Below, one piece after another: positions 1 to 64,000 of a DNA stretch of 64,000 nt. Both the position numbers and the translations under genes were made by a program. The notes beneath the pieces are model-generated. The model saw only the letters and a program-made list of their open reading frames with translations. It was not told the origin of the DNA and ran no database searches. Positions within the stretch are counted from its first letter, which is position 1, and the number at the start of each line of letters is the position of its first letter. The stretch comes from Conoideocrella luteorostrata (Eukaryota > Ascomycota > Sordariomycetes > Hypocreales > Clavicipitaceae): NCBI GenBank assembly GCA_032433595.1, contig JASWJB010000049.1, forward strand, positions 62,001-126,000. The letters are read 5' to 3'.

Positions 1-462
1 ATTCATGAGGTCGACACGCCACATGTCGCGGAGGGTTTTCCAGTCCTGCCCGTCGGCCGCTGCAATGGCTTCTGGGGCAAAATACCTGAACATTTCGGCT
101 CCGAGGCGTTTGCCGGCATAGTAATCGCCCCATTGGCTGACAAAGATCTGCTTGATGTTGTCAAAGTCACGGGTGAAAATTACATCGTTGAAAAGAAGCC
201 TCGAGGAGTACGTGTCGCCGTACACATCCCAGAGCCTGTCTAGGTACTGCAAAATCTTTCCAGACAGGACAGCGCGACTGGCTAAGATGACTTTATGCAA
301 ACCAATAAAATCCCACGATTGCTCTAATTTAGGAGCTTTGCAACCCTGCAGTTTTGAGAGATGTTTGGACGAGATCCAAGATCGTAAGGTCTTGACAGCA
401 AATATAGCTAGTAGGTAGGTAACTGTGGTAGTTGCGAATATTGCAATTGCTGGATCCATCAT
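1..462 (-). CDS. Cytochrome P450, N-terminal part (runs off left edge)
   Basis: The minus strand is open without interruption from two adjacent ATGs (460-462 and 457-459) to the window edge, giving 154 residues. A hydrophobic N-terminal anchor (about residues 3-22) is followed by features typical of microsomal CYP52-like P450s: a YGDTYS segment near residue 90, a VIFTRDFDNIK stretch, and ADGQDW followed by an Arg, where these enzymes have DGxxWxxxR. The haem-binding Cys region would lie outside the window. The usual Pro-x-Phe after this Arg is not seen (DMWRVDLMN instead), so the copy is divergent or perhaps damaged. It is transcribed away from the cyclase at 1524, so the two could share a promoter region and a pathway, with the P450 oxidising the triterpene. 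The family call is fairly secure; the substrate is inference. Confidence 0.7.
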   Translation of the reverse strand, partial: MMDPAIAIFATTTVTYLLAIFAVKTLRSWISSKHLSKLQGCKAPKLEQSWDFIGLHKVILASRAVLSGKILQYLDRLWDVYGDTYSSRLLFNDVIFTRDFDNIKQIFVSQWGDYYAGKRLGAEMFRYFAPEAIAAADGQDWKTLRDMWRVDLMN

Positions 463-1523
463 TGCGGATCACAAGCTAGGGCCCCAAAAAATGCAATTTC
501 AGTGAATAAAGATGAAATGCAATTTATTTTATGTATGGAGGGGGCTGATGCAGTTTCTTTTGCCCGCGGTGAAAATGCGTCGACGTCCTGTATGGCTCAA
601 CATCCAAGCCCTTCATAAAGTCTTTGGGCATCTATCTATCTAACTACCCAACACACCCGTGTCATGACCACTCAATGATGGGACTGATAAAGCACAATTA
701 CTCCGAAATGACTCGGGGGCGGGAACGCTACCGTGTTACACGTATATGCCGCGAACCCTTGCGAAGGCTCCCGCATTTTAGGAATACTGATTCAGCGAGA
801 TAGTGACAAAGCGGGCGGCAATTAACGATAACTGGCCGCTGGGTTATTTTGGGGTTCAATATTGTAATTTTGTGTTACTATGGGGGTGATGCCTCATTAT
901 TGCATCTCTCGTATCGGGTCATATGGTGCTGGAACCTCGTATCATTTTGGGGGCTGCATTAACCATGGCACTGATAAGGAGTCCAGCTCGGTTAGGAATC
1001 GATGTTGGCACAACGTACATACATACTGGGGCTATATTATGCCGTGATATAAGTACTGATTTATATATTGAGTTCCACAGAGTGGAGTGCAAGCTCAGAA
1101 CCCCCCCTCCCGCAGGGATGCTCGGGAGTCACAGTGCCGGATTGGGAGCCTTCCGGGCTCCCAAGAGATAATAGACATTATTAGTGCTGAATCGTGCAGA
1201 ATTTCTCCGAAACGTGCTGAAGATCGGACCGACATACCCCTTGCTCAGTTCCGTCTTTGTGAGACACTAGAAATTTGCATGCTATTAGCTGTCAGACCGA
1301 CTGGAGTTGCCGACATATGGGATCACACCATATAACAACAGGAGTGGTGCGGGTCTATCGGGAGGGAGAAAAAAAAAAGCGATCCTATATAGAGTAGTGC
1401 GCTTTGAGATTCTAGCGATCCAAATCATACTGAATTTGGACAATTCCTAATTCATCTGCCCCCTCCAATACCGATATACTTCTACCTGACACTCTCTTTT
1501 CCCCTCTGCCACTGAAATAAGAA
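463..1523. other. Intergenic region between P450 and cyclase
   Basis: No convincing gene. This 1.06-kb divergent spacer is the likely bidirectional promoter. It holds a perfect 9-bp hairpin (1142-1150 pairing with 1156-1164, loop TTCCG). Short ORFs at 923-1335 look like chance. Confidence 0.5.
1386..1392 (+). promoter_or_regulatory. Possible TATA box of the cyclase gene
   Basis: TATATAG lies about 130 nt before the ATG of the cyclase, with a pyrimidine-rich leader between. Position and sequence suit a fungal core promoter, but such motifs are common in AT-rich DNA. Confidence 0.3.
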
Positions 1524-3578
1524 ATGGCGAAGGCTGTAGCGATCAATGGGTTCAAAGAGCATGAGTGCGACCCAGAGCTTGTATCGCAGGCCCGGACGAG
1601 CTTGACGCGGGCATCGGATTTTGGTCTCAACACGATCAAAGAAGATGGTCACTGGAACGGTGAACTGCGATCAAATGCAACTATTACCGCAGAGCACGTC
1701 TTCTTCTACCAATCACTTGGGGTTCCCATCCCGGATAGTGCCGCCTATCGTCACTACCTCTTATCCCACCAGAACGAGGATGGATCATGGGGAATTGCCC
1801 CTTTCTATCCCGGCGATGTCTCTACCAGCGCTGAGGCATATCTTGCCCTCAAGATCCTCGGCGTCTCTACGGAATCTCCAGAAATGAGCAAAGCTAGGGG
1901 GTTTATTAGGAGAGTCGGAGGAATTGCCAAAGTACGGATTTTCACGCGCATCTTCTTTGCCCAGTTTGGGCTATTTCCCTGGGACTATGTGCCGCAGCTA
2001 CCGGCAGAATTCATTTTCATGCCGGCGTCGACACCCATGAACGTCTACCGACTTTCTTCTTGGGCACGAGCTACATTGATCCCCTTGTTTGTCATTCGTC
2101 ATCATGAGAGCACATACGCCTTGCCCAATGGCTTGTCTAAGAACAATGACTACTTGGACGAGCTGTGGCTCGATCCCGGGCAAAAAACGGTGCCGTATAG
2201 CAAGCCAATCTTTGAGACACCAGGATTGGATATTTTATCCATAGCCATCACTTGCGTCGACAACGCTTTGTACTTTTTTGGCGGTCTGAGGAAGCAGCCT
2301 CTGAGACGCCTTGCTCTGAACCGCTGCATCAAGTGGATTCTTGAGCGCCAGGAGCCCGAGGGCGACTGGGCAGGCATTGTCCCTCCCATGCATGCAGGCA
2401 TTCAAGCGCTGCTTTTGCAGGGCTACAAAATCGACGATCCTCGAATCCAGCGAGGCATCGCAGCCCTTGAGCGGTTCACTTGGGAAGATGACAGGGGGAA
2501 GCGGCTCCAGTCATGCGTGTCTCCAGTATGGGACACAATCCTCATGTCTCGCGGTCTTTGCGAGGCTGGCGCTGACAAAACTGATCACCGCATCCTCCGA
2601 TCTATCCGCTGGATCAAGTCGCGCCAACTGACCGGCCCGGAGGGTGATTGGAGAGTCTACAGCCCTGCTCTTCAGTCAGGTGGGTTCAGTTTTGAGTACA
2701 ATAACTCCTGGTACCCAGATGTTGATGACACGGCCGCTGCGATTCTCACTCTGCTTAACCAGAATTTCACCTCTGTTGACTGTGTTACCATTTCCAGAGC
2801 TGTGAAGTGGATTGGCGGTATGCAGAACAAAGATGGCGGTTGGGGCGCGTTTGATCTGAACAACGACAAATTGTGGTTGAACAAGATTCCCTTTAGTGAT
2901 TTGAACGCTCTGTGTGATCCGTCATCGGAAGACGTGACGGGACGCGTTCTGGAAGCTTATGGGCTCATACTAAAGGCAGCAGAAAACACTTATGTGGACC
3001 CCGAAATCACCCAAATTATATCTACAACGTCCGAAAGGGCCTTGTTCTATCTGGCAAGCACTCAAGAGATCACCGGCAGCTGGTATGGGCGCTGGGGATC
3101 CAATTACCTCTACGGCACGAGTCATGCTCTATGCGGGCTCCAGTACTTTTCGCAGGGAAACGAAATGGTGCAAAACATGATGAGCTCCGCAACGGAGTGG
3201 ATCAAAGAGGTCCAAAATAGCGATGGCGGCTTCGGAGAGGAACTCATGTCCTATAAAAAACCATCTCTAGCCGGACGGGGAGTATCGACACCTTCTCAGA
3301 CCGCGTGGGGACTCATGGCTCTTCTTACGACGTGTGACCCTGCCGACGACTCAGTCGTGGCTGCAGTTTCTTACCTTGTGTCGACTCAAGCTGAGGAGGG
3401 GGCAGGGGTGGGATGGTCGTGGCCGGAGGAGAGGTACACAGGAACGGGGTTCCCTAATCATTTCTACATTGGGTACACATTGTACCGTCATTACTTTCCT
3501 ATGATGGCTTTGGGCAGATATGTCCGTCTCGCGCAGCAGGCCTTGGACAAAAGGGCAAAGATTGCTGGGGATTACTAA
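1524..3578 (+). CDS. Squalene-hopene cyclase-type triterpene cyclase
   Basis: An intronless 684-residue protein of normal length for class II bacterial-type squalene-hopene cyclases. The catalytic acid motif DVDDTA is at residues 399-404. QW-type repeats are spread along the chain (EDGSWG near 85, GDWAGI near 280, DGGWGAFD about 435, GSWYGRWGSNYLYGT about 520, SDGGFGEE about 565). The C-terminal signatures LAGRGVSTPSQTAWG and GTGFPNHFYIGY are intact. These enzymes fold squalene (or oxidosqualene) on a membrane and cyclise it by protonation from the Asp motif. The absence of introns and the resemblance to bacterial enzymes suggest ancient transfer from bacteria, as for other fungal hopene cyclases. 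The divergent P450 next door makes a small triterpenoid cluster plausible. No glycosyl- or acyltransferase is visible nearby. The start is the first in-frame ATG, in a good context (GAAATGGCG). Confidence 0.92.
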   Translation: MAKAVAINGFKEHECDPELVSQARTSLTRASDFGLNTIKEDGHWNGELRSNATITAEHVFFYQSLGVPIPDSAAYRHYLLSHQNEDGSWGIAPFYPGDVSTSAEAYLALKILGVSTESPEMSKARGFIRRVGGIAKVRIFTRIFFAQFGLFPWDYVPQLPAEFIFMPASTPMNVYRLSSWARATLIPLFVIRHHESTYALPNGLSKNNDYLDELWLDPGQKTVPYSKPIFETPGLDILSIAITCVDNALYFFGGLRKQPLRRLALNRCIKWILERQEPEGDWAGIVPPMHAGIQALLLQGYKIDDPRIQRGIAALERFTWEDDRGKRLQSCVSPVWDTILMSRGLCEAGADKTDHRILRSIRWIKSRQLTGPEGDWRVYSPALQSGGFSFEYNNSWYPDVDDTAAAILTLLNQNFTSVDCVTISRAVKWIGGMQNKDGGWGAFDLNNDKLWLNKIPFSDLNALCDPSSEDVTGRVLEAYGLILKAAENTYVDPEITQIISTTSERALFYLASTQEITGSWYGRWGSNYLYGTSHALCGLQYFSQGNEMVQNMMSSATEWIKEVQNSDGGFGEELMSYKKPSLAGRGVSTPSQTAWGLMALLTTCDPADDSVVAAVSYLVSTQAEEGAGVGWSWPEERYTGTGFPNHFYIGYTLYRHYFPMMALGRYVRLAQQALDKRAKIAGDY

Positions 3579-5573
3579 TTTGTAACGCAAGGATTATATT
3601 TATATCGCTAGGCTAATTAATCTCCGTCTGAACTTTTTCTTGTAATCTACGTCGTATGCTTAGATTGCCAGCTGCTAATTATTGAAGAACTAAAACGGGA
3701 CCGTGTTGTACAGTAATCGGGAGAGTGTTACAAAATGGATATACTAGGGTTGCGTCTGGGTCCAATCGACTGGGAACTTGTGAGACTGAGCGCGACGTCT
3801 TGTGCGATCCCTCTTTCTCCAACCTTAATTATTGATTTGCACGGCACGACTCGCAACTCTCATGTGGGATGTTCAATAAATGCACTACGTGACACAAACA
3901 TCTAGTCACTTGATAGGTAACGGCCGTTATCAATGCATATGCATGCCACCCCACGTAATTAATATTGGCTGCCAGCGGGTACTCTGTCGATGCATGATGA
4001 CTGCGTATTCGTACCACCACATTTCGAGTTGCGTACATCGCCACCCACATTCAACGACGCCAAGGCCTTAGACGAACCAATGAATGGGGTCGGTGGTGCA
4101 CACGCTGAAGAATGGTGTGATTCATGAAGAAAAAAAAAGAAAAAAGGGAAAAGATAAACCATTCTGTGCCGGGGTTCGTGGCATCTTCTGACAGCATGGA
4201 ACCATATCGGCGATAGAGGAATTCGACGAGTCGTGCAATATTCCAAGGAACCTCAGATGTGGTTGTAAAACAAACAGAGAGAATTAAATCATTGTACTAT
4301 TCTCACTGGTGGAGACAATAGCTACCTGTCTGAATCCAAAAAGAGCCATTGCGTTTACCGACAACTACCTTGTTGCATCGCACCCTCAGCTTGCCTACTG
4401 CAACAACACACTGGGAGGTGGAGGTTTCCACTGTGGGAACCCTCTTTCAGCTGGCAAACAATAAACGGGGATGCTGGGTCCAATTCTGATAAGATTGTTT
4501 AAGCGTCACATGAGCGACTTCGTATCTGGATCAGGCAGCATGAAGGTCGCAGATCCGTGATTCCCGGAGGCAAGCGAGACAAAGTGTCTCGGTGGGCGAT
4601 TAGACACTGCGGCTCGAGATTGGGAACCGACCAGCAGCTAGTTATCTGGCACTCTGGTTGCCCGGCGCTCCGTACGTATTCCGTCCGTACAGAATTACTC
4701 ATGCATGTAAGACAACGGTTTGTCTTAGCTAAGCCTGCAGGGGTCTCGAGACATTTTTGATGAGCCAGCCCGCTGCTCCGTCTGCAGCCAAGCTTTGTAC
4801 AACCCGCGCTGGTACTTTTGGAATACGGGACATACCCTGCATGTGATAAGTAATACGACATGGAATTGCATCCAACCGGCCCCTTCGTCCCTGTGCAATG
4901 TTTTCCATCCGGCCAGCTGTGAGCGATATGTCGGGGAAAAAGGTCTAATTTCGGGGCCGCAGTGCCCGTCACGAGAAATCTGCTTACGCTGTGATAGCAA
5001 CCAAGTATTGGCTGCGAGGGCTACTAAGAGCGGGGAAGACATCCGGCAACGTCGATCTTCTGTCATGCATTGCCATCCCGATCGCAATGGGTTTAGCAGC
5101 CCCTCTTTAAATGAGGACCGGCGCGATACAGATCACGGGAGAATATCGATGACGCTGGCAACTGCCGCGACGGGCGCCATTCTAAAAGCCCCCCCACACA
5201 AATAGATAAACATTGTGGGTTCTAAATTGCGCAGATAGATTGTTTGGAAAGCGCTTGGCACCTAGGAATTGGCTGAATTGGCTATGGCTAGTCCAGTGCG
5301 CCATATAACTCCCGCGCCGCCGGGATGTACCCGGACGGAAAGTACACTCACTCCACAATCACGATCACATATCATATTGTGCCAATCTGACTTATTAGCC
5401 ACAAGATAATGCATGGATTCGGTGCCACATTTTATGCAGAGGAGGGAGCTGATGGGCAGGAAGGTGGGTAAATTTTCGGATCGTATTGGGTGAGCTGCCG
5501 ACGTAGAGGTCCCGAAAGTCGCAGCTCATAACACTGTAAATTAACCACGGCTTGCGGTGTGTAGGCAGGGAGA

Positions 5574-5590
5574 GGGGGGGGGGGGGGGGG
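5574..5590 (+). repeat. Homopolymer run of 17 G
   Basis: Seventeen consecutive G follow an AGGGAGA lead-in. Such runs can form G-quadruplexes and are length-unstable, so the exact count may be an assembly estimate. No gene is adjacent. Confidence 0.85.
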
Positions 5591-7869
5591 ACATTTCTTC
5601 CGCTATGGAGATCCAGTTTTGGCCACGTCGTGCTCTAACTCTCCTGCCGCTCGCTATGTACCGCAATGGTGCAAACGACATTGCTGCACCGTAGTTGCTT
5701 AGATGGATGTAGACAGCTTTTATTCCGTCTGGCTTGGGAGCGCGTGATATGACCTTGATATGACGTAAGCAGAAGGTCTCTATAGTAGAATGTCTCTACC
5801 AAAAGTGTTCGATTATTCAGGACATGAAAATAGCTACTACAGAAAGTATACAGCCTGTACTTTTGCTCCGTTATGTAACGAATAGCTACTGCGACAAGAT
5901 CTCCCAGTATTCGGAGGATCCTTTGGGTATGCCTAGTATCGCGCAAAGAAAAGATGGTTTTGTACACTATTGCAGAAAGAAAACCCCGACGAGAAGAATT
6001 CCCCTGACGCTACTACGCCCCAGGGAGAGACTCGAAGCTCTAGAATGATAACTTTGAGCAATAGGATTCATCTGGAAGCTTAATACCCGATGTTGATGCT
6101 GATGCTAAGTGAGATCTTTACCCAGAAGCTCAACGACTATTCGCCTCCCGCTTAAGCCGTTGACAACGTTGCTTTGAAACAACACGAAGGAAGGGACGAT
6201 GCTATTGGAAGTTAATTCTACCTGGGGTATACTGTCCGCTGTGACCTTATACAATTCTACTAAAGTATATTTATTTCGCGTTTTGCATGTTCGTACTTGA
6301 ATTAGTTGATTGGTAATAGTAAGAAGTCTGATATAAGGAAGGAACCTCTCTTAAAATCACAAGTGGATTCGCTTCCCCTGTCTGCCTTTTCTTATCATAT
6401 AGACATTAATGTGATAACAGTTTAAGAGGTTAAGACATGACCTTAAACTCTGGGGCTAGAAATGCAGCTGGTCCGAGCGCAAGGTACACCGAAGCCTCGG
6501 ATTAAACGGATGCATTGCATTAGAAGACCTTCTGAGTTGGGAACATTTACAAGAGTGTTGAATAAAATGCCTGAGAAAGATGAGGCTTAACGATATTTGT
6601 TTACCAAACCACTACTTACGACCCCTTCAATGATGCGGCACTTGCAGGGTAGCTTATAGGACTTGGTGCAGATTGTTAGATGGATACTTCTGTCGAAAAG
6701 TATTTAGTAGGAATCCAATCTTGTAATGTCTTTCAAGCACAACATATTAAATCTTTAAGCGGTGTCTCAACTGACTGTCGAATGGCGGGCGGTCGCAACT
6801 CACAGCTTAAGCATTGGGGAAGTTCTAGCCGATCGCAAGGAAAGCCAGTACATGGAAGCGGAATTTGGTGAATAATTCACTTGCACTATGATGCTATACG
6901 TTCTCTAACAACTACGGCTATGACCATATTTCGTGGGCCACTGCTCATATCTTCGTGTGTGCGAAAGTCACCAGACAATCTGATGCAACGCCAACTCATT
7001 CGATTCGCCCGTGAGTTGGGTAAGGGAGTTTAATCCAAGAAGTCGAAAGTAGGCTTTCTCTGATTTTGCGTCAAATATTCTCGCTAAGAGTGAATCTGAT
7101 TCTCTATTGATTCGACTATATAGAAGATTCTGTCTTGCTGCCTGTTGGCTTCTTAAGATCTGACTCACAATTTAGTTCTTTAGCATATATATATAGCACT
7201 CTTCCATACACTTATCCCTTCGTAATTTTGTTAGTTTGATGTGATAAACTAACCTGTAGATGCGGCCTTGACTCTATTCTGATGAGATTACCCTTAGACT
7301 CGTATACATTATATATCACTCTTTTCGATCTACTCTGTATCCGCCACTTTTTGTTTTAGAGATCTTAAATTAGTTAACAACTATTTAACTATGTCTAAAA
7401 TTACTTCTTCAATAATGTCAATGCTCGCGTCCAATAGTATCATGATGCCATTTCTGTATGTTTGGACGTACCATTCTATATCTTTTGCGCAGTATAGGAT
7501 ATTGATGAAGAAACGGCTTAAAAGACGGTCCTTTTCACGCAAGGTGCTAAATTTCGGCTTCTATTTAGTTGATGAGCAGATGTATGCTTCTTCAGGAAGA
7601 GTTGCGCTTGCCGTACCACATCTATTGAGAAAAATATTCCTGGGTGGTCTCAGATGCAGTCAACTAACTACCCGTTATCCTGGAGCAACTATACGCATCA
7701 TCCTCAAGACTTCTTGGGACTAGGGTCTGGGAAACTGCGTTTTATTGACTTGGCCGAGAACATATATGGTCGTCACTAGGCTGGGCCGACTAACCATCCG
7801 ATCCAGTGGGCTTTCACTTCGACGCCAGTGGATGCAACTTGTTGAGACTAGAGATGCTTGTCAGCACGA

Positions 7870-8060
7870 TTGGTGCCGTAAATAGCTAGAATCCTCGCAT
7901 AGTGAGGCAGTGCCTCGGATAACGGGGCAGTGCAAGGAAGGCAGAAGACATCGATAGAAGGAAGAAAAGTGCTATAAATAAGAGGCTTTCAGGCTCGTCA
8001 AGAAGTTCGGGATCATCATCAATATCATTCACTTCAATTCAGTCAAAATTGTAACCCTTC
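7870..8060 (+). repeat. LTR-like relic
   Basis: Contains CCGTAAATAGCTAGA near 7875, which recurs near 59501, and a GCTATAAATAAGAGGCTTTCAG to ATCATCATCAA block at about 7970-8025. The latter resembles GCTATAAGTAG to ATCATCATCAA at 39940-39993. TATA-like and polyadenylation-like elements in a repeated block suggest a decayed LTR. No coding region is preserved. Confidence 0.35.
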
Positions 8061-8477
8061 TATTCCTATCAATATTCCACTGCTCAAAGTTGCTCAAAGT
8101 GCTCATAACGCAACACAACTGCTTTGTACTATAACGCACGCAATAAGTGGCCACCGACTACACTGTTTATGGACCAGATATATGCGTTACATCAAACTAG
8201 ACACTGTCCGGTGTGAGATGGGCGGAGATTTCTTCGCTTTACAAACAATGATCTTGGGATGTTGTAATAAGTGTGGCTCGCACTCTTCTCTTCTTTTTGT
8301 GAACTCTCCTTGCTTGAAATTAAGAGCACTTGATGTGAGTCCGCTTTTCTCGACGCAAACTACCTGCCCGCTTTACTTCGAGCGATGAACGGGTCAAGGT
8401 ATCTTGAGTGGCTGCTTCACTTCGTGTTTCCGCCTGTTTATTGTAAGTATTATATGAAAGACTCTCTTGCCATTGTG

Positions 8478-8890
8478 TGGGCGGCGGAGAGCCTCTAGGG
8501 CGACCGGGCTGGATTCACGTGAGTTTTGGACTCAACCCAATTAGTCAGGTCGATTAAGATAGCTATAAGAAGGGGGCTTGTCTCTCTTGTTGCAAGATCG
8601 TTCTTAAATAAAGAAGTTTTCCTCTGTGTTCAAAAATTGTGTCTACTTAAGCCTTGCTCTAGAACCTATTATAATTAAATTGCTTTATTGAAATGCATAG
8701 TAGCTCGATAATTATTGGGCAAGCTGTTAGATTATTCAATCCCACCACGCGTGAAATCTCTACGAATTACGGGGGGGTTTCGGCAAGAATCATTTATAGA
8801 AATTATATATTGCGCTACTGGTTGTGTGTTAGGTACTAGTATACGTGAATTGTGGATGTGTGCTTTGGGTTGACAAACCATTAAACTATA
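8478..8890 (+). repeat. Solo-LTR-like repeat, copy 1
   Basis: Collinear with 39855-40266. A block with CCTCTAGGG, TTCACGTGAGTT and AGCTATAAG (about 8490-8572) and a second block with GTATACGTGA and GACAAAC (about 8838-8877) occur in both copies at the same spacing of about 330 bp. Heavy point divergence and absence of ORFs point to an old, probably RIP-mutated LTR. A partial third copy of the first block lies at about 37297-37350. Confidence 0.5.
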
Positions 8891-11004
8891 AATAGTGCCC
8901 GTATTCTCCTCCTGATAGGTGCCTCTGTTGTTGCCGGCCGGTCTTACTTTATCGACATGGTGGCTCACTTGATAAGATGAAACACTCCGCAGTGCATCGT
9001 CGGTTAGCCCTAGTCTTGTTATCATTCTTTCTTTTCCAATCTTAAGTACTTGGTACATAATCAAGATTCAATCAACCTGAACCTCTCTGCAGAATTTTAT
9101 CAGGACGACGAAGCAGTTTCCATAAACAAGTACAAATCGAGCGCATTGACCCTAAGCTTAATTTTAACCCCGTATACTATAGTATTTTTTTTTTGGGTAT
9201 TAGACTTACTACGTCAATGCTGTATAGTGATGGCTTGGCTTAATCTTAATATGGAGGTTGGCTGCAAACGGGTTTATATTTTGGGTATGTATAGTGGCAC
9301 CACTCACTCTATTATAGTCGTATTGACGCTGCTGGCTGACGATTCTTCAGATCTTGCTCTTCACTCAGGCGGCTTCCGTCACTAGTGGCAAGGCCACTTC
9401 CCGATGATACATGCAGGGCCTTAATGATGTTGTATCTGCTGCTTTCATCATTGCCTGTCTTGTTTACCGATTGGGTCGCTTGCAACTTGTCGACTGCTGC
9501 TTGATATAACTGCAGCTCATCGCTGTCCTTGGTCATAACTTTTCGTTTCGTCCCACGGCGGCACCCCAATCCTCCTTTTCAGGGATTTACGAGGGGAATA
9601 ACGAAGATGAAGAAGACTACATTTCTATTTCTCATGGTAGTTTGTACCAAGAGTCGACCAGTCTGTTTGAAAAGCTGGGCAGAGACGACCTGGCAGGAGT
9701 AGGCTACATAAGCGACTGCAAGCCGCGAGAAAATGGTTTGGCAAACGAAAATATTATGTAAGTTCAGGTATGAGGCTTGTGTGAGTGGTACTGAGGCACT
9801 CGTCTATGCATGAATACCGGCGGTTTTGAAAGCACTGCACCTAGTGCCATAACGCTTGGATATGGACCTAGCTGGGATGGCATTGCGACCTGGAATAGAT
9901 TGTGTTCATGGTATTGCGACTGCTTGAGAAATTGCATCAGGAAATTGAATGGCTGAGGCGACCAGCACAAAACTGTAGATGCATGTGTCGTACATACTCT
10001 GACAGTCCCTGTTGTTTGAAGAAATGACGCGAAAGCAAATAATGAATAATTCCTAGGCTACAAAGGCCAAAAAGATACGAGATTAATTATCGTTAAATGA
10101 AATGATACAATATGAAGGGAACGTCAAACTCCGCTCGACGGGCGTCTTTGTGCAATCTGCAAATCCATTGGTGTTCGCCTAACAACTCGTGCATAAGCTT
10201 GTGTGTTGCAGCTAGTACCTGAATATTGTCACATACATGCCTCACTGACGAGCTCAGGCATTGAATCATAAAATTTGGATCAGAATATGTGCTTACTAGT
10301 GTCCGGGCGCCGTATGTAGAAGAACTCGCCGTCGATCATTACGGGTTTGGCGCAAGAAATGATGCGACGGAGACAGATGGTAGAATATTTGCGTCGGGCG
10401 CATCGCTAGTCCGTCATCCAGTCGTTAATTTTAATCGCGAGCTACGCTTACTGGACAGGCATCACACTACAGGCCAGACGGTCAAATACGACGCCCATTG
10501 GCCACGGTAAGCCTCCTTTCTCCCCAGCTGAAGCAACTTGGCCGGTCGTCACACCGTCACACCGTCCTGTTGGATAAAGACTTAAGCCACTTTTCCGTCA
10601 CGATTCACCTTGCCGCTACCCCCGCGAGAAGAAACTCGACCTGCGACGGCTCACCGTTATCTGCAGAGAGCTCCACAAGGCAAGTCGTCAAGGTGGCACG
10701 GAGTTCTTGACACATAAAAAGTGGCCATTGGCTGCCGTATATTTTGTCTCAGAAGTCGATACCAAAGTGCTCGGCACTAAATAGTAGATCGCTCGCTCGA
10801 GGATTCTCTCCACTTTCAAGGGAAAGATATAGCAAGTCTACGGAGTAAACATCATATTCGTGGCTCTCTTCTTGCTAGGGGCACCGGTACGGTAGAACAC
10901 GGTTACACAACAGTCAATATTACTCCGTACCTAGCTCGTATTTTCAGCTCATGACCCAATGGCGGAGAAGGACAGCCTGGTCTCAATTCTTGGCCCTCTG
11001 CGTC

Positions 11005-12096
11005 TTAAGAGAAGTTCATCGTACCGCCGGAGACGGATGTGCCGCTGAACACGTTTTTCCCGGTGATTGGGCCATTGAAGTGAAAGCCACCGCCGCCACC
11101 ACTTTTCTCTTTCGATTCCTGACTGGCTGATGTCATTTTTTGACCGTGTTCATGGTGGTCAGAATGCTGACGGTGCGGAGATATTCGTGCCAATATTGCC
11201 TTGGCATATGCAGCAGCCATTGCCGCTGCATATGGCTGCCATATCTTCTCTTTATGCCCATCTCCATAGTCACAGACGCCGCGTATGACACCGACCGGGA
11301 TGCGGTTCATTGTCCCTGCTGCCTCCATTTCCAGGCCAATGACATTGTAAGTGTTTCTTAGCTCGTTTCTAACGTGGGCGTTTTTCACCACTTTGTCGCC
11401 AGAGCCAATTGATCCATACCACACCCGAGTCCGCTGGCCCGCCGTGCGTGGCTCTCTGTGAACAAGACTCTCGACGCCATGCTCATCAAATTCGTAAAGG
11501 TCATCTCGGTCTTGCCCCGGGTCAAGGAAAGTGCCCGCGCGATGCGCTGAATTCTTCATACGCTCATAGTGTGGGAGAAAACAATTCGCGTCGTTTGGAT
11601 ACTCTAGTTTAATGCTTCCAATGGCTGACCGAATGATGGGCTCCGTAGCGGCCAGCGCATGTCCGAGTCGCAGGGGTTGGAACCCATCCATGGTTTCTTT
11701 GCCCAAGTCGTAGGCCAATATTCCTGGATTTTGTCCCTCAGGAAGTGCCACGAGAACATCGCCGAGTCGTATGTCTTGCGGATTTGGAGAGGAAAAATGA
11801 GGAAGGCCAGCCGCGACGCCAACTAAAAGCCCAAACCACAGCGAGGGAAAGCATTTCTTAACTTGGCTAGCCAACGCTCCCGCTGAGCCGCTGCCATATT
11901 CCTGCCCGGAGGGTAGCGTGGCAATGACAACATTGTGGCAGTCAATCTCGCCTGCAATGTAAATATAGTCGTCTCCTCGGCTGCAAGGAAACGTCCCTGG
12001 GTGGCGTTCATCAAGCATGTATGAAGCAGCTTTTGCTTCAATCTCTAATGGAGCAATCCAGGCCACGGTGTAGACGTCAGCGTTTAGCTCTGGCAT
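11005..12096 (-). CDS. Nucleoside-phosphorylase-fold (PNP_UDP) protein with C-terminal amyloid-like motif
   Basis: An intronless 363-residue protein. Residues 8-300 match the fungal PNP/uridine phosphorylase fold: YTVAWIAPLEIEA at the start, HNVVIATLPSG about 54-64, GLLVGVAAGLP about 89-99, DIRLGDVLVA about 108-117, EMEAAG at 256-261 (ribose-binding Glu) and RGVCDYGDGHK at 272-282 (catalytic Asp). In fungi this fold is usually the N-terminal effector domain fused to an NB-ARC/TPR protein. Here it stands alone. A polar linker and Gly run (331-337) lead to a final 26-residue segment containing FNGPITGKNVFSG. That segment closely resembles the N-terminus of the NLR transcribed divergently 463 bp away (12560). 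The inference is that this is the cell-death or NAD/nucleoside-cleaving effector switched by amyloid templating from the NLR. The enzymatic substrate is unknown. The start is the first ATG of the domain. Confidence 0.9.
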   Translation of the reverse strand: MPELNADVYTVAWIAPLEIEAKAASYMLDERHPGTFPCSRGDDYIYIAGEIDCHNVVIATLPSGQEYGSGSAGALASQVKKCFPSLWFGLLVGVAAGLPHFSSPNPQDIRLGDVLVALPEGQNPGILAYDLGKETMDGFQPLRLGHALAATEPIIRSAIGSIKLEYPNDANCFLPHYERMKNSAHRAGTFLDPGQDRDDLYEFDEHGVESLVHREPRTAGQRTRVWYGSIGSGDKVVKNAHVRNELRNTYNVIGLEMEAAGTMNRIPVGVIRGVCDYGDGHKEKIWQPYAAAMAAAYAKAILARISPHRQHSDHHEHGQKMTSASQESKEKSGGGGGFHFNGPITGKNVFSGTSVSGGTMNFS

Positions 12097-12559
12097 GATG
12101 TCGCGGTGCGGATTTCAACAAAATTAGCATGCACAAGTCGCTATGGGGTCGCGTTGACTGTGGGCTGCAAAATGTGCCATATGTCTTGGGCTGTGGTAGG
12201 ATGCGTTAAATAGCTGGCGCTCGACACAACGAGGCTGCCACTACTCCGTACACGGATTATGGTGTGCTTCCAGCGCGCAAGGAGAACAAGATACTAGTTG
12301 ACTTCCATTTGTATGGTAAATTAGAGATATACCATGTACCCGAGGTTTTGGGCTTCTCTTTGGGCCGAAACAATCCTGGCTTCGAGACTCCGCTTACGCC
12401 TTGCCGCGGTCACGTTGTTCCAACCGGCTGCTTCTCGCATGCATTTTATGTTGCAGTCGACGTGTATTCCAGTCTTGTGATTTTCTGAGTGTCGCAATTG
12501 AGAATCCCTTCTCGCGCGAACTTTGGGAGACATACAGCGTCTTGGCACCTTGAGCTGCG
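12097..12559. promoter_or_regulatory. Shared divergent promoter of the PNP/NLR pair
   Basis: 463 bp separate the two start codons, with no ORF of note. A TACTCCGTA motif lies at 12242-12250. A single bidirectional promoter would co-express effector and receptor, as in known fungal NLR/effector pairs. No clear TATA box was seen on either side. Confidence 0.45.
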
Positions 12560-15491
12560 ATGGCCGGAGCCTCTTTCAACGAGTCTGTCAGCGGCCGTAA
12601 CGTCGTCGCCGGTCTACACGTTGCAGATGGTGGAAACTTCACAGCAAACTTTAGCAATGTTCTGAACCAGCCATTCACACCTTCCGGGCCACTCCACGTC
12701 ATCCCGTTTCCGAGAAACGAGGATTTTATACGGCGCTCGGACGTCGTCTCGGCGCTCGACTCACTTTTGTCATCTAACGGCGAATATTGTAGTGCTGCTC
12801 TGTGGGGTTTCGGTGGGTCTGGGTAAGTGGACGCGATGGAAGTCGGAACTTAAAACGATTCCTTCTCGGCGCTAACTGTTGGAAGAAAGACGCAGATTGC
12901 GCTTCAATATGCCTACCGTCGATGCGCGCCGTCTTGTTCGGTCTTCTGGGTGCATGCCGACAGTGAGATAACATTTCTTCTTGATTACAAAACGATAGCA
13001 AGAAAATTATGCCTTGCCGGCGAACTTGAGGGCAAAGACTTGATGTTGGCCGTCCGTGACCGCATCGAGGCACTGCCACGCTGGGTTTTTGTTGTCGATA
13101 ATACGGACGACTTGAAACTGTTTGGCGTATCAAGGCCCGCGGACTCTCCCTCAAGCCTGCTTGACTTTGTACCCCGAGGGTTTGGTGGCACAGTGCTATG
13201 GACAAGTCGCGATGAGCGAATAGCCGGCACCCTTGTGGGTGGACGCCGGGGCCTTCACGTACAAAACATGACAGTTGAAGAAGCGATTGACTTGCTACGC
13301 TCAAACATGAACAAAACCTTCACCGATGTGGAACATGACGATGCCCAAAACCTTGTTCAGGAGCTTCACTTACTACCCCTGCTCATCTCGCAAGCAGGGG
13401 CGTACATGCGAAGAACAACTACACCAATTAGGGAGTACCGATCACAGCTGCTGTCGGACAAAGAAAGATGGCACCTTATCAGTAACACAGAGTTTGACAG
13501 ACACCGAAGGGCAGATGTGTCAAACAACTTACTACACAGTTTGGCTCTGTCTATAAACCGAGTTCGGCATGAACATGAAGAAGCGTACAAGACCATAGGT
13601 GTCCTTGCGTACCTTGACAATCAACATATCCCGGAAGAAGTGATTAAAGCGGCCGCCAGCTTCCACAAGGAGGACGGACAGATACGATGCAGTGAGCAGT
13701 CAGTGGACACTCTTCATCGGCTCATGGACTTATCATTTATTACTACTCAGAATGTTAATGGTGTTGAGCGTGAATTTGAAATGCACAAGCTTGTTCAGGA
13801 AGCCGCGCGATTTGGGCACCAAGACTCTTCCCTTGGGAAACCAGGAGATGGGAAATACTTCGCTTCTGTCGCTATTACCGTGATATTGGATCTGTTTCCA
13901 GAATACACACCGAATAGTAGGCACCTCATGAAGCAATGCGAAAAATTCTTGCCCCATGCAGTAAAGGTAGCCAATTTGGCCGAATTTTGTGGGATGGAAT
14001 ACGAAATAATCCAGATTCTTGCTCGAGTGTCCAGTTACCTATTAGATCGGGGAAGTTGGACGCAAAGTGAATCAATAAATAAGAGGTTGCTAAGTTTAAG
14101 GTCGACGACATTAGGTAAAAAACACCCAGACACGCTTGCTTCTATGAACGACTTGGCATACAATATTTTTATCCAAGGATATTATTCTGAAGCGGAAGTG
14201 GCTGTGAATAACACTCTGGAGCTGACACGCGAAGTACTCGGCGAGGAGAATTTGGGTACGATTGATACTATAAGTTTACTTGCAAGGGTGCATGACGTAC
14301 AAGGCAGATACAAAGAGGCTGAGGAGATTAGAATAAAGGTCCTAGAGCTTCAAAGAGAGGTTCTCGGCGAGAAGCATCCAGACACAATTATAGCTATGGG
14401 CAGTCTCGCCAGCACATACCACATGCAAGGCCTGTACAAGGAAGCAGAAAAGGTTGAAATAAAGGTCCTAGAGCTTCGAAGAGAGGTTCTTGGCGAGAAG
14501 CATCCAGACACAGTTACAGCTATGGGCAATCTCGCCAGTACATGTCATATGCAAGGCCGGTACAAGGAAGCGGAACAGGTTGAAATAAAGGTCCTAGAGC
14601 TTCAAAGAGAGGTTCTCGGCGAGAAGCATCCACACACGATTATAGCTATGGGCAGTCTCGCCAAAACATACCACATGCAAGGCCGGTACAAGGAAGCGGA
14701 ACAGGTTGAAATAAAAGTCCTAGAGCTTCAAAGAGAGGTTCTCGGTGAGAAGCATCCAGACACAGTTACAGCTATGGGCAGTCTCGCCAGAACATACCAC
14801 ATGCAAGGCCGGTACAAGGAAGCGGAACAGGTTGAAATAAAGGTCCTAGAGCTTCAAAGAGAGGTTCTCGTCGAGAAGCATCCAGAAACGATTACATCTA
14901 TGGGCAATCTCGCCTGCACATACCACATGCAAGGTCGGTACAAGGAAGCGGAACAGATTAAAATAAAGGTCCTAGAGCTTCGAAGAGAGGTTCTCGGCGA
15001 GAAGCATCCACACACGATTATATCTATGGGCAATCTCGCCAGAACATACCACATGCAAGGCCTATACAAGAAAGCAGAACAGGTTGAAATAAAGGTCCTA
15101 AAGCTTCGAAGAGAGGTTCTCGGCAAGAAGCATCCAGACACAATTAAAGCTATGGGCAATCTCGCCAGAACATACCACATGCAAGGCCGGTACAAGGAAG
15201 CGAAACGGATTAAAATAAAGGTCCTAGAGCTTCGAAGAGAGGATCTCGGCGAGAAGCATCCACACACGATTACAGCTATAGGCAATCTCGCTAAAAACAT
15301 ACCACATGCAAGGCCGGTACAAGGAAGCGGAACAGATTAAAATAGAGGCCCTAGAGCTTCGAAGAGAGGATCTCGGCGAGAAGCATCCACACAAAATTAA
15401 AGCTATAGAGAATCTATTACTTACTTATAACTATCGCCTCAAATTATGGAATTCTTGGAAGATTAGCCGGGAGATTAAATCTCCGCTGTGA
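12560..15491 (+). CDS. NLR protein: amyloid-like motif, NB-ARC, TPR repeats (frameshifted near C-terminus)
   Basis: Exon 1 is 12560-12822. A 63-nt intron (GTAAGT donor, GCTAAC branch, AG) ends at 12885. Exon 2 starts at 12886 and splices precisely through the P-loop, giving GFGGSGKT at residues 83-90. Residues 5-32 hold a Gly/Asn motif (FNESVSGRNVVAG) matching the C-terminus of the adjacent PNP protein. NB-ARC landmarks: kinase-2 VFVVDNTDD about 155-163, a TVLWTSRDER sensor about 190-199, LPLLISQAGAYM about 251-262 and an MHxLVQ element at 387-392. From about residue 563, 42-residue kinesin-light-chain-like TPRs run to the end. One extra A in the run 15293-15297 shifts frame: the open frame then stops at 15338-15340 (905 aa), whereas the other frame continues TPR sequence to 15491 (about 955 aa). 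The extra A could be a real truncation, an allele or a sequencing error. Such proteins sense non-self and oligomerise through NB-ARC. Confidence 0.88.
14312..15440 (+). repeat. Near-identical 126-bp TPR-coding tandem repeats
   Basis: Units start at 14312, 14438, 14564, 14690, 14816, 14942, 15068, 15194 and about 15321, exactly 126 bp apart except for the 1-nt insertion. Each encodes 42 residues of the pattern KEAEQVEIKVLEL, LGEKHP, MGxLAxTYHMQGRY. Differences concentrate at a few codons (for example DTVTAM, HTIIAM and ETITSM; Q/R after LEL). Two more divergent units precede them. High similarity at DNA level points to recent duplication or gene conversion, typical of fungal NLR ligand-binding repeats that evolve quickly. 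The array is also a likely place for assembly collapse. Confidence 0.92.
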
Positions 15492-18400
15492 CGGTGATGG
15501 CAAGTGGTTTTATTGGGAGCCAAGAAATAACAACCATATTTACTGCTATTGAGATAACTCAGAACCTTTCGATTCCAGCGTGAGCAAGAACATGATCATA
15601 TGGCGAAGGCCACTTTCATCTTCAGAAATGCGCGAGAATATCCCCTATGCCGAGATTTCTACGGAAATTGACAAGTAAATCAGTAAATATGAGATACAAC
15701 AAGGCTCTGAAAAATGGAACCAGAGGAATTTCCGGTATTGAAGCAAACTACTCAAAATACGGAAGTGGGAGAAGGCAAAAGGGCGTGCCAGCCAGTGCGG
15801 CGATGTCTGCCTGGGAGAGGTCAGGCTCGTCTCATTGCGGAATATAATGCGTCGACGTAACGGTCCAAGCACATGTACTCAGAACTAGATAGATAGCCCA
15901 TAAAATATCCAGAACCGAAGGAAAAGTGTAACAGTCAAAGATTAGAACAAGTCACAGTGCGCAGGATGACACTCGAGCTTCGTTGTCGTGGCCCACCCGC
16001 TACTACTACTCCAGTTCTATCGTCGTGAAAGCTACTTCAGAGACTCCTTAATTCCCTATGCTATGTTCGAGTGCTGCTAGATGTAGTCAATTTGATGAGA
16101 CTTCTTGGCGTCAAGTGAATTTTGCTTGATACTGTTTCCACTTCATCGCGATTCCACTCTCGGGCGAGCTGTTCAAAAAGTACCAAAAACTGCATCGCGA
16201 ACAATTTGGGACCCATAACAGTTTCTCAAGTCTCATCTTCGAGTTCCAGGAGGTCTGCTTCTGATCCGTCCGTCGTCCACAGAGCGACTCTGTGAGGACA
16301 GGTTCTCAAATGAAGAACGTACGAATTAGGTCACACTTGGACAGCTCATATGCTGCTGAAAATACTGAATTTGATGGCCTATCTCGGTCTTATTCTCTTT
16401 ACGTCTGTGCATATCTTGGAAAATTCCCCTGAAACTGAGAATCTTGGTTCGTCTATAGTTTTGGTCCTTTGATTTTGTTTAGGAACTTGCATTGAGGTGG
16501 GAGGCCGTGTACGATGTGATACGTCATCAGTGCTGTCCAAAAATGCGTGTTCAGTAGCACTGGCCTCGCGTTTCAAAGTCGCCAGTCGAACAAACGATGC
16601 CGAACATCTTGACTGCGACACTATACTGGATTGATGCCACGTCACTCGGACACATCGTTCAAAGTCTAGACCGCGACGTGTTCATGATTGGCGACCTCAT
16701 GTCACTGCAGCTAAATGGTGTATGGGGTTCGGCTCATGGCTTGTTATTCGTCGTTACCCGGCAGGTACACCATTCCCGGCCGGAAACGAGTACCATACCA
16801 GTAATAAACCAGCTCGTTAACGATTTCATATTCTATTGCTGCAATGTTAGTCTTATCATCACCATGTATGGCACGTCACGCGTCTTTGCCATCAGTGACA
16901 AATTGCGACCATTACCTGGCTCTTTTATGTTTCCCGTGTTCAGCCGTACCAAAGCTACTGTATTGGGGTTGATGGCATCATGTCCCCTGTATGATGCTGG
17001 TCCAAAAAGGAAAAAATAACAACAACTCAGTGATGTCGGCACAAAAGTTGGCATGCACTTGGCGCGGTGGTCTGTGGTCTTCATCCCGTCAAACCCTCGC
17101 TGGAGCTGTGAATGTCTTAATCACAGCAAAAGTGACTACCTATATCAATATGGAAGCTGAGACTTGGACTGACCTTCAAGATTGCTCTTGAACTTACAAC
17201 CAAGCGATGAAATATAGTTTTTTAAGTCGGATCGGTGAGAATGGGCTTCAACGGCATCTCCACAGTCCTCACCATGACAAACACACTTGCCAAGACAAAG
17301 GAAGGACGAGATGCCACTGAATCTTAGTTATTAGAAGGAAGAATTCAAGGTTAGAACGTATATGCCTGGATCGCTGCAAGCACTTAATAGCATCTTCGCG
17401 GAAAAGGGTTGCCTGTGCCTGAGCGTCGTTGACCTTACATGAGTAGGCGAATGCAGCCCGACAAATGCTCTACTGAGATTCATCGATGCTACCGAATATC
17501 GACTGCTTGTACATAAAAAAGCTGCAATTGAATAGACTTTGAGACGCTGAAGCTCCCTTCTGTTTCTCCCTTAGCTGGCTTCGGTCCAGCGTTGATCTCC
17601 AGGGAGACAGAAGTGACAGCGAGCTGCTCTCCGCCCTGTGTCCGATACGTGCTTTGTCTTTAACTAAAAGTACATTGAAGGAGCCGACTTTTGAGACCTT
17701 AGTATGGCCGTAAGCTCCGGAGGTTCTAGCTTAGCACGGTTAATATCAACTCGTGTGCCACTTACGCGTGATACTTGCCCGGTGTCGCATTCATATTCTC
17801 GACGAGGCGGCGCCATTGACGGTGCATGCGACGCAATTATGCAGCGCAGTCGAATGGGGACGAGTTCATCGAGCCTAGTATAATAGTGGTGCCGCATAAG
17901 CTGCTCATTGTGGCGAACTTTTAACCTCATCGTCGGGCTTCGCAGTAGTGAGGTCGAGCGTGACACGCCGGGTGAATTGATGAGGAGAGGGGGTATGTTC
18001 TGAGACGGGATGAGCTATACTATAGATGAGAATAAGATATGAAGTGTTATTTAAGGCTGTAGTGCCAAAATTTAGAGGGGAAATGGTCTGTAATGTAACA
18101 CATTGGAAATACTGGCTCTCAAGTTGACCCCGATACCTTGATCGTGTTGTTGAGCACATCTTCTCCGGACCGTTTCTATTGTAGAACTTGAAAGAGCCTA
18201 CTGGAGAGCATGCAACCCCTAGATCCTTGGCGAAAGCGCAGACGAAAAAGGAGAAAAATACCCATGATGGACTGGGCCATTCCTCGCACCGTATGTTTTA
18301 CGCACCTGCAACGGGGATTGTAGATTGATTACTCCACCTTAGCAAACGTAAGGGATAGGAAGCATCGCCATAGAGTTGATAAATGTAATGCTCTCGCTCG

Positions 18401-20218
18401 TTCCTGATCCGCACAGGCAGGAGTTTGACGCCGCTTTCTGCCATGACTCATCCCCCCCCGAGCCGAGCTCAAGGTCCAATATCACGCCATTTCATTGCAG
18501 CCTGCCCCGCAGCTTGTTTCTTGTAATACACGGCCGCATATTCTTCTGCAAGTCTCATGCTTTCACACATCAAACTTTCCCGCCTCAGTATTCTTAACAC
18601 ATCAAGCCGGCTTTATGCAATACGTAGAAGTCTCTCTCTGTGTTGCTGGCTTTGTTAGGACCGACGCAGGGAGTTAATAATTATGGGTGATATCAAGCAT
18701 AGCATAGCTGACACGAGTTGGAAACCATGCCAGGCATATATTATACGTGGAATGGGACGATGATGCCCAAGGTCGCGTCGTCTTGGAGCAGAGAATCCTT
18801 CGGGCTGAAGGCGCGGGGGTCGATCATGTATTTTGCGGTGGAGCTGACGATCCCATGAAATTTGTATGTTTCAGGCAGTTACTTAATATCTACTAGTTAA
18901 CTACTAGAGGAGAAAGTCCGGTTAGAGGACAGGCTTGACGCAGCTAAACAAGCTACATAATACGAGAAGTGGCTGAGAGGGGAGGTGCTCATGTCGATCG
19001 ACAACAGCTCTGTCGATTGATATGAATAACCACTCTTTCCCTCAACCTCTCCACACAGCCTGGAGGACACCACATATCAAATACTGGGGGTGATTATTCA
19101 ACAAGCCACGTACAGCAGCTCAGGACGACATGAGATTAACGTTGGCTCTCAAGTCTGATCGCATCGTAACTGTCCTGAATATATAGCGATATTAGCGTAG
19201 AAATTGGCTGTATTAGATAGCTTGAAAGATAAAGACAGCAATGCTCTCCTTATTTTAACACTTCTTCTAATGGGCTATAGTCTGTTTTAGACCGTACTTA
19301 ATAAGCGCCCACTTCTAGTATTATAAGAAATAGCCTTTAAACTACTTAAACTGTTAAATTGAAACATTCATGTACCTTCAGAGGTCCATGATGACTAATT
19401 TGTTGTGTGGCATTTGGCTAACCATGTAGTGGTAATGTAGCCCCAGGTAGTGCATATCACCATGCAGTGATAACGCCAGCGCACATTGGCCGCCAAAATC
19501 CTCAAGGTTATTCTAGCCTAATTTGACGTCGGTACAGCGTCACGAGGTGCACACGCCAGTTATATCAAAAAAAAATTTGCAGCTAAGTATGGGAGACGGG
19601 GCAGCTGAGGCATATCCTCATCGCACAAACACCTCCACTAATGCTGACATAAGTGTTATAACTGGTCGTGGACTGGTCTTTTATCATCTCTTTCCAGAGT
19701 GCTATGCTGCAACTGTGATTACGATAAATAAAATACTGGTTTATAAATAACCATGCTCTGCTCTAAGCATCGCGGTCTGGCCCGCTAGGTTTGGCGGCAC
19801 AAGATGCGGTTGGAAGTGGAGAGGAAAAAGTGGATGTAGCGTCGGGGAAATTGAAACGGACAAGGGGGCCGGCCGTTGCACATGAAAGTCGCGACCATCA
19901 GCTTAATAGCAAGCCATGCGGGTGAAAGATTACACAACCCCCTCGGTCCGCCCAGCCACAGCGACTGAGGGGCCGTGTAATTCTTCACCCGCCTGCAAGC
20001 TTCTACTGCCGTACCGGAGTGGAGAGGGTGGACAAGGGCCGCACCGTCCTGGGGTAAGTGGAGGGGCGGAAACCATTGCGCTGAAGCTTAAGCGGCCAAA
20101 GGACTACGCGTAGAGATTAAAAATTAGGGAGAACAAAAAATAACGCTGTGGTACAGAGTCCTAAATTCGAAAAAATATAGGTCTAAATACAAAATGTGAT
20201 ACCATTTTGTCAAAGGTT
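15492..20218. other. Long intergenic stretch, no recognised gene
   Basis: The largest ORF (16597-17019, plus, 140 aa) and the overlapping minus-strand ORFs match nothing I know and show no splice-joined extension. A stretch near 18740-18850 looks protein-like in one plus frame (Trp/Met-rich, 35 codons) but could not be extended. The rest is AT-rich, with a hairpin at 19918-19992 listed separately. Confidence 0.4.
19918..19992. repeat. Imperfect inverted repeat (hairpin)
   Basis: The arm GCGGGTGAAAGATTACACAA at 19918-19937 (continuing to about 19946) pairs with 19965-19992, whose reverse complement begins GCGGGTGAAGAATTACACGG. The arms are about 28 nt with four or five mismatches and a loop of about 18 nt. 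It may be a MITE remnant or a structured RNA. No flanking target-site duplication was identified. Confidence 0.6.
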
Positions 20219-20742
20219 CTAATGGCGATGCGGCGGCTCATCCTCCGAACCGGCCGTAGCGGCGATGCTCCATGCTGCGTCGTCACTGCCATGAACATCT
20301 GCTTCGCTGGCGTGTCCGTCATGCAACTCTCCAAGGAATGTTTCCATGGGAGACTTGCCTTCAGGACCGGCCAGAACCTTATTCAGGAGGTCGTTTGGCA
20401 ATTTGATCCCCAGCTGATCAAGACCCTGAGAGATCTTGTCGGTGCTGCTTCGCTCGTAGTGGCCCGTCTGATGGGGTTGCTTGTCACCGGGAAGCTGGGC
20501 AGACTCTGCGCCGACGTGCTGGTTGGATGGGCCTTCGACTCCGACCGTGTTTTGGGAAAGACTGACAAACGTGGGAAAAATTAGCTTTCGTATTCTTCCA
20601 TTTTGTCGAAGAAATAACAAATGCTTGGAGTGTCCAAGATGTTGTGATACAACAAGATTTTGGGAGCTCACGTGTGAAAGCCAGGGGTCCCGTACTTCGG
20701 CCCTGAACCTTGTGCTGAGTTGGTGTTGGAAGAAGAGGCCAT
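20219..20742 (-). CDS. Small conserved-looking protein of unknown function
   Basis: Two exons: 20672-20742 (starts ATGGCCTCTTCTTCC) and 20219-20561, with a 110-nt intron (GTGAGC donor, TTTGTCAG acceptor). The joined frame gives 137 residues. The protein is hydrophilic, Ser/Asn-rich at the start, then rich in Gly, His, Gln, Asp and Glu. It has no signal peptide, no membrane segment and only an amphipathic stretch in the middle (GLDQLGIKLPNDLLNKVL). The clean splice join and biased composition support a real gene. I do not recognise the family. The plus-strand ORF over the same DNA is a shadow. Confidence 0.6.
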
Positions 20743-23009
20743 TTTGAAAGAGAGTTTCTGCGCCTAAAAGAATTGGGAAAAAAGCCTGATTGTTTAGAGT
20801 CAGATGATGCATTTTACTTTTTCAGGATGGGCAGGTAAACATTGGTATTTATATTATATATTATTTTTGCATCTACTCGACGACGAGCTTACCGCTCGGT
20901 TCCCGGACAAGTTGTCCGGTCCGGCGGCGCACTGGGTGCTGGCCACCAAGGCCCAGCCCGGTGCTTGCCAAGAAGATGCAAGTGGTGCTATGCCGAGGCG
21001 CAGCAATGCCGATGCCCCAATGACATTGTCCGCATCCATGATCAGTTGCTGGATACCCTTGTTGCTTCCATGAATCTCCGCTTTCAAGGCAGACGCTCGC
21101 CATTCATTTCGGGTCGCATGTAGTATCAGATGAAAATCATCGACTTCTATCATGGTAACATTCGCACCTAATTAGAAGTACCCTCTACTTGGCTGGTCCC
21201 GACCGGGCTGCGTTGTTATGTCTGCAATAATAGGGCGGGTAAGGTGGAGGAAGCTAGTCATGCCTAAGGGCGAACCATTCTAAATGCCCACGGGGGGGGG
21301 TCTGGTGAGGGGGAAGGGCGAACCATTCTAAATGCCCACGGGAGGGGGGGGGTAATAGGGTTAAAACTGGTGAGGGGGAAGGGCGAAGAATTCTAAATGC
21401 CCATGGGGGGGGGGGGGGGTATAGGGTTAAAATTGGTGAGGGGAAGGGCGAACCATTTCTAGACGCCTGTCGACCTGAACGGGGTACAAGAAGAGGAAAA
21501 ACACTAGCCAGGCGGCTTAAGCTTTCAGAGGTCTAGCTGCCCGAACTGCAATTTCGATCTCCTCAGAACCTAATGTGCCGTAAAAACCATACCTGTCCCC
21601 TCCAGCTACTCCAGATTGCATCACGTGCAGCTGTTTTGTCTTGCTCCCTTACCAAGACGCGAGTGAGCGGACATGCAGTGCGCCCTCACCCTTAGTCATT
21701 TCCTAGCCAAAATTTAGATATTTGTACTCCGTACGAAGCATATATATACGGAAATAGCATCTTGCCACAAGTGACCAAACTCCAGGCAGTGGGCTGGTAA
21801 GCGGAATGTAGACTGGTGCTGGCACTGACAGCCTCATATCGCTTTGCACTAAACGAGATGCTGTATACTGGTCGATGAAATCGACATCATAGACGCAGGG
21901 AAAGCTTCGGATAAGTCAACTATGCTACTACTGATGATGCTGCTGCTGATGATTTTGCTATCATTACATGTGACTCTTTTTTTTCTGCATTCGTCTCAGG
22001 AGGCCGCCTTCCGCGAGGTTATACCTGCGGGAATCCATGCCACGTCTGCGGGCTTCTTACATAGCAGAATCTCACCGCCTTTTATTTTTCGTATCTTGGC
22101 GGTCCTTTGCACCACATCTTCGCAATGCAGTACGTCACAATACATACCGAATTTCATTAACCAATCCCTGAGTAAATTAGCAAATTCATCCAATTAGAGT
22201 GAGGCGGAAAATTGATCCACTTTGCACCCACATATTAAAGATACAAAACGGGAAGGTACGCTTCTCCCTGCCCTTGCCCTCGCCTTGCTTAATCGCAAAT
22301 CTCGGGCAAAACTCCGCTTTCCCTGATGACTAGCATCCTTGCCACTTTGGGCCCCACTATAGTTCTACCCCAAAAAGCTGACTTGATGCAATCAGGCACA
22401 GACGGAATACCGTCTTCCAGGTTCTCATATCAAATGAGGACCCCAATATATACAGTATGTGATGTTGGAAGTATTCGCTGTCCGACAATGGTACGTCTAT
22501 TTAGACACAAACATCAGATGCTAGACCCACCGATGACATATTTCCCAAACATACGCAATCAATTGTCCTTTGGAAGAAAATTGGCTCAGATCCCGTGCAA
22601 TGCGTTAACAAAGCTTGACAAAGTGACGAATGAATCCCCTATCTTGCATAAACTCTTGACCAAGGAGTGGAGGTGGATTCGCCATGAAAATCCATCGCAA
22701 ATCGTTCCCAACAGGCATTGATATGGAGAACTTGATGCAGACGGCGCGGCCAGCCTTGGCTGAAAAGTATCTACGGCTAGTCACCCAGAAGTCCAGCAAA
22801 CCAGCAAATCAGAGACAAGAGCTTACCTTGTTTTCCATGTTGGTAGGAATTGTCTAGCGTTGGGAATTGTACCAGATATGGAACACTACGAGCGACTCGC
22901 AGACCTTGGTTCTTAAGTGGAAACCCTGCCCCAGAGTAAATTTTTTTGCTTCAGTCATGTGGATTTACTTATAGTTAATTTTAACCTACAACTAAACCAC
23001 ATCATTGAA
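20743..23009. other. Intergenic stretch with G-tract repeats
   Basis: No gene supported. Holds the minisatellite at 21264-21465, a GATGATGCTGCTGCTGATGAT microsatellite-like patch near 21930 and a TACTCCGTA at 21725. The 131-aa plus ORF at 22326-22721 is Pro/Arg/His-rich and matches nothing I recognise. Confidence 0.4.
21264..21465 (+). repeat. G-rich minisatellite, about 3.5 units
   Basis: A unit of about 50-65 bp reads AAGGGCGAACCATTCTAAAT, then GCCCACG, a G-run of 8 to 14, TAATAGGGTTAAAA, then CTGGTGAGGGG. Copies start near 21266, 21315, 21379 and 21444. Units differ in G-run length and by point changes, and the TAGGGTTAAAA spacer is missing after the first. The G-runs could form quadruplexes, and their exact lengths are uncertain. 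Confidence 0.88.
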
Positions 23010-23876
23010 CACTCTGATAACATCCGCCAGCGTCGTCACGGCTATCATCTTGGCTTGCGCTGATGTCCCCAATAACAATTCTAGCAGGATCGCTCGTGCA
23101 CCCTGCCCATAGCACTAATGACCTGTAGCTTCTCATCGTAGCAGTATTTCAGTAATTCTACTTTGGTTTCAATAGTATTAATTGTGTCCACAATAAAGTC
23201 AGGTTTCTGACTGTCTTGCTATGGCCCTAGAATTCGCCATGCCACCGTCTCATTGAATTTTTCCTGCTGCAAGTCGAATTTAACCCATGGCGCAATAGCT
23301 ACTAATCTTTTCTGCAGACAGTGAACTTTAGAAGTGCTAACATCCGCCAGCGTCGCTATAGCGTGTCTGTTTATTGAGCTAAGCATGACCTGGTTAAAAT
23401 CAACAAGCCGAATATTCGAGACCCCAGATCATACCAGCGAGGCAACGCAATGTGAGCCTACGTCGCCATATCCAACCACAATGACAGACAAGTCGCGTAA
23501 TTTGGCGAGACCCTTGGGCGTGAGGAAGACTCTATTTCGGGCTAGTTGTTTCAGAATAAGTTCCTCATCCAAAGTCCCTAGCCTGTGCCCGCCTTGCTAG
23601 TGCTTGGTTTCTTGCATCCTCTTTATTGGCTGTAGACTCCGAAGAAGCACCATAGTTGTTCAACTGCGCAATACCGTTGGCGAAAATTTAAATAATGCTA
23701 AAGGAAAGCGTTCGGACATTATTAGTATGGCGACTGCCGTCTACCAATGAAGGGATGAAACCTTTCAGCTCGACAAGTCTCTCCTTCCTCTCCAGAGCCT
23801 GATAACCAAGAATGAGAGATGCTGCAGTTGATAAAAGACTATCGTCATGTGATTTTTTCTTGGAATAAGTTTTCAT
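23010..23876 (-). pseudogene. Pseudogene of TcdA/Tcd1-type tRNA t6A dehydratase (ThiF/E1 fold)
   Basis: The minus strand reads, in pieces, as a fungal threonylcarbamoyladenosine dehydratase. There is an N-terminal membrane-anchor-like stretch (LILGYQALERKERL, from the ATG at 23874-23876). Then, after frame changes, come the nucleotide-binding core VIVVGYGDVGSHCVASLV, NIRLVDFNQVMLSSINRHA, ATLADV, KVHCLQKRL, PDFIVDTINTIETKVELL, VISAMG and finally DPARIVIGDISASQDD near 23050. At least two frameshifts and three stops interrupt it, including TGA where Trp is expected and a TAG after ILGP. The C-terminal part is missing. Living relatives act at the mitochondrial outer membrane to cyclise t6A in tRNAs. 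G-to-A type stops suit RIP. An 18-nt direct repeat (23018-23035 and 23338-23355) links the broken end to the interior. Confidence 0.8.
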
Positions 23877-24731
23877 CGATTTGCAAGGTAAGCTCCGCTT
23901 TGGGGCGGTTTAATCACCGCTACCGTTTAGAAGCAACAGACGATCTGTCTTTGTCTGAATTATATTCTTCTTTATCCTCAGCCTCCATGTGTTGCCGCCG
24001 TATATCCCGGAATGTGGTACAATGCGTATGTAGCACTGCAGCAAATGTATACTAATAGCCTGGCGGATCATTATCCGAATGTTTCAGGCCCAAGCCAGTA
24101 CAAGAGTAATTAAAATATTTCCGAGTGTTGTCACATAAGGAAATGGGGCATATTATAGGGATCATATATAGCATGGTATCGCTTATTTTATTTTATTTTA
24201 TTTTTCATCACGCATAGACTGATCTCAATGTGTAGTACAGAAATAAATGCCGGTTATATCCTGCCGGAAAACATTGACCATCAAGTCAATACTCAGCAAC
24301 GTTATCGTTAATCAATTTAGAGGGGCTCGGTTCTTAAAAGATATATTGGCACCAGGAGATGATTACTTCCTTGGCGGGCACAGTGCCTTCGTAGTCAAAA
24401 CTTTTACCTTGCCAGGTGCTAGGGCAAGCCTCGTGTCATATTGTGAATCCTATTCTCTTAATTTCTGCTTCCGTAAATGAACATATTTCCTCTCTGAGTT
24501 CGGCGTAGCGTCCGCTATGGGCGGGCACCTTACTATCTGTACATAGCCTACTACAACTAACTTGCTACTCTGTAGTCACGTGGCCTCTGGCGTCAATCTT
24601 GCTTTCTGCCCTTCTTTATTAGCTTCAGAAGTACAAATATGCAGCATCCTTCAGTTAAGCAAGCAGCGGGTCAGCCTCTTATACCAACTATTTTTCGCAG
24701 CTGTGCGCATGTTTTGTTCTTGCGTGATAAT
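23877..24731. other. Intergenic spacer
   Basis: AT-rich, with a TTTTATTTTATTTTATTTTT patch at about 24188-24208. No gene recognised. A 77-aa plus ORF at 24247-24480 is unsupported. Confidence 0.4.
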
Positions 24732-25445
24732 CTAGTGTGAAACATGAACGCGGAAAAAATGTACTTCGCTCGCATTGTCATCCTGATTATAGTTGCCAGC
24801 CTTGAAGTAGCTCTTTGGCCCATCGAGACGACCCGTGTCAAACTCCTTAAAGCCCCCTCCGTTGATGCTAAGAGACAACTTGTTCTTTTCATACCGGATC
24901 TCATACGTGAAACGCGAGTTGGGTTCTACGTGACCCACAGCAGACCGTTTAGAGGTACAGGTGCGGCAGGTGGCCACCCCGAAAGTCAGATCACCTTCAG
25001 GGTTCACGTAGAGCAGAGCAACGGGCTTGTGCGAGACGGATGCGTCCATATGAATCTGGCCGACGCAAATGTCCCCCTTGCTCTTGATGACCTGGACGTC
25101 GCCGAAGAGGCGGTTGGTGCGGGCGTGGGGATCCCAGCTGCGCGGCGAGTCCTCGCGCAGCTCACTGCGGCAGTGCTTGCTGTTTGGCGTGGACACGCAT
25201 TCGGACCTTTTGGGCACCTTCATGACCATGGAGCCGTCTTTGCTGCTGGTGGAGAACCACTTGTCCTGGTAACCGTCACATCCGACGAGCTTGGAGCTGG
25301 AGATTTGGCGGGGCTTGCCGTCGTCGCCGACGGGTTCTTGGAGGACCCATTTCGTCAAGTCAAAGTTGCCCCCGGGAGCGCAGTCGGGGTCCAAAGCCAG
25401 GGCCAGAGCGGCGCCGGCCACCATGAGTAAAGCTGTGATGCGCAT
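24732..25445 (-). CDS. Secreted alginate lyase-type polysaccharide lyase (PL7-like)
   Basis: Single exon, 237 residues. Residues 1-17 form a signal peptide (MRITALLMVAGAALALA). The mature part begins with PGGNFDLTKWVLQEP and carries all three signature motifs of the alginate_lyase2 jelly-roll fold: RSELRE at 93-98, QIH at 130-132 and YFKAGNYNQ at 213-221. The His of QIH and the Tyr of the last motif are the catalytic pair of the family, and the Arg residues bind uronates. Length is typical for a single-domain secreted enzyme. It should cleave by beta-elimination, but substrate (alginate, glucuronan or another polyuronate) cannot be told from sequence; terrestrial fungi with this fold often act on glucuronans. 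The large plus-strand ORF over the same DNA is a shadow. Confidence 0.9.
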   Translation of the reverse strand: MRITALLMVAGAALALALDPDCAPGGNFDLTKWVLQEPVGDDGKPRQISSSKLVGCDGYQDKWFSTSSKDGSMVMKVPKRSECVSTPNSKHCRSELREDSPRSWDPHARTNRLFGDVQVIKSKGDICVGQIHMDASVSHKPVALLYVNPEGDLTFGVATCRTCTSKRSAVGHVEPNSRFTYEIRYEKNKLSLSINGGGFKEFDTGRLDGPKSYFKAGNYNQDDNASEVHFFRVHVSH

Positions 25446-25695
25446 GTTGAAAAGCAGAAAGCAGTGGCAGGAGGTGCGATGAACCTAGTATAGAGATGAC
25501 ATGGAAAAGACGTTGCTGAGGTGCAAAGTGGAAGTGAGAGCCGTAAAGCACCTACTTATACTCCGTACTAACCTACTAATTTAGCAATTGAGTCGGCGCA
25601 TGGCTGCGGCCCCCACGCTCGGATCTTAGCGTCAGCGGTCATAATCCGGACGATCGGCCGGATGAAGGGTGGCATTCTCTTGATTTAGCTAGGAC

Positions 25696-25715
25696 ACTAC
25701 GGAGTACTCCGTAGT
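25696..25715. repeat. Perfect 20-bp palindrome containing two TACTCCGTA-type motifs
   Basis: ACTACGGAGTACTCCGTAGT is its own reverse complement and consists of two back-to-back overlapping copies of the 9-mer found throughout the window. It lies about 250 bp upstream of the lyase start codon on the lyase's promoter side, so it could be a dimer-binding site. Confidence 0.8.
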
Positions 25716-28700
25716 AACGCAGATATTACTGGGTACCAAAGCTAGCGTAGTAAGCTGAGGCGTGGTTGTGTAGCACGCGTACGAACCGATGGTTGCACTC
25801 GACATGTGGTGATGAACTGACTACTCCGTACGGATTTTGAATGCAGCGCTGCTACGGCAAGCTGATCCACAGCCGCGGAATGATTACGCCCGATAATTGG
25901 AGCTTATCATAGCGGGCACCTAATGGCGGAAGGAGTCTCGTATTGAGGCACAGAGCCCATATGTAGCAAAAGGATATGGCTGAGGGCCGTCAGCTCGGGC
26001 GAACATCTGGCCGCGGTATTCCTAAGCCATGAATTACTCCTGTGCAAAGCACATCGTAACTGACAGCCAACAACAAGGCGGGTCAGGCCCGGTAAATAAT
26101 TCCCATGATGGCTCTTCCTGTGATCCTGATGTGTTCTCCTGTCCTGCACCGCCATGCCCCGGGTAGGCAGCCCCATTTCAGAGTTGTACTGTCTTTAGCG
26201 CTGCTATCTGCCCGCGTGGCACCAACACCTTTGGCGGTACCGCACGCAAAGTGGTGACATCTTGTGACACCAGTAACGTTGTTTATCGGATTGGTAGCAC
26301 GGGCCAATATATATATTTATATACGCCGTAGGCAGTAAATGCCAAAATGGCAAGCCCGTCTATTTCTTTAGCATCGTTTTCGGTCGTGTGTAAGCCAGCC
26401 ATATCACAATGGAAGTCTTCCTAGAAGCAATTCCCCGTATACCATCGGGAGTAACAGGAAATCGTGATATTTTCATAATGCGTACTAATTATTTACTTGA
26501 GTGACATGGAAACATTCGACCGAGAACTCTATATAACATGAGGGAATTGTAGTACTTTGTATTACTCTCCGAAGAAAAGACACCGTCTTGCTATAAGTGA
26601 CCAATTTGATAATTTATTTGGTATTTCCGCATGCTCCAACTCGAAGAAAACGGGAAAAGGCTGCGTGTCAAAGAAGCAGCGTTCCTTAGCGGAAGCCTCC
26701 CAGAGGCGCTGAAGAGTGGCCATACAATTCTCCCGCGGCCAAAAATTGTAGCCCATCATTGAAGCAACTGAGCTAGTCAAATTCGGCAAACTCGTCCAGT
26801 AGCGATGTCGACACCGAGGCCGCCCGCCCACGGGTAGCGATTCTCAATCTCCGTCAACCTTCGCCACTGGCCCAGTCGAGGTCAGCGGCCAAGTTAAACC
26901 TGAAGCCGATACTCCCCGTGGCGTGCCAAAAGGCAGGATCAAATAATTCATGATTGATTTCAAGACATGACTAGGCAAATGCTGCCGGATCTCGAGTGTG
27001 GTTGCTTGTGAAAGTCTTCAACGCGGTTCGCGTTCAGTGATAAGCTGCGCCAATGTGCAAACAATCCACCGGAGCCAAGAAAAGCCCAGTGGAAGATATA
27101 TTTGCGTCTGTAAGCTTCTTCAAATAAGATGACCGTCGCCATTGTCTTAATATGATGGCTCAGTACTCCAACAACAACTAAATCTATGAGAATGACTCCC
27201 GTAGCGCCAACGTCCAAGTCGTATGCTCTGGCAAACCTGTCAGTAGTAACAGTCTTTTTGATGGATACTTCATCCATAATGCCAAGCTCCTAGGCAGCAC
27301 CGATAGTTGGAGCGGCAATTGTAGAATTGAATGTTGCGGTGACACCACATGCTGCGAGCCTATCTTACGGAGTGTTTTTGTGAGAGGATGAAGTATCGAC
27401 GGGTGCAGACTAGTCGGGCGGACAGCGGATGGGAGATTGACAAAATCACAGCAGACGGCAACAACCTATGCGACGCTGTCTTGGGGAGGTTGCATCGCCG
27501 CAGCCAGCAAACTCGCTGTCAGGTTGCAACAAGCTCGTGCGCGGAGCCCATGCGCCATGACGATGCGCTACACGGCAAAATGAAAGAGCATCTGAAGCAC
27601 CCAGTCATCCTGTATTAGATGCAATTCGATGTGGTGACATACTGTGAGAATTATGTGTGCCAGAATAAGACGCGCAATGCATTGTACATCCCAAAATCGT
27701 CTTACATTTGCCCCTTTACCACTTTTCCACTTAAATCAACAAGCTCGGAAGCTGGGTATTGCGCCACGTCACATGCATCAAGCTCGCATTATCTGGAAAT
27801 CCAACGAGAATAAGCTTTATGCCTCATGCGCTGATGCTGACAAGATATCAATGCACGCTGAGTGTAAGCAAGATCTGATTGATAGGTTCAACACGATGAA
27901 GAAGTCGACTGTGCGTGACACATTGCATAAAAATTATAAAAAAATGGGAAAGAGAGATAATTAACACCTTCTTTGAACTAACATATGGTAGTGATCCAGT
28001 TGCGGGCGTCCGGTCACGCCGTTGTCTTAGAGGATTCCACCGACTTCCTAAAACTTCTGACCTATTGATCAAACCAAATATTCCCTACTAGACAATATCT
28101 CGCCAAATCATCCTCTGATAGCTGAATTTTCACCAACCCCATGGATCCGACTTCATGGTTTTCGGCAGGTTTTAGTCTCCAGGAAGGATGGTTCATATCC
28201 CTTGCCCTGATGAACTCCATGAATTCACGCACTGCTGACTGCCCTTGCAGTGAAAGGTCACACCTAATAAGCATTCTTGAACTCTTTTGGGGAAATAGCC
28301 TTTGCTGCGATTCGTGGAGGATTCTCACGCACGGATCCGGCCACGGGTCTCAATTATAGCCAGCACTCTTTTGAGAGCATCAAAGCCTTTCGAGGACCCG
28401 GTGAAGATTCGATAGCCATCTGTGGGCCAGATCACGACGCCTGCCGACTACTACGACACTCCACTAGAGTTGCGTTAACGCCCGTTGTGCCAGACGAGTT
28501 GTTTATTCCAACCTGTCACGCTGCCATTGTTTAATACGGATATCACGCCGCTCAATTAGAGCGACATTGTACTAAAGGGCTCAGCTATATGATTTCAGTT
28601 CGCAGTTTCCCCTCATCGCATCTAAGGAAGCCGAATTCTGCTTTTTCGCTATGCGCATACCTTTATTATAAAGTCTTGCGTTGCGATCTATGGTAGACTG

Positions 28701-30217
28701 TACCACCTTCCCGCTGCATTCGGTCATTCAAAAAGTGTATCTGAGAATTTTGTTCCATCGCGCAATAATCGCGCTAAATCGAAAGGGCCATACATGTACC
28801 ACAATCAACTACAGAAGATAGCCACTTAAGGAGCTCGTATCTGCACGCAGCACTCCGAATACTTCAATATCGCCACAAGCTATGAAGGAGACGCGGCCGT
28901 CTTGTCAGCTGTACTAAGAGCAATAGAAGATCTTCTGAATGTAAACCCTAGTTTTCTTTAGACCATCGCTGTCCCGTGCTTATACTTAAATTGACAGGTT
29001 ATTGAGAGACATACGGGTTTGGGGGTCTACACTGTTATAACAATCTGGGCATCTCTTGAGCAATTCTATATATCTGGCTCTAAAAAAGCGGCACGTCCAC
29101 GAGAGCGGCAAAAGGCGTTACGCGTCTTCACCCCTGTTGAGCCTAGCTTGGCCTCTTCATCTATCGCGGACCGGTGATTGTGGGGTAAGTGAGTACTAGG
29201 ATCACGTCTAGCTAATCATTATTTGTTCTTTCCGGCATTTCTGTGCCAGGGTGTGGCAGTGACTACGGGGATTTCTACCCGGCTATGATGAGTGACTGGC
29301 CATTCTCAAGTGGAGAGTCTATCGGCAGCTTCGCCACACGTTTCATCACGCTGGACATCAATTGGCAGATGGCAGACGGTAAGATGTCAAGCTGTAGTGT
29401 CATTGCCTGCAGGGGACCCACGCTGATTGCATTAAGTTCCTAGCAACGGTCCAGGTAGTTGGACTGTCTTGCATTTATAGCTAAAACGAAGAGTGTGTGC
29501 TGTTTGAAATTACGATATTAAATGATTCTACGTACTATCTCCTCCTTGAGTCGGCCGAGGAGTATAATATTATCTCTCGTAACGTGGCCTCGAGAGAATT
29601 TGCCATCTTGGCTAGAATCATTTATTCTGTTGATTTCAGTTCCCGTTAGACTAAAAGAGTAAAAGTTTGAGCCCGCCTAAATTTCAAGCATCCCAGGACA
29701 GATCTGTAGTATTAAGTGCATGGCACTTTGTGATGCTGGTCTCGCATCATTTTGCTCCATAAGTGACAACTCTACTCCGTACTGAAACCGGTGACGTAGT
29801 TATTCTCTCAGGCCCACTAATTGAGGCCCAGTTATTTAAACCTTATTAAGAACTAACCTTCTTATGGATTAACTCTAACGCATATTGTGAACGTGCTATT
29901 GTCTATCTGAAACTAAAGAGAAGGAGAAAGAGTAGCGAGTGAAAATGTACCGCGTTGGCCACCATGTGAGCGGCTACGGTCGATTTGGCCTTGGAAAAGG
30001 CCTTTGGATTCTAGCGAATTTGCCAAGACATTATACCCCTTTTCATATGGTTAAATTTTCAGGTAGAATTGAACGGAGATTCGAGGTCGAAAGCAACTCT
30101 CCCGTCATAGTTTATACCCTTATATCTATGGCATTGTACGCATTGACCTCATGACAATAACCTCGTGACAAGTGAGCTTACGCGCGTCATCATTAATGCT
30201 TAGGGGGGTACGGAGAT

Positions 30218-30226
30218 TATTTATAG
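30218..30226 (+). promoter_or_regulatory. Possible TATA box of the small secreted protein gene
   Basis: TTATTTATA about 105 nt before the ATG at 30331, at a plausible distance for a fungal promoter. Confidence 0.3.
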
Positions 30227-30330
30227 CGACTACCATGCCACTATGCTAGGCATTATCATCTACACTTCCAATACATCTTTAACAAACCCGCATATTTGAA
30301 ACCCTGAATCAAAATAACACCTCTTCTATT

Positions 30331-30645
30331 ATGAAGTGCGCTATCGTCTCCGCTCTCGCTCTTGTGAGCTCCCTCGCCGTCGCGGCACCGGCTGAGCGCA
30401 CGGCTCTGGACAAGCCATCCTACGAAGCCAACAGCTTGTCTTCCGGCCATGATACAGTCATGGGTGGTGAAGGAGGTGGAATTGAAATGAGGACCGACGA
30501 CTATTCCAAGTATCCAAGCTATTGCTTCGTTGAAATGGGCATGGATGGAGATTTACCAGAGCGTGTGCCTGAATGCCTCGATGAAAATGGGCAGCCAGTA
30601 TGGAAGTCAAAGAAGCCAAAGAAGCCAACTTCCGCAAATAAATAG
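30331..30645 (+). CDS. Small secreted protein of unknown function
   Basis: Single exon, 104 residues. A textbook signal peptide (MKCAIVSALALVSSLAVAAPA, cleavage about residue 21) is followed by an acidic, Gly/Ser-rich mature part with a Gly-rich patch (MGGEGGG), only two Cys (in SYCFVEMG and VPECLDE), and a basic tail KSKKPKKPTSANK. The two Cys could form one disulfide. No enzyme domain is recognised. The size and features match the broad class of fungal small secreted proteins, some of which are effectors, but no role can be assigned. The start is the only ATG giving the signal peptide. Confidence 0.78.
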   Translation: MKCAIVSALALVSSLAVAAPAERTALDKPSYEANSLSSGHDTVMGGEGGGIEMRTDDYSKYPSYCFVEMGMDGDLPERVPECLDENGQPVWKSKKPKKPTSANK

Positions 30646-32097
30646 GCTCTTCAAAAGTCTACTTTGTCCAGAAAGTAGCCAGGTTGCCAAACTCAAGTTG
30701 CGCCGAGCGAGCAACTTGCCTCATCCCACGCAAGCACTTCCGCTGGTCAATTCGGTTACGCTCCCCGGCATATTATAGGCGCCTCGCACATCTTGACGGG
30801 AGACAAGTTTGGTTTCTGAATTAAGCAGCCCACATAGCTCCTTAATAGCCTCTGTCTTTACCACTATGCCTTGTGCCCGTTACGCACGCATGAACCTGCT
30901 ACTGGGGATATGAGAATATGCCCGTTTTCTTAGAAATAGACAGAATTATTTTTCCACAATGATTACGCTATTACTTCCGAGAGATTCAAATCTTATAGAG
31001 TGCACTCTGCATGAAAGATATTACTATATTGCAAGGTGTGCTTGCGACTTTTAGTCGTACTGTCAGTGTAGGCTTGTAGTTTAAAGTTTGTGCAAGTATA
31101 ATAAAATTGTGAGATAGCCCAAGAAGCTATACTCGTACATTTTTGCCCTTGACGGTGAAAATATGGGTGAGATTCCAAGTGTGACGGCTTGATTTCGCTT
31201 CCAATGGCTGATACAGGCCAGGGATTATTTTGGCAGAAATAGTAAGACATAATATAAATATCTGGAATGTTAGTTACTACTTTTTGTTCGTTACTCGTGA
31301 ACTCGTCTCACTTCCAGACCTTACAACAAAAGTGCAGGTTCGCAGCAAATGTGCGTCCATTTTTGGAGGACGTGAGGCCGCTGTTGGAGGACAATTTTCA
31401 GATCGCTGGGCTAACCGCCGGCTGAACCCACCCACCCACACTCAGGCACTGGGGATCTATTAGCACGGGGCGCGCTTAGTCTGTACTTATTGCTGCTAGG
31501 AATCTGTGGTTGGGAGCTTTCGAAATTGCAGTGAAGGTTAGCTCTCGGTGGGGAAGCAACCCTTGGGAGGAGTTGAAATTGCAGTGAATCACTGCCGCAG
31601 GGTTAGCAGGGGGTGGGTGCCCCCCACGCGGTCGAAAGCGACGGCCAATTTGCAGCCATTAAGTTTATGTGACATAGCTGGGGACGTCTTTAGTGGTTGG
31701 TTCTGCCTAAAATTTTTGAGAAGACTACTCTACAAGAATATCCTCGGTCTATTTAAATGGAACCGGGGCTATGATGCAAAATGAGGTATCAAGTTTTCCG
31801 TAAAGGCTCTTCCATTTGAGTTATTAGTTACTGTCTCATTCTGTTGCCTTTTCAATCCTATCCTTCACGCCTCAATGCACATCTCAATTCAAGTATCTGA
31901 ATATGTTGAATTCATTCACCTAGCCCAGGTCATTCGATCCGTTGACCCGGAGTCTAGATCGGAGTCTTGACCACGCCACTTAAATCGGCCCGCGTCAAAG
32001 GCTAGCTCAACTAGCAGATTATAAGCTCGTCGCTTCTACTGTTGCAGAAATGCAAGCAAAGTTCAATGGGCGTTCAAAGAACATCTAATATATTTTA
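30646..32097. other. Intergenic spacer
   Basis: No gene supported. A 13-nt GAAATTGCAGTGA occurs twice (about 31523 and 31575) in similar surroundings, suggesting a short duplication. Otherwise nothing notable. Confidence 0.4.
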
Positions 32098-32928
32098 TCA
32101 TGCGGTGGCGCCAACATTCAGCGTCATTCCCAATCTATCAGGCCGTTGCAGCCCTTGACCCTCCCAGCGCTCCATTCCCAACATAAACAACTCAGTCTGT
32201 TTGTCTCTTCTGTACATGGGATATGTCTTGCCACGCTTCTCACGACTCTCCAAAGTCTCAGTCAACCTGGCCTCTCCGTCTTTGTCCAACATGACATCCT
32301 CTTCGAAAACATAGGACCTGGTCTCGCAATTATGCCAGCCCGTGCCAGGATATTGATACGAGTCCTCCCAATCGTCAGTGAAATAATGCAAGAAGCCACC
32401 GTGAGTAACAAGGACGACTTGGGCATCTACATCACCGGCCTTGATCATCTCCCGAATTTTCTGACGCAGGAGGATTCGAGTGTCACGGGCGCGTGCCTCG
32501 ATAGCGCTACTTTGCGGGCTGTAGCGGCTCTCCAGGGTTTTGACGTTCCAACCATCCTTAACGAGGGATAGATCGACTGGCCAGTTATTCTCTGCTGCCA
32601 TGCTGCGGAGTGGGTGTGGGTCAGAGCCTGTATCGCATGGGTCGTCTGAGAGCTCCTGGGCATCTGGGAGGGCGAGAATTTGAGGCGAGCATTTGCTGCT
32701 AGATGCGAGCGCCGGGCCGAATGTCAGATATGCGGTATGAAGTGTTCGACGTAGTGGAGAAGCTGTGACGAGTGAGATGTTCGATTGATCTTTGAATGAG
32801 GAGTTCAGCAGAGTTCTGGCCTGCTCTTCTCCCAGAGGAGTGAGCATGGGGTCTCGAAGGGAATAGACCCCGCCCCCCACGTTGTGAAATCCTTGGGCAT
32901 GGCGAACACAATGAAAGATTGGTGGCAT
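32098..32928 (-). CDS. Histidine phosphatase superfamily protein (phosphoglycerate mutase-like)
   Basis: Single exon, 276 residues, no signal peptide. The N-terminal RHA motif (CVRHAQGFHN, residues 7-16) supplies the phospho-accepting His10. SPLRRT at 58-62 provides the second Arg of the phosphate pocket. The acidic proton donor is likely the Glu of AQEL (about 92). VTHGGFLHYF at 174-183 supplies the second catalytic His176. This layout is that of cytosolic fungal PGAM-like phosphatases related to yeast Pmu1. The substrate is unknown. The first ATG directly precedes the catalytic motif, so the start is secure. It is transcribed away from the MULE element. Confidence 0.88.
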   Translation of the reverse strand: MPPIFHCVRHAQGFHNVGGGVYSLRDPMLTPLGEEQARTLLNSSFKDQSNISLVTASPLRRTLHTAYLTFGPALASSSKCSPQILALPDAQELSDDPCDTGSDPHPLRSMAAENNWPVDLSLVKDGWNVKTLESRYSPQSSAIEARARDTRILLRQKIREMIKAGDVDAQVVLVTHGGFLHYFTDDWEDSYQYPGTGWHNCETRSYVFEEDVMLDKDGEARLTETLESREKRGKTYPMYRRDKQTELFMLGMERWEGQGLQRPDRLGMTLNVGATA

Positions 32929-33532
32929 ATTGAGCCGAGCAGAAGGACAGCGATACTATCGAAGGATGTACTCTATAAACAAAGAAGTTTCGGAACAAGG
33001 GGTAGTTGGGTTGTCTGGTAGTTAAGTGGTGAACTAGGCGGCAGAGAGATGGAGCCCTCATGGGGTGAGGGGATATATAATTATTATAAGTCTCACGTGC
33101 AGTATCAATGAACAACTTTTTTTACGAATGGATCCTTATTGATCATCTTATAGCTTTCGAATATTAGCTCCGAAATGGCACCAGAGACTCCCAGCTTGAA
33201 ATCCGCGGCGGGTGCCCACTTGGAAAATATTAGACATTTTCGACCGAACAGGAATTAGCTCGCTACCAAGAAAGCATTAGAAATCACTGGAGGGACAGCA
33301 GGAAAGAAGCCCGTCGTAATTGACAAAGCACATCTTGAATGAAGGCTATTATTCATCATTGAAGAATTTGAAACCGAGTGCGGCTGTACGCTAGTGCCTT
33401 GGCTGCCAATTTAGGACTAGTTACATTGTTGGCCCGAAATCTAACTTCAACCCGTCGCCCAATGATGGTGGCGCATTCTTTTGCCCTCTAATATGAACTC
33501 CTCCGTACGGGCAGCCAAACATCCAGACCGCA

Positions 33533-33610
33533 ATTTCAAACATACAGACAGACCTAACCCAAAACGTGATAGGTACCCCGCCACCCCTTACAGGGGGAGA
33601 AGTACCTTTT
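33533..33610 (+). repeat. Left terminal inverted repeat of the MULE-type element
   Basis: Starts TCAAACATACAGACAGACCT and includes CCCAAAACGTGATAGG. It pairs with the right copy at 34390-34472. Confidence 0.8.
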
Positions 33611-33659
33611 TTGTTTTATCTGCTGTGTTGAACGCGTCGCTAGCTGCTGCGTCACTGAT

Positions 33660-34214
33660 TTAGGCTTGTGTTGATGTTCCAGGGTCATCTTCAGAAAGCC
33701 TAAGTTGACGCCGGATAAAAAAAACATCCATATCATTGATGAGGACTTCAGGATGCTCACACCTAATTTGGCGGGCAACTTCCTTTGCAGTTAATATCTT
33801 GCTCTGGCTCTTTGTTGTTATAATTGTCTGAACTCGTTCAATGCCAAATTTTTCCTGACTTCGAAGTCGTAGCCGGCTTGAGCCCATAGGATTATTTATT
33901 TTCTCGTGGTTATGACTGGTGTTTTGTATGTGGATTTGGTAGGTTTCACGGTCTTTAAGTAATCGAATCACGGCTCGAAAGGGGCAATCTGTTTTCTTCG
34001 TGGAACTCTTGTAAATGCCTGCATTTGACGGCCAAGATCGATAGGTGCCGCTTCTTTGGCATTGGACTTTGACGATAGTCTGTACGCTTGATCGTAGGCT
34101 TCGATGAGAACCGGCTTTCGCAAGTGCAAACCCCTTTGATGCCTGATCATCCTTGAGGGCGTTAAATGCTTCTTGAATTGTAAGGAATTCAAGCTGTTCA
34201 ATAGAACTATCCAT
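33660..34214 (-). CDS. MULE-type DNA-binding (FAR1/WRKY-GCM1-like) protein without transposase core
   Basis: 184 residues from the ATG at 34214; the frame is also open upstream to 34340, but that part is low-complexity (Ser/Thr/His-rich). The sequence follows the N-terminal zinc-finger domain of FAR1/hop-like MULE transposases: FLTIQEAFNALKDD, GFALAKA, VKVQCQRSGTYR (first Cys), KKTDCPFRAV (second Cys), YQIHIQNTSHNHE (HxH), then a helical region with TAKEVARQI. The DDE catalytic core that should follow (several hundred residues) is absent, since the stop lies only 50 bp from the left inverted repeat. The product could at most bind element ends. It lies inside the inverted repeats, so it belongs to the element. 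Confidence 0.72.
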   Translation of the reverse strand: MDSSIEQLEFLTIQEAFNALKDDQASKGFALAKAGSHRSLRSSVQTIVKVQCQRSGTYRSWPSNAGIYKSSTKKTDCPFRAVIRLLKDRETYQIHIQNTSHNHEKINNPMGSSRLRLRSQEKFGIERVQTIITTKSQSKILTAKEVARQIRCEHPEVLINDMDVFFIRRQLRLSEDDPGTSTQA

Positions 34215-34389
34215 ACCAGAAGAGGGAAGTGTAGGGCAGCAAGAAGTGAGGCTTTTCAATGATGTGTTGTGCGTTGAGAAGTGTGTTGAGGAGTGCGTTG
34301 AAGAGCAAGATGCGATGCAGCGTGCCGTTGCAGGCTTCAACGCGTGCAGCGCTGCACGCGTTGCGTGGCTAATGACGAGGTTAGAAAGA

Positions 34390-34472
34390 GAAAAGGTACT
34401 CCGTACTTCTCCCCCCTGTACTGGGTGGTGGGGTTCCTATCACGTTTTGGGTTAGATCTGGCTGTATGTTTG
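34390..34472 (-). repeat. Right terminal inverted repeat of the MULE-type element
   Basis: Inverted copy of 33538-33610, ending in GGCTGTATGTTTG. It contains a TACTCCGTA 9-mer at 34397 within an insertion relative to the left arm. It lies about 280 bp upstream of the MFS start. Confidence 0.8.
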
Positions 34473-34752
34473 TGCCCACTCCGTACGGAACCTAAGTGTA
34501 AACTATTACACGCCACCGCTCCACATCTCGCGGATTTGCCCTGCGGTATGATCTCGGATGTGACGAAATGTTACAAATCATGCCGTTCTCGGAACTTTCC
34601 AAGCTGACCTACACGCCTTGATCCCCTTTGAATCATTGAGATTGCGTAGTTTGCGTTATAAGGACGTATGTCTTGTAAATGGCCATGCAACCGCCTCATA
34701 CTGGCACCTATTTCATCCCCTGGATACTACGCCGGACTTTCAATAACGCCTT

Positions 34753-36432
34753 ATGGGTGTCTCCTCGTGCATCAAAGGGCTAATGCCTAAGCACCTGGGC
34801 TCCAAGCAGCAATGCCCGGCTGCCGGCACTCCTTCAGCATGGGCAGATGAGATCAGGACCATTGATACTGCTGTCGAGGAACCATTACAAGCTCGAATCG
34901 AGCGCCTCGGCCGGGAACGCCCCAAGGCTTTCACCACCATCTGGAGCGAAATCTGCTTTGTTTTCAGTATTACCATGTCTCAATTCCTAACCGAATACTT
35001 TGTATCGGGTTTCACCGTCATCCTACCGATTTTGATCAGAGAGGTTGATATCCCACAGGCGTCGAGCGTGTGGCCAGCTACCGCATTTTCTCTCGTAATT
35101 GCAAGCACCCTACTTGTATTTGGCCGCCTGGGTGATATGTGGGGAGGCTACCTCGTCTTCTTGTGGGGCCTAGCGTGGCTTCTCATCTGGAGTATCATCG
35201 CAGGATTCAGCATCAATCCGCTTATGCTAGACTTCTGCCGGGCTTTCCAAGGGTTGGGAGCTGCTGCTTTTCTCCCCACCGGAGTTATGCTCATGGGTTC
35301 TCTCTATCGCCCGGGGCCGCGGAAAAATCTCGTCTTCGCCATATATGGCACTTCTGCAGTCGTCGGGTTCTTCGGAGGGATCGTCATTGCGGGTGTCGTC
35401 GGCCAATTTATGCGCTGGGGGTTTTATTTCTGGATCGGTGGCATTCTTACTGCTCTCACGCTAATAGCCTCGATCTTTTCTATCCCATACTCTCGGCCGG
35501 GAAACGAGGGTACAAGTAACCTGAAGATGGACTATCTCGGTGCTTTCACCATCATCTGCGGTCTCACGCTCACCATCTTTGCCATCACTCAATCTGCACA
35601 TGCCCCCTCGGGGTGGCAAACACCATATATCCCCGTCTGCTTCTCTTTCGGCATATTGTCTCTCTTCTCAGCCGTCTACATAGAAAAATGTGTCGCCTCT
35701 TATCCCCTCTTGCCCTCCACATTCTTCGCAACCCCGTCTATGACACCTCTACTCTGTGCTCTTTTGCTCCTCTACGGCACCTGGGGTATTTTCTCTGTCT
35801 ACGGAACCCTGTACTTCCAAAATATTATGTCCGCTAGCCCTCTCCAAGTCGTCGCATGGTATGTCCCCCTTGGTGTAGCGGGGCTACTTCTTAGCGTACT
35901 CGAAGGCTTTATCCTTCACTTAGTCCCCGGGAGGGTTCTCTTGATAATCTCTGGCTTAGGGGCAGTGGGATCACAGCTTCTTCTCGCCCTCATCCCGCTT
36001 GAAGGTGGGAGTTACTGGGCATGGGTTTTCCCTGCTACAATCCTCAGCACCATCGGCATCGACCTCTCCACCATTTTAATGACCGTTTATGTAACGAACA
36101 CGGTCCCAACCAGTCAGCAGGGGCTCGCTGGAGGCGTTGTAAACTCCGTGTTGCAGCTAGGTGTGGCTCTTTGTCTTGGCCTAACAGATATTATTCAGTC
36201 AGCAACAGTTGAGGAAGTGGGATTAGGAAAGAGCTACAAGAACACGTTCTGGTTCGGTGTAGCTGCGGGATCAGTGAGTTTTCTAGTATTGGCAGTTTGG
36301 GGGAGGGTACCCCAGGCGAAGAGTGATTTGACAGCAGATGAGAAGAAGGAATTGATACGAGAGGCAAATGAGGAGGAGCGCAGAGCCTCTACTGGACTTC
36401 AAAATTCAGCAGTCGAACAACATGGTTGTTAA
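34753..36432 (+). CDS. MFS transporter, DHA2/Atr1-like drug or toxicant exporter
   Basis: Single exon, 559 residues. A soluble N-terminal tail of about 75 residues is followed by about 13-14 hydrophobic segments, starting at QFLTEYFVSGFTVILPIL. The TM2-TM3 loop carries GRLGDMWGGY, a variant of MFS motif A. FCRAFQGLGAAAFLPTGVML corresponds to the conserved TM4-TM5 region, and GTSAVVGFFGGIVIAGV to motif C. The C-terminus is short, charged and cytosolic. This pattern fits the 14-helix proton antiporters related to yeast Atr1/Azr1 and fungal aminotriazole or boron resistance proteins, located in the plasma membrane. The substrate is unknown. The nearby MULE inverted repeat lies within its promoter region. 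The downstream neighbour is more than 1.7 kb away, so no cluster partner is obvious. Confidence 0.9.
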   Translation: MGVSSCIKGLMPKHLGSKQQCPAAGTPSAWADEIRTIDTAVEEPLQARIERLGRERPKAFTTIWSEICFVFSITMSQFLTEYFVSGFTVILPILIREVDIPQASSVWPATAFSLVIASTLLVFGRLGDMWGGYLVFLWGLAWLLIWSIIAGFSINPLMLDFCRAFQGLGAAAFLPTGVMLMGSLYRPGPRKNLVFAIYGTSAVVGFFGGIVIAGVVGQFMRWGFYFWIGGILTALTLIASIFSIPYSRPGNEGTSNLKMDYLGAFTIICGLTLTIFAITQSAHAPSGWQTPYIPVCFSFGILSLFSAVYIEKCVASYPLLPSTFFATPSMTPLLCALLLLYGTWGIFSVYGTLYFQNIMSASPLQVVAWYVPLGVAGLLLSVLEGFILHLVPGRVLLIISGLGAVGSQLLLALIPLEGGSYWAWVFPATILSTIGIDLSTILMTVYVTNTVPTSQQGLAGGVVNSVLQLGVALCLGLTDIIQSATVEEVGLGKSYKNTFWFGVAAGSVSFLVLAVWGRVPQAKSDLTADEKKELIREANEEERRASTGLQNSAVEQHGC

Positions 36433-38164
36433 CCATTTCGAGTGAAGAGTTCATGCCATTTCCGATCTTTCTTCAGGTTTTCGTCATGTTGGTTAGGCAA
36501 TGATTGCTTGATTAACGCCCAGACGCTATATATTTAACACAAATTCTTCCAATGTTTATTGACAATACTAATGAGTTGGAGATAAGGTACTGACCAAACA
36601 CAGCAGAATTCTACATAAACTCCCTATAGAGGGCATACACATTTAGAATGAAGTCTTTGTGTCATTACAATGGATACCAAAGCAATAAATATATTTGAAT
36701 TCGTACCGTGGCGAGCATGCGACTCTATAGGAGATAATCAGCGATACACTAGTTGCGCAGGCGGCAGAGCAAAACCTGGCCCATGAAGGGAAAGGTGCGG
36801 AGCAGAGTCCATGTCTATTCCTATTTATATCAGATTTCTACGATATCAACCGCTTGTACGCAAACTTCATCTCTAAAAATAAGTCAAACCAGGCGTTTCT
36901 AGGGTTAATACATCCCGTGACACACTACTCTTACTCCTGATGCCATGAAGTCTCGTAGAGAAATGTCTAGTCCTTCTTTGCGAGACATTTACAAATCGAC
37001 CCAGAGTCTGACGAGGAAGCTCTAGCTGTATTTTCTCGTAAGATGGTACTCATGTCTCTGTTGAGATGCTCTGTTTTCAATTACAGCGCCCGACTATCTA
37101 CATTGACTCTCCTCGTGCGTTGTTAACTGTCACAAAAGATTTTACCAACGTTGATCATGTCGTCTGAAGGTGGCTGAAATAGAAAAAGTCATCTCACCAC
37201 TAAGGTGGGCCTAAAAGCATTCATAGCCATAATAATGAGAGGTAGTTAGTTACCAGCATATGTGCGAAAATGACTCTCTGCCGCAACGGTATTGCTCTCA
37301 CGTGGATTGTGGACTTGACCGATTTAATCAAATCGGATGAATTAGCTATGAGAACATTTATAGCCTGATCGTCTAAGTGGAAGAACAAGTTTCTCCTTCC
37401 CACCTAACTTTCCTCTTTGTTCGGAGCCCTGCTTCCGTGTCATGATTGAGTAAATACCTTTGACAGCTATCAAGTAAGACATTCCTGAACGATAGCAGAA
37501 CCATTTGATCCCAGCATCTAGAAGATCTCTGTAAGCCAAATGGGGACCCTCGCTAATTCTATGATTGGATTGAAGTGACGTTGCTGGTTCTGTGTCGGAA
37601 CAGCTGGCAAACTTGTATGATGGGACATGTACTTTAGGTCGACGAAACAGAAGTCCATGAAGACCCTCCTGTGCGAATGTTTTATCAATTGTTTTAAGTA
37701 GATCACATTATATGACACTAAAAAGCTGTTTGAGCAATTAAGTCAAAAGTACAACGCTTTCAATGCTGCCTGTCGAATGCCACAGCGTTGCTGCTGCCGA
37801 CCCTAACAATCTAATCAGTATCTAGCCTCCACCATCTCTAACGTACTAGTCCTCCAATCTGTCCAAATCTATTCTAGTACTCCAATACAATGAAATTCAT
37901 AATGATATACTAGAGTATTAACGACCATATTTGCGTGGGAACAAAAATCTACCTGGTTTCCACGCCGGCATGGTAACTGACTGATATGAAGCATGAAAAA
38001 ATGGAACAAAGTGCCAAATAGATTAATTCCAGTACCAAGAATCCAATATTTCCCATCGGGAAGAATATTGCGATGTTCCGTAAAAATGAGGGTCTGAGAT
38101 GACTTGGCAGGCTCTGGGGAGCGACCACGAGTTACCGGTTTCTCCAGACCTCTAGCTTGAAATG
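36433..38164. other. Intergenic region with an LTR-like relic
   Basis: AT-rich. About 37297-37350 reads CTCACGTGGATTGTGGACTT, then GACCGATTTAATCAAATCGGATGAATTAGCTATGA. It is related to the LTR-like block at 8514 and 39893. No gene recognised. Confidence 0.4.
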
Positions 38165-39310
38165 CTATCTGCTTCTGTAGAGTGATCTCACGAATTTTCC
38201 CTGGTCACTAATTCTGAATTTGATTTCCGGCAATGCCATTCTGCAAGCTAATGCGAAAAAGACGTAGTTACTGGCGTTGTCTATAGCTTTGCGTGGTTCC
38301 TCCTTTGACAGCCGGATAGCGTTTCCCCAGCCTCTTAATTCGTCCCCTTCAACATTAACAGCATTTGCCCCATCTGGAAGTGCCGTTAATAGTGCATGTA
38401 GCATTGTAGTATCCCCTTGAAGAGCCATATCAATAGGAGGGCGATCTAAATTGTCGCGCTGCCAGCGCTGTACGGGTGGGCCATTAAGGTCTTGGTAGGC
38501 TGAAATTGCACGAGAAACGTCATCAAAAACCTGAAGTTTCTTGAATTCTGCTGCTCTGTTTTGTATCTGGTCTGTGAAAAATCGCTCGCATATTTGAATC
38601 TGAAGAGGAATTCCGTCAATCGATGAGGGTTGCGCCCAAACGCTCTATGATTTATAGAATAATTAGCAAAACAGTTATTATTCATAAGATCTCATTGTTC
38701 AGCTACTTACTTCTTTGATATCGGAAGCGCTTGGATCCATACATTGGGTAAAAGCGCGATCCACAGGAAAATCGATCATAACAGATACATCGCAAGCCCA
38801 ACCCGGATTTGGAAGCCACGTTAAGCATTGGTAACCATACATAAACCGGCCTAAGTCACAATAAACAACAACATCCTTATTTGTTAAAAGCTGATAGCGA
38901 TGCGTTCCGTCGTGGTCCGCTGGTAATCCTAGGTCTTGTGGCTCGCCATGCGCTGAATCCTTGTACTTCTGCATCACCTCAAACTTAGTTCTAACCTTCT
39001 CCCATTGTGTTGCTGTGTTCAGGGTCATTCTATATATATTTTTTGCCGACGTTGTAGCCCCGGAGAGAAGTTGGTGTAGAGCACGGTGTTGAGCTCGGTG
39101 TACCGGAGTCAGGTCAGTAAACGCCGTGCGTTGGCGTATAGCCTCGTTGAGTTCGCTCGTAGCGACAAAGGCAACGTCAATGAGATCAAATGCACCCTTC
39201 ATCCATGATAATACATGTTCAGGATGATGGTGTTTCTCATAGCAACTGACATCCATGTACCAGCCATGGGAAAGCCGAACAAGCCATAACAGTATGATGA
39301 AGAAAGGCAT
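38165..39310 (-). CDS. Secreted metalloprotease-like protein with degenerate zinc motif
   Basis: Two exons, 38711-39310 and 38165-38644, with a 66-nt phase-0 intron (GTAAGT donor). Start at 39310 gives a signal peptide (MPFFIILLWLVRLSHG). The frame is open further upstream, but that ATG would bury the signal. Total 359 residues. The mature part opens WYMDVSC. The second exon begins SVWAQPSSIDGIPLQIQIC, the spacing of fungal secreted Asp-zincin/lysine-specific-type peptidases, where a beta strand precedes the zinc helix. At the expected HExxH, preceded by DTTML, the sequence is H283-A-L-L-T287: the catalytic Glu and second His are gone. The following GWGNAIRLS and NASNYVFFALACRM match the family's NADxYxxFA helix. 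It may therefore bind rather than cut substrates, or be decaying. The family call is moderate. Confidence 0.72.
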
Positions 39311-39854
39311 CGGTGCAGAAGAAGTCCGAAGAAAGTTTGAAAAAGCAACAAGTTGATCGCTTTCTGGTCTCGAATATAAGAAGGGGATGGAGTTATCATC
39401 AACCAATTTCGAAGATGTCAACTCAAGGCGGAATCATCCAAGAAATAGTAACGGCGGCGAGAAAAAATGGACCTGTTCGAGAAACATCATCAACACAGCT
39501 GATAGTGCGAGAAAACAATACCGTTGACACAATAGAAAAGGAGCCCAGTTCTCTAATTATAGTACTGTGAACACGCCGCCACGCGCCACCGTATGCTATC
39601 ACACAACATACATCCGCAAGTCCATTGCTGTGACCTGGTCTTGTTGGTCAATAATTCTCCGGTAGGTACAGCCGGCATTTAATGTGTTTTTTCATCATAA
39701 GATATGTCCATGACGGCCAAAAAAAAATTAAAATAAAACAAAACACAGTACTGCGAGCATGCCGGGATTACTTATTAGCACTTTTGCAGAGCCTTTTTCT
39801 ACATACGAAGGTAGTGGTCCCTCCCGATGCGCTGCTACTGCTATATAGCTAGTA

Positions 39855-40266
39855 TGTGGGCGGAAATAATCCTCTAGGGTGACAAGGTTGCATTCACGTG
39901 AGTTGTGGACTTGGCCAATTTGGTCAGATCAGATAGTATAGCTATAAGTAGTGCGATTATGCCCTTTCAGAGGCAACAAGAATCATCATCAAGAATTGAC
40001 AGAAGTTTTCCCCCGAAGTTTACTTGGCTTTGTGCCACACACATTCATTCATTGTTTTGTTTAGTTAAAGTGCGCAGTTGCTCCGTAAGAGGCAAGCAAC
40101 ATACATAACCATTTGATCTCGACAAGAGAAAGGCTACTACGAAGTGACGGAGGCCCTTGCGAGAAGCCTTTACCTAAGTGTACGGAGCGTTGCTGGGTGT
40201 GTGTCAGACCTCAGTATACGTGAGTGTTGGACGTGTGCCTTTTGTGTCGACAAACTAGATTAGCGA
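39855..40266 (+). repeat. Solo-LTR-like repeat, copy 2
   Basis: Collinear with 8478-8890. The CCTCTAGGG, TTCACGTGAGTT, GGACTTGGCCAATTTGGTCA and GCTATAAG block at about 39870-39948 and the CAGTATACGTGAGTGTTGGA block at about 40214 lie at matching spacing. A following ACTAGATTAGCGAGGGAATT (about 40256) recurs at about 59511 as CTAGATTAGTGAGGGAATTA. No coding capacity. Confidence 0.5.
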
Positions 40267-41706
40267 GGGAATTATTAGATGACTGCGGGAGGCTATCGGC
40301 TGGGCGGGAAATCGTCGTATCATCGGATACCATTAAATCACTCAAAACCTTGGATATCCTCAGAATCCAGACCAAGTCTGACGGTCTGACCACTCAGAAC
40401 AATAAAGACTCCGGTTAGGCCTCTTGGTCCTAGTACGAATGATGATCGAAACAATAGGAGCGCTAATAATAGCGAGAGATCAGGTAATAAACGCTAATTT
40501 AAGTGGACCTGGATTGTTTTAGACTGCAACACGGGATTGGGAGAAATCCGGCCACCGCTAGGTGTGTTTCAATTGTAAGCCACGATGCTTGGCGCTACGA
40601 ACAATAGGTACTCTAGGCAATCAAGGTTAGAATGATGTCTGACTGAAATCGTTGGGGAGTAAAGTTTAGAGAGAAGGCTCAGACATGAACAGCGCTCAAA
40701 TTTCTCATCGGATCAAAATAGTAATCAGTTATGGAATTTCAAGCGAGACCGATCAGCTATAGCTGCTACCGGTGACAGCATGTCACATATGCGCTCAAGA
40801 CCAACTATTGGAAGCAATTGTACGTGTTCAAATTTCTTGTGCATTAATAGTTGAAGCAGTGCTACGATGATGATGGTTACAGAACTCCTCCTCTGACGGC
40901 CCCGTCCAAATTTCCCTATTTATACCCCTAAAGAGACGCCCTTATCTCGTATTCCGGCCCCTGGCCCGGATACCACGTAATCCTGCTCCCGCTATCCGTA
41001 TTAGCCACACACATCGCTATCCGACACCCACAACTAAAGACCAAAAATGTCCAACCGCTATTCGACCACATCTGGGCAAAGGTAGCATTGCGTGAAAAGA
41101 TAATTTGTCCTTGTGAAGATCATGATACTGAAATGAGAGTGTTAGTGATTTTTGTCTCCCTATGTTGTAGCCAGCCTCGCACTCTATTACGAGTCACGTC
41201 GCTACTTATTTGACTTTCAGACTCGGCTATATTTCGTTTCTAGTTTCGCTGCTCTCATTGTAGAACAGGGTTCCGTCCTCTCGCCTGCTAGTAGTGGCCG
41301 TCGGATAGTTTGCCGACATTTCACGAGCGATCTCGGAAGCGCTAGTGCTCGGCAATGAACCGAGCCGAGCGATAATGAATTACGGCGTCGAAAAGTTGGC
41401 ATGCATCTCTGACTGAACTGCCTAAATACTGTGTTCTCTACGCGGTCTAAATATTAGCGATAATATTTCTGGGGGACCTTGTTCGTCCAAGACAACCCAA
41501 ACGCTGGGCGCGCGCAGTCTATCCTCTCTTGGTTGATCGCTCAGCCTGTGTGGGTGCTTCCGGTTATTACACGAAATTCTCAACAAAAGAAAAGGTGAGG
41601 GGGAAAATTTGAACGGAGGACGTTGTGGCGCGGAAAATGCATCTTAGCTTTCTGTTTGGCTATGATGAAGTTGTTTTAATGGAAGAGCACGATTCCTGCT
41701 GCAAAG

Positions 41707-41722
41707 GCTAGGGTTAGGGTTA
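41707..41722 (+). repeat. Short interstitial telomere-like sequence
   Basis: CTAGGGTTAGGGTTAT contains just over two TTAGGG units of the usual fungal telomere repeat. It is too short to prove a former telomere. Confidence 0.4.
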
Positions 41723-41931
41723 TTTTCAAGAAGCCAGTGTAAGAAAGCCGACATCGGCAGAGTTTGGCTGGTGAGAGCCGGTCTCAAGTGGGTAGTCTCA
41801 ATCGACGGATGGCAAATTGTTCTATCCCACGCTCAGACATGTGTCTCGTAGTACATTCTTCGTTGGCGATTCATTTTTTTGAGGCTGTTCGTTCGTATTC
41901 TATCTGGTAGATCCGGTTGAAAACCAGACTA

Positions 41932-44627
41932 ATGCCCCCCGCCGGATCTTCGCAAGCTGCTCGATCAGCCAATGCGTATGTCGAACCATCCTCGCTACGG
42001 AGGGCTCCATCTCCGTTGCGGCTCGCAGTGTTTTATTCTTAAATTGATTGTCTTGTTAACACTCCATGAAGATGTGACTCTTGTCGGCGGAGAAAGGTGA
42101 AGTGTTCTGGCACTCAACCTTGCCCCGCCTGCGTGCGCCTGGGCTCCCAGTGCCAATTTGTATCCTCAGGTCGGCGAGGATATTCCGATAAGTAGGTAAT
42201 TACGACCGGAAATCGGACAATGTGTATCTCATTAACAGACACTAGGTATGTGCAGAGACTGTTAGACAAGGTCAAACGCCAGGAGAAACAGATCCAAAGG
42301 AGCCGTAGGCCGTTTCAGTCGGGCGGAGGCCAACCCCGACGCGAAGCAGAGGAACAATCTCCACTAGGTTCGCGCTTCGTATACATTAAAATCGGTTGGC
42401 CAAGCACTCATAATCATGGATGCAGATTCAATACATGATAGCTGTTCAGTGACTCGCGTTGCTGCAACACCCTTAGAAGACGCAGATGAGGAAGAAGAGG
42501 AACCGGCTCTTGAACATGGACCTCATGAGAATCTCCTTTCGCCCGGTTCGTACTGCAATCTTGCGGTCCGTTGGAATTCCATTTAAGCTAACTCGCCCCA
42601 AATAGCCACTGATGTAGCGTCGGGCACCGCTTTTGAATCCCGAGCCAGATCCATAGTTCGTGGGCATGCAATCAACCACCGCAGAGCAGATATCTGCCAC
42701 GACAGCTCTGCTATATATGCAGACAAAGGCGACATCGGAACAGATGAGCAGTGGCACAGAGCTACCGACTTGGTGAATATCAGCTCCGCACCAGCTAAGT
42801 TAGCCAAGGAAGAATCGTATAGACTGTTCGAACTATTCATCTCGCTAATGGGGATCAATCAACACTTCCTCGACTCTCGAGCTTTTGCAGACTCGATCGA
42901 TGTATTGCATCAAAACGAATCTGCTTGCATTTCTCAGACGCAAACCATTTGGTTCACCCAATATTTACTTGTTATGGCGATGGGCATGCTCATAGGTTCC
43001 CCTGGCGAAGACTCGGATAATCCTCCCGGCATTGCTTACTTTTCCGAGGCGATGAGGCGGTTGCCTCCTATGCACGAACTGGGCTCCTACGGAATAATAT
43101 CTGTGGAAATCCTCTGCTTGGCGAGCTTGTACCTTCAATGGAGCGATCGTAAGCATGACGCTTACCTATATGTAAGAGCACGACGTAGCAACGTAGGGGT
43201 GTATTGCTAAGCTCAGAACAAGATCGGGTCGGCTGTTCGTCTAGCCATCGCCCTAGGCTGTACCCTGCCGCATAACGAACAACAAGGAGTATCTTCTGAG
43301 ATTAGTCACCGAAATCGAGTTTGGTGGACGGCGTATATGTTGGATCGGTAAGCAGAATTTATCGACCGAAGTGAAGAAGCTCTGGGTCTGACCTCTGACC
43401 TCCCAGGCGGCTGTCTGCTGCACTTGGCCTCCCCATGGGAGTGAGCGATCTCCAGATCCGTGCCGACCTTCCTAAATCTTCTGCTGGCTTCGAGCCTCCC
43501 CTGCCTTTGATCATCAATGTGCAAATTGCGAGGATGACGGGAGAAATCATGACCAGTACGTAACATTTTCAACACTGCCACACTATGACACTGCATACTG
43601 ACAATAACGGCGTCCGACCAGCTTTATATGGGCAAAATCGAATGACCCAATCCGGCCTAACCAGAAACATCCAGAGCATGCTTCGGAGTCTGTACAACAC
43701 TGGTTGCTCTATTCCCAAAGACCTTGCGATTGACTTTGACAACACACCTCTTGTAGCAAGCAGGACAAGCGCCTCGCTACATTTGATGCTTTTCCAGGTG
43801 CGTCGTGCCGAAAAAGAAATCAGCGAAGGCTGGCAAAACGTGTAAGCTAAATTCCACAAATAGGCCGTCATTTTGTGCCTTCGCCCTATTATTCTCCAAT
43901 GCGCCAAAGAGAAAGTAGAGCTATCGACAGATAGTCCACCGGCAACCATGAAGTCGACGGCAGCGGCGCGACTGTGTCAGTCATGTCGAGAAGCAGCTAG
44001 TAAGAGCATCCAGATCGTATCAGCACTAAGAAGAGATAAAAGCATAGGTTCGTATTTCTCATTCACCGATGTCTTATCCTTTCTGAATCCTGACTCGGTA
44101 AAATAGCTCTGTTCGGCTACTTCGATCTCGATGCGACCTTTTCCGCCGCCTTCATCTTAGCCATGATGGGGTTCATCGAAGGTCCCGACGTACACAACCC
44201 CCCCGTGGGGCTCAGCCAAGCCGCAGAAGTTCTGCGATATCTCGCCCAGGCCGGCAACAAAACGGCTCGACGAAAATTAAACGAACTCCGGCAATTTTGT
44301 GGCCACGTGTGGTCCCCGGCACAGCTTTCTGGAGAATGGCAATGGCTCGGCACAAGCGAGCGCAACGAGACTGCATATCCGTCCATGCCCGGATCTTCCG
44401 CTGGGAATACAGATGGCGCGGTCCAGCCAGACCCGATGCATATTGGTGTGCCCAGAGCGTCTTTCGGGTTTGGGAGTTTCGGGGATTTTGGGGATTTCTT
44501 GCAGGATCCCGGTGATGAGTTTGGCGATATATATTCTAGTTACAATGACCCGGATCTCTTGCTGACGGGGACTGATGAAGCTGATTGGGCGGCGGTTGGC
44601 CGAATGTTTCGGCTAAGGACTCCTTGA
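41932..44627 (+). CDS. Zn2Cys6 fungal transcription factor
   Basis: A ten-exon model, frame-consistent throughout (716 aa): 41932-41975, 42072-42191, 42246-42367, 42426-42545, 42588-43171, 43217-43347, 43407-43555, 43622-43797, 43864-44047, 44107-44627. Splicing through CDSCRRRKVKC yields a perfect zinc cluster (C16, C19, C26, C32, C35, C42; spacing CX2CX6CX5CX2CX6C). A basic/coiled linker (YVQRLLDKVKRQEKQIQ) and an acidic stretch follow. The middle homology domain is clear: AVRLAIALG, NRVWWTAYMLDRRLSAALGLP and later FSAAFILAMMGF. The C-terminus is Gly/Phe/Asp-rich and could be an activation domain. The weakest part is the intron at 42546-42587 (42 nt). Without it an in-frame TAA at 42584 truncates the protein, so a decayed gene remains possible. 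It should bind CGG-type sites in the nucleus; target genes are unknown. It converges with the malate synthase gene. Confidence 0.82.
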
Positions 44628-45084
44628 CTCACCATTTGGAGATGTTTTTAGTTTTCAGCTTGGAGCCGCTGGTTGGTTGTAAGGCGTGGCTGGTGTTATA
44701 TGTCCATTTGTATTGCATATAAACTAAGAAACGTGCCTCTAATACATCTCAGGAGATCGAAAGCGTATGCATTGATTCAGACCGCCGTCTACCTAACTGG
44801 AAAGTTGTAGCTGCTGTCCCCCTAGCCAACGCCACACGAAAAGACTGAAATATGACGGCTGATTCCTTCCAATAATGGTCCGTTGCGGTTGAAGCAGGTT
44901 ACAAACTTGCAAAAAGAGCTTTATCGCCGCATAAATCCACTACCGTCTCGAGTTTACCCACGATATAGCCTTTAGTCGTGCTTTCTTTCAGTAGCGTCTT
45001 CTCTGCTAGTCACTTGAAGATTTGCAAAGCTGTCTGCCGGAATATCTGGATAGATCCCTCCCCTTAGTACACGGCAGCTCAGAT
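44628..45084. other. Intergenic spacer between convergent genes
   Basis: 457 bp shared 3' region of the regulator and malate synthase. No further feature seen. Confidence 0.5.
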
Positions 45085-46912
45085 TTAGATGGTACCCGCG
45101 ATTTCGTCATATAGCAGCCTGCAACAACTTATTAGAATCACTCTCAGTCCGAAAACGCTTGTGTACCCACGTTGTTAAAAACTCCGCATAGCTCTCTCCT
45201 GTGATTTGCTCCCGAAGGTACTTGGCAGTGAGGCTGAACCGGTTCTGCGCCGCAGCAGAACTCGCAAGCGCCTCATTTCGCTCCTCAAGAAGCTTCAGCA
45301 TAGTCTCCTTGCCAAGTCGAACACCCTCAGCGGTGCTGGCGCCATGACGCGCCCACTGCCACAGCTGACTACGGGATACCTCGGCCGTTGCAGCGTCTTC
45401 CTATAATAAAGTCAGCTATGCATGAAAAGTCAAAAGGTGGTAGGAGCCATATCTGACCATGAGAGAGTGGATTTGGCTGCATCCGACGCCTCTTAACCAC
45501 GCTTCCATGTACACCAAACAGACATCAATGTTTCTCTTGACCCCATCAAGTGTGACGGACCCGGGCACGTTCGTGTTCAGCAGGTCGTCCCGAGTAATAT
45601 TTGCCGCCGGTCGACGACGAAAAATCTGGTTAGCGGTAGGCATGTGCTTGTCAAAGATTCCCTTTGCGAGTGGCGCCAAAGCAGGATGAGCAACCCATGT
45701 GCCATCATGGCCGGCGAGGACTTCGCGCAATTTATCTGCCTCTACGCTCGCCAGGGCCTTGGTGTTGGCAGCCTCGTCGTTCTTGATAGGAATGAGAGCC
45801 GACATGCCTCCCATGGCATGCACGCCTCGTTTGTGGCAGGTGCTGATCAATAACTTGACGTATGCATCCATAAACGGAACGGTCATGGTCACGGCAGCCC
45901 TGTCGGGGAGTATAAAGTCTGGCCTGTTTCGGAAGTTTTTAATGAACGTGAAAATGTAGTCCCAGCGGCCACAGTTTAGACCGCCGATGTGGTCTCTGAG
46001 CTCGTATATTATCTGCGTGCTGTTAGGGTAGGTATTCCTATATGAAACTTTTGTGAAGGGGTTGAGCGCGCACCTCGTCCATTTCAAACGCAGCAGTAAT
46101 CGTTTCGATTAATACGGTTCCTCGGATGGTACCCCTCGGAATCCCGAGGTAATCTTGAGCCACATTGTACACGTCGTTCCAAAGCCTTGCCTCGAGGTGA
46201 GACTCGAGCTTCGGGATGTAAAAGTACGGTCCTAATTGTCTGGAGATGAGCTCTTTCGCGTTGTGAAAAAAGTAGAGACCAAAGTCAAATAGAGCTCCGG
46301 AAATGGGTGACCCGCCTACAAGAAACTGGTTCTCGTCGAGATGCCAACCTCGTGTTCGGCAAATCAGAGTAGGCAGGGGCTCATCGGTCCGCAGCTTATA
46401 CTCCTTCTCGGCCATTTTGAAGTCAATCTGTCGCCGGACCGCGTCAAACAGATTTGCTTGTCCATTGACAATGTTATCCCATGTAGGGGTAAGCGAGTCT
46501 ATTTTGGTAAGCGATTGGTTTGGCGATTTGTAGCGCGACGCGAAAACTTACCCTCAAAGTCAGCCATGTAGGCCTTGACACCGGAGTTCAAAGCATTAAC
46601 AACCATTTTGCGATCAGTTGGTCCTGTTATTTCGACCCTCCGATCAATTAGACCTGGGGCGGGTGGAGCTCCCCTCCATCTGTCGTCTTCTCGGATAGAC
46701 TTCGTCTCTGGCAGGAAATCTGGAAGTTCACCATTATCGAAATTCCTTTGCCTAAGTTGTCGTTGATGAAGAATAGTACGACGAGTCGACTCAAAGGAAC
46801 GATGCAACACCGTTAGGAAGCGACAAGCATCCTTTGTCAATATTTTGTCGGTTGAATCGTTAATTTTACCACGAATAACGAAGTCGTGCTGCTCGGTGGT
46901 GGAATTTGCCAT
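45085..46912 (-). CDS. Malate synthase (glyoxylate cycle), no visible peroxisomal signal
   Basis: Five exons: 46552-46912, 46074-46498, 45458-46012, 45171-45400, 45085-45118; introns of 52-61 nt; 534 residues. It condenses acetyl-CoA with glyoxylate to malate. Family signatures run in order: [40 protein letters not shown] across the first splice, [43 protein letters not shown] (Arg and Glu of the active site), [47 protein letters not shown] and [19 protein letters not shown] across the fourth exon, where the catalytic base lies. The C-terminus splices to [14 protein letters not shown]. Fungal enzymes normally continue to an SKL-type tripeptide, which is not seen. A further small exon cannot be excluded. 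It may be a divergent second copy rather than the main acuE enzyme. Confidence 0.9.
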
Positions 46913-48235
46913 GGCTTCGAATTGGCGATTTGCGTGTAGTTTTATTCAGTAATTTTCATCTATTTTATCACGTTGGGAGATCTGGGCGATTTATATGGTT
47001 CCAAATTCGCATTCTACCGGCGTGAGCATGTCATCCGTCGGGTGGCGATCCGGGCGTCTCGGCTCCGCTGCCGACAACCCCATCGCTTGGTCGTGCGCCG
47101 ACAGTGAAAACAGGACATCGATATCGGAGGTATCCCATTAAATAGCGACATTAAACCGTAATCGGCCAGATTGATAATGCTTGTGGAGCCACATCCTATC
47201 AGCTAAAAGGTTCACAGGACGGCTTCGCCGCCGAGAGGCTGACACTACCCGGCGGTGGGCTTGAATTGTCGCAAGAAATCAACGTATCTATTAACCAACT
47301 TGACGAAATCGACGTGTTTACACAATTTCTCTCTTATCTCTTACAAATAGAACTGTCAGGTCATTGCGATTTCAACACCTGTTACCTGGAGGATTACAGC
47401 ATCCTACAGATCAGAGGCCGTATCATTGAGGATAATGGGAGATTCAATGATCACATTGGCCCTGTAAGTCATGGTAGCACAAACAATGACGCTAAAGACT
47501 TCCTTGGGAGATGCATTGAGACAAGCCGCGTACTTGACTGGCTCCTGCCTTGCACATACACGCTTCTCCCTCTAACCGCCACTACATGTCGCTCGCAGCT
47601 TGCACCCACTACCCCGTAGTGCGCGACAAATTCTCGCAGCAGAAGATCTTTCTGTTTCATTGTTGTAGGATATGTCGTGTGGTGGTTTGTCAGAAGCTAT
47701 TAATGCAAGCAGTTTATAGAAGCGATGGCGCCAGGTGCGATGATAATAATTCGGTAATTTGACAGTTTGATGTTCAGGCTAGCATATTTTTAGCTATAGT
47801 TGGTCTGCAGGAGTAACATCGGATCCATCAGTTTCTGCATCCGTTATCTAATCATGTATTTTCAGGCTGACACTACGGAGTACAGCCAGCAATAAGCGCT
47901 ACTCCGTTCAAAGGTCCCGCTAGGCTAGACTGCGCCATAAAGTCCGCCGCACGGAACGAGCTTTTGAGGGTCAGCCTGGACGTAAACACTCCGCAACTGA
48001 CAGCGGACCGTGGGTTTTTGGCTTGTCCCAAGGGGGGCAACGCCGCAGCAAAGCAATGGCGCTGGTAAAAAGCCTGGGGCACAGTGCAGTCCCTTCTTTT
48101 TTTTTGGTCAAATTTATTTGTTTGCCACCTTCGCGTAGTGCGTACTAGGCCAATATCCTAATTGTCTATTCATGTATTCACATTAACGATTTTGCTGTGT
48201 CTTGCACTCCTACGAACGGTGGTGGTTCGACAACC
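46913..48235. other. Intergenic spacer
   Basis: A CATATAAAT at 46989-46998 (minus sense) about 80 nt before the malate synthase ATG may be its TATA box. A TACGGAGTA lies at 47874. No gene recognised; the 117-aa plus ORF at 47266-47619 is unsupported. Confidence 0.4.
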
Positions 48236-49267
48236 ATGACGCCGCCACACTTTGATGTCACTCCCCAAAAGGAGAGGGGTGTCTTCAACTTTCTTTCGCG
48301 CCAATTGTTCTTCACTCCGGAGCCAGTGACCGGCGTGTCGCTTGCGGGCAAAACGGCTATTGTCACCGGCTCCAACGCTGGCGTTGGTCTCGAGGTTAGC
48401 CGACAGCTTCTCGATCTTGGCCTCAGCAAACTCATCATGGCTGTCCGCAATGAAGACAAAGGCCACGCTGCGTCTGCTAATCTACCCAAGGGACGAGATG
48501 GCAAAGCCACCATAGAGGTTTGGAAACTGGGCCTGGCTTCGTACGATTCTATCGTTGCTTTCGCACAGAGGGCCGCCACTCTTGAACGCATGGATATTGC
48601 CGTCATGAACGCGGGTCTGGTCATGGCCAAGACTGCACTTAACGAGAGCACCGGCCACGACGAAACAATCCAGGTCAATTATATATCCACAGCCCTGCTG
48701 ACTGTGCTCCTCCTCCCCGTGGCGAAGGCCAAGCGACCCGCACAGGGAGGCATTGCATCGCGCATTACCCTAACGTCTTCTGATGTTGCTACTTGGACCC
48801 CCTTCAAGGAAAAAACCAAGAACCCGCTTCTTCCGGCGTTTGATACGCCTGGTGGTAAACCAACTGATCGAATGATGGTTTCCAAGCTCCTCGGCCAGTT
48901 CTTCCTGGCGGAGCTAGCAAAGCGAGTTCCCCCGTCAGCTGTCGTCATTAACTACGCCACGCCGGGCATGGTGCACGATTCGCAATTCAATCGCGAGATT
49001 GACGGTACCTTTGGTGGCAAGATTGCGTTTGTTTTCATACGGCGGATAGGGTACACTTCTCTGGTTGCTGCTCGACACATCACTGATGCTATTGTGAAGC
49101 ACGGTGAAGAGTCGCACGGCCAATACCTATCAACCCAGAAGTTAAAACCGTAGGTCTCCGTTCCTCACGAGGGTGGTTTGGTAGAAAACACAATGCTGAC
49201 ACAAGTGGTACGCAGCATGGCACCAATTATTTACTCAGATGTGGGCAAGGAGATATCTGAACGGTAG
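48236..49267 (+). pseudogene. SDR oxidoreductase, probably inactive (active-site Tyr lost, premature stop)
   Basis: Exon 1 is 48236-49149 and exon 2 starts at 49216 (66-nt intron, GTAGGT donor). The Rossmann motif TGSNAGVG is at residues 44-51, NAG at 125-127 and a Ser in TLTSSD at about 181. At the catalytic YxxxK position the sequence is M213-MVS-K217, so the Tyr is replaced by Met. After splicing, the tail continues MAPIIYSDVGKEISER and then meets TAG at 49265-49267. The same frame resumes with WKETMAELSFAKAEDIVSEV, as in intact relatives of the retinol-dehydrogenase-like fungal SDRs, and ends at a TGA near 49335. The predicted product is 321 aa, about 23 residues short. Loss of both Tyr and tail indicates decay, though a stable truncated protein is possible. 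The open frame before 48236 begins with a GTG and is not used. Confidence 0.75.
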
Positions 49268-50187
49268 TGGAAGGAGACTATGGCTGAGCTTTCATTCGCC
49301 AAGGCCGAGGATATTGTCAGCGAAGTCGGTAGTTGATATGCAAATGTTGGTTGTGGTTGCTAAACCCCGTACGCTACCGCAGGTCCGACAGCAGAGTGTC
49401 ACAGGCTATATTTGATTCACACTGTTAGTGTGTGACTTTACCTTTTTCTGGATTTTATGCTATTGAGGCCAGTGATGGAAATTTCTCTTTCTCTAAAATG
49501 ATGCTAACGCTCGTATTTCTCTTGAGAAAGGCTTTCTAGGATCATGCCGTGTCTTTGCGCCGAGCCCAGAGGTAGGCCGGGACAGCCCCACCTATGTACA
49601 TGACGGGCAGCGGAGCGCCATCATACGGGCGCACGGCCTCGGTGGTGACGCAGGATGTGCAACTCCGCGTATTACCTACAGAGTACTTTACTTGGTACTC
49701 CGCGTAAAGCATCGTCGACACCATTGTACGCAGCGCGAGGCAGAAGCAAGTAAACAGCAGATGGGTCAAACCGGGCGGTCGTTTTGGTAGTTGCCCCCTC
49801 GACTAAAGTGTGCTACGTAGACTGCTGCTCCCCAATGGGGCTTTCTTAAGCCTGCATCTAGTTTTCAGACCTTGAGCTGCTCAAGAGCCAGTCTAGAATT
49901 TCATCGAGTGTCGCGAAAGCTTCAGTCCATGCATGTCAAGGATTGTATCGAATTGCTATGCTATCTTTAACCACATATCCTAAGGCTACGCCCCAAAGAC
50001 GCACAAAATACAAATAGGTAGTTGGAAGACTGGGCAGTGGGAACACTCTTTCCTCCTTATAATTCATGTTAGCACTATAGACGCTAGTTAGCAGCAGCAG
50101 CTAGGCTAGTCTATTACATAAAGTACTATCTAATTCCATTAATCCAAGGTAGCATTTTATAAACTATGCCACGTCGTGCGAGAGCTG
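49268..50187. other. Intergenic spacer
   Basis: Includes the residual tail of the SDR relic (to about 49335). A minus ORF at 49542-49769 ends VMYIGGAVPAYLWARRKD and looks protein-like but was not identified. Confidence 0.35.
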
Positions 50188-51184
50188 TTACTTTGGCTGT
50201 TTCTCGGCATGCAATTCCTTGAGACCCTGGTTGTACGACATAAGTACGTCCTATTGCGCGTCAGTACAAGGACACGAGAAAGGAATCTCGGCTTTAGCTG
50301 GTTACAGTCGAAAGCCTACACTCAGGACATACCGTGAAGTACTGCGGCAAGTACCTGTGTATATAGTCGAGATACCTGGAAGTAGGGCCGCGAAAGACGA
50401 TGCCCGTCTTGCCGTGACCTACAATCTGATCAACAATCTGCTCGGCAAAAGCTACAGCGGATATTCCCTTAGGCTTAGAAGCACCACTAGCCCATCCAGC
50501 AATAATACTAGATATAGAACTATAAATCGAGTCCTTGGGAAGGATAAACTTGGTGTCATTGTCATGGAAGAAGCTGTCAACTATGCCAACCTGGATGGTG
50601 ACGACCTCAACACCAAGCGGCTGAAGCTCGAGCCTTAGTGTGTCTGAGATGGCGGTTAAGGCGGCCTTAGAGGACGTGTAGGTAGCTGTGCATTATTAGC
50701 TTTACGTAACTCCTAGGCTCCTGAATATCTGACACTCACCTATCCAAGGACAATTGAGAATACTGCCGACTGTGCTAATATTGACAAATCGACCATGGCT
50801 AGCGATAAGTAACGGTGCAAACGCCTTTATGACGCGGACTGGGCCCCAGACATTGGTCTTATATACCTGGCGACAACGGTCTATGTCCACGTCAAGGACA
50901 GGCATGGCATATCCAACGCCGGCATTGTTAACGACAACATCTAGAGTGCGATTAGTGGCAGACACAGTCGCTATAGCAGCCGTCACAGATTCGTCTGACG
51001 TGACATCAAGGGGCACAAGTGTGACATTATCCAAGCCAGAGAGTTCGGTCGGAATCTTGGAGACTGTTCGAGCTGTGGCGATGATGTGGTGGCCGCGCCG
51101 GGCGAGGGCTAGGCAAATGGCAGCACCAATGCCGCCGCTTGAGCAGCCTGTTACCAGGACGGTCTTGTTAGAGTTTGCTCCCAT
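50188..51184 (-). CDS. Short-chain dehydrogenase/reductase, Ayr1-like
   Basis: Three exons: 50740-51184, 50333-50685 and 50188-50250 (introns 54 and 82 nt); 286 residues in a continuous frame. The NAD(P)-binding TGCSSGGIG is at residues 12-20, NNAG at 86-89 and catalytic YTSSK at 151-155, assembled across the first splice, with a Ser in the NISTVGS strand. The pattern TVLVTGCSSGGIGAAI and the C-terminal region (SRYLDYIHRYLPQYF, then a short polar exon) resemble yeast Ayr1, the NADPH-dependent 1-acyldihydroxyacetone-phosphate reductase, and its many fungal relatives. The true substrate is uncertain, because the group is large and includes secondary-metabolite enzymes. An in-frame ATG at 51310 would add 42 residues that do not resemble the family. 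I prefer 51184, which has a good context (GCCATGGGA). Confidence 0.87.
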
Positions 51185-52848
51185 GGCTAGCGCTGTGTGC
51201 AACGAAAGAAGCCGGTCTAGTGAGCGACAAGAAAAAGCAACACTGGCCGAAGGACAATAGATGACCGGAAACACAAGGGCCGGAGCCGAGGCAAACGTAG
51301 ACCTGGGCAAAGTTCTGAAAGCCTAAAAGCCTAAAAGCTTGATGGTCTCGTCTCGCGGTGGGTTGGCACGTTTATGCTTTCCGGATCCTTTGCTGAGACT
51401 GAGAGAGACCCGCCAATTGCGCGCTTTTTCTGCTCGACCGATACTTGAAGCCAATTTTCGATGCAATCCAGGGCTTTCTCTTCAATACGGGAAGCAAAGA
51501 GGGCTTCGCACAACGGACGCAGCAGAACATTGCACGAGGCGGAGCGGAGGGGAGGGGTTTGTGTGTGGGCGTGTGCAGACTCCGCAGTTGCAGTTGCAGG
51601 CAGGATCCACGAATTGACTTGGTTCGAGATGCAAAGATGCGTGCGTTGGTACTCCGCAGTGCTTGAAAGGATCCGAGGAGGCGGGGGCGAGACGGCGTGG
51701 GGAATCCGTCAGGCAGGGGACCCTGGTCGACAGCATGGACTTACTTAGGCCCCATGTTTGAAGGTGTTGATAAAAAGCCTTCAAAAGGCAACAAGGGGGC
51801 GGTGGTAAATAGTGCTCGCTGGATATGGCTAATCTTCCTTTAGTATTAGAAATCATTTGTGCCAAGGGCAAGTCCAAGAACTGAAACAGCAGAGGCTTCC
51901 CAAGAGGTGGCAGGGTCAACTAGCTCAGCGTTATTAGAGTGACTAAGATTAGGTCCCCTAGTTGTATTCTTCGGGAGCAGACAAAGACGAAGAAGGAGCT
52001 AAAGTGTGCGAAGCTGCCATCATGTTGGCTGATGTTGAAAGAACGGATCAGCTCACTGACGGAAAGTTTGGCGCATCTGCCCACCAGAAAAATGCCGCGC
52101 CCCAGTCCTCGGGGGAGACAGATGACGAAGAGACAATGGAGCAACAACGTGCCTTGTTCTGATGTTAGCGCGTTGGCATGCCACCCAAGACCCTCATGTC
52201 GTAGGATTGGACGCGGATGATGTGGAGCTCGGCATGGATGAATGGATGCACTTTGGCGACAACGACGATGAGGATCACGACAATGACCATGATGACTATG
52301 ATAGTGGCTGTTGAAAATTCTGTCGCAAGCGGATATGTAGATTTATAAAAGCCAGAAATGGCTCTTTTTATTAAGACAGGTACCTATCGCAGGACCTGCT
52401 CAGCACGTTTAGCCCCTTATACAATGTGGTGAAGTTGATGGCTTCATCGTGCAGCGCGCAACATCTGGTATCGGTCGGCGAGAACAGCCGTGCATATGCT
52501 AATGCTGCTGGCAGAATCATCACACATCCGGCTGCTTGGTGAACCTCAAAAGCAGACAAGCCCAAAGTAAGGGACGCACGGCGGGAAATTATGGTCAGGA
52601 TTGTATTGTAGTTTAGCTCGAGTAAAATCGAGTCTGATACACTGTCTAGCAATTGCAATTTTTTTCCTGTAGTTAGAAGCACAGAAGTCTTTTTAAGATA
52701 AACAATTGACAAACTGCAGATAAAACTCAAAATAGCCAGGTGCTATTATCCCACTCCGACAAATAAAGAAGGTGGACATGGCGGCGCGGACCTCTTGACG
52801 TCTCCTTTGGAGAAAGGAAACAGAAATTCAGACCCCTCACCAACCATT
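51185..52848. other. Intergenic region with a possible relic
   Basis: A plus-strand stretch at about 51962-52313 gives hydrophilic frames ending in an acidic tail (HFGDNDDEDHDNDHDDYD, then TGA near 52313). It changes frame in between and is unidentified, possibly a gene or transposon remnant. Nothing else recognised. Confidence 0.35.
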
Positions 52849-55800
52849 TCAAAAGGTAACCTCCAGGACTTTATGGGCCTTATCACCGTTGGTGAAGACC
52901 TCGATTATGTCAATCTTGCTCTTCGATTTGAGCTTCCCAGCCCAGGCGGCACTGAGCTTCTTACCCTTCTCAAGTATGATGCTGCCCATCGGGTTCGTTT
53001 TCTCATCCGACTTTCCCTTGAGTGACAGGTTGTAAACCCAGTACTTGTTCGGTTCCTTCTCCTGCATAAGGCTTGAGACCAGCGTCGGACGAATGAGATT
53101 TTCGGGCGCGATAGACACCGCGCCACCATCTTTGGCCTCCTTGTCGGTGCTTAGGTGGAAGCTGTCGTCAGAGAAGAGACACGTGTCCGTATGACCCACG
53201 TAGACAGACATTTGCGAGTATAAGACGGCAACAGTCTCGCTGGTCTTGTTTTCGCCACTTACGGTGACTGTCCCGGCTTCACTGCTGCCGCCCTTCTTGG
53301 AGTAGTAGTACGACAGTTTTGGATCTGGGGGATCCGCCCAGTCCGCGGTCAAGGTACCGACAACATTACTAATGAAGTCGTCGACCGGGGACGTCGCAGG
53401 CTCAGTCGCGTACATGTCGACAAATAGGCTGACGATCATGAGCCCGATACCCACGAGAGCAAGCACCGCGCCGATGATGGGTATCGCTACGCTCAGAGTT
53501 GCCGAGACGATGAGGCCAGTAGCGACGGCCAAATCGAGAACGTCCACAACTACAGCAAGGATTTGGACAATGACCGAGAGGGTGTTGATCACCTTGCCCA
53601 CGTCAGTGAGCTTGTCCCATTCCTCTATGAGGCTGTAGGTCATCGCGGCTGCCACGGCAAAGCCCAACACTATGTTGAGCCCTCGAATCCATTTACTCGT
53701 TGCACTGAGCTTGCTGGCAGCCTCTTCCTCCATTGGTCGCAGCTTCTCGGGAGTGGATGTTTTCTCTTCACTCCATATCTCGCTGTCTCCAGAGATGTGC
53801 TCATCATTGCTTGGCATGCCGCCTTCCTTCAACATGTCGGCCATGTTCGCCTTCACCCCACCTTCAGGGTTAAGCTTTTCACCGAGTTCAAAAAGTCCCT
53901 CGCCGACTGGCTGGGTGATTTCGTGACTCAATGAACCGTCCAAGATTGCTGACTCCGTTGCCCTCACCGACTCCTTTGTATCAGGGTTCCGCCAGGCATT
54001 GAACTCTTGAACGGCCCTTTCGGTGGCGTTGAGTACAGCCCTTATGGCCTCCAGGATGCCAATGGCCCGCTGGGCTGGTGTGAGCTTATCCCAGCCTTTA
54101 ATGACGGAAACAAGTGGCAATACCTGCCCCACGAAGTATCCAACCTGCGAAGTGGGTTAGGTATTGGTCAGACAGCAGTGATGACTGATTCGCGGTTTCG
54201 TAAACTTACCACGCATAGTGCCCCCAGGCCTCTCGCAATTTTGGTTCCCATAGGGATCTTACTAACGGCACCTTCTGCCTTCTCTACTAACTTTCCAGCC
54301 AGTTGGAAGAGCTTACTACCGCCAAAAGCTCGGGCAAGCCCGCTACCGGTAATGACGAGCAACTGGGCCACCTCGACTGTGAAGGCGGACATGAGTGCTA
54401 TACAAGCGCTGACCTTTTTCTCTATTGACCACTGCTTGTTGATTTGATTCTTCTCCATGAACTCAATCAGATCCTTCTCCAGCTGGTCTCGGACAGGACC
54501 CACGAATTTTGGGTCGTTAGTAAGGATCTTCGTGATCAGCTGGCTCATAGCGTCATCGAGGTAGTCTTGGACGTATTTCCCATCCTTGTCCTTGATAAAC
54601 GGCAAGTTGACAGACTTGGCGATTGCTCTGTCTGTTATTAATCTGAACCACTTGCCCGAATAGTCTTCCTCGGGGTGAAGTGTGTACATGATAGCGCATA
54701 TTTTGTTGATGTTGTCTCCTCTCTGTGGGGAGGTATGATCTCAGTCAAGCACGGCGATAAGAGTTTTCAGAACAACACTTACATCATCTTCCTCCAGAAT
54801 CTGATCCATCTTTGGCTTGCTGGATACGACTTTGTAGAGTTTTTGAGCCAGATCTCGGGAGGTACCGGCGTCTTGATCAAGATACTTCTTGTATAGCTGC
54901 TTCATCGCGCGAATGGAAGAAATCCGGTTTAACTGGTTGAACTCTTTCGTGTTGGAGAGGCATTTCTTCCCCTGTATAAAGTGACGGACTTCAGTCAATG
55001 AGATCCGATCGTGCAAGTGTTCTCAGGGGCTTCTTACATTTCCTGACCACCAGTACCACACCTTCTCTGCTTGCCCGCTCTTCATATGTTCTTTGAACTT
55101 GTCAATCTGTGTGATGCTGCGCGTGATGAACGCGGGGGCATAAACGTTTTTGAGCCATTTCGAAAGATTGTCCGGAAGCTTGTCTGTGAGCTCATGACCG
55201 ATATCATTCGGGTCGGGTTTTTCCTTGTTGGTGAACGTCTTACGATCATCGTCCTTCATGTGATAGAACATGGCCTCATTAATGAGCCGCTGCTGCATTT
55301 CGTTGGCCTGTAAAGCATATTAGGGAGAGCTGTGGGCGACTATGAACGCAGAGTCTAAGGAGCATACTTACGTCGTTGCTATTGTATGGCATCTTGTACA
55401 GCTTTTCGACACTTATGGGTGATACGGCGGCCAATAGTGCGGTGACTCCCGCAGGCTGAAACCCTGCACTGTTGCTAATGTTGGTGCCAGGGGTTGAGAT
55501 GTTGGCGAAGTGCTTGGACACCCTGAGGCGATAGTCCGCCTTGTCTCCGAACGCCTCGTCCTGCCATTCACCGTTGACAAAGTATCTGCGGGCCATATGT
55601 GGGTTAAAACTGTCCGGCTGCTGAATGTACGTGGAGATCAACATACCTTGAACCCTTGTTCTCCCGCATGGTTGGGTCGTGAATGAACAAACCACCAGAC
55701 ACCTCATCACCTTCAAAGTTTACGTCAAAATACATAGACTGAAACAGCACAGGAAGAGTGACGTCGATTCCAAGATTCTTCTTGAACGTCAGATTGAAAG

Positions 55801-58710
55801 GCGACGTCGAATCTGGACCCTGGTCTGAGAGGAACAGCAGAGTCGAGGATTCGTTGACCTTGATGAACCGACGTTCCACCACTGTTGGGTCGTCATCTTC
55901 ATCTTTTTCGACGACTCTATTGAGAAAACTGGTGTAGAGGCTATCCAACACCTGTTTCCCGCTGAATTTGCGGCCTTTGTTAATGGCCTCCAGAATCTCG
56001 TCGAGAATGGGAACCGTCGCGCCGAAAATGTTGACCTCCTCGGGAATCACATGAGTTCCCGTGAAGATGGTGCCGAATTTGACTGGATCTTCCGGCTTAT
56101 CCCTCTTCTCGCCCTTTTTCCACTCCTTCTTGTCTAGCGTCATGTCCCACTTTGACCTGATTCCGCCTGTCAGAGAGGCGACAGGCGATGCGGACGAGGA
56201 CAAAAGAGACATTGGGAATGCTCTGGACTTGCGCTGCACGGAGTCTATAGTGGACGAAGACACTGTGAACTTGATAATGTCGCCCTGGTCGAGGCTGCTA
56301 GGGTGCGCCTCGGGCGAGTACAGAGTTGAGCCCGATCCAGTTTCGTCGCCGGCGAAAATTTCGACCTGGCCATGCTCATAGACAACCTGCTTACCAGGAA
56401 TCTTGCGGGTCCAGCTCACGGTCCTGTTCTTTTCGTTTACCGCCGCACGGCTCTGAACTTGGTCATCTAAGAGAAGATTGCCGTCAAGTAGCTTCATCCC
56501 TGGAAGACTATTGATCGGCAATCTGGGAGCTTTTCCAACAGGAACAAGTTTGTAAGACTTGGCAAGGTGCAGGATGGAGTTGTTTTGTAGAATGTGAGCA
56601 TGCGCCCCGCGGCTGCTGAACGGAGCTGAGTATGATGAGCCCTTCCATGGGTCGATAGCCTGAGACTTGGCGTCAAGCATTTCGATTTGCAAGCGCTCCC
56701 AGATTGTCTGCGTGTCGAAAGTGCTTAGCAATGGGTTAATCTCCTTGGCAGATGACAGGATGCGCATCTGGTCCGCCGCAGAAAACTTTGAAAGCAACGC
56801 AGACACATCCTCGAGGCGGATCTAGACCTATATTAGAGCTGGAAGCAAAGGATGCTGTCGGGTGAATATATTCATCATACCTCGGGATCGTTCACATTGG
56901 CAAGATATCTGTTGACGTGGTGGAGACGGACGCCATTGTTCAACGCAAGGGCAAATACCGTCCGCTTTTCTGGAGTCGTCCTCTCAATCGACTTGACTTC
57001 AATAAGCTCATAATCGCTTTGAGTCGACGGGTTTTCTTTGTGGCGGTACAAGATGTGACCGACAGCCAAGCGCCCGATTTTGGCCCAGGGATTTTGCTTC
57101 ATTGCTGCCTGCGGGTTGACTGCACGAAGACCAGTAGTAGTGTGGAAAACCTGGGCAGGCGTGGCGAATGGCTCTTCACCGTCTATGATTACACTGTCAG
57201 AATCGGGGACGTGATCTTTTGACAGCGATAAAAATTCTACTCACTGAAGCTGATGAGCCCTGCAGTGAGCTCCATGGGGTGCGTGTCCCGAGACACCTTG
57301 ACTGGGTCGGTGTCCCCCTTTGCCGATGTCAGCAACATGTCATTGACTTTGAGTGTTTCGACCTTTCGATAGCTGCCATCAGCCAAGGTGATCACATTAC
57401 CGGCGGCAATGTATGCACCATTCCGAGCGAAATATTTTTTAAGCATCTTTTTGCTTCCGTAGGGAAGTTCATCCTCCCAGAAGTATCCTACACAGGTGTC
57501 AATGTCAATATCAGCTCCTGGCCTCGAGCTCTGGAGTATGCAGGCATTGTGACATACCATCAGTCACCCATTGTTTGATGACGGCCTCATCATCCTTTGC
57601 CATGCCCTTCTTGACAGCATCTTTCCAGTAGGAGTATGACGACGTGGACCAAGCGTTGCTCAGCCCCTGGTAGATGGATTTCCAGGTGTTCAGGTCACTT
57701 TCGATGAGATCATTGATCGCCTGTCGCACTTCATCTATGTAAGAGTCGTGGCCCGGGTCCCTTTTCGTGATTTCGTGGTATACCTTGGTGGTCACGTCAT
57801 AGGTAGAGGGAATTGGGGAGCTCTCGGAGGGCCGATACACGGCGGTCGCAGCCCTGCCGCAGAAAGCGACGATCTTCTTGGTCTCCGATGGATTTCCCTT
57901 GCCTTTGCGCTCCCAAAGAGCGCGTGACCACTGCCGCAAGATCTCAAAGGACGACTTGAAGACGAAGTCCTTACGGACCTCGGCGGTGTACGGGTCGCCA
58001 GTCATGAAGTCTGCCAGGAACAGAATCGACATGCTGCGAAGACTGTCTTCGTGCGCGGTATCCTCCTCGATGATCTTCGCAATGAATGGAAGGTATGTCA
58101 GCAATGGCTCCATCACATCCCCGACAACGTTGTGTCCGTGGCCGGCGTCAAACTTCCAAGTCAGCATTCTGAGATCGCGAAGATCCTTGACTTGTCTGAC
58201 TGAGCCTATAATTTCATCGTAAACCTCTATGGGTTTTTCACGGAGAGTCGCGTTGATGTGCTCCGTGAAACACAAGTAGGCGAGTGTAGCCATCTGGTCG
58301 GTGTAAACTTCATCACAAATCACCTACATCACATGTTGCATCAGAAATTTTGTACTCGGTGTCACCTAACATGCAAGAATCTGCTTTAGGAGGTGACATA
58401 CCATGTCCACCTTGGATTGCAGCTGACTGCCCAAGTCTTTCATGGCACGAGCGACTGCTGTTTGGGCCAGGTAATTGAATGTGTCAGGAATCGCGTACCC
58501 AGCAAGCGAAGGGGTGCCGGGCCTGTCGTCATAGCCGGGCCACGGACTTCCCATATCCAGCATGCTTTGGTCCCTGAATTCCATGGCTCGCCTGGATAGA
58601 GCGGCCTTGTAGTGCAGCCGCCCGGCATAATCCGTGGCTGGAAGACTTTTGAGGCTTGACGTCAGCTCAACGAGCTTCTTAGCGATTGCCTTACCATCGA
58701 TGTGGTCCAT
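52849..58710 (-). CDS. Giant (about 1,780 aa) protein with a Hint-like module; one apparent frameshift
   Basis: Nine exons: 58402-58710, 57558-58323, 56881-57487, 55647-56821, 55372-55585, 55038-55307, 54783-54971, 54210-54722, 52849-54144, with introns of 59-78 nt. All joins keep frame except within exon 3, where one base must be missing near 57239-57241. Residues about 380-560 resemble a Hint (hedgehog/intein) domain: NVITLADGSYRKVETLKVND, then, after the frame change, VEFLSLSKDH and EEPFATPAQVFHTTTGLRAV, ending LNNGVRLHHVNRYLANV. The usual N-terminal Cys is replaced (GAYIAAG), so self-cleavage is doubtful. The N-terminal 350 residues are helical and unfamiliar. The middle is beta-rich. A strongly hydrophobic region (about 1505-1600, three or four membrane-like helices) precedes a beta-rich Lys-rich C-terminus. 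There is no signal peptide. I do not recognise the whole family. A large multidomain protein with a membrane-inserting region is the most that can be said. Confidence 0.72.
57235..57245 (-). other. Frameshift site inside the Hint-like region
   Basis: The frame entering from GLISFS meets TAG, while the frame leaving (VEFLSLSKDH) opens right after a TGA. Only 29 nt separate the GTGAGT-like string from the next usable AG, too short for an intron. A single missing base restores one continuous domain, so this is a mutation, a sequence error or unusual recoding. Confidence 0.65.
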
Positions 58711-58853
58711 GATTTTAGGGAAGTTTGTTATGGTGGTAAGTTTAAAAAATTTTATTTATAACTAAAGTTCTTTTTTTTTTGAATGCGGACAAAATAGCGT
58801 AGTGAATTTAGAAAAGAGAAAAGCGAGCTGAGAAAAACTATGAATAACAGGTA

Positions 58854-58863
58854 TTTATATAAA
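58854..58863 (-). promoter_or_regulatory. Possible TATA box of the giant Hint-like gene
   Basis: TTTATATAAA, about 145 nt upstream of the ATG at 58710. Confidence 0.35.
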
Positions 58864-58994
58864 CGCCGCAGAGCTGGCACTCCCGATCAGCGGTCAGGGT
58901 TACCCATTAATTTTTTATCATAATTATGTTTCTATTGAACTGGATAGGGCCAATCAGCTCTGGGCGTAGGTCTCACAATTAGGGCTTGGAGCTT

Positions 58995-59225
58995 ATTTGT
59001 CACAATGTGGCAGCTACGGATTAACTGATGTTTTGCAGTGGAAAATTGTCCTTGATTACTATCTCATTTGACGAGGAATATGACTGCTATTTATCTCTTT
59101 AGGATGCTTCTTCCGAATTCATTTATTCTATTGCTTCCGGTGATATCATACGCTTCCGGCAACATCATGCATTTCCTCACATCCACGGAGTACTACGTGA
59201 TTCTGGGTGACAGTATTGCTAGCGG
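58995..59225 (+). repeat. Diverged direct repeat, copy 1
   Basis: Reads GTCACAATGTGGCAGCTACG, GTCCTTGATTACTATCTCAT, TGACTGCTATTTATCTCTTT, AGGATGCTTCTTCCG, ATTCATTTATTCTATTG, CTTCCGG and ACGTGATTCTGGGTGACAG. The same series occurs in order at 60850-61075. The two starts are about 1.86 kb apart in the same orientation, possibly two long terminal repeats of an internally eroded element or a segmental duplication. Confidence 0.7.
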
Positions 59226-59496
59226 AATGACCGCCGACGCAGTAGCTCTTTGGTTCATGGGGATGCTTAGGTTTCCATAAGGCATAAATGGGATAGACCA
59301 CAAAAGCCCAGCTCCTCCATCCGCTAACTGACCAAAAAGATGCATTTAAGACATCTCTTGGATCCCTATGAGGTGGCTGCGTCTGCTGTCACAAAGCCGG
59401 ATGCGTACTATAAGGTATCTAGCGAATTCTGTATCAAGCTCCCTGCGTCATCATGATGGTGCTGCCAAGAGAATTGCTTCTGTCAGGAATATCAGT

Positions 59497-59575
59497 ACCG
59501 TAAATAGCTAGATTAGTGAGGGAATTACTGAGTAGCTGAACGAGTTAAATGATGACTGCCTGCAGGAGGTCTCAG
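59497..59575 (+). repeat. Partial LTR-like block
   Basis: ACCGTAAATAGCTAGATTAG, TGAGGGAATTACTG, and GATGACTGCCTGCAGGAGG. It shares its parts with 7875 (CCGTAAATAGCTAGA) and with 40256-40293 (CTAGATTAGCGAGGGAATTA, GATGACTGCGGGAGG). Confidence 0.45.
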
Positions 59576-60849
59576 TTGTGCAAGGATACGTCGGACGGTG
59601 AGGGAATCCGAAGGAAATCAACGGATTAGACGAGTCCAAATTCTAGACTTAAACGGAAGGAATTCTCCATAGATTTGAAAGGTATCAGACGTCATTAATT
59701 TTTATCATTCCTATCAATTTCCGCTGTGTCAAATTGCTCTATGAGTCTACGTCTCAATGACGTAACATACGCTGCCTGGATGACAGGTCGCATTGAATAT
59801 CGCGGTATGACGTAGGAGGTTGTTGAGCGCCACAAAAACATGCTCTAGCAGCGTAGCACTTTTCGTATATTATAACCTTTGACAGCCGTTCTGAATCTGG
59901 CCATTGCTCGCGCAGCGAGTATTGTCGCGCCTTCTAATTGATAGGGCTTGTGTAGCAGTTACATGGGGAAATGGTTTGAGCAGCGGGGCTCTTAAATTTT
60001 TGAATGCCCAACGTCATAACGGACTAACGGAGCTACCTGCATTTCGCTGCAGCAGCTGCAGAGTGTAGAGAAACCACGACAAGATAGGAGGTCAGGTACT
60101 CAAGAACCGAAACTAAATAGGGTTAATTAAAGCGTCTATAGGGCACAAAGTAAAGTTAGAAATAGTAGGTAACATGAGTTTTAGCTCTCCACGTGGCGCA
60201 AAAAGTATCAGGTCGCCGTGAAACAGTCTATTGCGGTCACACATTAGCCAAGGTTCCGCAGAATGTTACCAAAACGCGATATGAACAAGCCGCCTGCAGC
60301 AATACACTGCCTAGTTAGTCACTGTCCTAAACTAACGAGAAGGAAGATCGCGAGAGCCGGCTTGCTTCTGGAACGCGCGGGCCGAACCAGGGCTTATCCG
60401 CTTTGTGGAACTTCTCGCTCTACGCTAGCGGAGAGCGCAGATTACGTAATATATGTTTACTACTCAGTAACTCGGAATAAGAGGGACCGGTGACGCGAAG
60501 GCAATTCGTGAGCGCAGTGCCTAAATCGTCGATTGACGAGCGCGTGTCCTGAAACGTTGTGGCCTTGCCTTTATAGAGAGGTCTTATCCATCAAGCGCTC
60601 GCATCCAACCAGGCACTGTAGGTCCCATCTACTTGTTTCTGCAAATGGCGGCGAAAAGGGAGCGTAGAGCAATTCGCAAAGCCACGCCATACTTTGGACT
60701 GAAATTGTACAGAGAGTCCACGGGTGCCGTATAGCTCCTGCCATCTGCGTCTAAAATTGCGAATTTGCGGTCAGGCTTCCGGGAAACAGGAGATGTTGGA
60801 CAAGTCGTATTACTTGTCGTCGATAAGGCATGCAGGGTTCATTGCCTAG

Positions 60850-61075
60850 TATATCACAATGTGGGCAGCTATGATCTTCTGATATAGTGGAAGTGTTGTC
60901 CTTGATTTCTATCTAATTGAGAAGGGAATTTGACTGCTAGTTATCTCTCTTTAGGATGCCTCTTCCGCATTCATCTATTCTATTGTTTCCGGCATCTTTG
61001 TACGTTTTCAGCATTTCCTCCGATGTTATTGAATTCCACTGGTTTTTACGTGATTCCGGTTGACAGAGTAGTTTG
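60850..61075 (+). repeat. Diverged direct repeat, copy 2
   Basis: Partner of 58995-59225: ATCACAATGTGGGCAGCTAT, GTCCTTGATTTCTATCTAAT, TGACTGCTAGTTATCTCTCT, AGGATGCCTCTTCCG, ATTCATCTATTCTATTG and ACGTGATTCCGGTTGACAG. Divergence is roughly 20-25% by eye, with small indels. Confidence 0.7.
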
Positions 61076-61409
61076 CACGTGTACTAGTGAAGTTCAGTTT
61101 TGGTGACCCCGAGCCGTCGGCATGGTGGCGGGGATGGTAGAAACCACTCGTTCAGAAAAAATACCTTTGCTCACTTCAGCATGGTATACAAGGCACATGT
61201 TGCGCCGATTGCACCCAATCGTCTGTCTCTAGCATCCTCTTTTGGCACATTCTTTTCCATGGAAGCAGGTGTATGCCAAGCTTATCATGCTAACATTTAT
61301 GAATGAGAGGGGTATAACAACTCAGAATTGGTCGGTAAGTACTGCTTCCATCCAGCTCATATCGCTTTCCTCACCTGACGAGAAGAAATACCACCGCCAA
61401 TAACCTACC

Positions 61410-61990
61410 TTGATGGCAGGTTCTGAGTCTACGACGTATCATTTACCTCAAGAAGTAATGTGGTGTCGACACACTCACTCACTGCACACGCCCATGGAGT
61501 AATGCGTGGCACCCCGACTATCAACAGTGAAGGTGCAGTTTCCCGTCGAGCACTTTAGAACAATCCTGCTATCATTGCTCTGTGGGTTCACTGGCCCATT
61601 CAGCGGAACGCCGCAGGTATTAGGAGGCATGTCAGGACTATCAACAACTATTTCCTCAACCCAATGAACTATCCGTGAGTCATCGCCGACGTACTGTGCC
61701 ACCGGCGGAGCCGCTATCCCCTTGGGCGATACCTGCATACGGTCGAAGGTCTGCACAGCCTGCTGCGTAAATGGACCAGCAGTGATGGCAAGCAGACTAA
61801 TAATGGCAGCGAGCAGTGTCGGAACGTGCGATGATGCGGTAAATAAGAGAATCAACGAACCAAGACTGCTGCGACTATGTGAATCAACGATTGGGGCTCC
61901 TCGAACCGCTGCCATTTCGACTGGCTAATTGTAGCCGCCGCAATGTCACGAATGGGTTCTGATATAGCAGAGTGATGAACAAGACTCCTG
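61410..61990 (-). pseudogene. DUF3176 membrane-protein pseudogene fragment
   Basis: The central ORF (61475-61915) contains the DUF3176 core: SSLGSLILLF, a transmembrane stretch, ITAGPFTQQAVQ, and LKCSTGNCTF. The preceding part, AISEPIRDIAAATISQSKWQRFEEP (quoted up to the conserved Lys-Trp), lies in another frame just upstream. A TGAG tandem duplication after MGVCSE shifts the following VDTTLLLEVNDTS out of frame. So at least two frameshifts break it, and both ends of the usual 500-plus-residue protein are missing. DUF3176 proteins are fungal multi-pass membrane proteins of unknown function. Confidence 0.7.
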
Positions 61991-63405
61991 ATGTATCCGT
62001 TACGCCGTAGCAGCAAGGTAGCACTCTATGGATGACGGTCTTAATCTCTGGCCTCCTAAAGATCTGGTCCTCTCCTCTCTTCTTATGCTCGTCGCTACCC
62101 CGCAGCGAAGAGTTTGCTAGCTGCATGATACTCTCCATCCTGTAGCCTTAGGTGCATCACTAGTTCCACGGCACCGCGGGGATCGCTGATTGCCCTCACA
62201 GGTGGTGGTCTCTGACACGCAATTACGAGGATGGCTGTATGCAATAAAACACACACGAAGCGCATTTCACTCGTTTCCTTCACACAAAAAGTACTAGACG
62301 AGGAAATTATATTCCCAGCATGGTAACAGATGACCAAGTCCACCTTGACCCTCGTACATGTTTCACTTTTTTCTTTAACACGCCTCAGCACCATAATAAT
62401 AATCAGCATCTCCTAAAGCGGCTGAAAATATCGGCCAACCACATGAACTATATTTGTAATTCATCAGTCATCGAGGTCTTAATCAGAGCGGCATTCCACG
62501 CTGCTGCTATAGAATTCCTCCAGAATCAAGGTTTCTTAAATGCGTGGAGCGGGCCGATAGGAGGACAGGGTGGATAAGGCGCATGTAGCATTACCAGAGG
62601 GTCTGAGATCTTGTCTCGGGGATTTGAGACGAATGTGATGCTCTAGAGGAAACGGGGAATGACTGCGGATATTTAGGTCTCGGATGTTCGGCAGAGTAGG
62701 GAGGACAAGAGTGAAATTTCGTCTAGGGGCTCAGTGGAGAGGTCAACTATATGAATTACTATTTCCGACTAGTATCTACTAATTGATATGCAAACTCGAT
62801 ATTATTTCGTCGCTGTGCAGAGACAATCACTTTGGTTGTACAGTAGTAAGCAATAAAGGCTATATTGCCAAACGCCTTACATTCATGCTTGCATACCCAC
62901 ACATGGTTGCATTTAAGTCCCATCAACTATTAGAATTTTCACGGCTATTGAGGCTGTGATGAGGGTTCAGTTAGGCCCGGGTCTTCAGGCGCATTTATCC
63001 GAATGGCTGCACCGCTCTCAATCAAGTGAGACCGGAAGACTAACTAACTACTCCGTAGCCAGTTCCGTCTCTACAGCTGGTATAGGTCATAGCTTAGCTG
63101 CAGATGATTAACCAGTGACGTGTGATGGGACGATCCGCTTTAACTCAGCCGGGAACGCAGACACGAATGTCCACCCATCCCATCCTAAGGTCAGCCCCAG
63201 CCCATTGGGCATTGTCTTCGACAACGTAGTGAGACGCAAGCGAGAAAACTGAAAAACACGTCTCATTTATTATGAAAACTATCAATTTTGCGGTGTGTGC
63301 ATCTTGTGCCCAGGTACGAATTAGACGAGCCATCAAGTCCACGTACAGCACCTCCTGCTCCGGTACTTCGACAAAGCATAATTCCGAGTCTTGCCCTTGG
63401 AGCCA
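61991..63405. other. Intergenic spacer
   Basis: No gene supported. A TACTCCGTA lies at 63049. A minus ORF at 62095-62409 overlaps the upstream end of the DUF3176 relic but is unlike it. Confidence 0.4.
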
Positions 63406-64000
63406 CTATGCCGCTACATGATATTTAAGGCGTAGAGCATCGACCAGCTCCATCTTACCTACAATTGTATCGTCATTATACTCGTACTCCTTCGCGATGT
63501 TCCCACCTTCCAATGAAGCCACGACCATTTCAGCAAGTTCTTCCGCCACACCGCGAGGAAATTGTTGTGCAAAGAAATCAACGATCCCATCCTTCTCTGG
63601 CAATACAAGTTCCGCGTTTGTGCCGGTGATCTCTTTCACGGCGGCCTGAACATCGTCAGAGCTGTACAGACGAGGTCCGAAGAGGCGCATGAAATGCGGG
63701 CTTGGAACGCCACTGCGTCGTTCAAGAAGCGCCCTTGCGCTTTGTTCACCGACATCTTGCACGCTCACCTATACGAATATCGGTTAGTCAACCTATCTTC
63801 AGCGTATGCAGGGAGGTCACATACAATGGGAACCTTCCAGTCAGATGGGGTAAACTGAGAAATAATTTTGGGCGGATCCGCCTTGATGGACTCGAAGACG
63901 TGCGAGAAGTCCTCAGCAAAGTAGCCAGCTCTGATGACGACCACCTCGGGAACTGCGTCTTTCAAAATTTCGTCACTTATGTGATTGATTCGAAGAACAC
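63406..64000 (-). CDS. NmrA-like NAD(P)-binding protein, C-terminal part (runs off right edge)
   Basis: Two exons visible: 63825 to beyond 64000, and 63406-63768, with a 56-nt phase-0 intron (GTATGT donor). The frame stays open to the window end. The C-terminal half of an NmrA-like/atypical SDR is clear: VPEVVVIRAGYFAEDFSHVF (the strand and helix after the Rossmann core), TPSDWKVPI, VSVQDVGEQSARALLE, PHFMRLFGPRLYSSDDVQAA and DGIVDFFAQQFP. The terminal segment is acidic, then KMELVDALRLKYHVAA. Such proteins act as redox-sensing regulators or as NAD(P)H-dependent reductases. The N-terminal GxxGxxG site is outside the window, so activity cannot be judged. Confidence 0.85.

Follow-up and report, generated by a model that had tools for sequence, protein, structure and literature searches.

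The window, a 64-kb stretch of Conoideocrella luteorostrata DNA, holds a PNP-family enzyme gene and an NB-ARC/TPR NLR gene that are divergent genomic neighbors, 463 bp apart from start to start, and a motif of ~26 residues is common to the extreme C-terminus of the enzyme and to residues 6-32 of the receptor. We propose that the pair is probably a two-gene cell-fate module, serving immunity or incompatibility, in which the NLR would activate a nucleosidase by amyloid templating.

Organization of the PNP/NLR locus

11005..12096, minus strand: single-exon gene of the PNP/nucleosidase-fold effector, 363 aa and a stop codon (homologues, fold match)
11008..11082, minus strand: candidate C-terminal signaling motif of the PNP protein, residues 339-363, HFNGPITGKNVFSGTSVSGGTMNFS (ORF translation, tail profile)
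11083..11166, minus strand: PNP linker, residues 311-338 (modeled at low confidence, pLDDT <50)
12097..12559, no strand: intergenic region of 463 bp between both divergent starts, presumably a shared promoter region
12560..12822, plus strand: NLR exon 1, with the motif, a linker, and the first part of the P-loop (spliced model, public protein)
12575..12655, plus strand: candidate N-terminal signaling motif of the NLR, residues 6-32, FNESVSGRNVVAGLHVADGGNFTANFS (regular expression, profile, alignment)
12823..12885, plus strand: GT-AG intron of 63 bp, splitting the P-loop GFGGSG/KT (public protein P0121 is spliced likewise)
12886..15340, plus strand: NLR exon 2, with the NB-ARC domain and TPR repeats (Pfam scan, spliced model)
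15306..15491, plus strand: ORF in another frame, continuing the TPR repeat sequence past the annotated stop (ORF list)

The initial annotation had described a split PNP/NLR module, transcribed divergently, with the motif C-terminal in the effector and N-terminal in the NLR, and the gene models agree. The effector ORF terminates in HFNGPITGKNVFSGTSVSGGTMNFS followed directly by the stop, and the protein belongs to the PNP_UDP family: it has 1,225 homologues at E ≤1e-3, its likely catalytic positions are conserved, with Asp276 and Glu258 among the conserved residues, and PNP_UDP_1 scores 18.9 bits, slightly below the Pfam curated cut-off of 25.1. Of two AlphaFold models, one was of poor quality (pLDDT 56), and the other, which was better (pLDDT 63, pTM 0.70), predicts a nucleosidase-like fold that matches MTA/SAH nucleosidases. 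The 50 fold matches listed by VIA-align comprise MTA/SAH nucleosidases, futalosine hydrolases, and one uridine phosphorylase, with no immune ATP nucleosidase among these 50, where one may stand further down.

The NLR starts at 12560 with MAGASFNESVSGRNVVAGLHVADGGNFTANFS, and its spliced model of 905 aa is letter-for-letter identical to the public protein P0121 (C. luteorostrata QQS21_003652). TPR_10 scores 336.5 bits, and NB-ARC, scanned on the exon 2 ORF and thus without the P-loop, scores 22.4 bits, slightly below the Pfam cut-off of 23.5; no NACHT or WD40 model matched at E ≤0.01 in the Pfam scan. The frame stops at 15340, a break that falls in the last TPR repeats.

A motif shared by the two protein ends

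The pattern F-N-x2-[IV]-[ST]-G-[KR]-N-V-x-[SA]-G-x2-V-x(1,2)-G-G followed by NFS, which the initial annotation had reported for both termini, was confirmed in both proteins, and a loosened regular expression run over six frames of the window gave exactly two matches, the PNP tail and the NLR head. The best local alignment of the 40-residue PNP and NLR ends scored 55, and 20,000 paired shuffles went no higher than 54; when the comparison was repeated on marginally shorter ends, 1 of 1,000 shuffles reached the observed score. Within the 13 core residues, six are identical and only two of these six use the same codon, with 23 of 39 nucleotides identical, and a recent DNA duplication as the origin of the motif is therefore ruled out, as the initial annotation had argued in favor of conservation at the protein level.

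An HMM built from 24 PNP tails, with that of the window left out, gave 16.8 bits on the first 40 residues of the window NLR, whereas the best of 20,000 shuffled heads (19,228 reported) reached 14.6 bits. The window NLR missed E 1e-3 with this HMM among 240 full-length proteins, and with the tail consensus in its own genome it stood at E 0.10. In one score table, where the window NLR stands at 15.8 bits, other NLR heads scored higher, namely (i) C172 with 38.5 bits, (ii) Thelonectria P0122 with 35.9 bits, and (iii) two Corynascus NLRs with 30.4-30.5 bits; moreover, the window PNP tail aligns better with the C172 NLR (66) than with its adjoining NLR (55). By these scores, the window NLR motif is a weak member of its motif type.

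Conservation and spread of the motif

In other species, the PNP side and the NLR side are each conserved, separately, and the motif can be written approximately as [VI]F-x-G-P-[IV]-x-G-x-N-V-x-[AS]-G-x(4,6)-G-x(2,5)-N-x-x-F-S. F2, G4, P5, N10, and G14 are invariant among the 24 PNP tails, for which the selecting expression demanded N10 and G or A at position 14, and neither G4 nor P5; the linker preceding the motif varies among the PNP relatives, unlike the motif itself. Thirty of the best 120 PNP hits carry the tail (the window protein included), and in 28 of these, again including that of the window, the motif is the exact C-terminus; in the remaining two, P0058 and P0028, it lies internally in PNP-NLR fusions.

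On the NLR side, heads were examined in the best 120 of 222 relatives, and a search with a 45-residue region of the Thelonectria head recovered itself alone from 27 candidates. In the 46.4-Mb genome of C. luteorostrata, the tail consensus matched three places, which are the window PNP, the window NLR, and a second NLR elsewhere.

On a quickly built PNP tree, the proteins with the tail are dispersed, with nine changes, at least four of them forced by starred branches; in this tree, 53 of 121 inner branches are open, end branches are long (P0001 among others), labels were assigned manually for P0014, P0028, P0056, and P0091, and P0058 was counted without a tail despite its motif. Because of this scatter, the tail appears to have been gained or lost repeatedly, or to have been cut off in gene models.

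Other PNP genes and PNP/NLR pairs in the genome

The PNP fold had been described as normally fused to the NLR, which seems to hold for this genome: among 20 further PNP genes, picked for frame length, 19 have a P-loop-like sequence on the same strand within about 0.6 kb downstream, and each of the four closest paralogues of the window PNP is followed by a same-strand NB-ARC frame. Fusion thus looks usual in C. luteorostrata.

Four other divergent PNP/NLR pairs carry other motif types, which are matched within each pair, so that the genome holds at least five head-to-head pairs with three motif types, along with one orphan NLR head; the pairs were located through likeness of NLR heads instead of a full PNP gene survey, and five is therefore a lower bound. 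Motif type tracks the pair partner, and neither enzyme nor NB-ARC relatedness, with one between-type comparison less clear-cut, the C109 tail against the C503 head (score 29, z 3.4, 7 of 1,000 shuffles). The C109 and C140 PNP tails scored 17.9 and 15.1 bits against PF17046, below its cut-off of 23.2, and the C251 tail and the heads of C109, C140, and C251 are called PP-like by likeness, outside the Pfam scan. On these PP-type tails and heads, the PNP-tail HMM reached only 0.5-6.8 bits.

Relation to known amyloid signaling motifs

PNP_UDP effectors with C-terminal amyloid motifs beside NLRs were published in 2022 by Wojciechowski et al. (PMC9815663), where prion behavior is described as demonstrated for one motif class, PUASM. 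The effector type is thus not new, contrary to what the initial annotation had implied; by that account, PNP/NLR amyloid pairs are an already known kind, to which the window locus adds a further example. As described there, PUASM pairs resemble that of the window in their PNP_UDP effector, a C-terminal motif of ~24 residues, an adjacent NLR with an N-terminal motif, and an occurrence in Pezizomycotina. They differ in the receptor, which is NACHT or NACHT-WD40 instead of NB-ARC/TPR, and in the motif, FxGxGxQxxGxGxF, whereas the window core is F-x-G-P-I-x-G-x-N-V-x-x-G. The tested PUASM starts with VFHG and finishes with GNDLSIS (our hand translation of primers printed in PMC9815663), whereas the present tails mostly start with [VI]F-x-G and finish with N-[FLM]-x-F-S. 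Assignment to PUASM was ruled out, the PUASM pattern being found in none of the 240 retrieved PNP and NLR proteins, the window pair included. A second PNP_UDP-associated motif, PF01048_015 ("PUASM 2"), is described as distinct from PUASM and known from four pairs (PMC9815663, PMC12261475); it too belongs to a PNP_UDP effector paired with an NLR, and its logo is placed in supplementary Fig E of PMC9815663. The window motif and PUASM 2, which we know by its description, may well be the same motif.

The C109, C140, and C251 pairs share with the window pair the divergent PNP/NLR arrangement and matched motifs at the effector C-terminus and NLR N-terminus, whereas the PP motif (PF17046, Ses_B) has a different core, NSGFQA. 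PF17046, which is present in the Pfam library scanned, gave no match at E ≤10 to either window segment or the 24 tails, in a search where HMMER filters drop most matches above ~0.1, and a PP assignment of the window pair was rejected, unlike for these three PP-like pairs. A stretch NGPVSG or NGPISG was seen to be shared when the PNP-tail motif was compared with PP-type segments. The likeness to sigma or HRAM proposed in the initial annotation found no Pfam support in the window segments or the 24 tails, either for sigma (PF17106, NACHT_sigma; filter ~0.1, in a Pfam copy that may lack the model) or for HRAM/HET-s (in a profile set lacking HRAM2-5).

In HET-S/NWD2, an HRAM system, homologous amyloid motifs lie at the effector C-terminus and the NLR N-terminus of adjacent genes (PMC9815663), the placement that the candidate motifs have in the window; HET-S, however, belongs to the pore-forming HeLo proteins and bears a prion domain of two repeats, whereas the window effector is an enzyme with a single motif. 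No name for the window motif was found in the texts consulted (PMC9815663, PMC12261475, PMC5485727, PMC12881547, PMC10197012, and PMC12258605). We would tentatively entertain, as a possibility less likely than not to hold, that it is a separate fungal amyloid signaling class, distinct from HRAM, sigma, PP, PUASM, and PUASM 2, which would act as a modular address tag from NB-ARC/TPR receptors to nucleosidases both in trans (from NLRs whether adjacent or not) and in cis (within fusions), as one of at least three mutually orthogonal channels whose tags were swapped between receptor and enzyme lineages.

Proposed mechanism and alternatives

In the window pair, the TPR repeats of the NLR would sense a ligand, upon which the NLR would oligomerize and gather its N-terminal motifs into a cross-β (amyloid) template. 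Onto this template, the PNP tail could then be recruited through its motif of the same class, a step that would cluster and activate the enzyme. The active enzyme may deplete a purine nucleotide, putatively ATP by analogy with bacterial immune relatives, and the depletion would arrest or kill the cell. Bacterial immune ATP nucleosidases, which PMC10197012 and PMC12881547 cite, belong to the PNP family; they are likewise PNP-family effectors, with an immune role in bacteria, and differ in their activation route, the substrate of the fungal enzyme being putative.

The motif could instead mediate a non-amyloid contact (heterotypic docking or β-strand pairing), or serve as a scaffold of the NLR oligomer with no templated polymerization. 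Its internal position in P0058 and P0028 would suit a scaffold, a role that the 2022 authors are described as proposing for internal motifs (PMC9815663), and the PNP tail in the second AlphaFold model forms just a low-confidence β hairpin, with no other resolved structure. The length of the motif, its placement, and the adjacency of the genes are, however, those of studied amyloid signaling motifs, and we regard this explanation as unlikely. Templating is also preferred over a structural linker left from a split PNP-NLR fusion, a junction kept by both halves and no longer signaling, which we consider quite improbable: the two fused proteins and the prevalence of fusion in the genome speak for it, but five motif positions are invariant next to a variable linker, the motif runs up to the final residue in 28 proteins, its type follows the partner instead of NB-ARC or PNP relationship, and a simple split would not give a head-to-head orientation. 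A chance likeness of two Gly/Asn-rich termini, to which the narrow margin over the shuffles might point, was rejected as highly improbable on the independent profile scores (with 30-39 bits for the C172, Thelonectria, and Corynascus heads) and the few matches of the genome-wide consensus search.

Significance

The window pair, read as a probable templating module, extends the recently described wiring of fungal immune receptors to enzymes, and the existence of fused PNP-motif-NLR proteins points to a possible path from one-gene to two-gene designs or back. With its head-to-head pairs, three motif types, and orphan NLR head, the genome is a ready test bed; since motif type goes with the partner rather than with the NB-ARC or enzyme family, a possible insulation of parallel death pathways by amyloid motifs becomes directly testable.

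A shared motif on both partners of a divergent PNP/NLR pair

Conoideocrella luteorostrata is a Clavicipitaceae fungus that infects scale insects. In its 46.4-Mb genome (620 contigs), the window, positions 62001-126000 of contig C49, holds a single-exon gene for a 363-aa PNP/UDP phosphorylase superfamily protein, divergent from an NB-ARC/TPR NLR gene that lies 463 bp apart. With its 63-bp intron removed, the NLR model comes to 905 aa and matches 'hypothetical protein QQS21_003652' of this species in every residue. A frame shift interrupts its TPR array near 15300 (window 15250-15491), with the repeats running on in another frame to 15491; the public protein has an identical end, and the break may be a real truncation or an assembly error. 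Ten of the 29 window frames of at least 160 aa were scanned as neighbors; five had Pfam matches at E up to 1e-4, with no NLR-type match among the ten.

Features of the window
11005-12096, minus strand: PNP gene
12560-12822 and 12886-15340, plus strand: NLR exons
1521-3575, plus strand: squalene-hopene cyclase ORF (Pfam)
24735-25484, minus strand: alginate lyase ORF (Pfam)
32101-32955, minus strand: histidine phosphatase ORF (Pfam)
34747-36429, plus strand: MFS transporter ORF (Pfam)
48149-49150, plus strand: short-chain dehydrogenase ORF (Pfam)

One pattern is common to the last 25 residues of the PNP (the tail) and residues 6-32 of the NLR (the head), as the initial annotation had described. 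Their pairwise score of 55 was reached by none of 20,000 shuffles (maximum 54) and, in a second run, by 1 of 1,000; this likeness is significant, not overwhelming, and the independent evidence is stronger. A profile of 24 PNP tails, built with the window's protein left out, was scored against 122 short sequences and gave 15.8 bits to the window head, which is weaker than the heads of a second NLR on contig C172 (38.5), of Thelonectria olida P0122 (35.9), and of two Corynascus NLRs (30.4-30.5); five more heads from Thelonectria and Ilyonectria scored 7.8-12.8 bits. On 40 N-terminal residues alone, the window NLR reached 16.8 bits and the C172 NLR 41.0, the best of 20,000 shuffled window heads (19,228 reported) being 14.6. 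When all 240 retrieved proteins were scanned at full length, 3 of the 120 listed NLRs passed E 1e-3, each with its match close to the N-terminus; the window NLR lay above this threshold. A six-frame search of the whole genome with the consensus tail returned three matches, namely the window PNP tail (E 2.4e-6), the C172 NLR (0.0018), and the window NLR (0.10).

Distribution of the tail among PNP homologs

About 5.8 billion proteins were searched, of which 1,225 matched as PNP homologs at E up to 1e-3. Among the best 120 of these, the window's own included, the profile detected the tail in 30 (E up to 1e-3), at the last residue in 28 and internally in two; 24 of the 30 had built the profile, the others being P0001, P0014, P0028, P0056, P0058, and P0091. 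Genera and species with the tail include Phaeoacremonium, Xylaria, Rosellinia, Nemania, Ustulina, Apiospora, Microdochium, and Fusarium xylarioides, and Cordyceps javanica has a diverged tail. On a quick tree of 124 sequences, the bearers are scattered, with nine changes (at least four forced by starred branches) versus a shuffled mean of 26.2 (0 of 500 shuffles as low), which indicates repeated gain or loss, or tails cut off in gene models.

Motif types in other pairs of the genome

The genome contains 133 PNP-like matches, exon fragments counted, and at least five divergent PNP/NLR pairs (the window, C109, C140, C251, and C503).

Motif-bearing loci on other contigs
C109 (L023), C140 (L024), C251 (L025), divergent: PP-like pairs, NSGFQA-type tails and heads on both partners (C251 tail, NAGFQA)
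C503 (L022), divergent: pair of a third motif type, tail GNVFGDGARINQGDLGGNTMFGPV, head FRDSNSIIQGNIQGNVYYN
G000:C172:88064-88315 (L026 5065-5316), minus strand: second NLR head of the window type, MNPVQFEGPVSGHNVFAGMHVSDGGAVNMTF

A PP scan, which among the motifs of the three PP-like pairs took in the C109 and C140 tails only, gave 17.9 and 15.1 bits, respectively, below the cut-off. The C503 tail ends at the stop and seems to lie on a separate, second exon downstream; by eye, heads resembling that of C503 are common among the NLRs listed. On C361 (L028, about 1600-2300), a PNP-like fragment adjoins a divergent NB-ARC gene, with no motif recognized by eye; this is perhaps a decayed pair.

Five tails were scored against six heads. 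Within-type scores ranged from 46 to 79 for the window type and the PP type, and the C503 tail scored 37 with its own head; between-type scores were at most 29, of which one stands out (C109 tail with C503 head; z 3.4, 7 of 1,000 shuffles as high). Motif type did not track the relatedness of the other domains: (i) the window NB-ARC is closest to that of C503 (44%), (ii) the C172 NB-ARC piece is closest to PP-type receptors (39-40%), (iii) the C503 enzyme is closest to PP-type enzymes (54-58%), and (iv) the window enzyme is 27-28% identical to the enzymes of all four other pairs. The type thus fits the neighbor rather than domain kinship, and the motif behaves as an exchangeable tag.

The window tail scored 55 with its neighboring head and 66 with the C172 head, which therefore fits it better. 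No recognizable PNP was found in the 7.7 kb examined around the C172 head, near the contig end, and the closest PNP match on that contig is about 54 kb off; this NLR may accordingly drive the window enzyme from elsewhere, or its partner may lie beyond the contig end. The same region holds a long ORF (L026 515-2287) that is Argonaute/PIWI-like by eye.

Fused PNP-NLR proteins

Two retrieved proteins carry the motif at a PNP-NLR junction: in P0058, the PNP is followed by TDGKNLNAGTHVSGGALNLTFSNP and an NB-ARC start resembling that of the window, and in P0028 by VFNGSISGRNVVAGPSASGG and another NLR start. A third protein, P0111, is built from these two domain types as well but shows no clear motif. 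Judging from these fusions, the sequences suggest that the window PNP and NLR work together. The fusions with the motif at the junction also feed a rival explanation, in which the motif is the left-over linker of a fused gene. Within the genome, each of the four closest paralogs of the window PNP has an NB-ARC frame downstream of it on the same strand. Among 20 further PNP genes, chosen from the 133 matches by frame length, 19 look NLR-fused, because same-strand P-loop-like sequence lies downstream; the window motif occurred in none of the 20 within the approximately 0.6 kb downstream examined.

Relation to known motif classes and a proposed mechanism

Wojciechowski et al. 2022 (PMC9815663) described PNP_UDP effectors paired with NLRs via amyloid motifs. 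The window pair is probably a further example. The 2022 work reports PUASM, with the pattern FxGxGxQxxGxGxF and NACHT or NACHT-WD40 receptors; a second PNP-only motif, PF01048_015, in four pairs; an HRAM3-like motif that also occurs with PNP_UDP; and PP and sigma motifs accompanying pore-forming and enzymatic effectors alike. The naming 'PUASM 1-2' appears in PMC12261475. Unlike PUASM, the window motif lacks the FxGxGxQxxGxGxF pattern, and its receptor is of a different type; a Pfam scan reported no amyloid profile for it. The window motif may be PUASM 2 (PF01048_015); that it forms a separate class is possible, if somewhat doubtful.

For PUASM, peptides of both sides formed fibrils and the effector-side motif behaved as a prion in Podospora (PMC9815663). 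Modeled on that work and on the HET-S/NWD2 paradigm, we infer that the window proteins most likely act by templating and killing: receptor oligomerization would bring the NLR N-termini into line so that their motifs form an amyloid template, the enzyme tail would copy the template fold and so recruit the PNP, and the clustered nucleosidase would deplete its substrate, leading to cell death or arrest.
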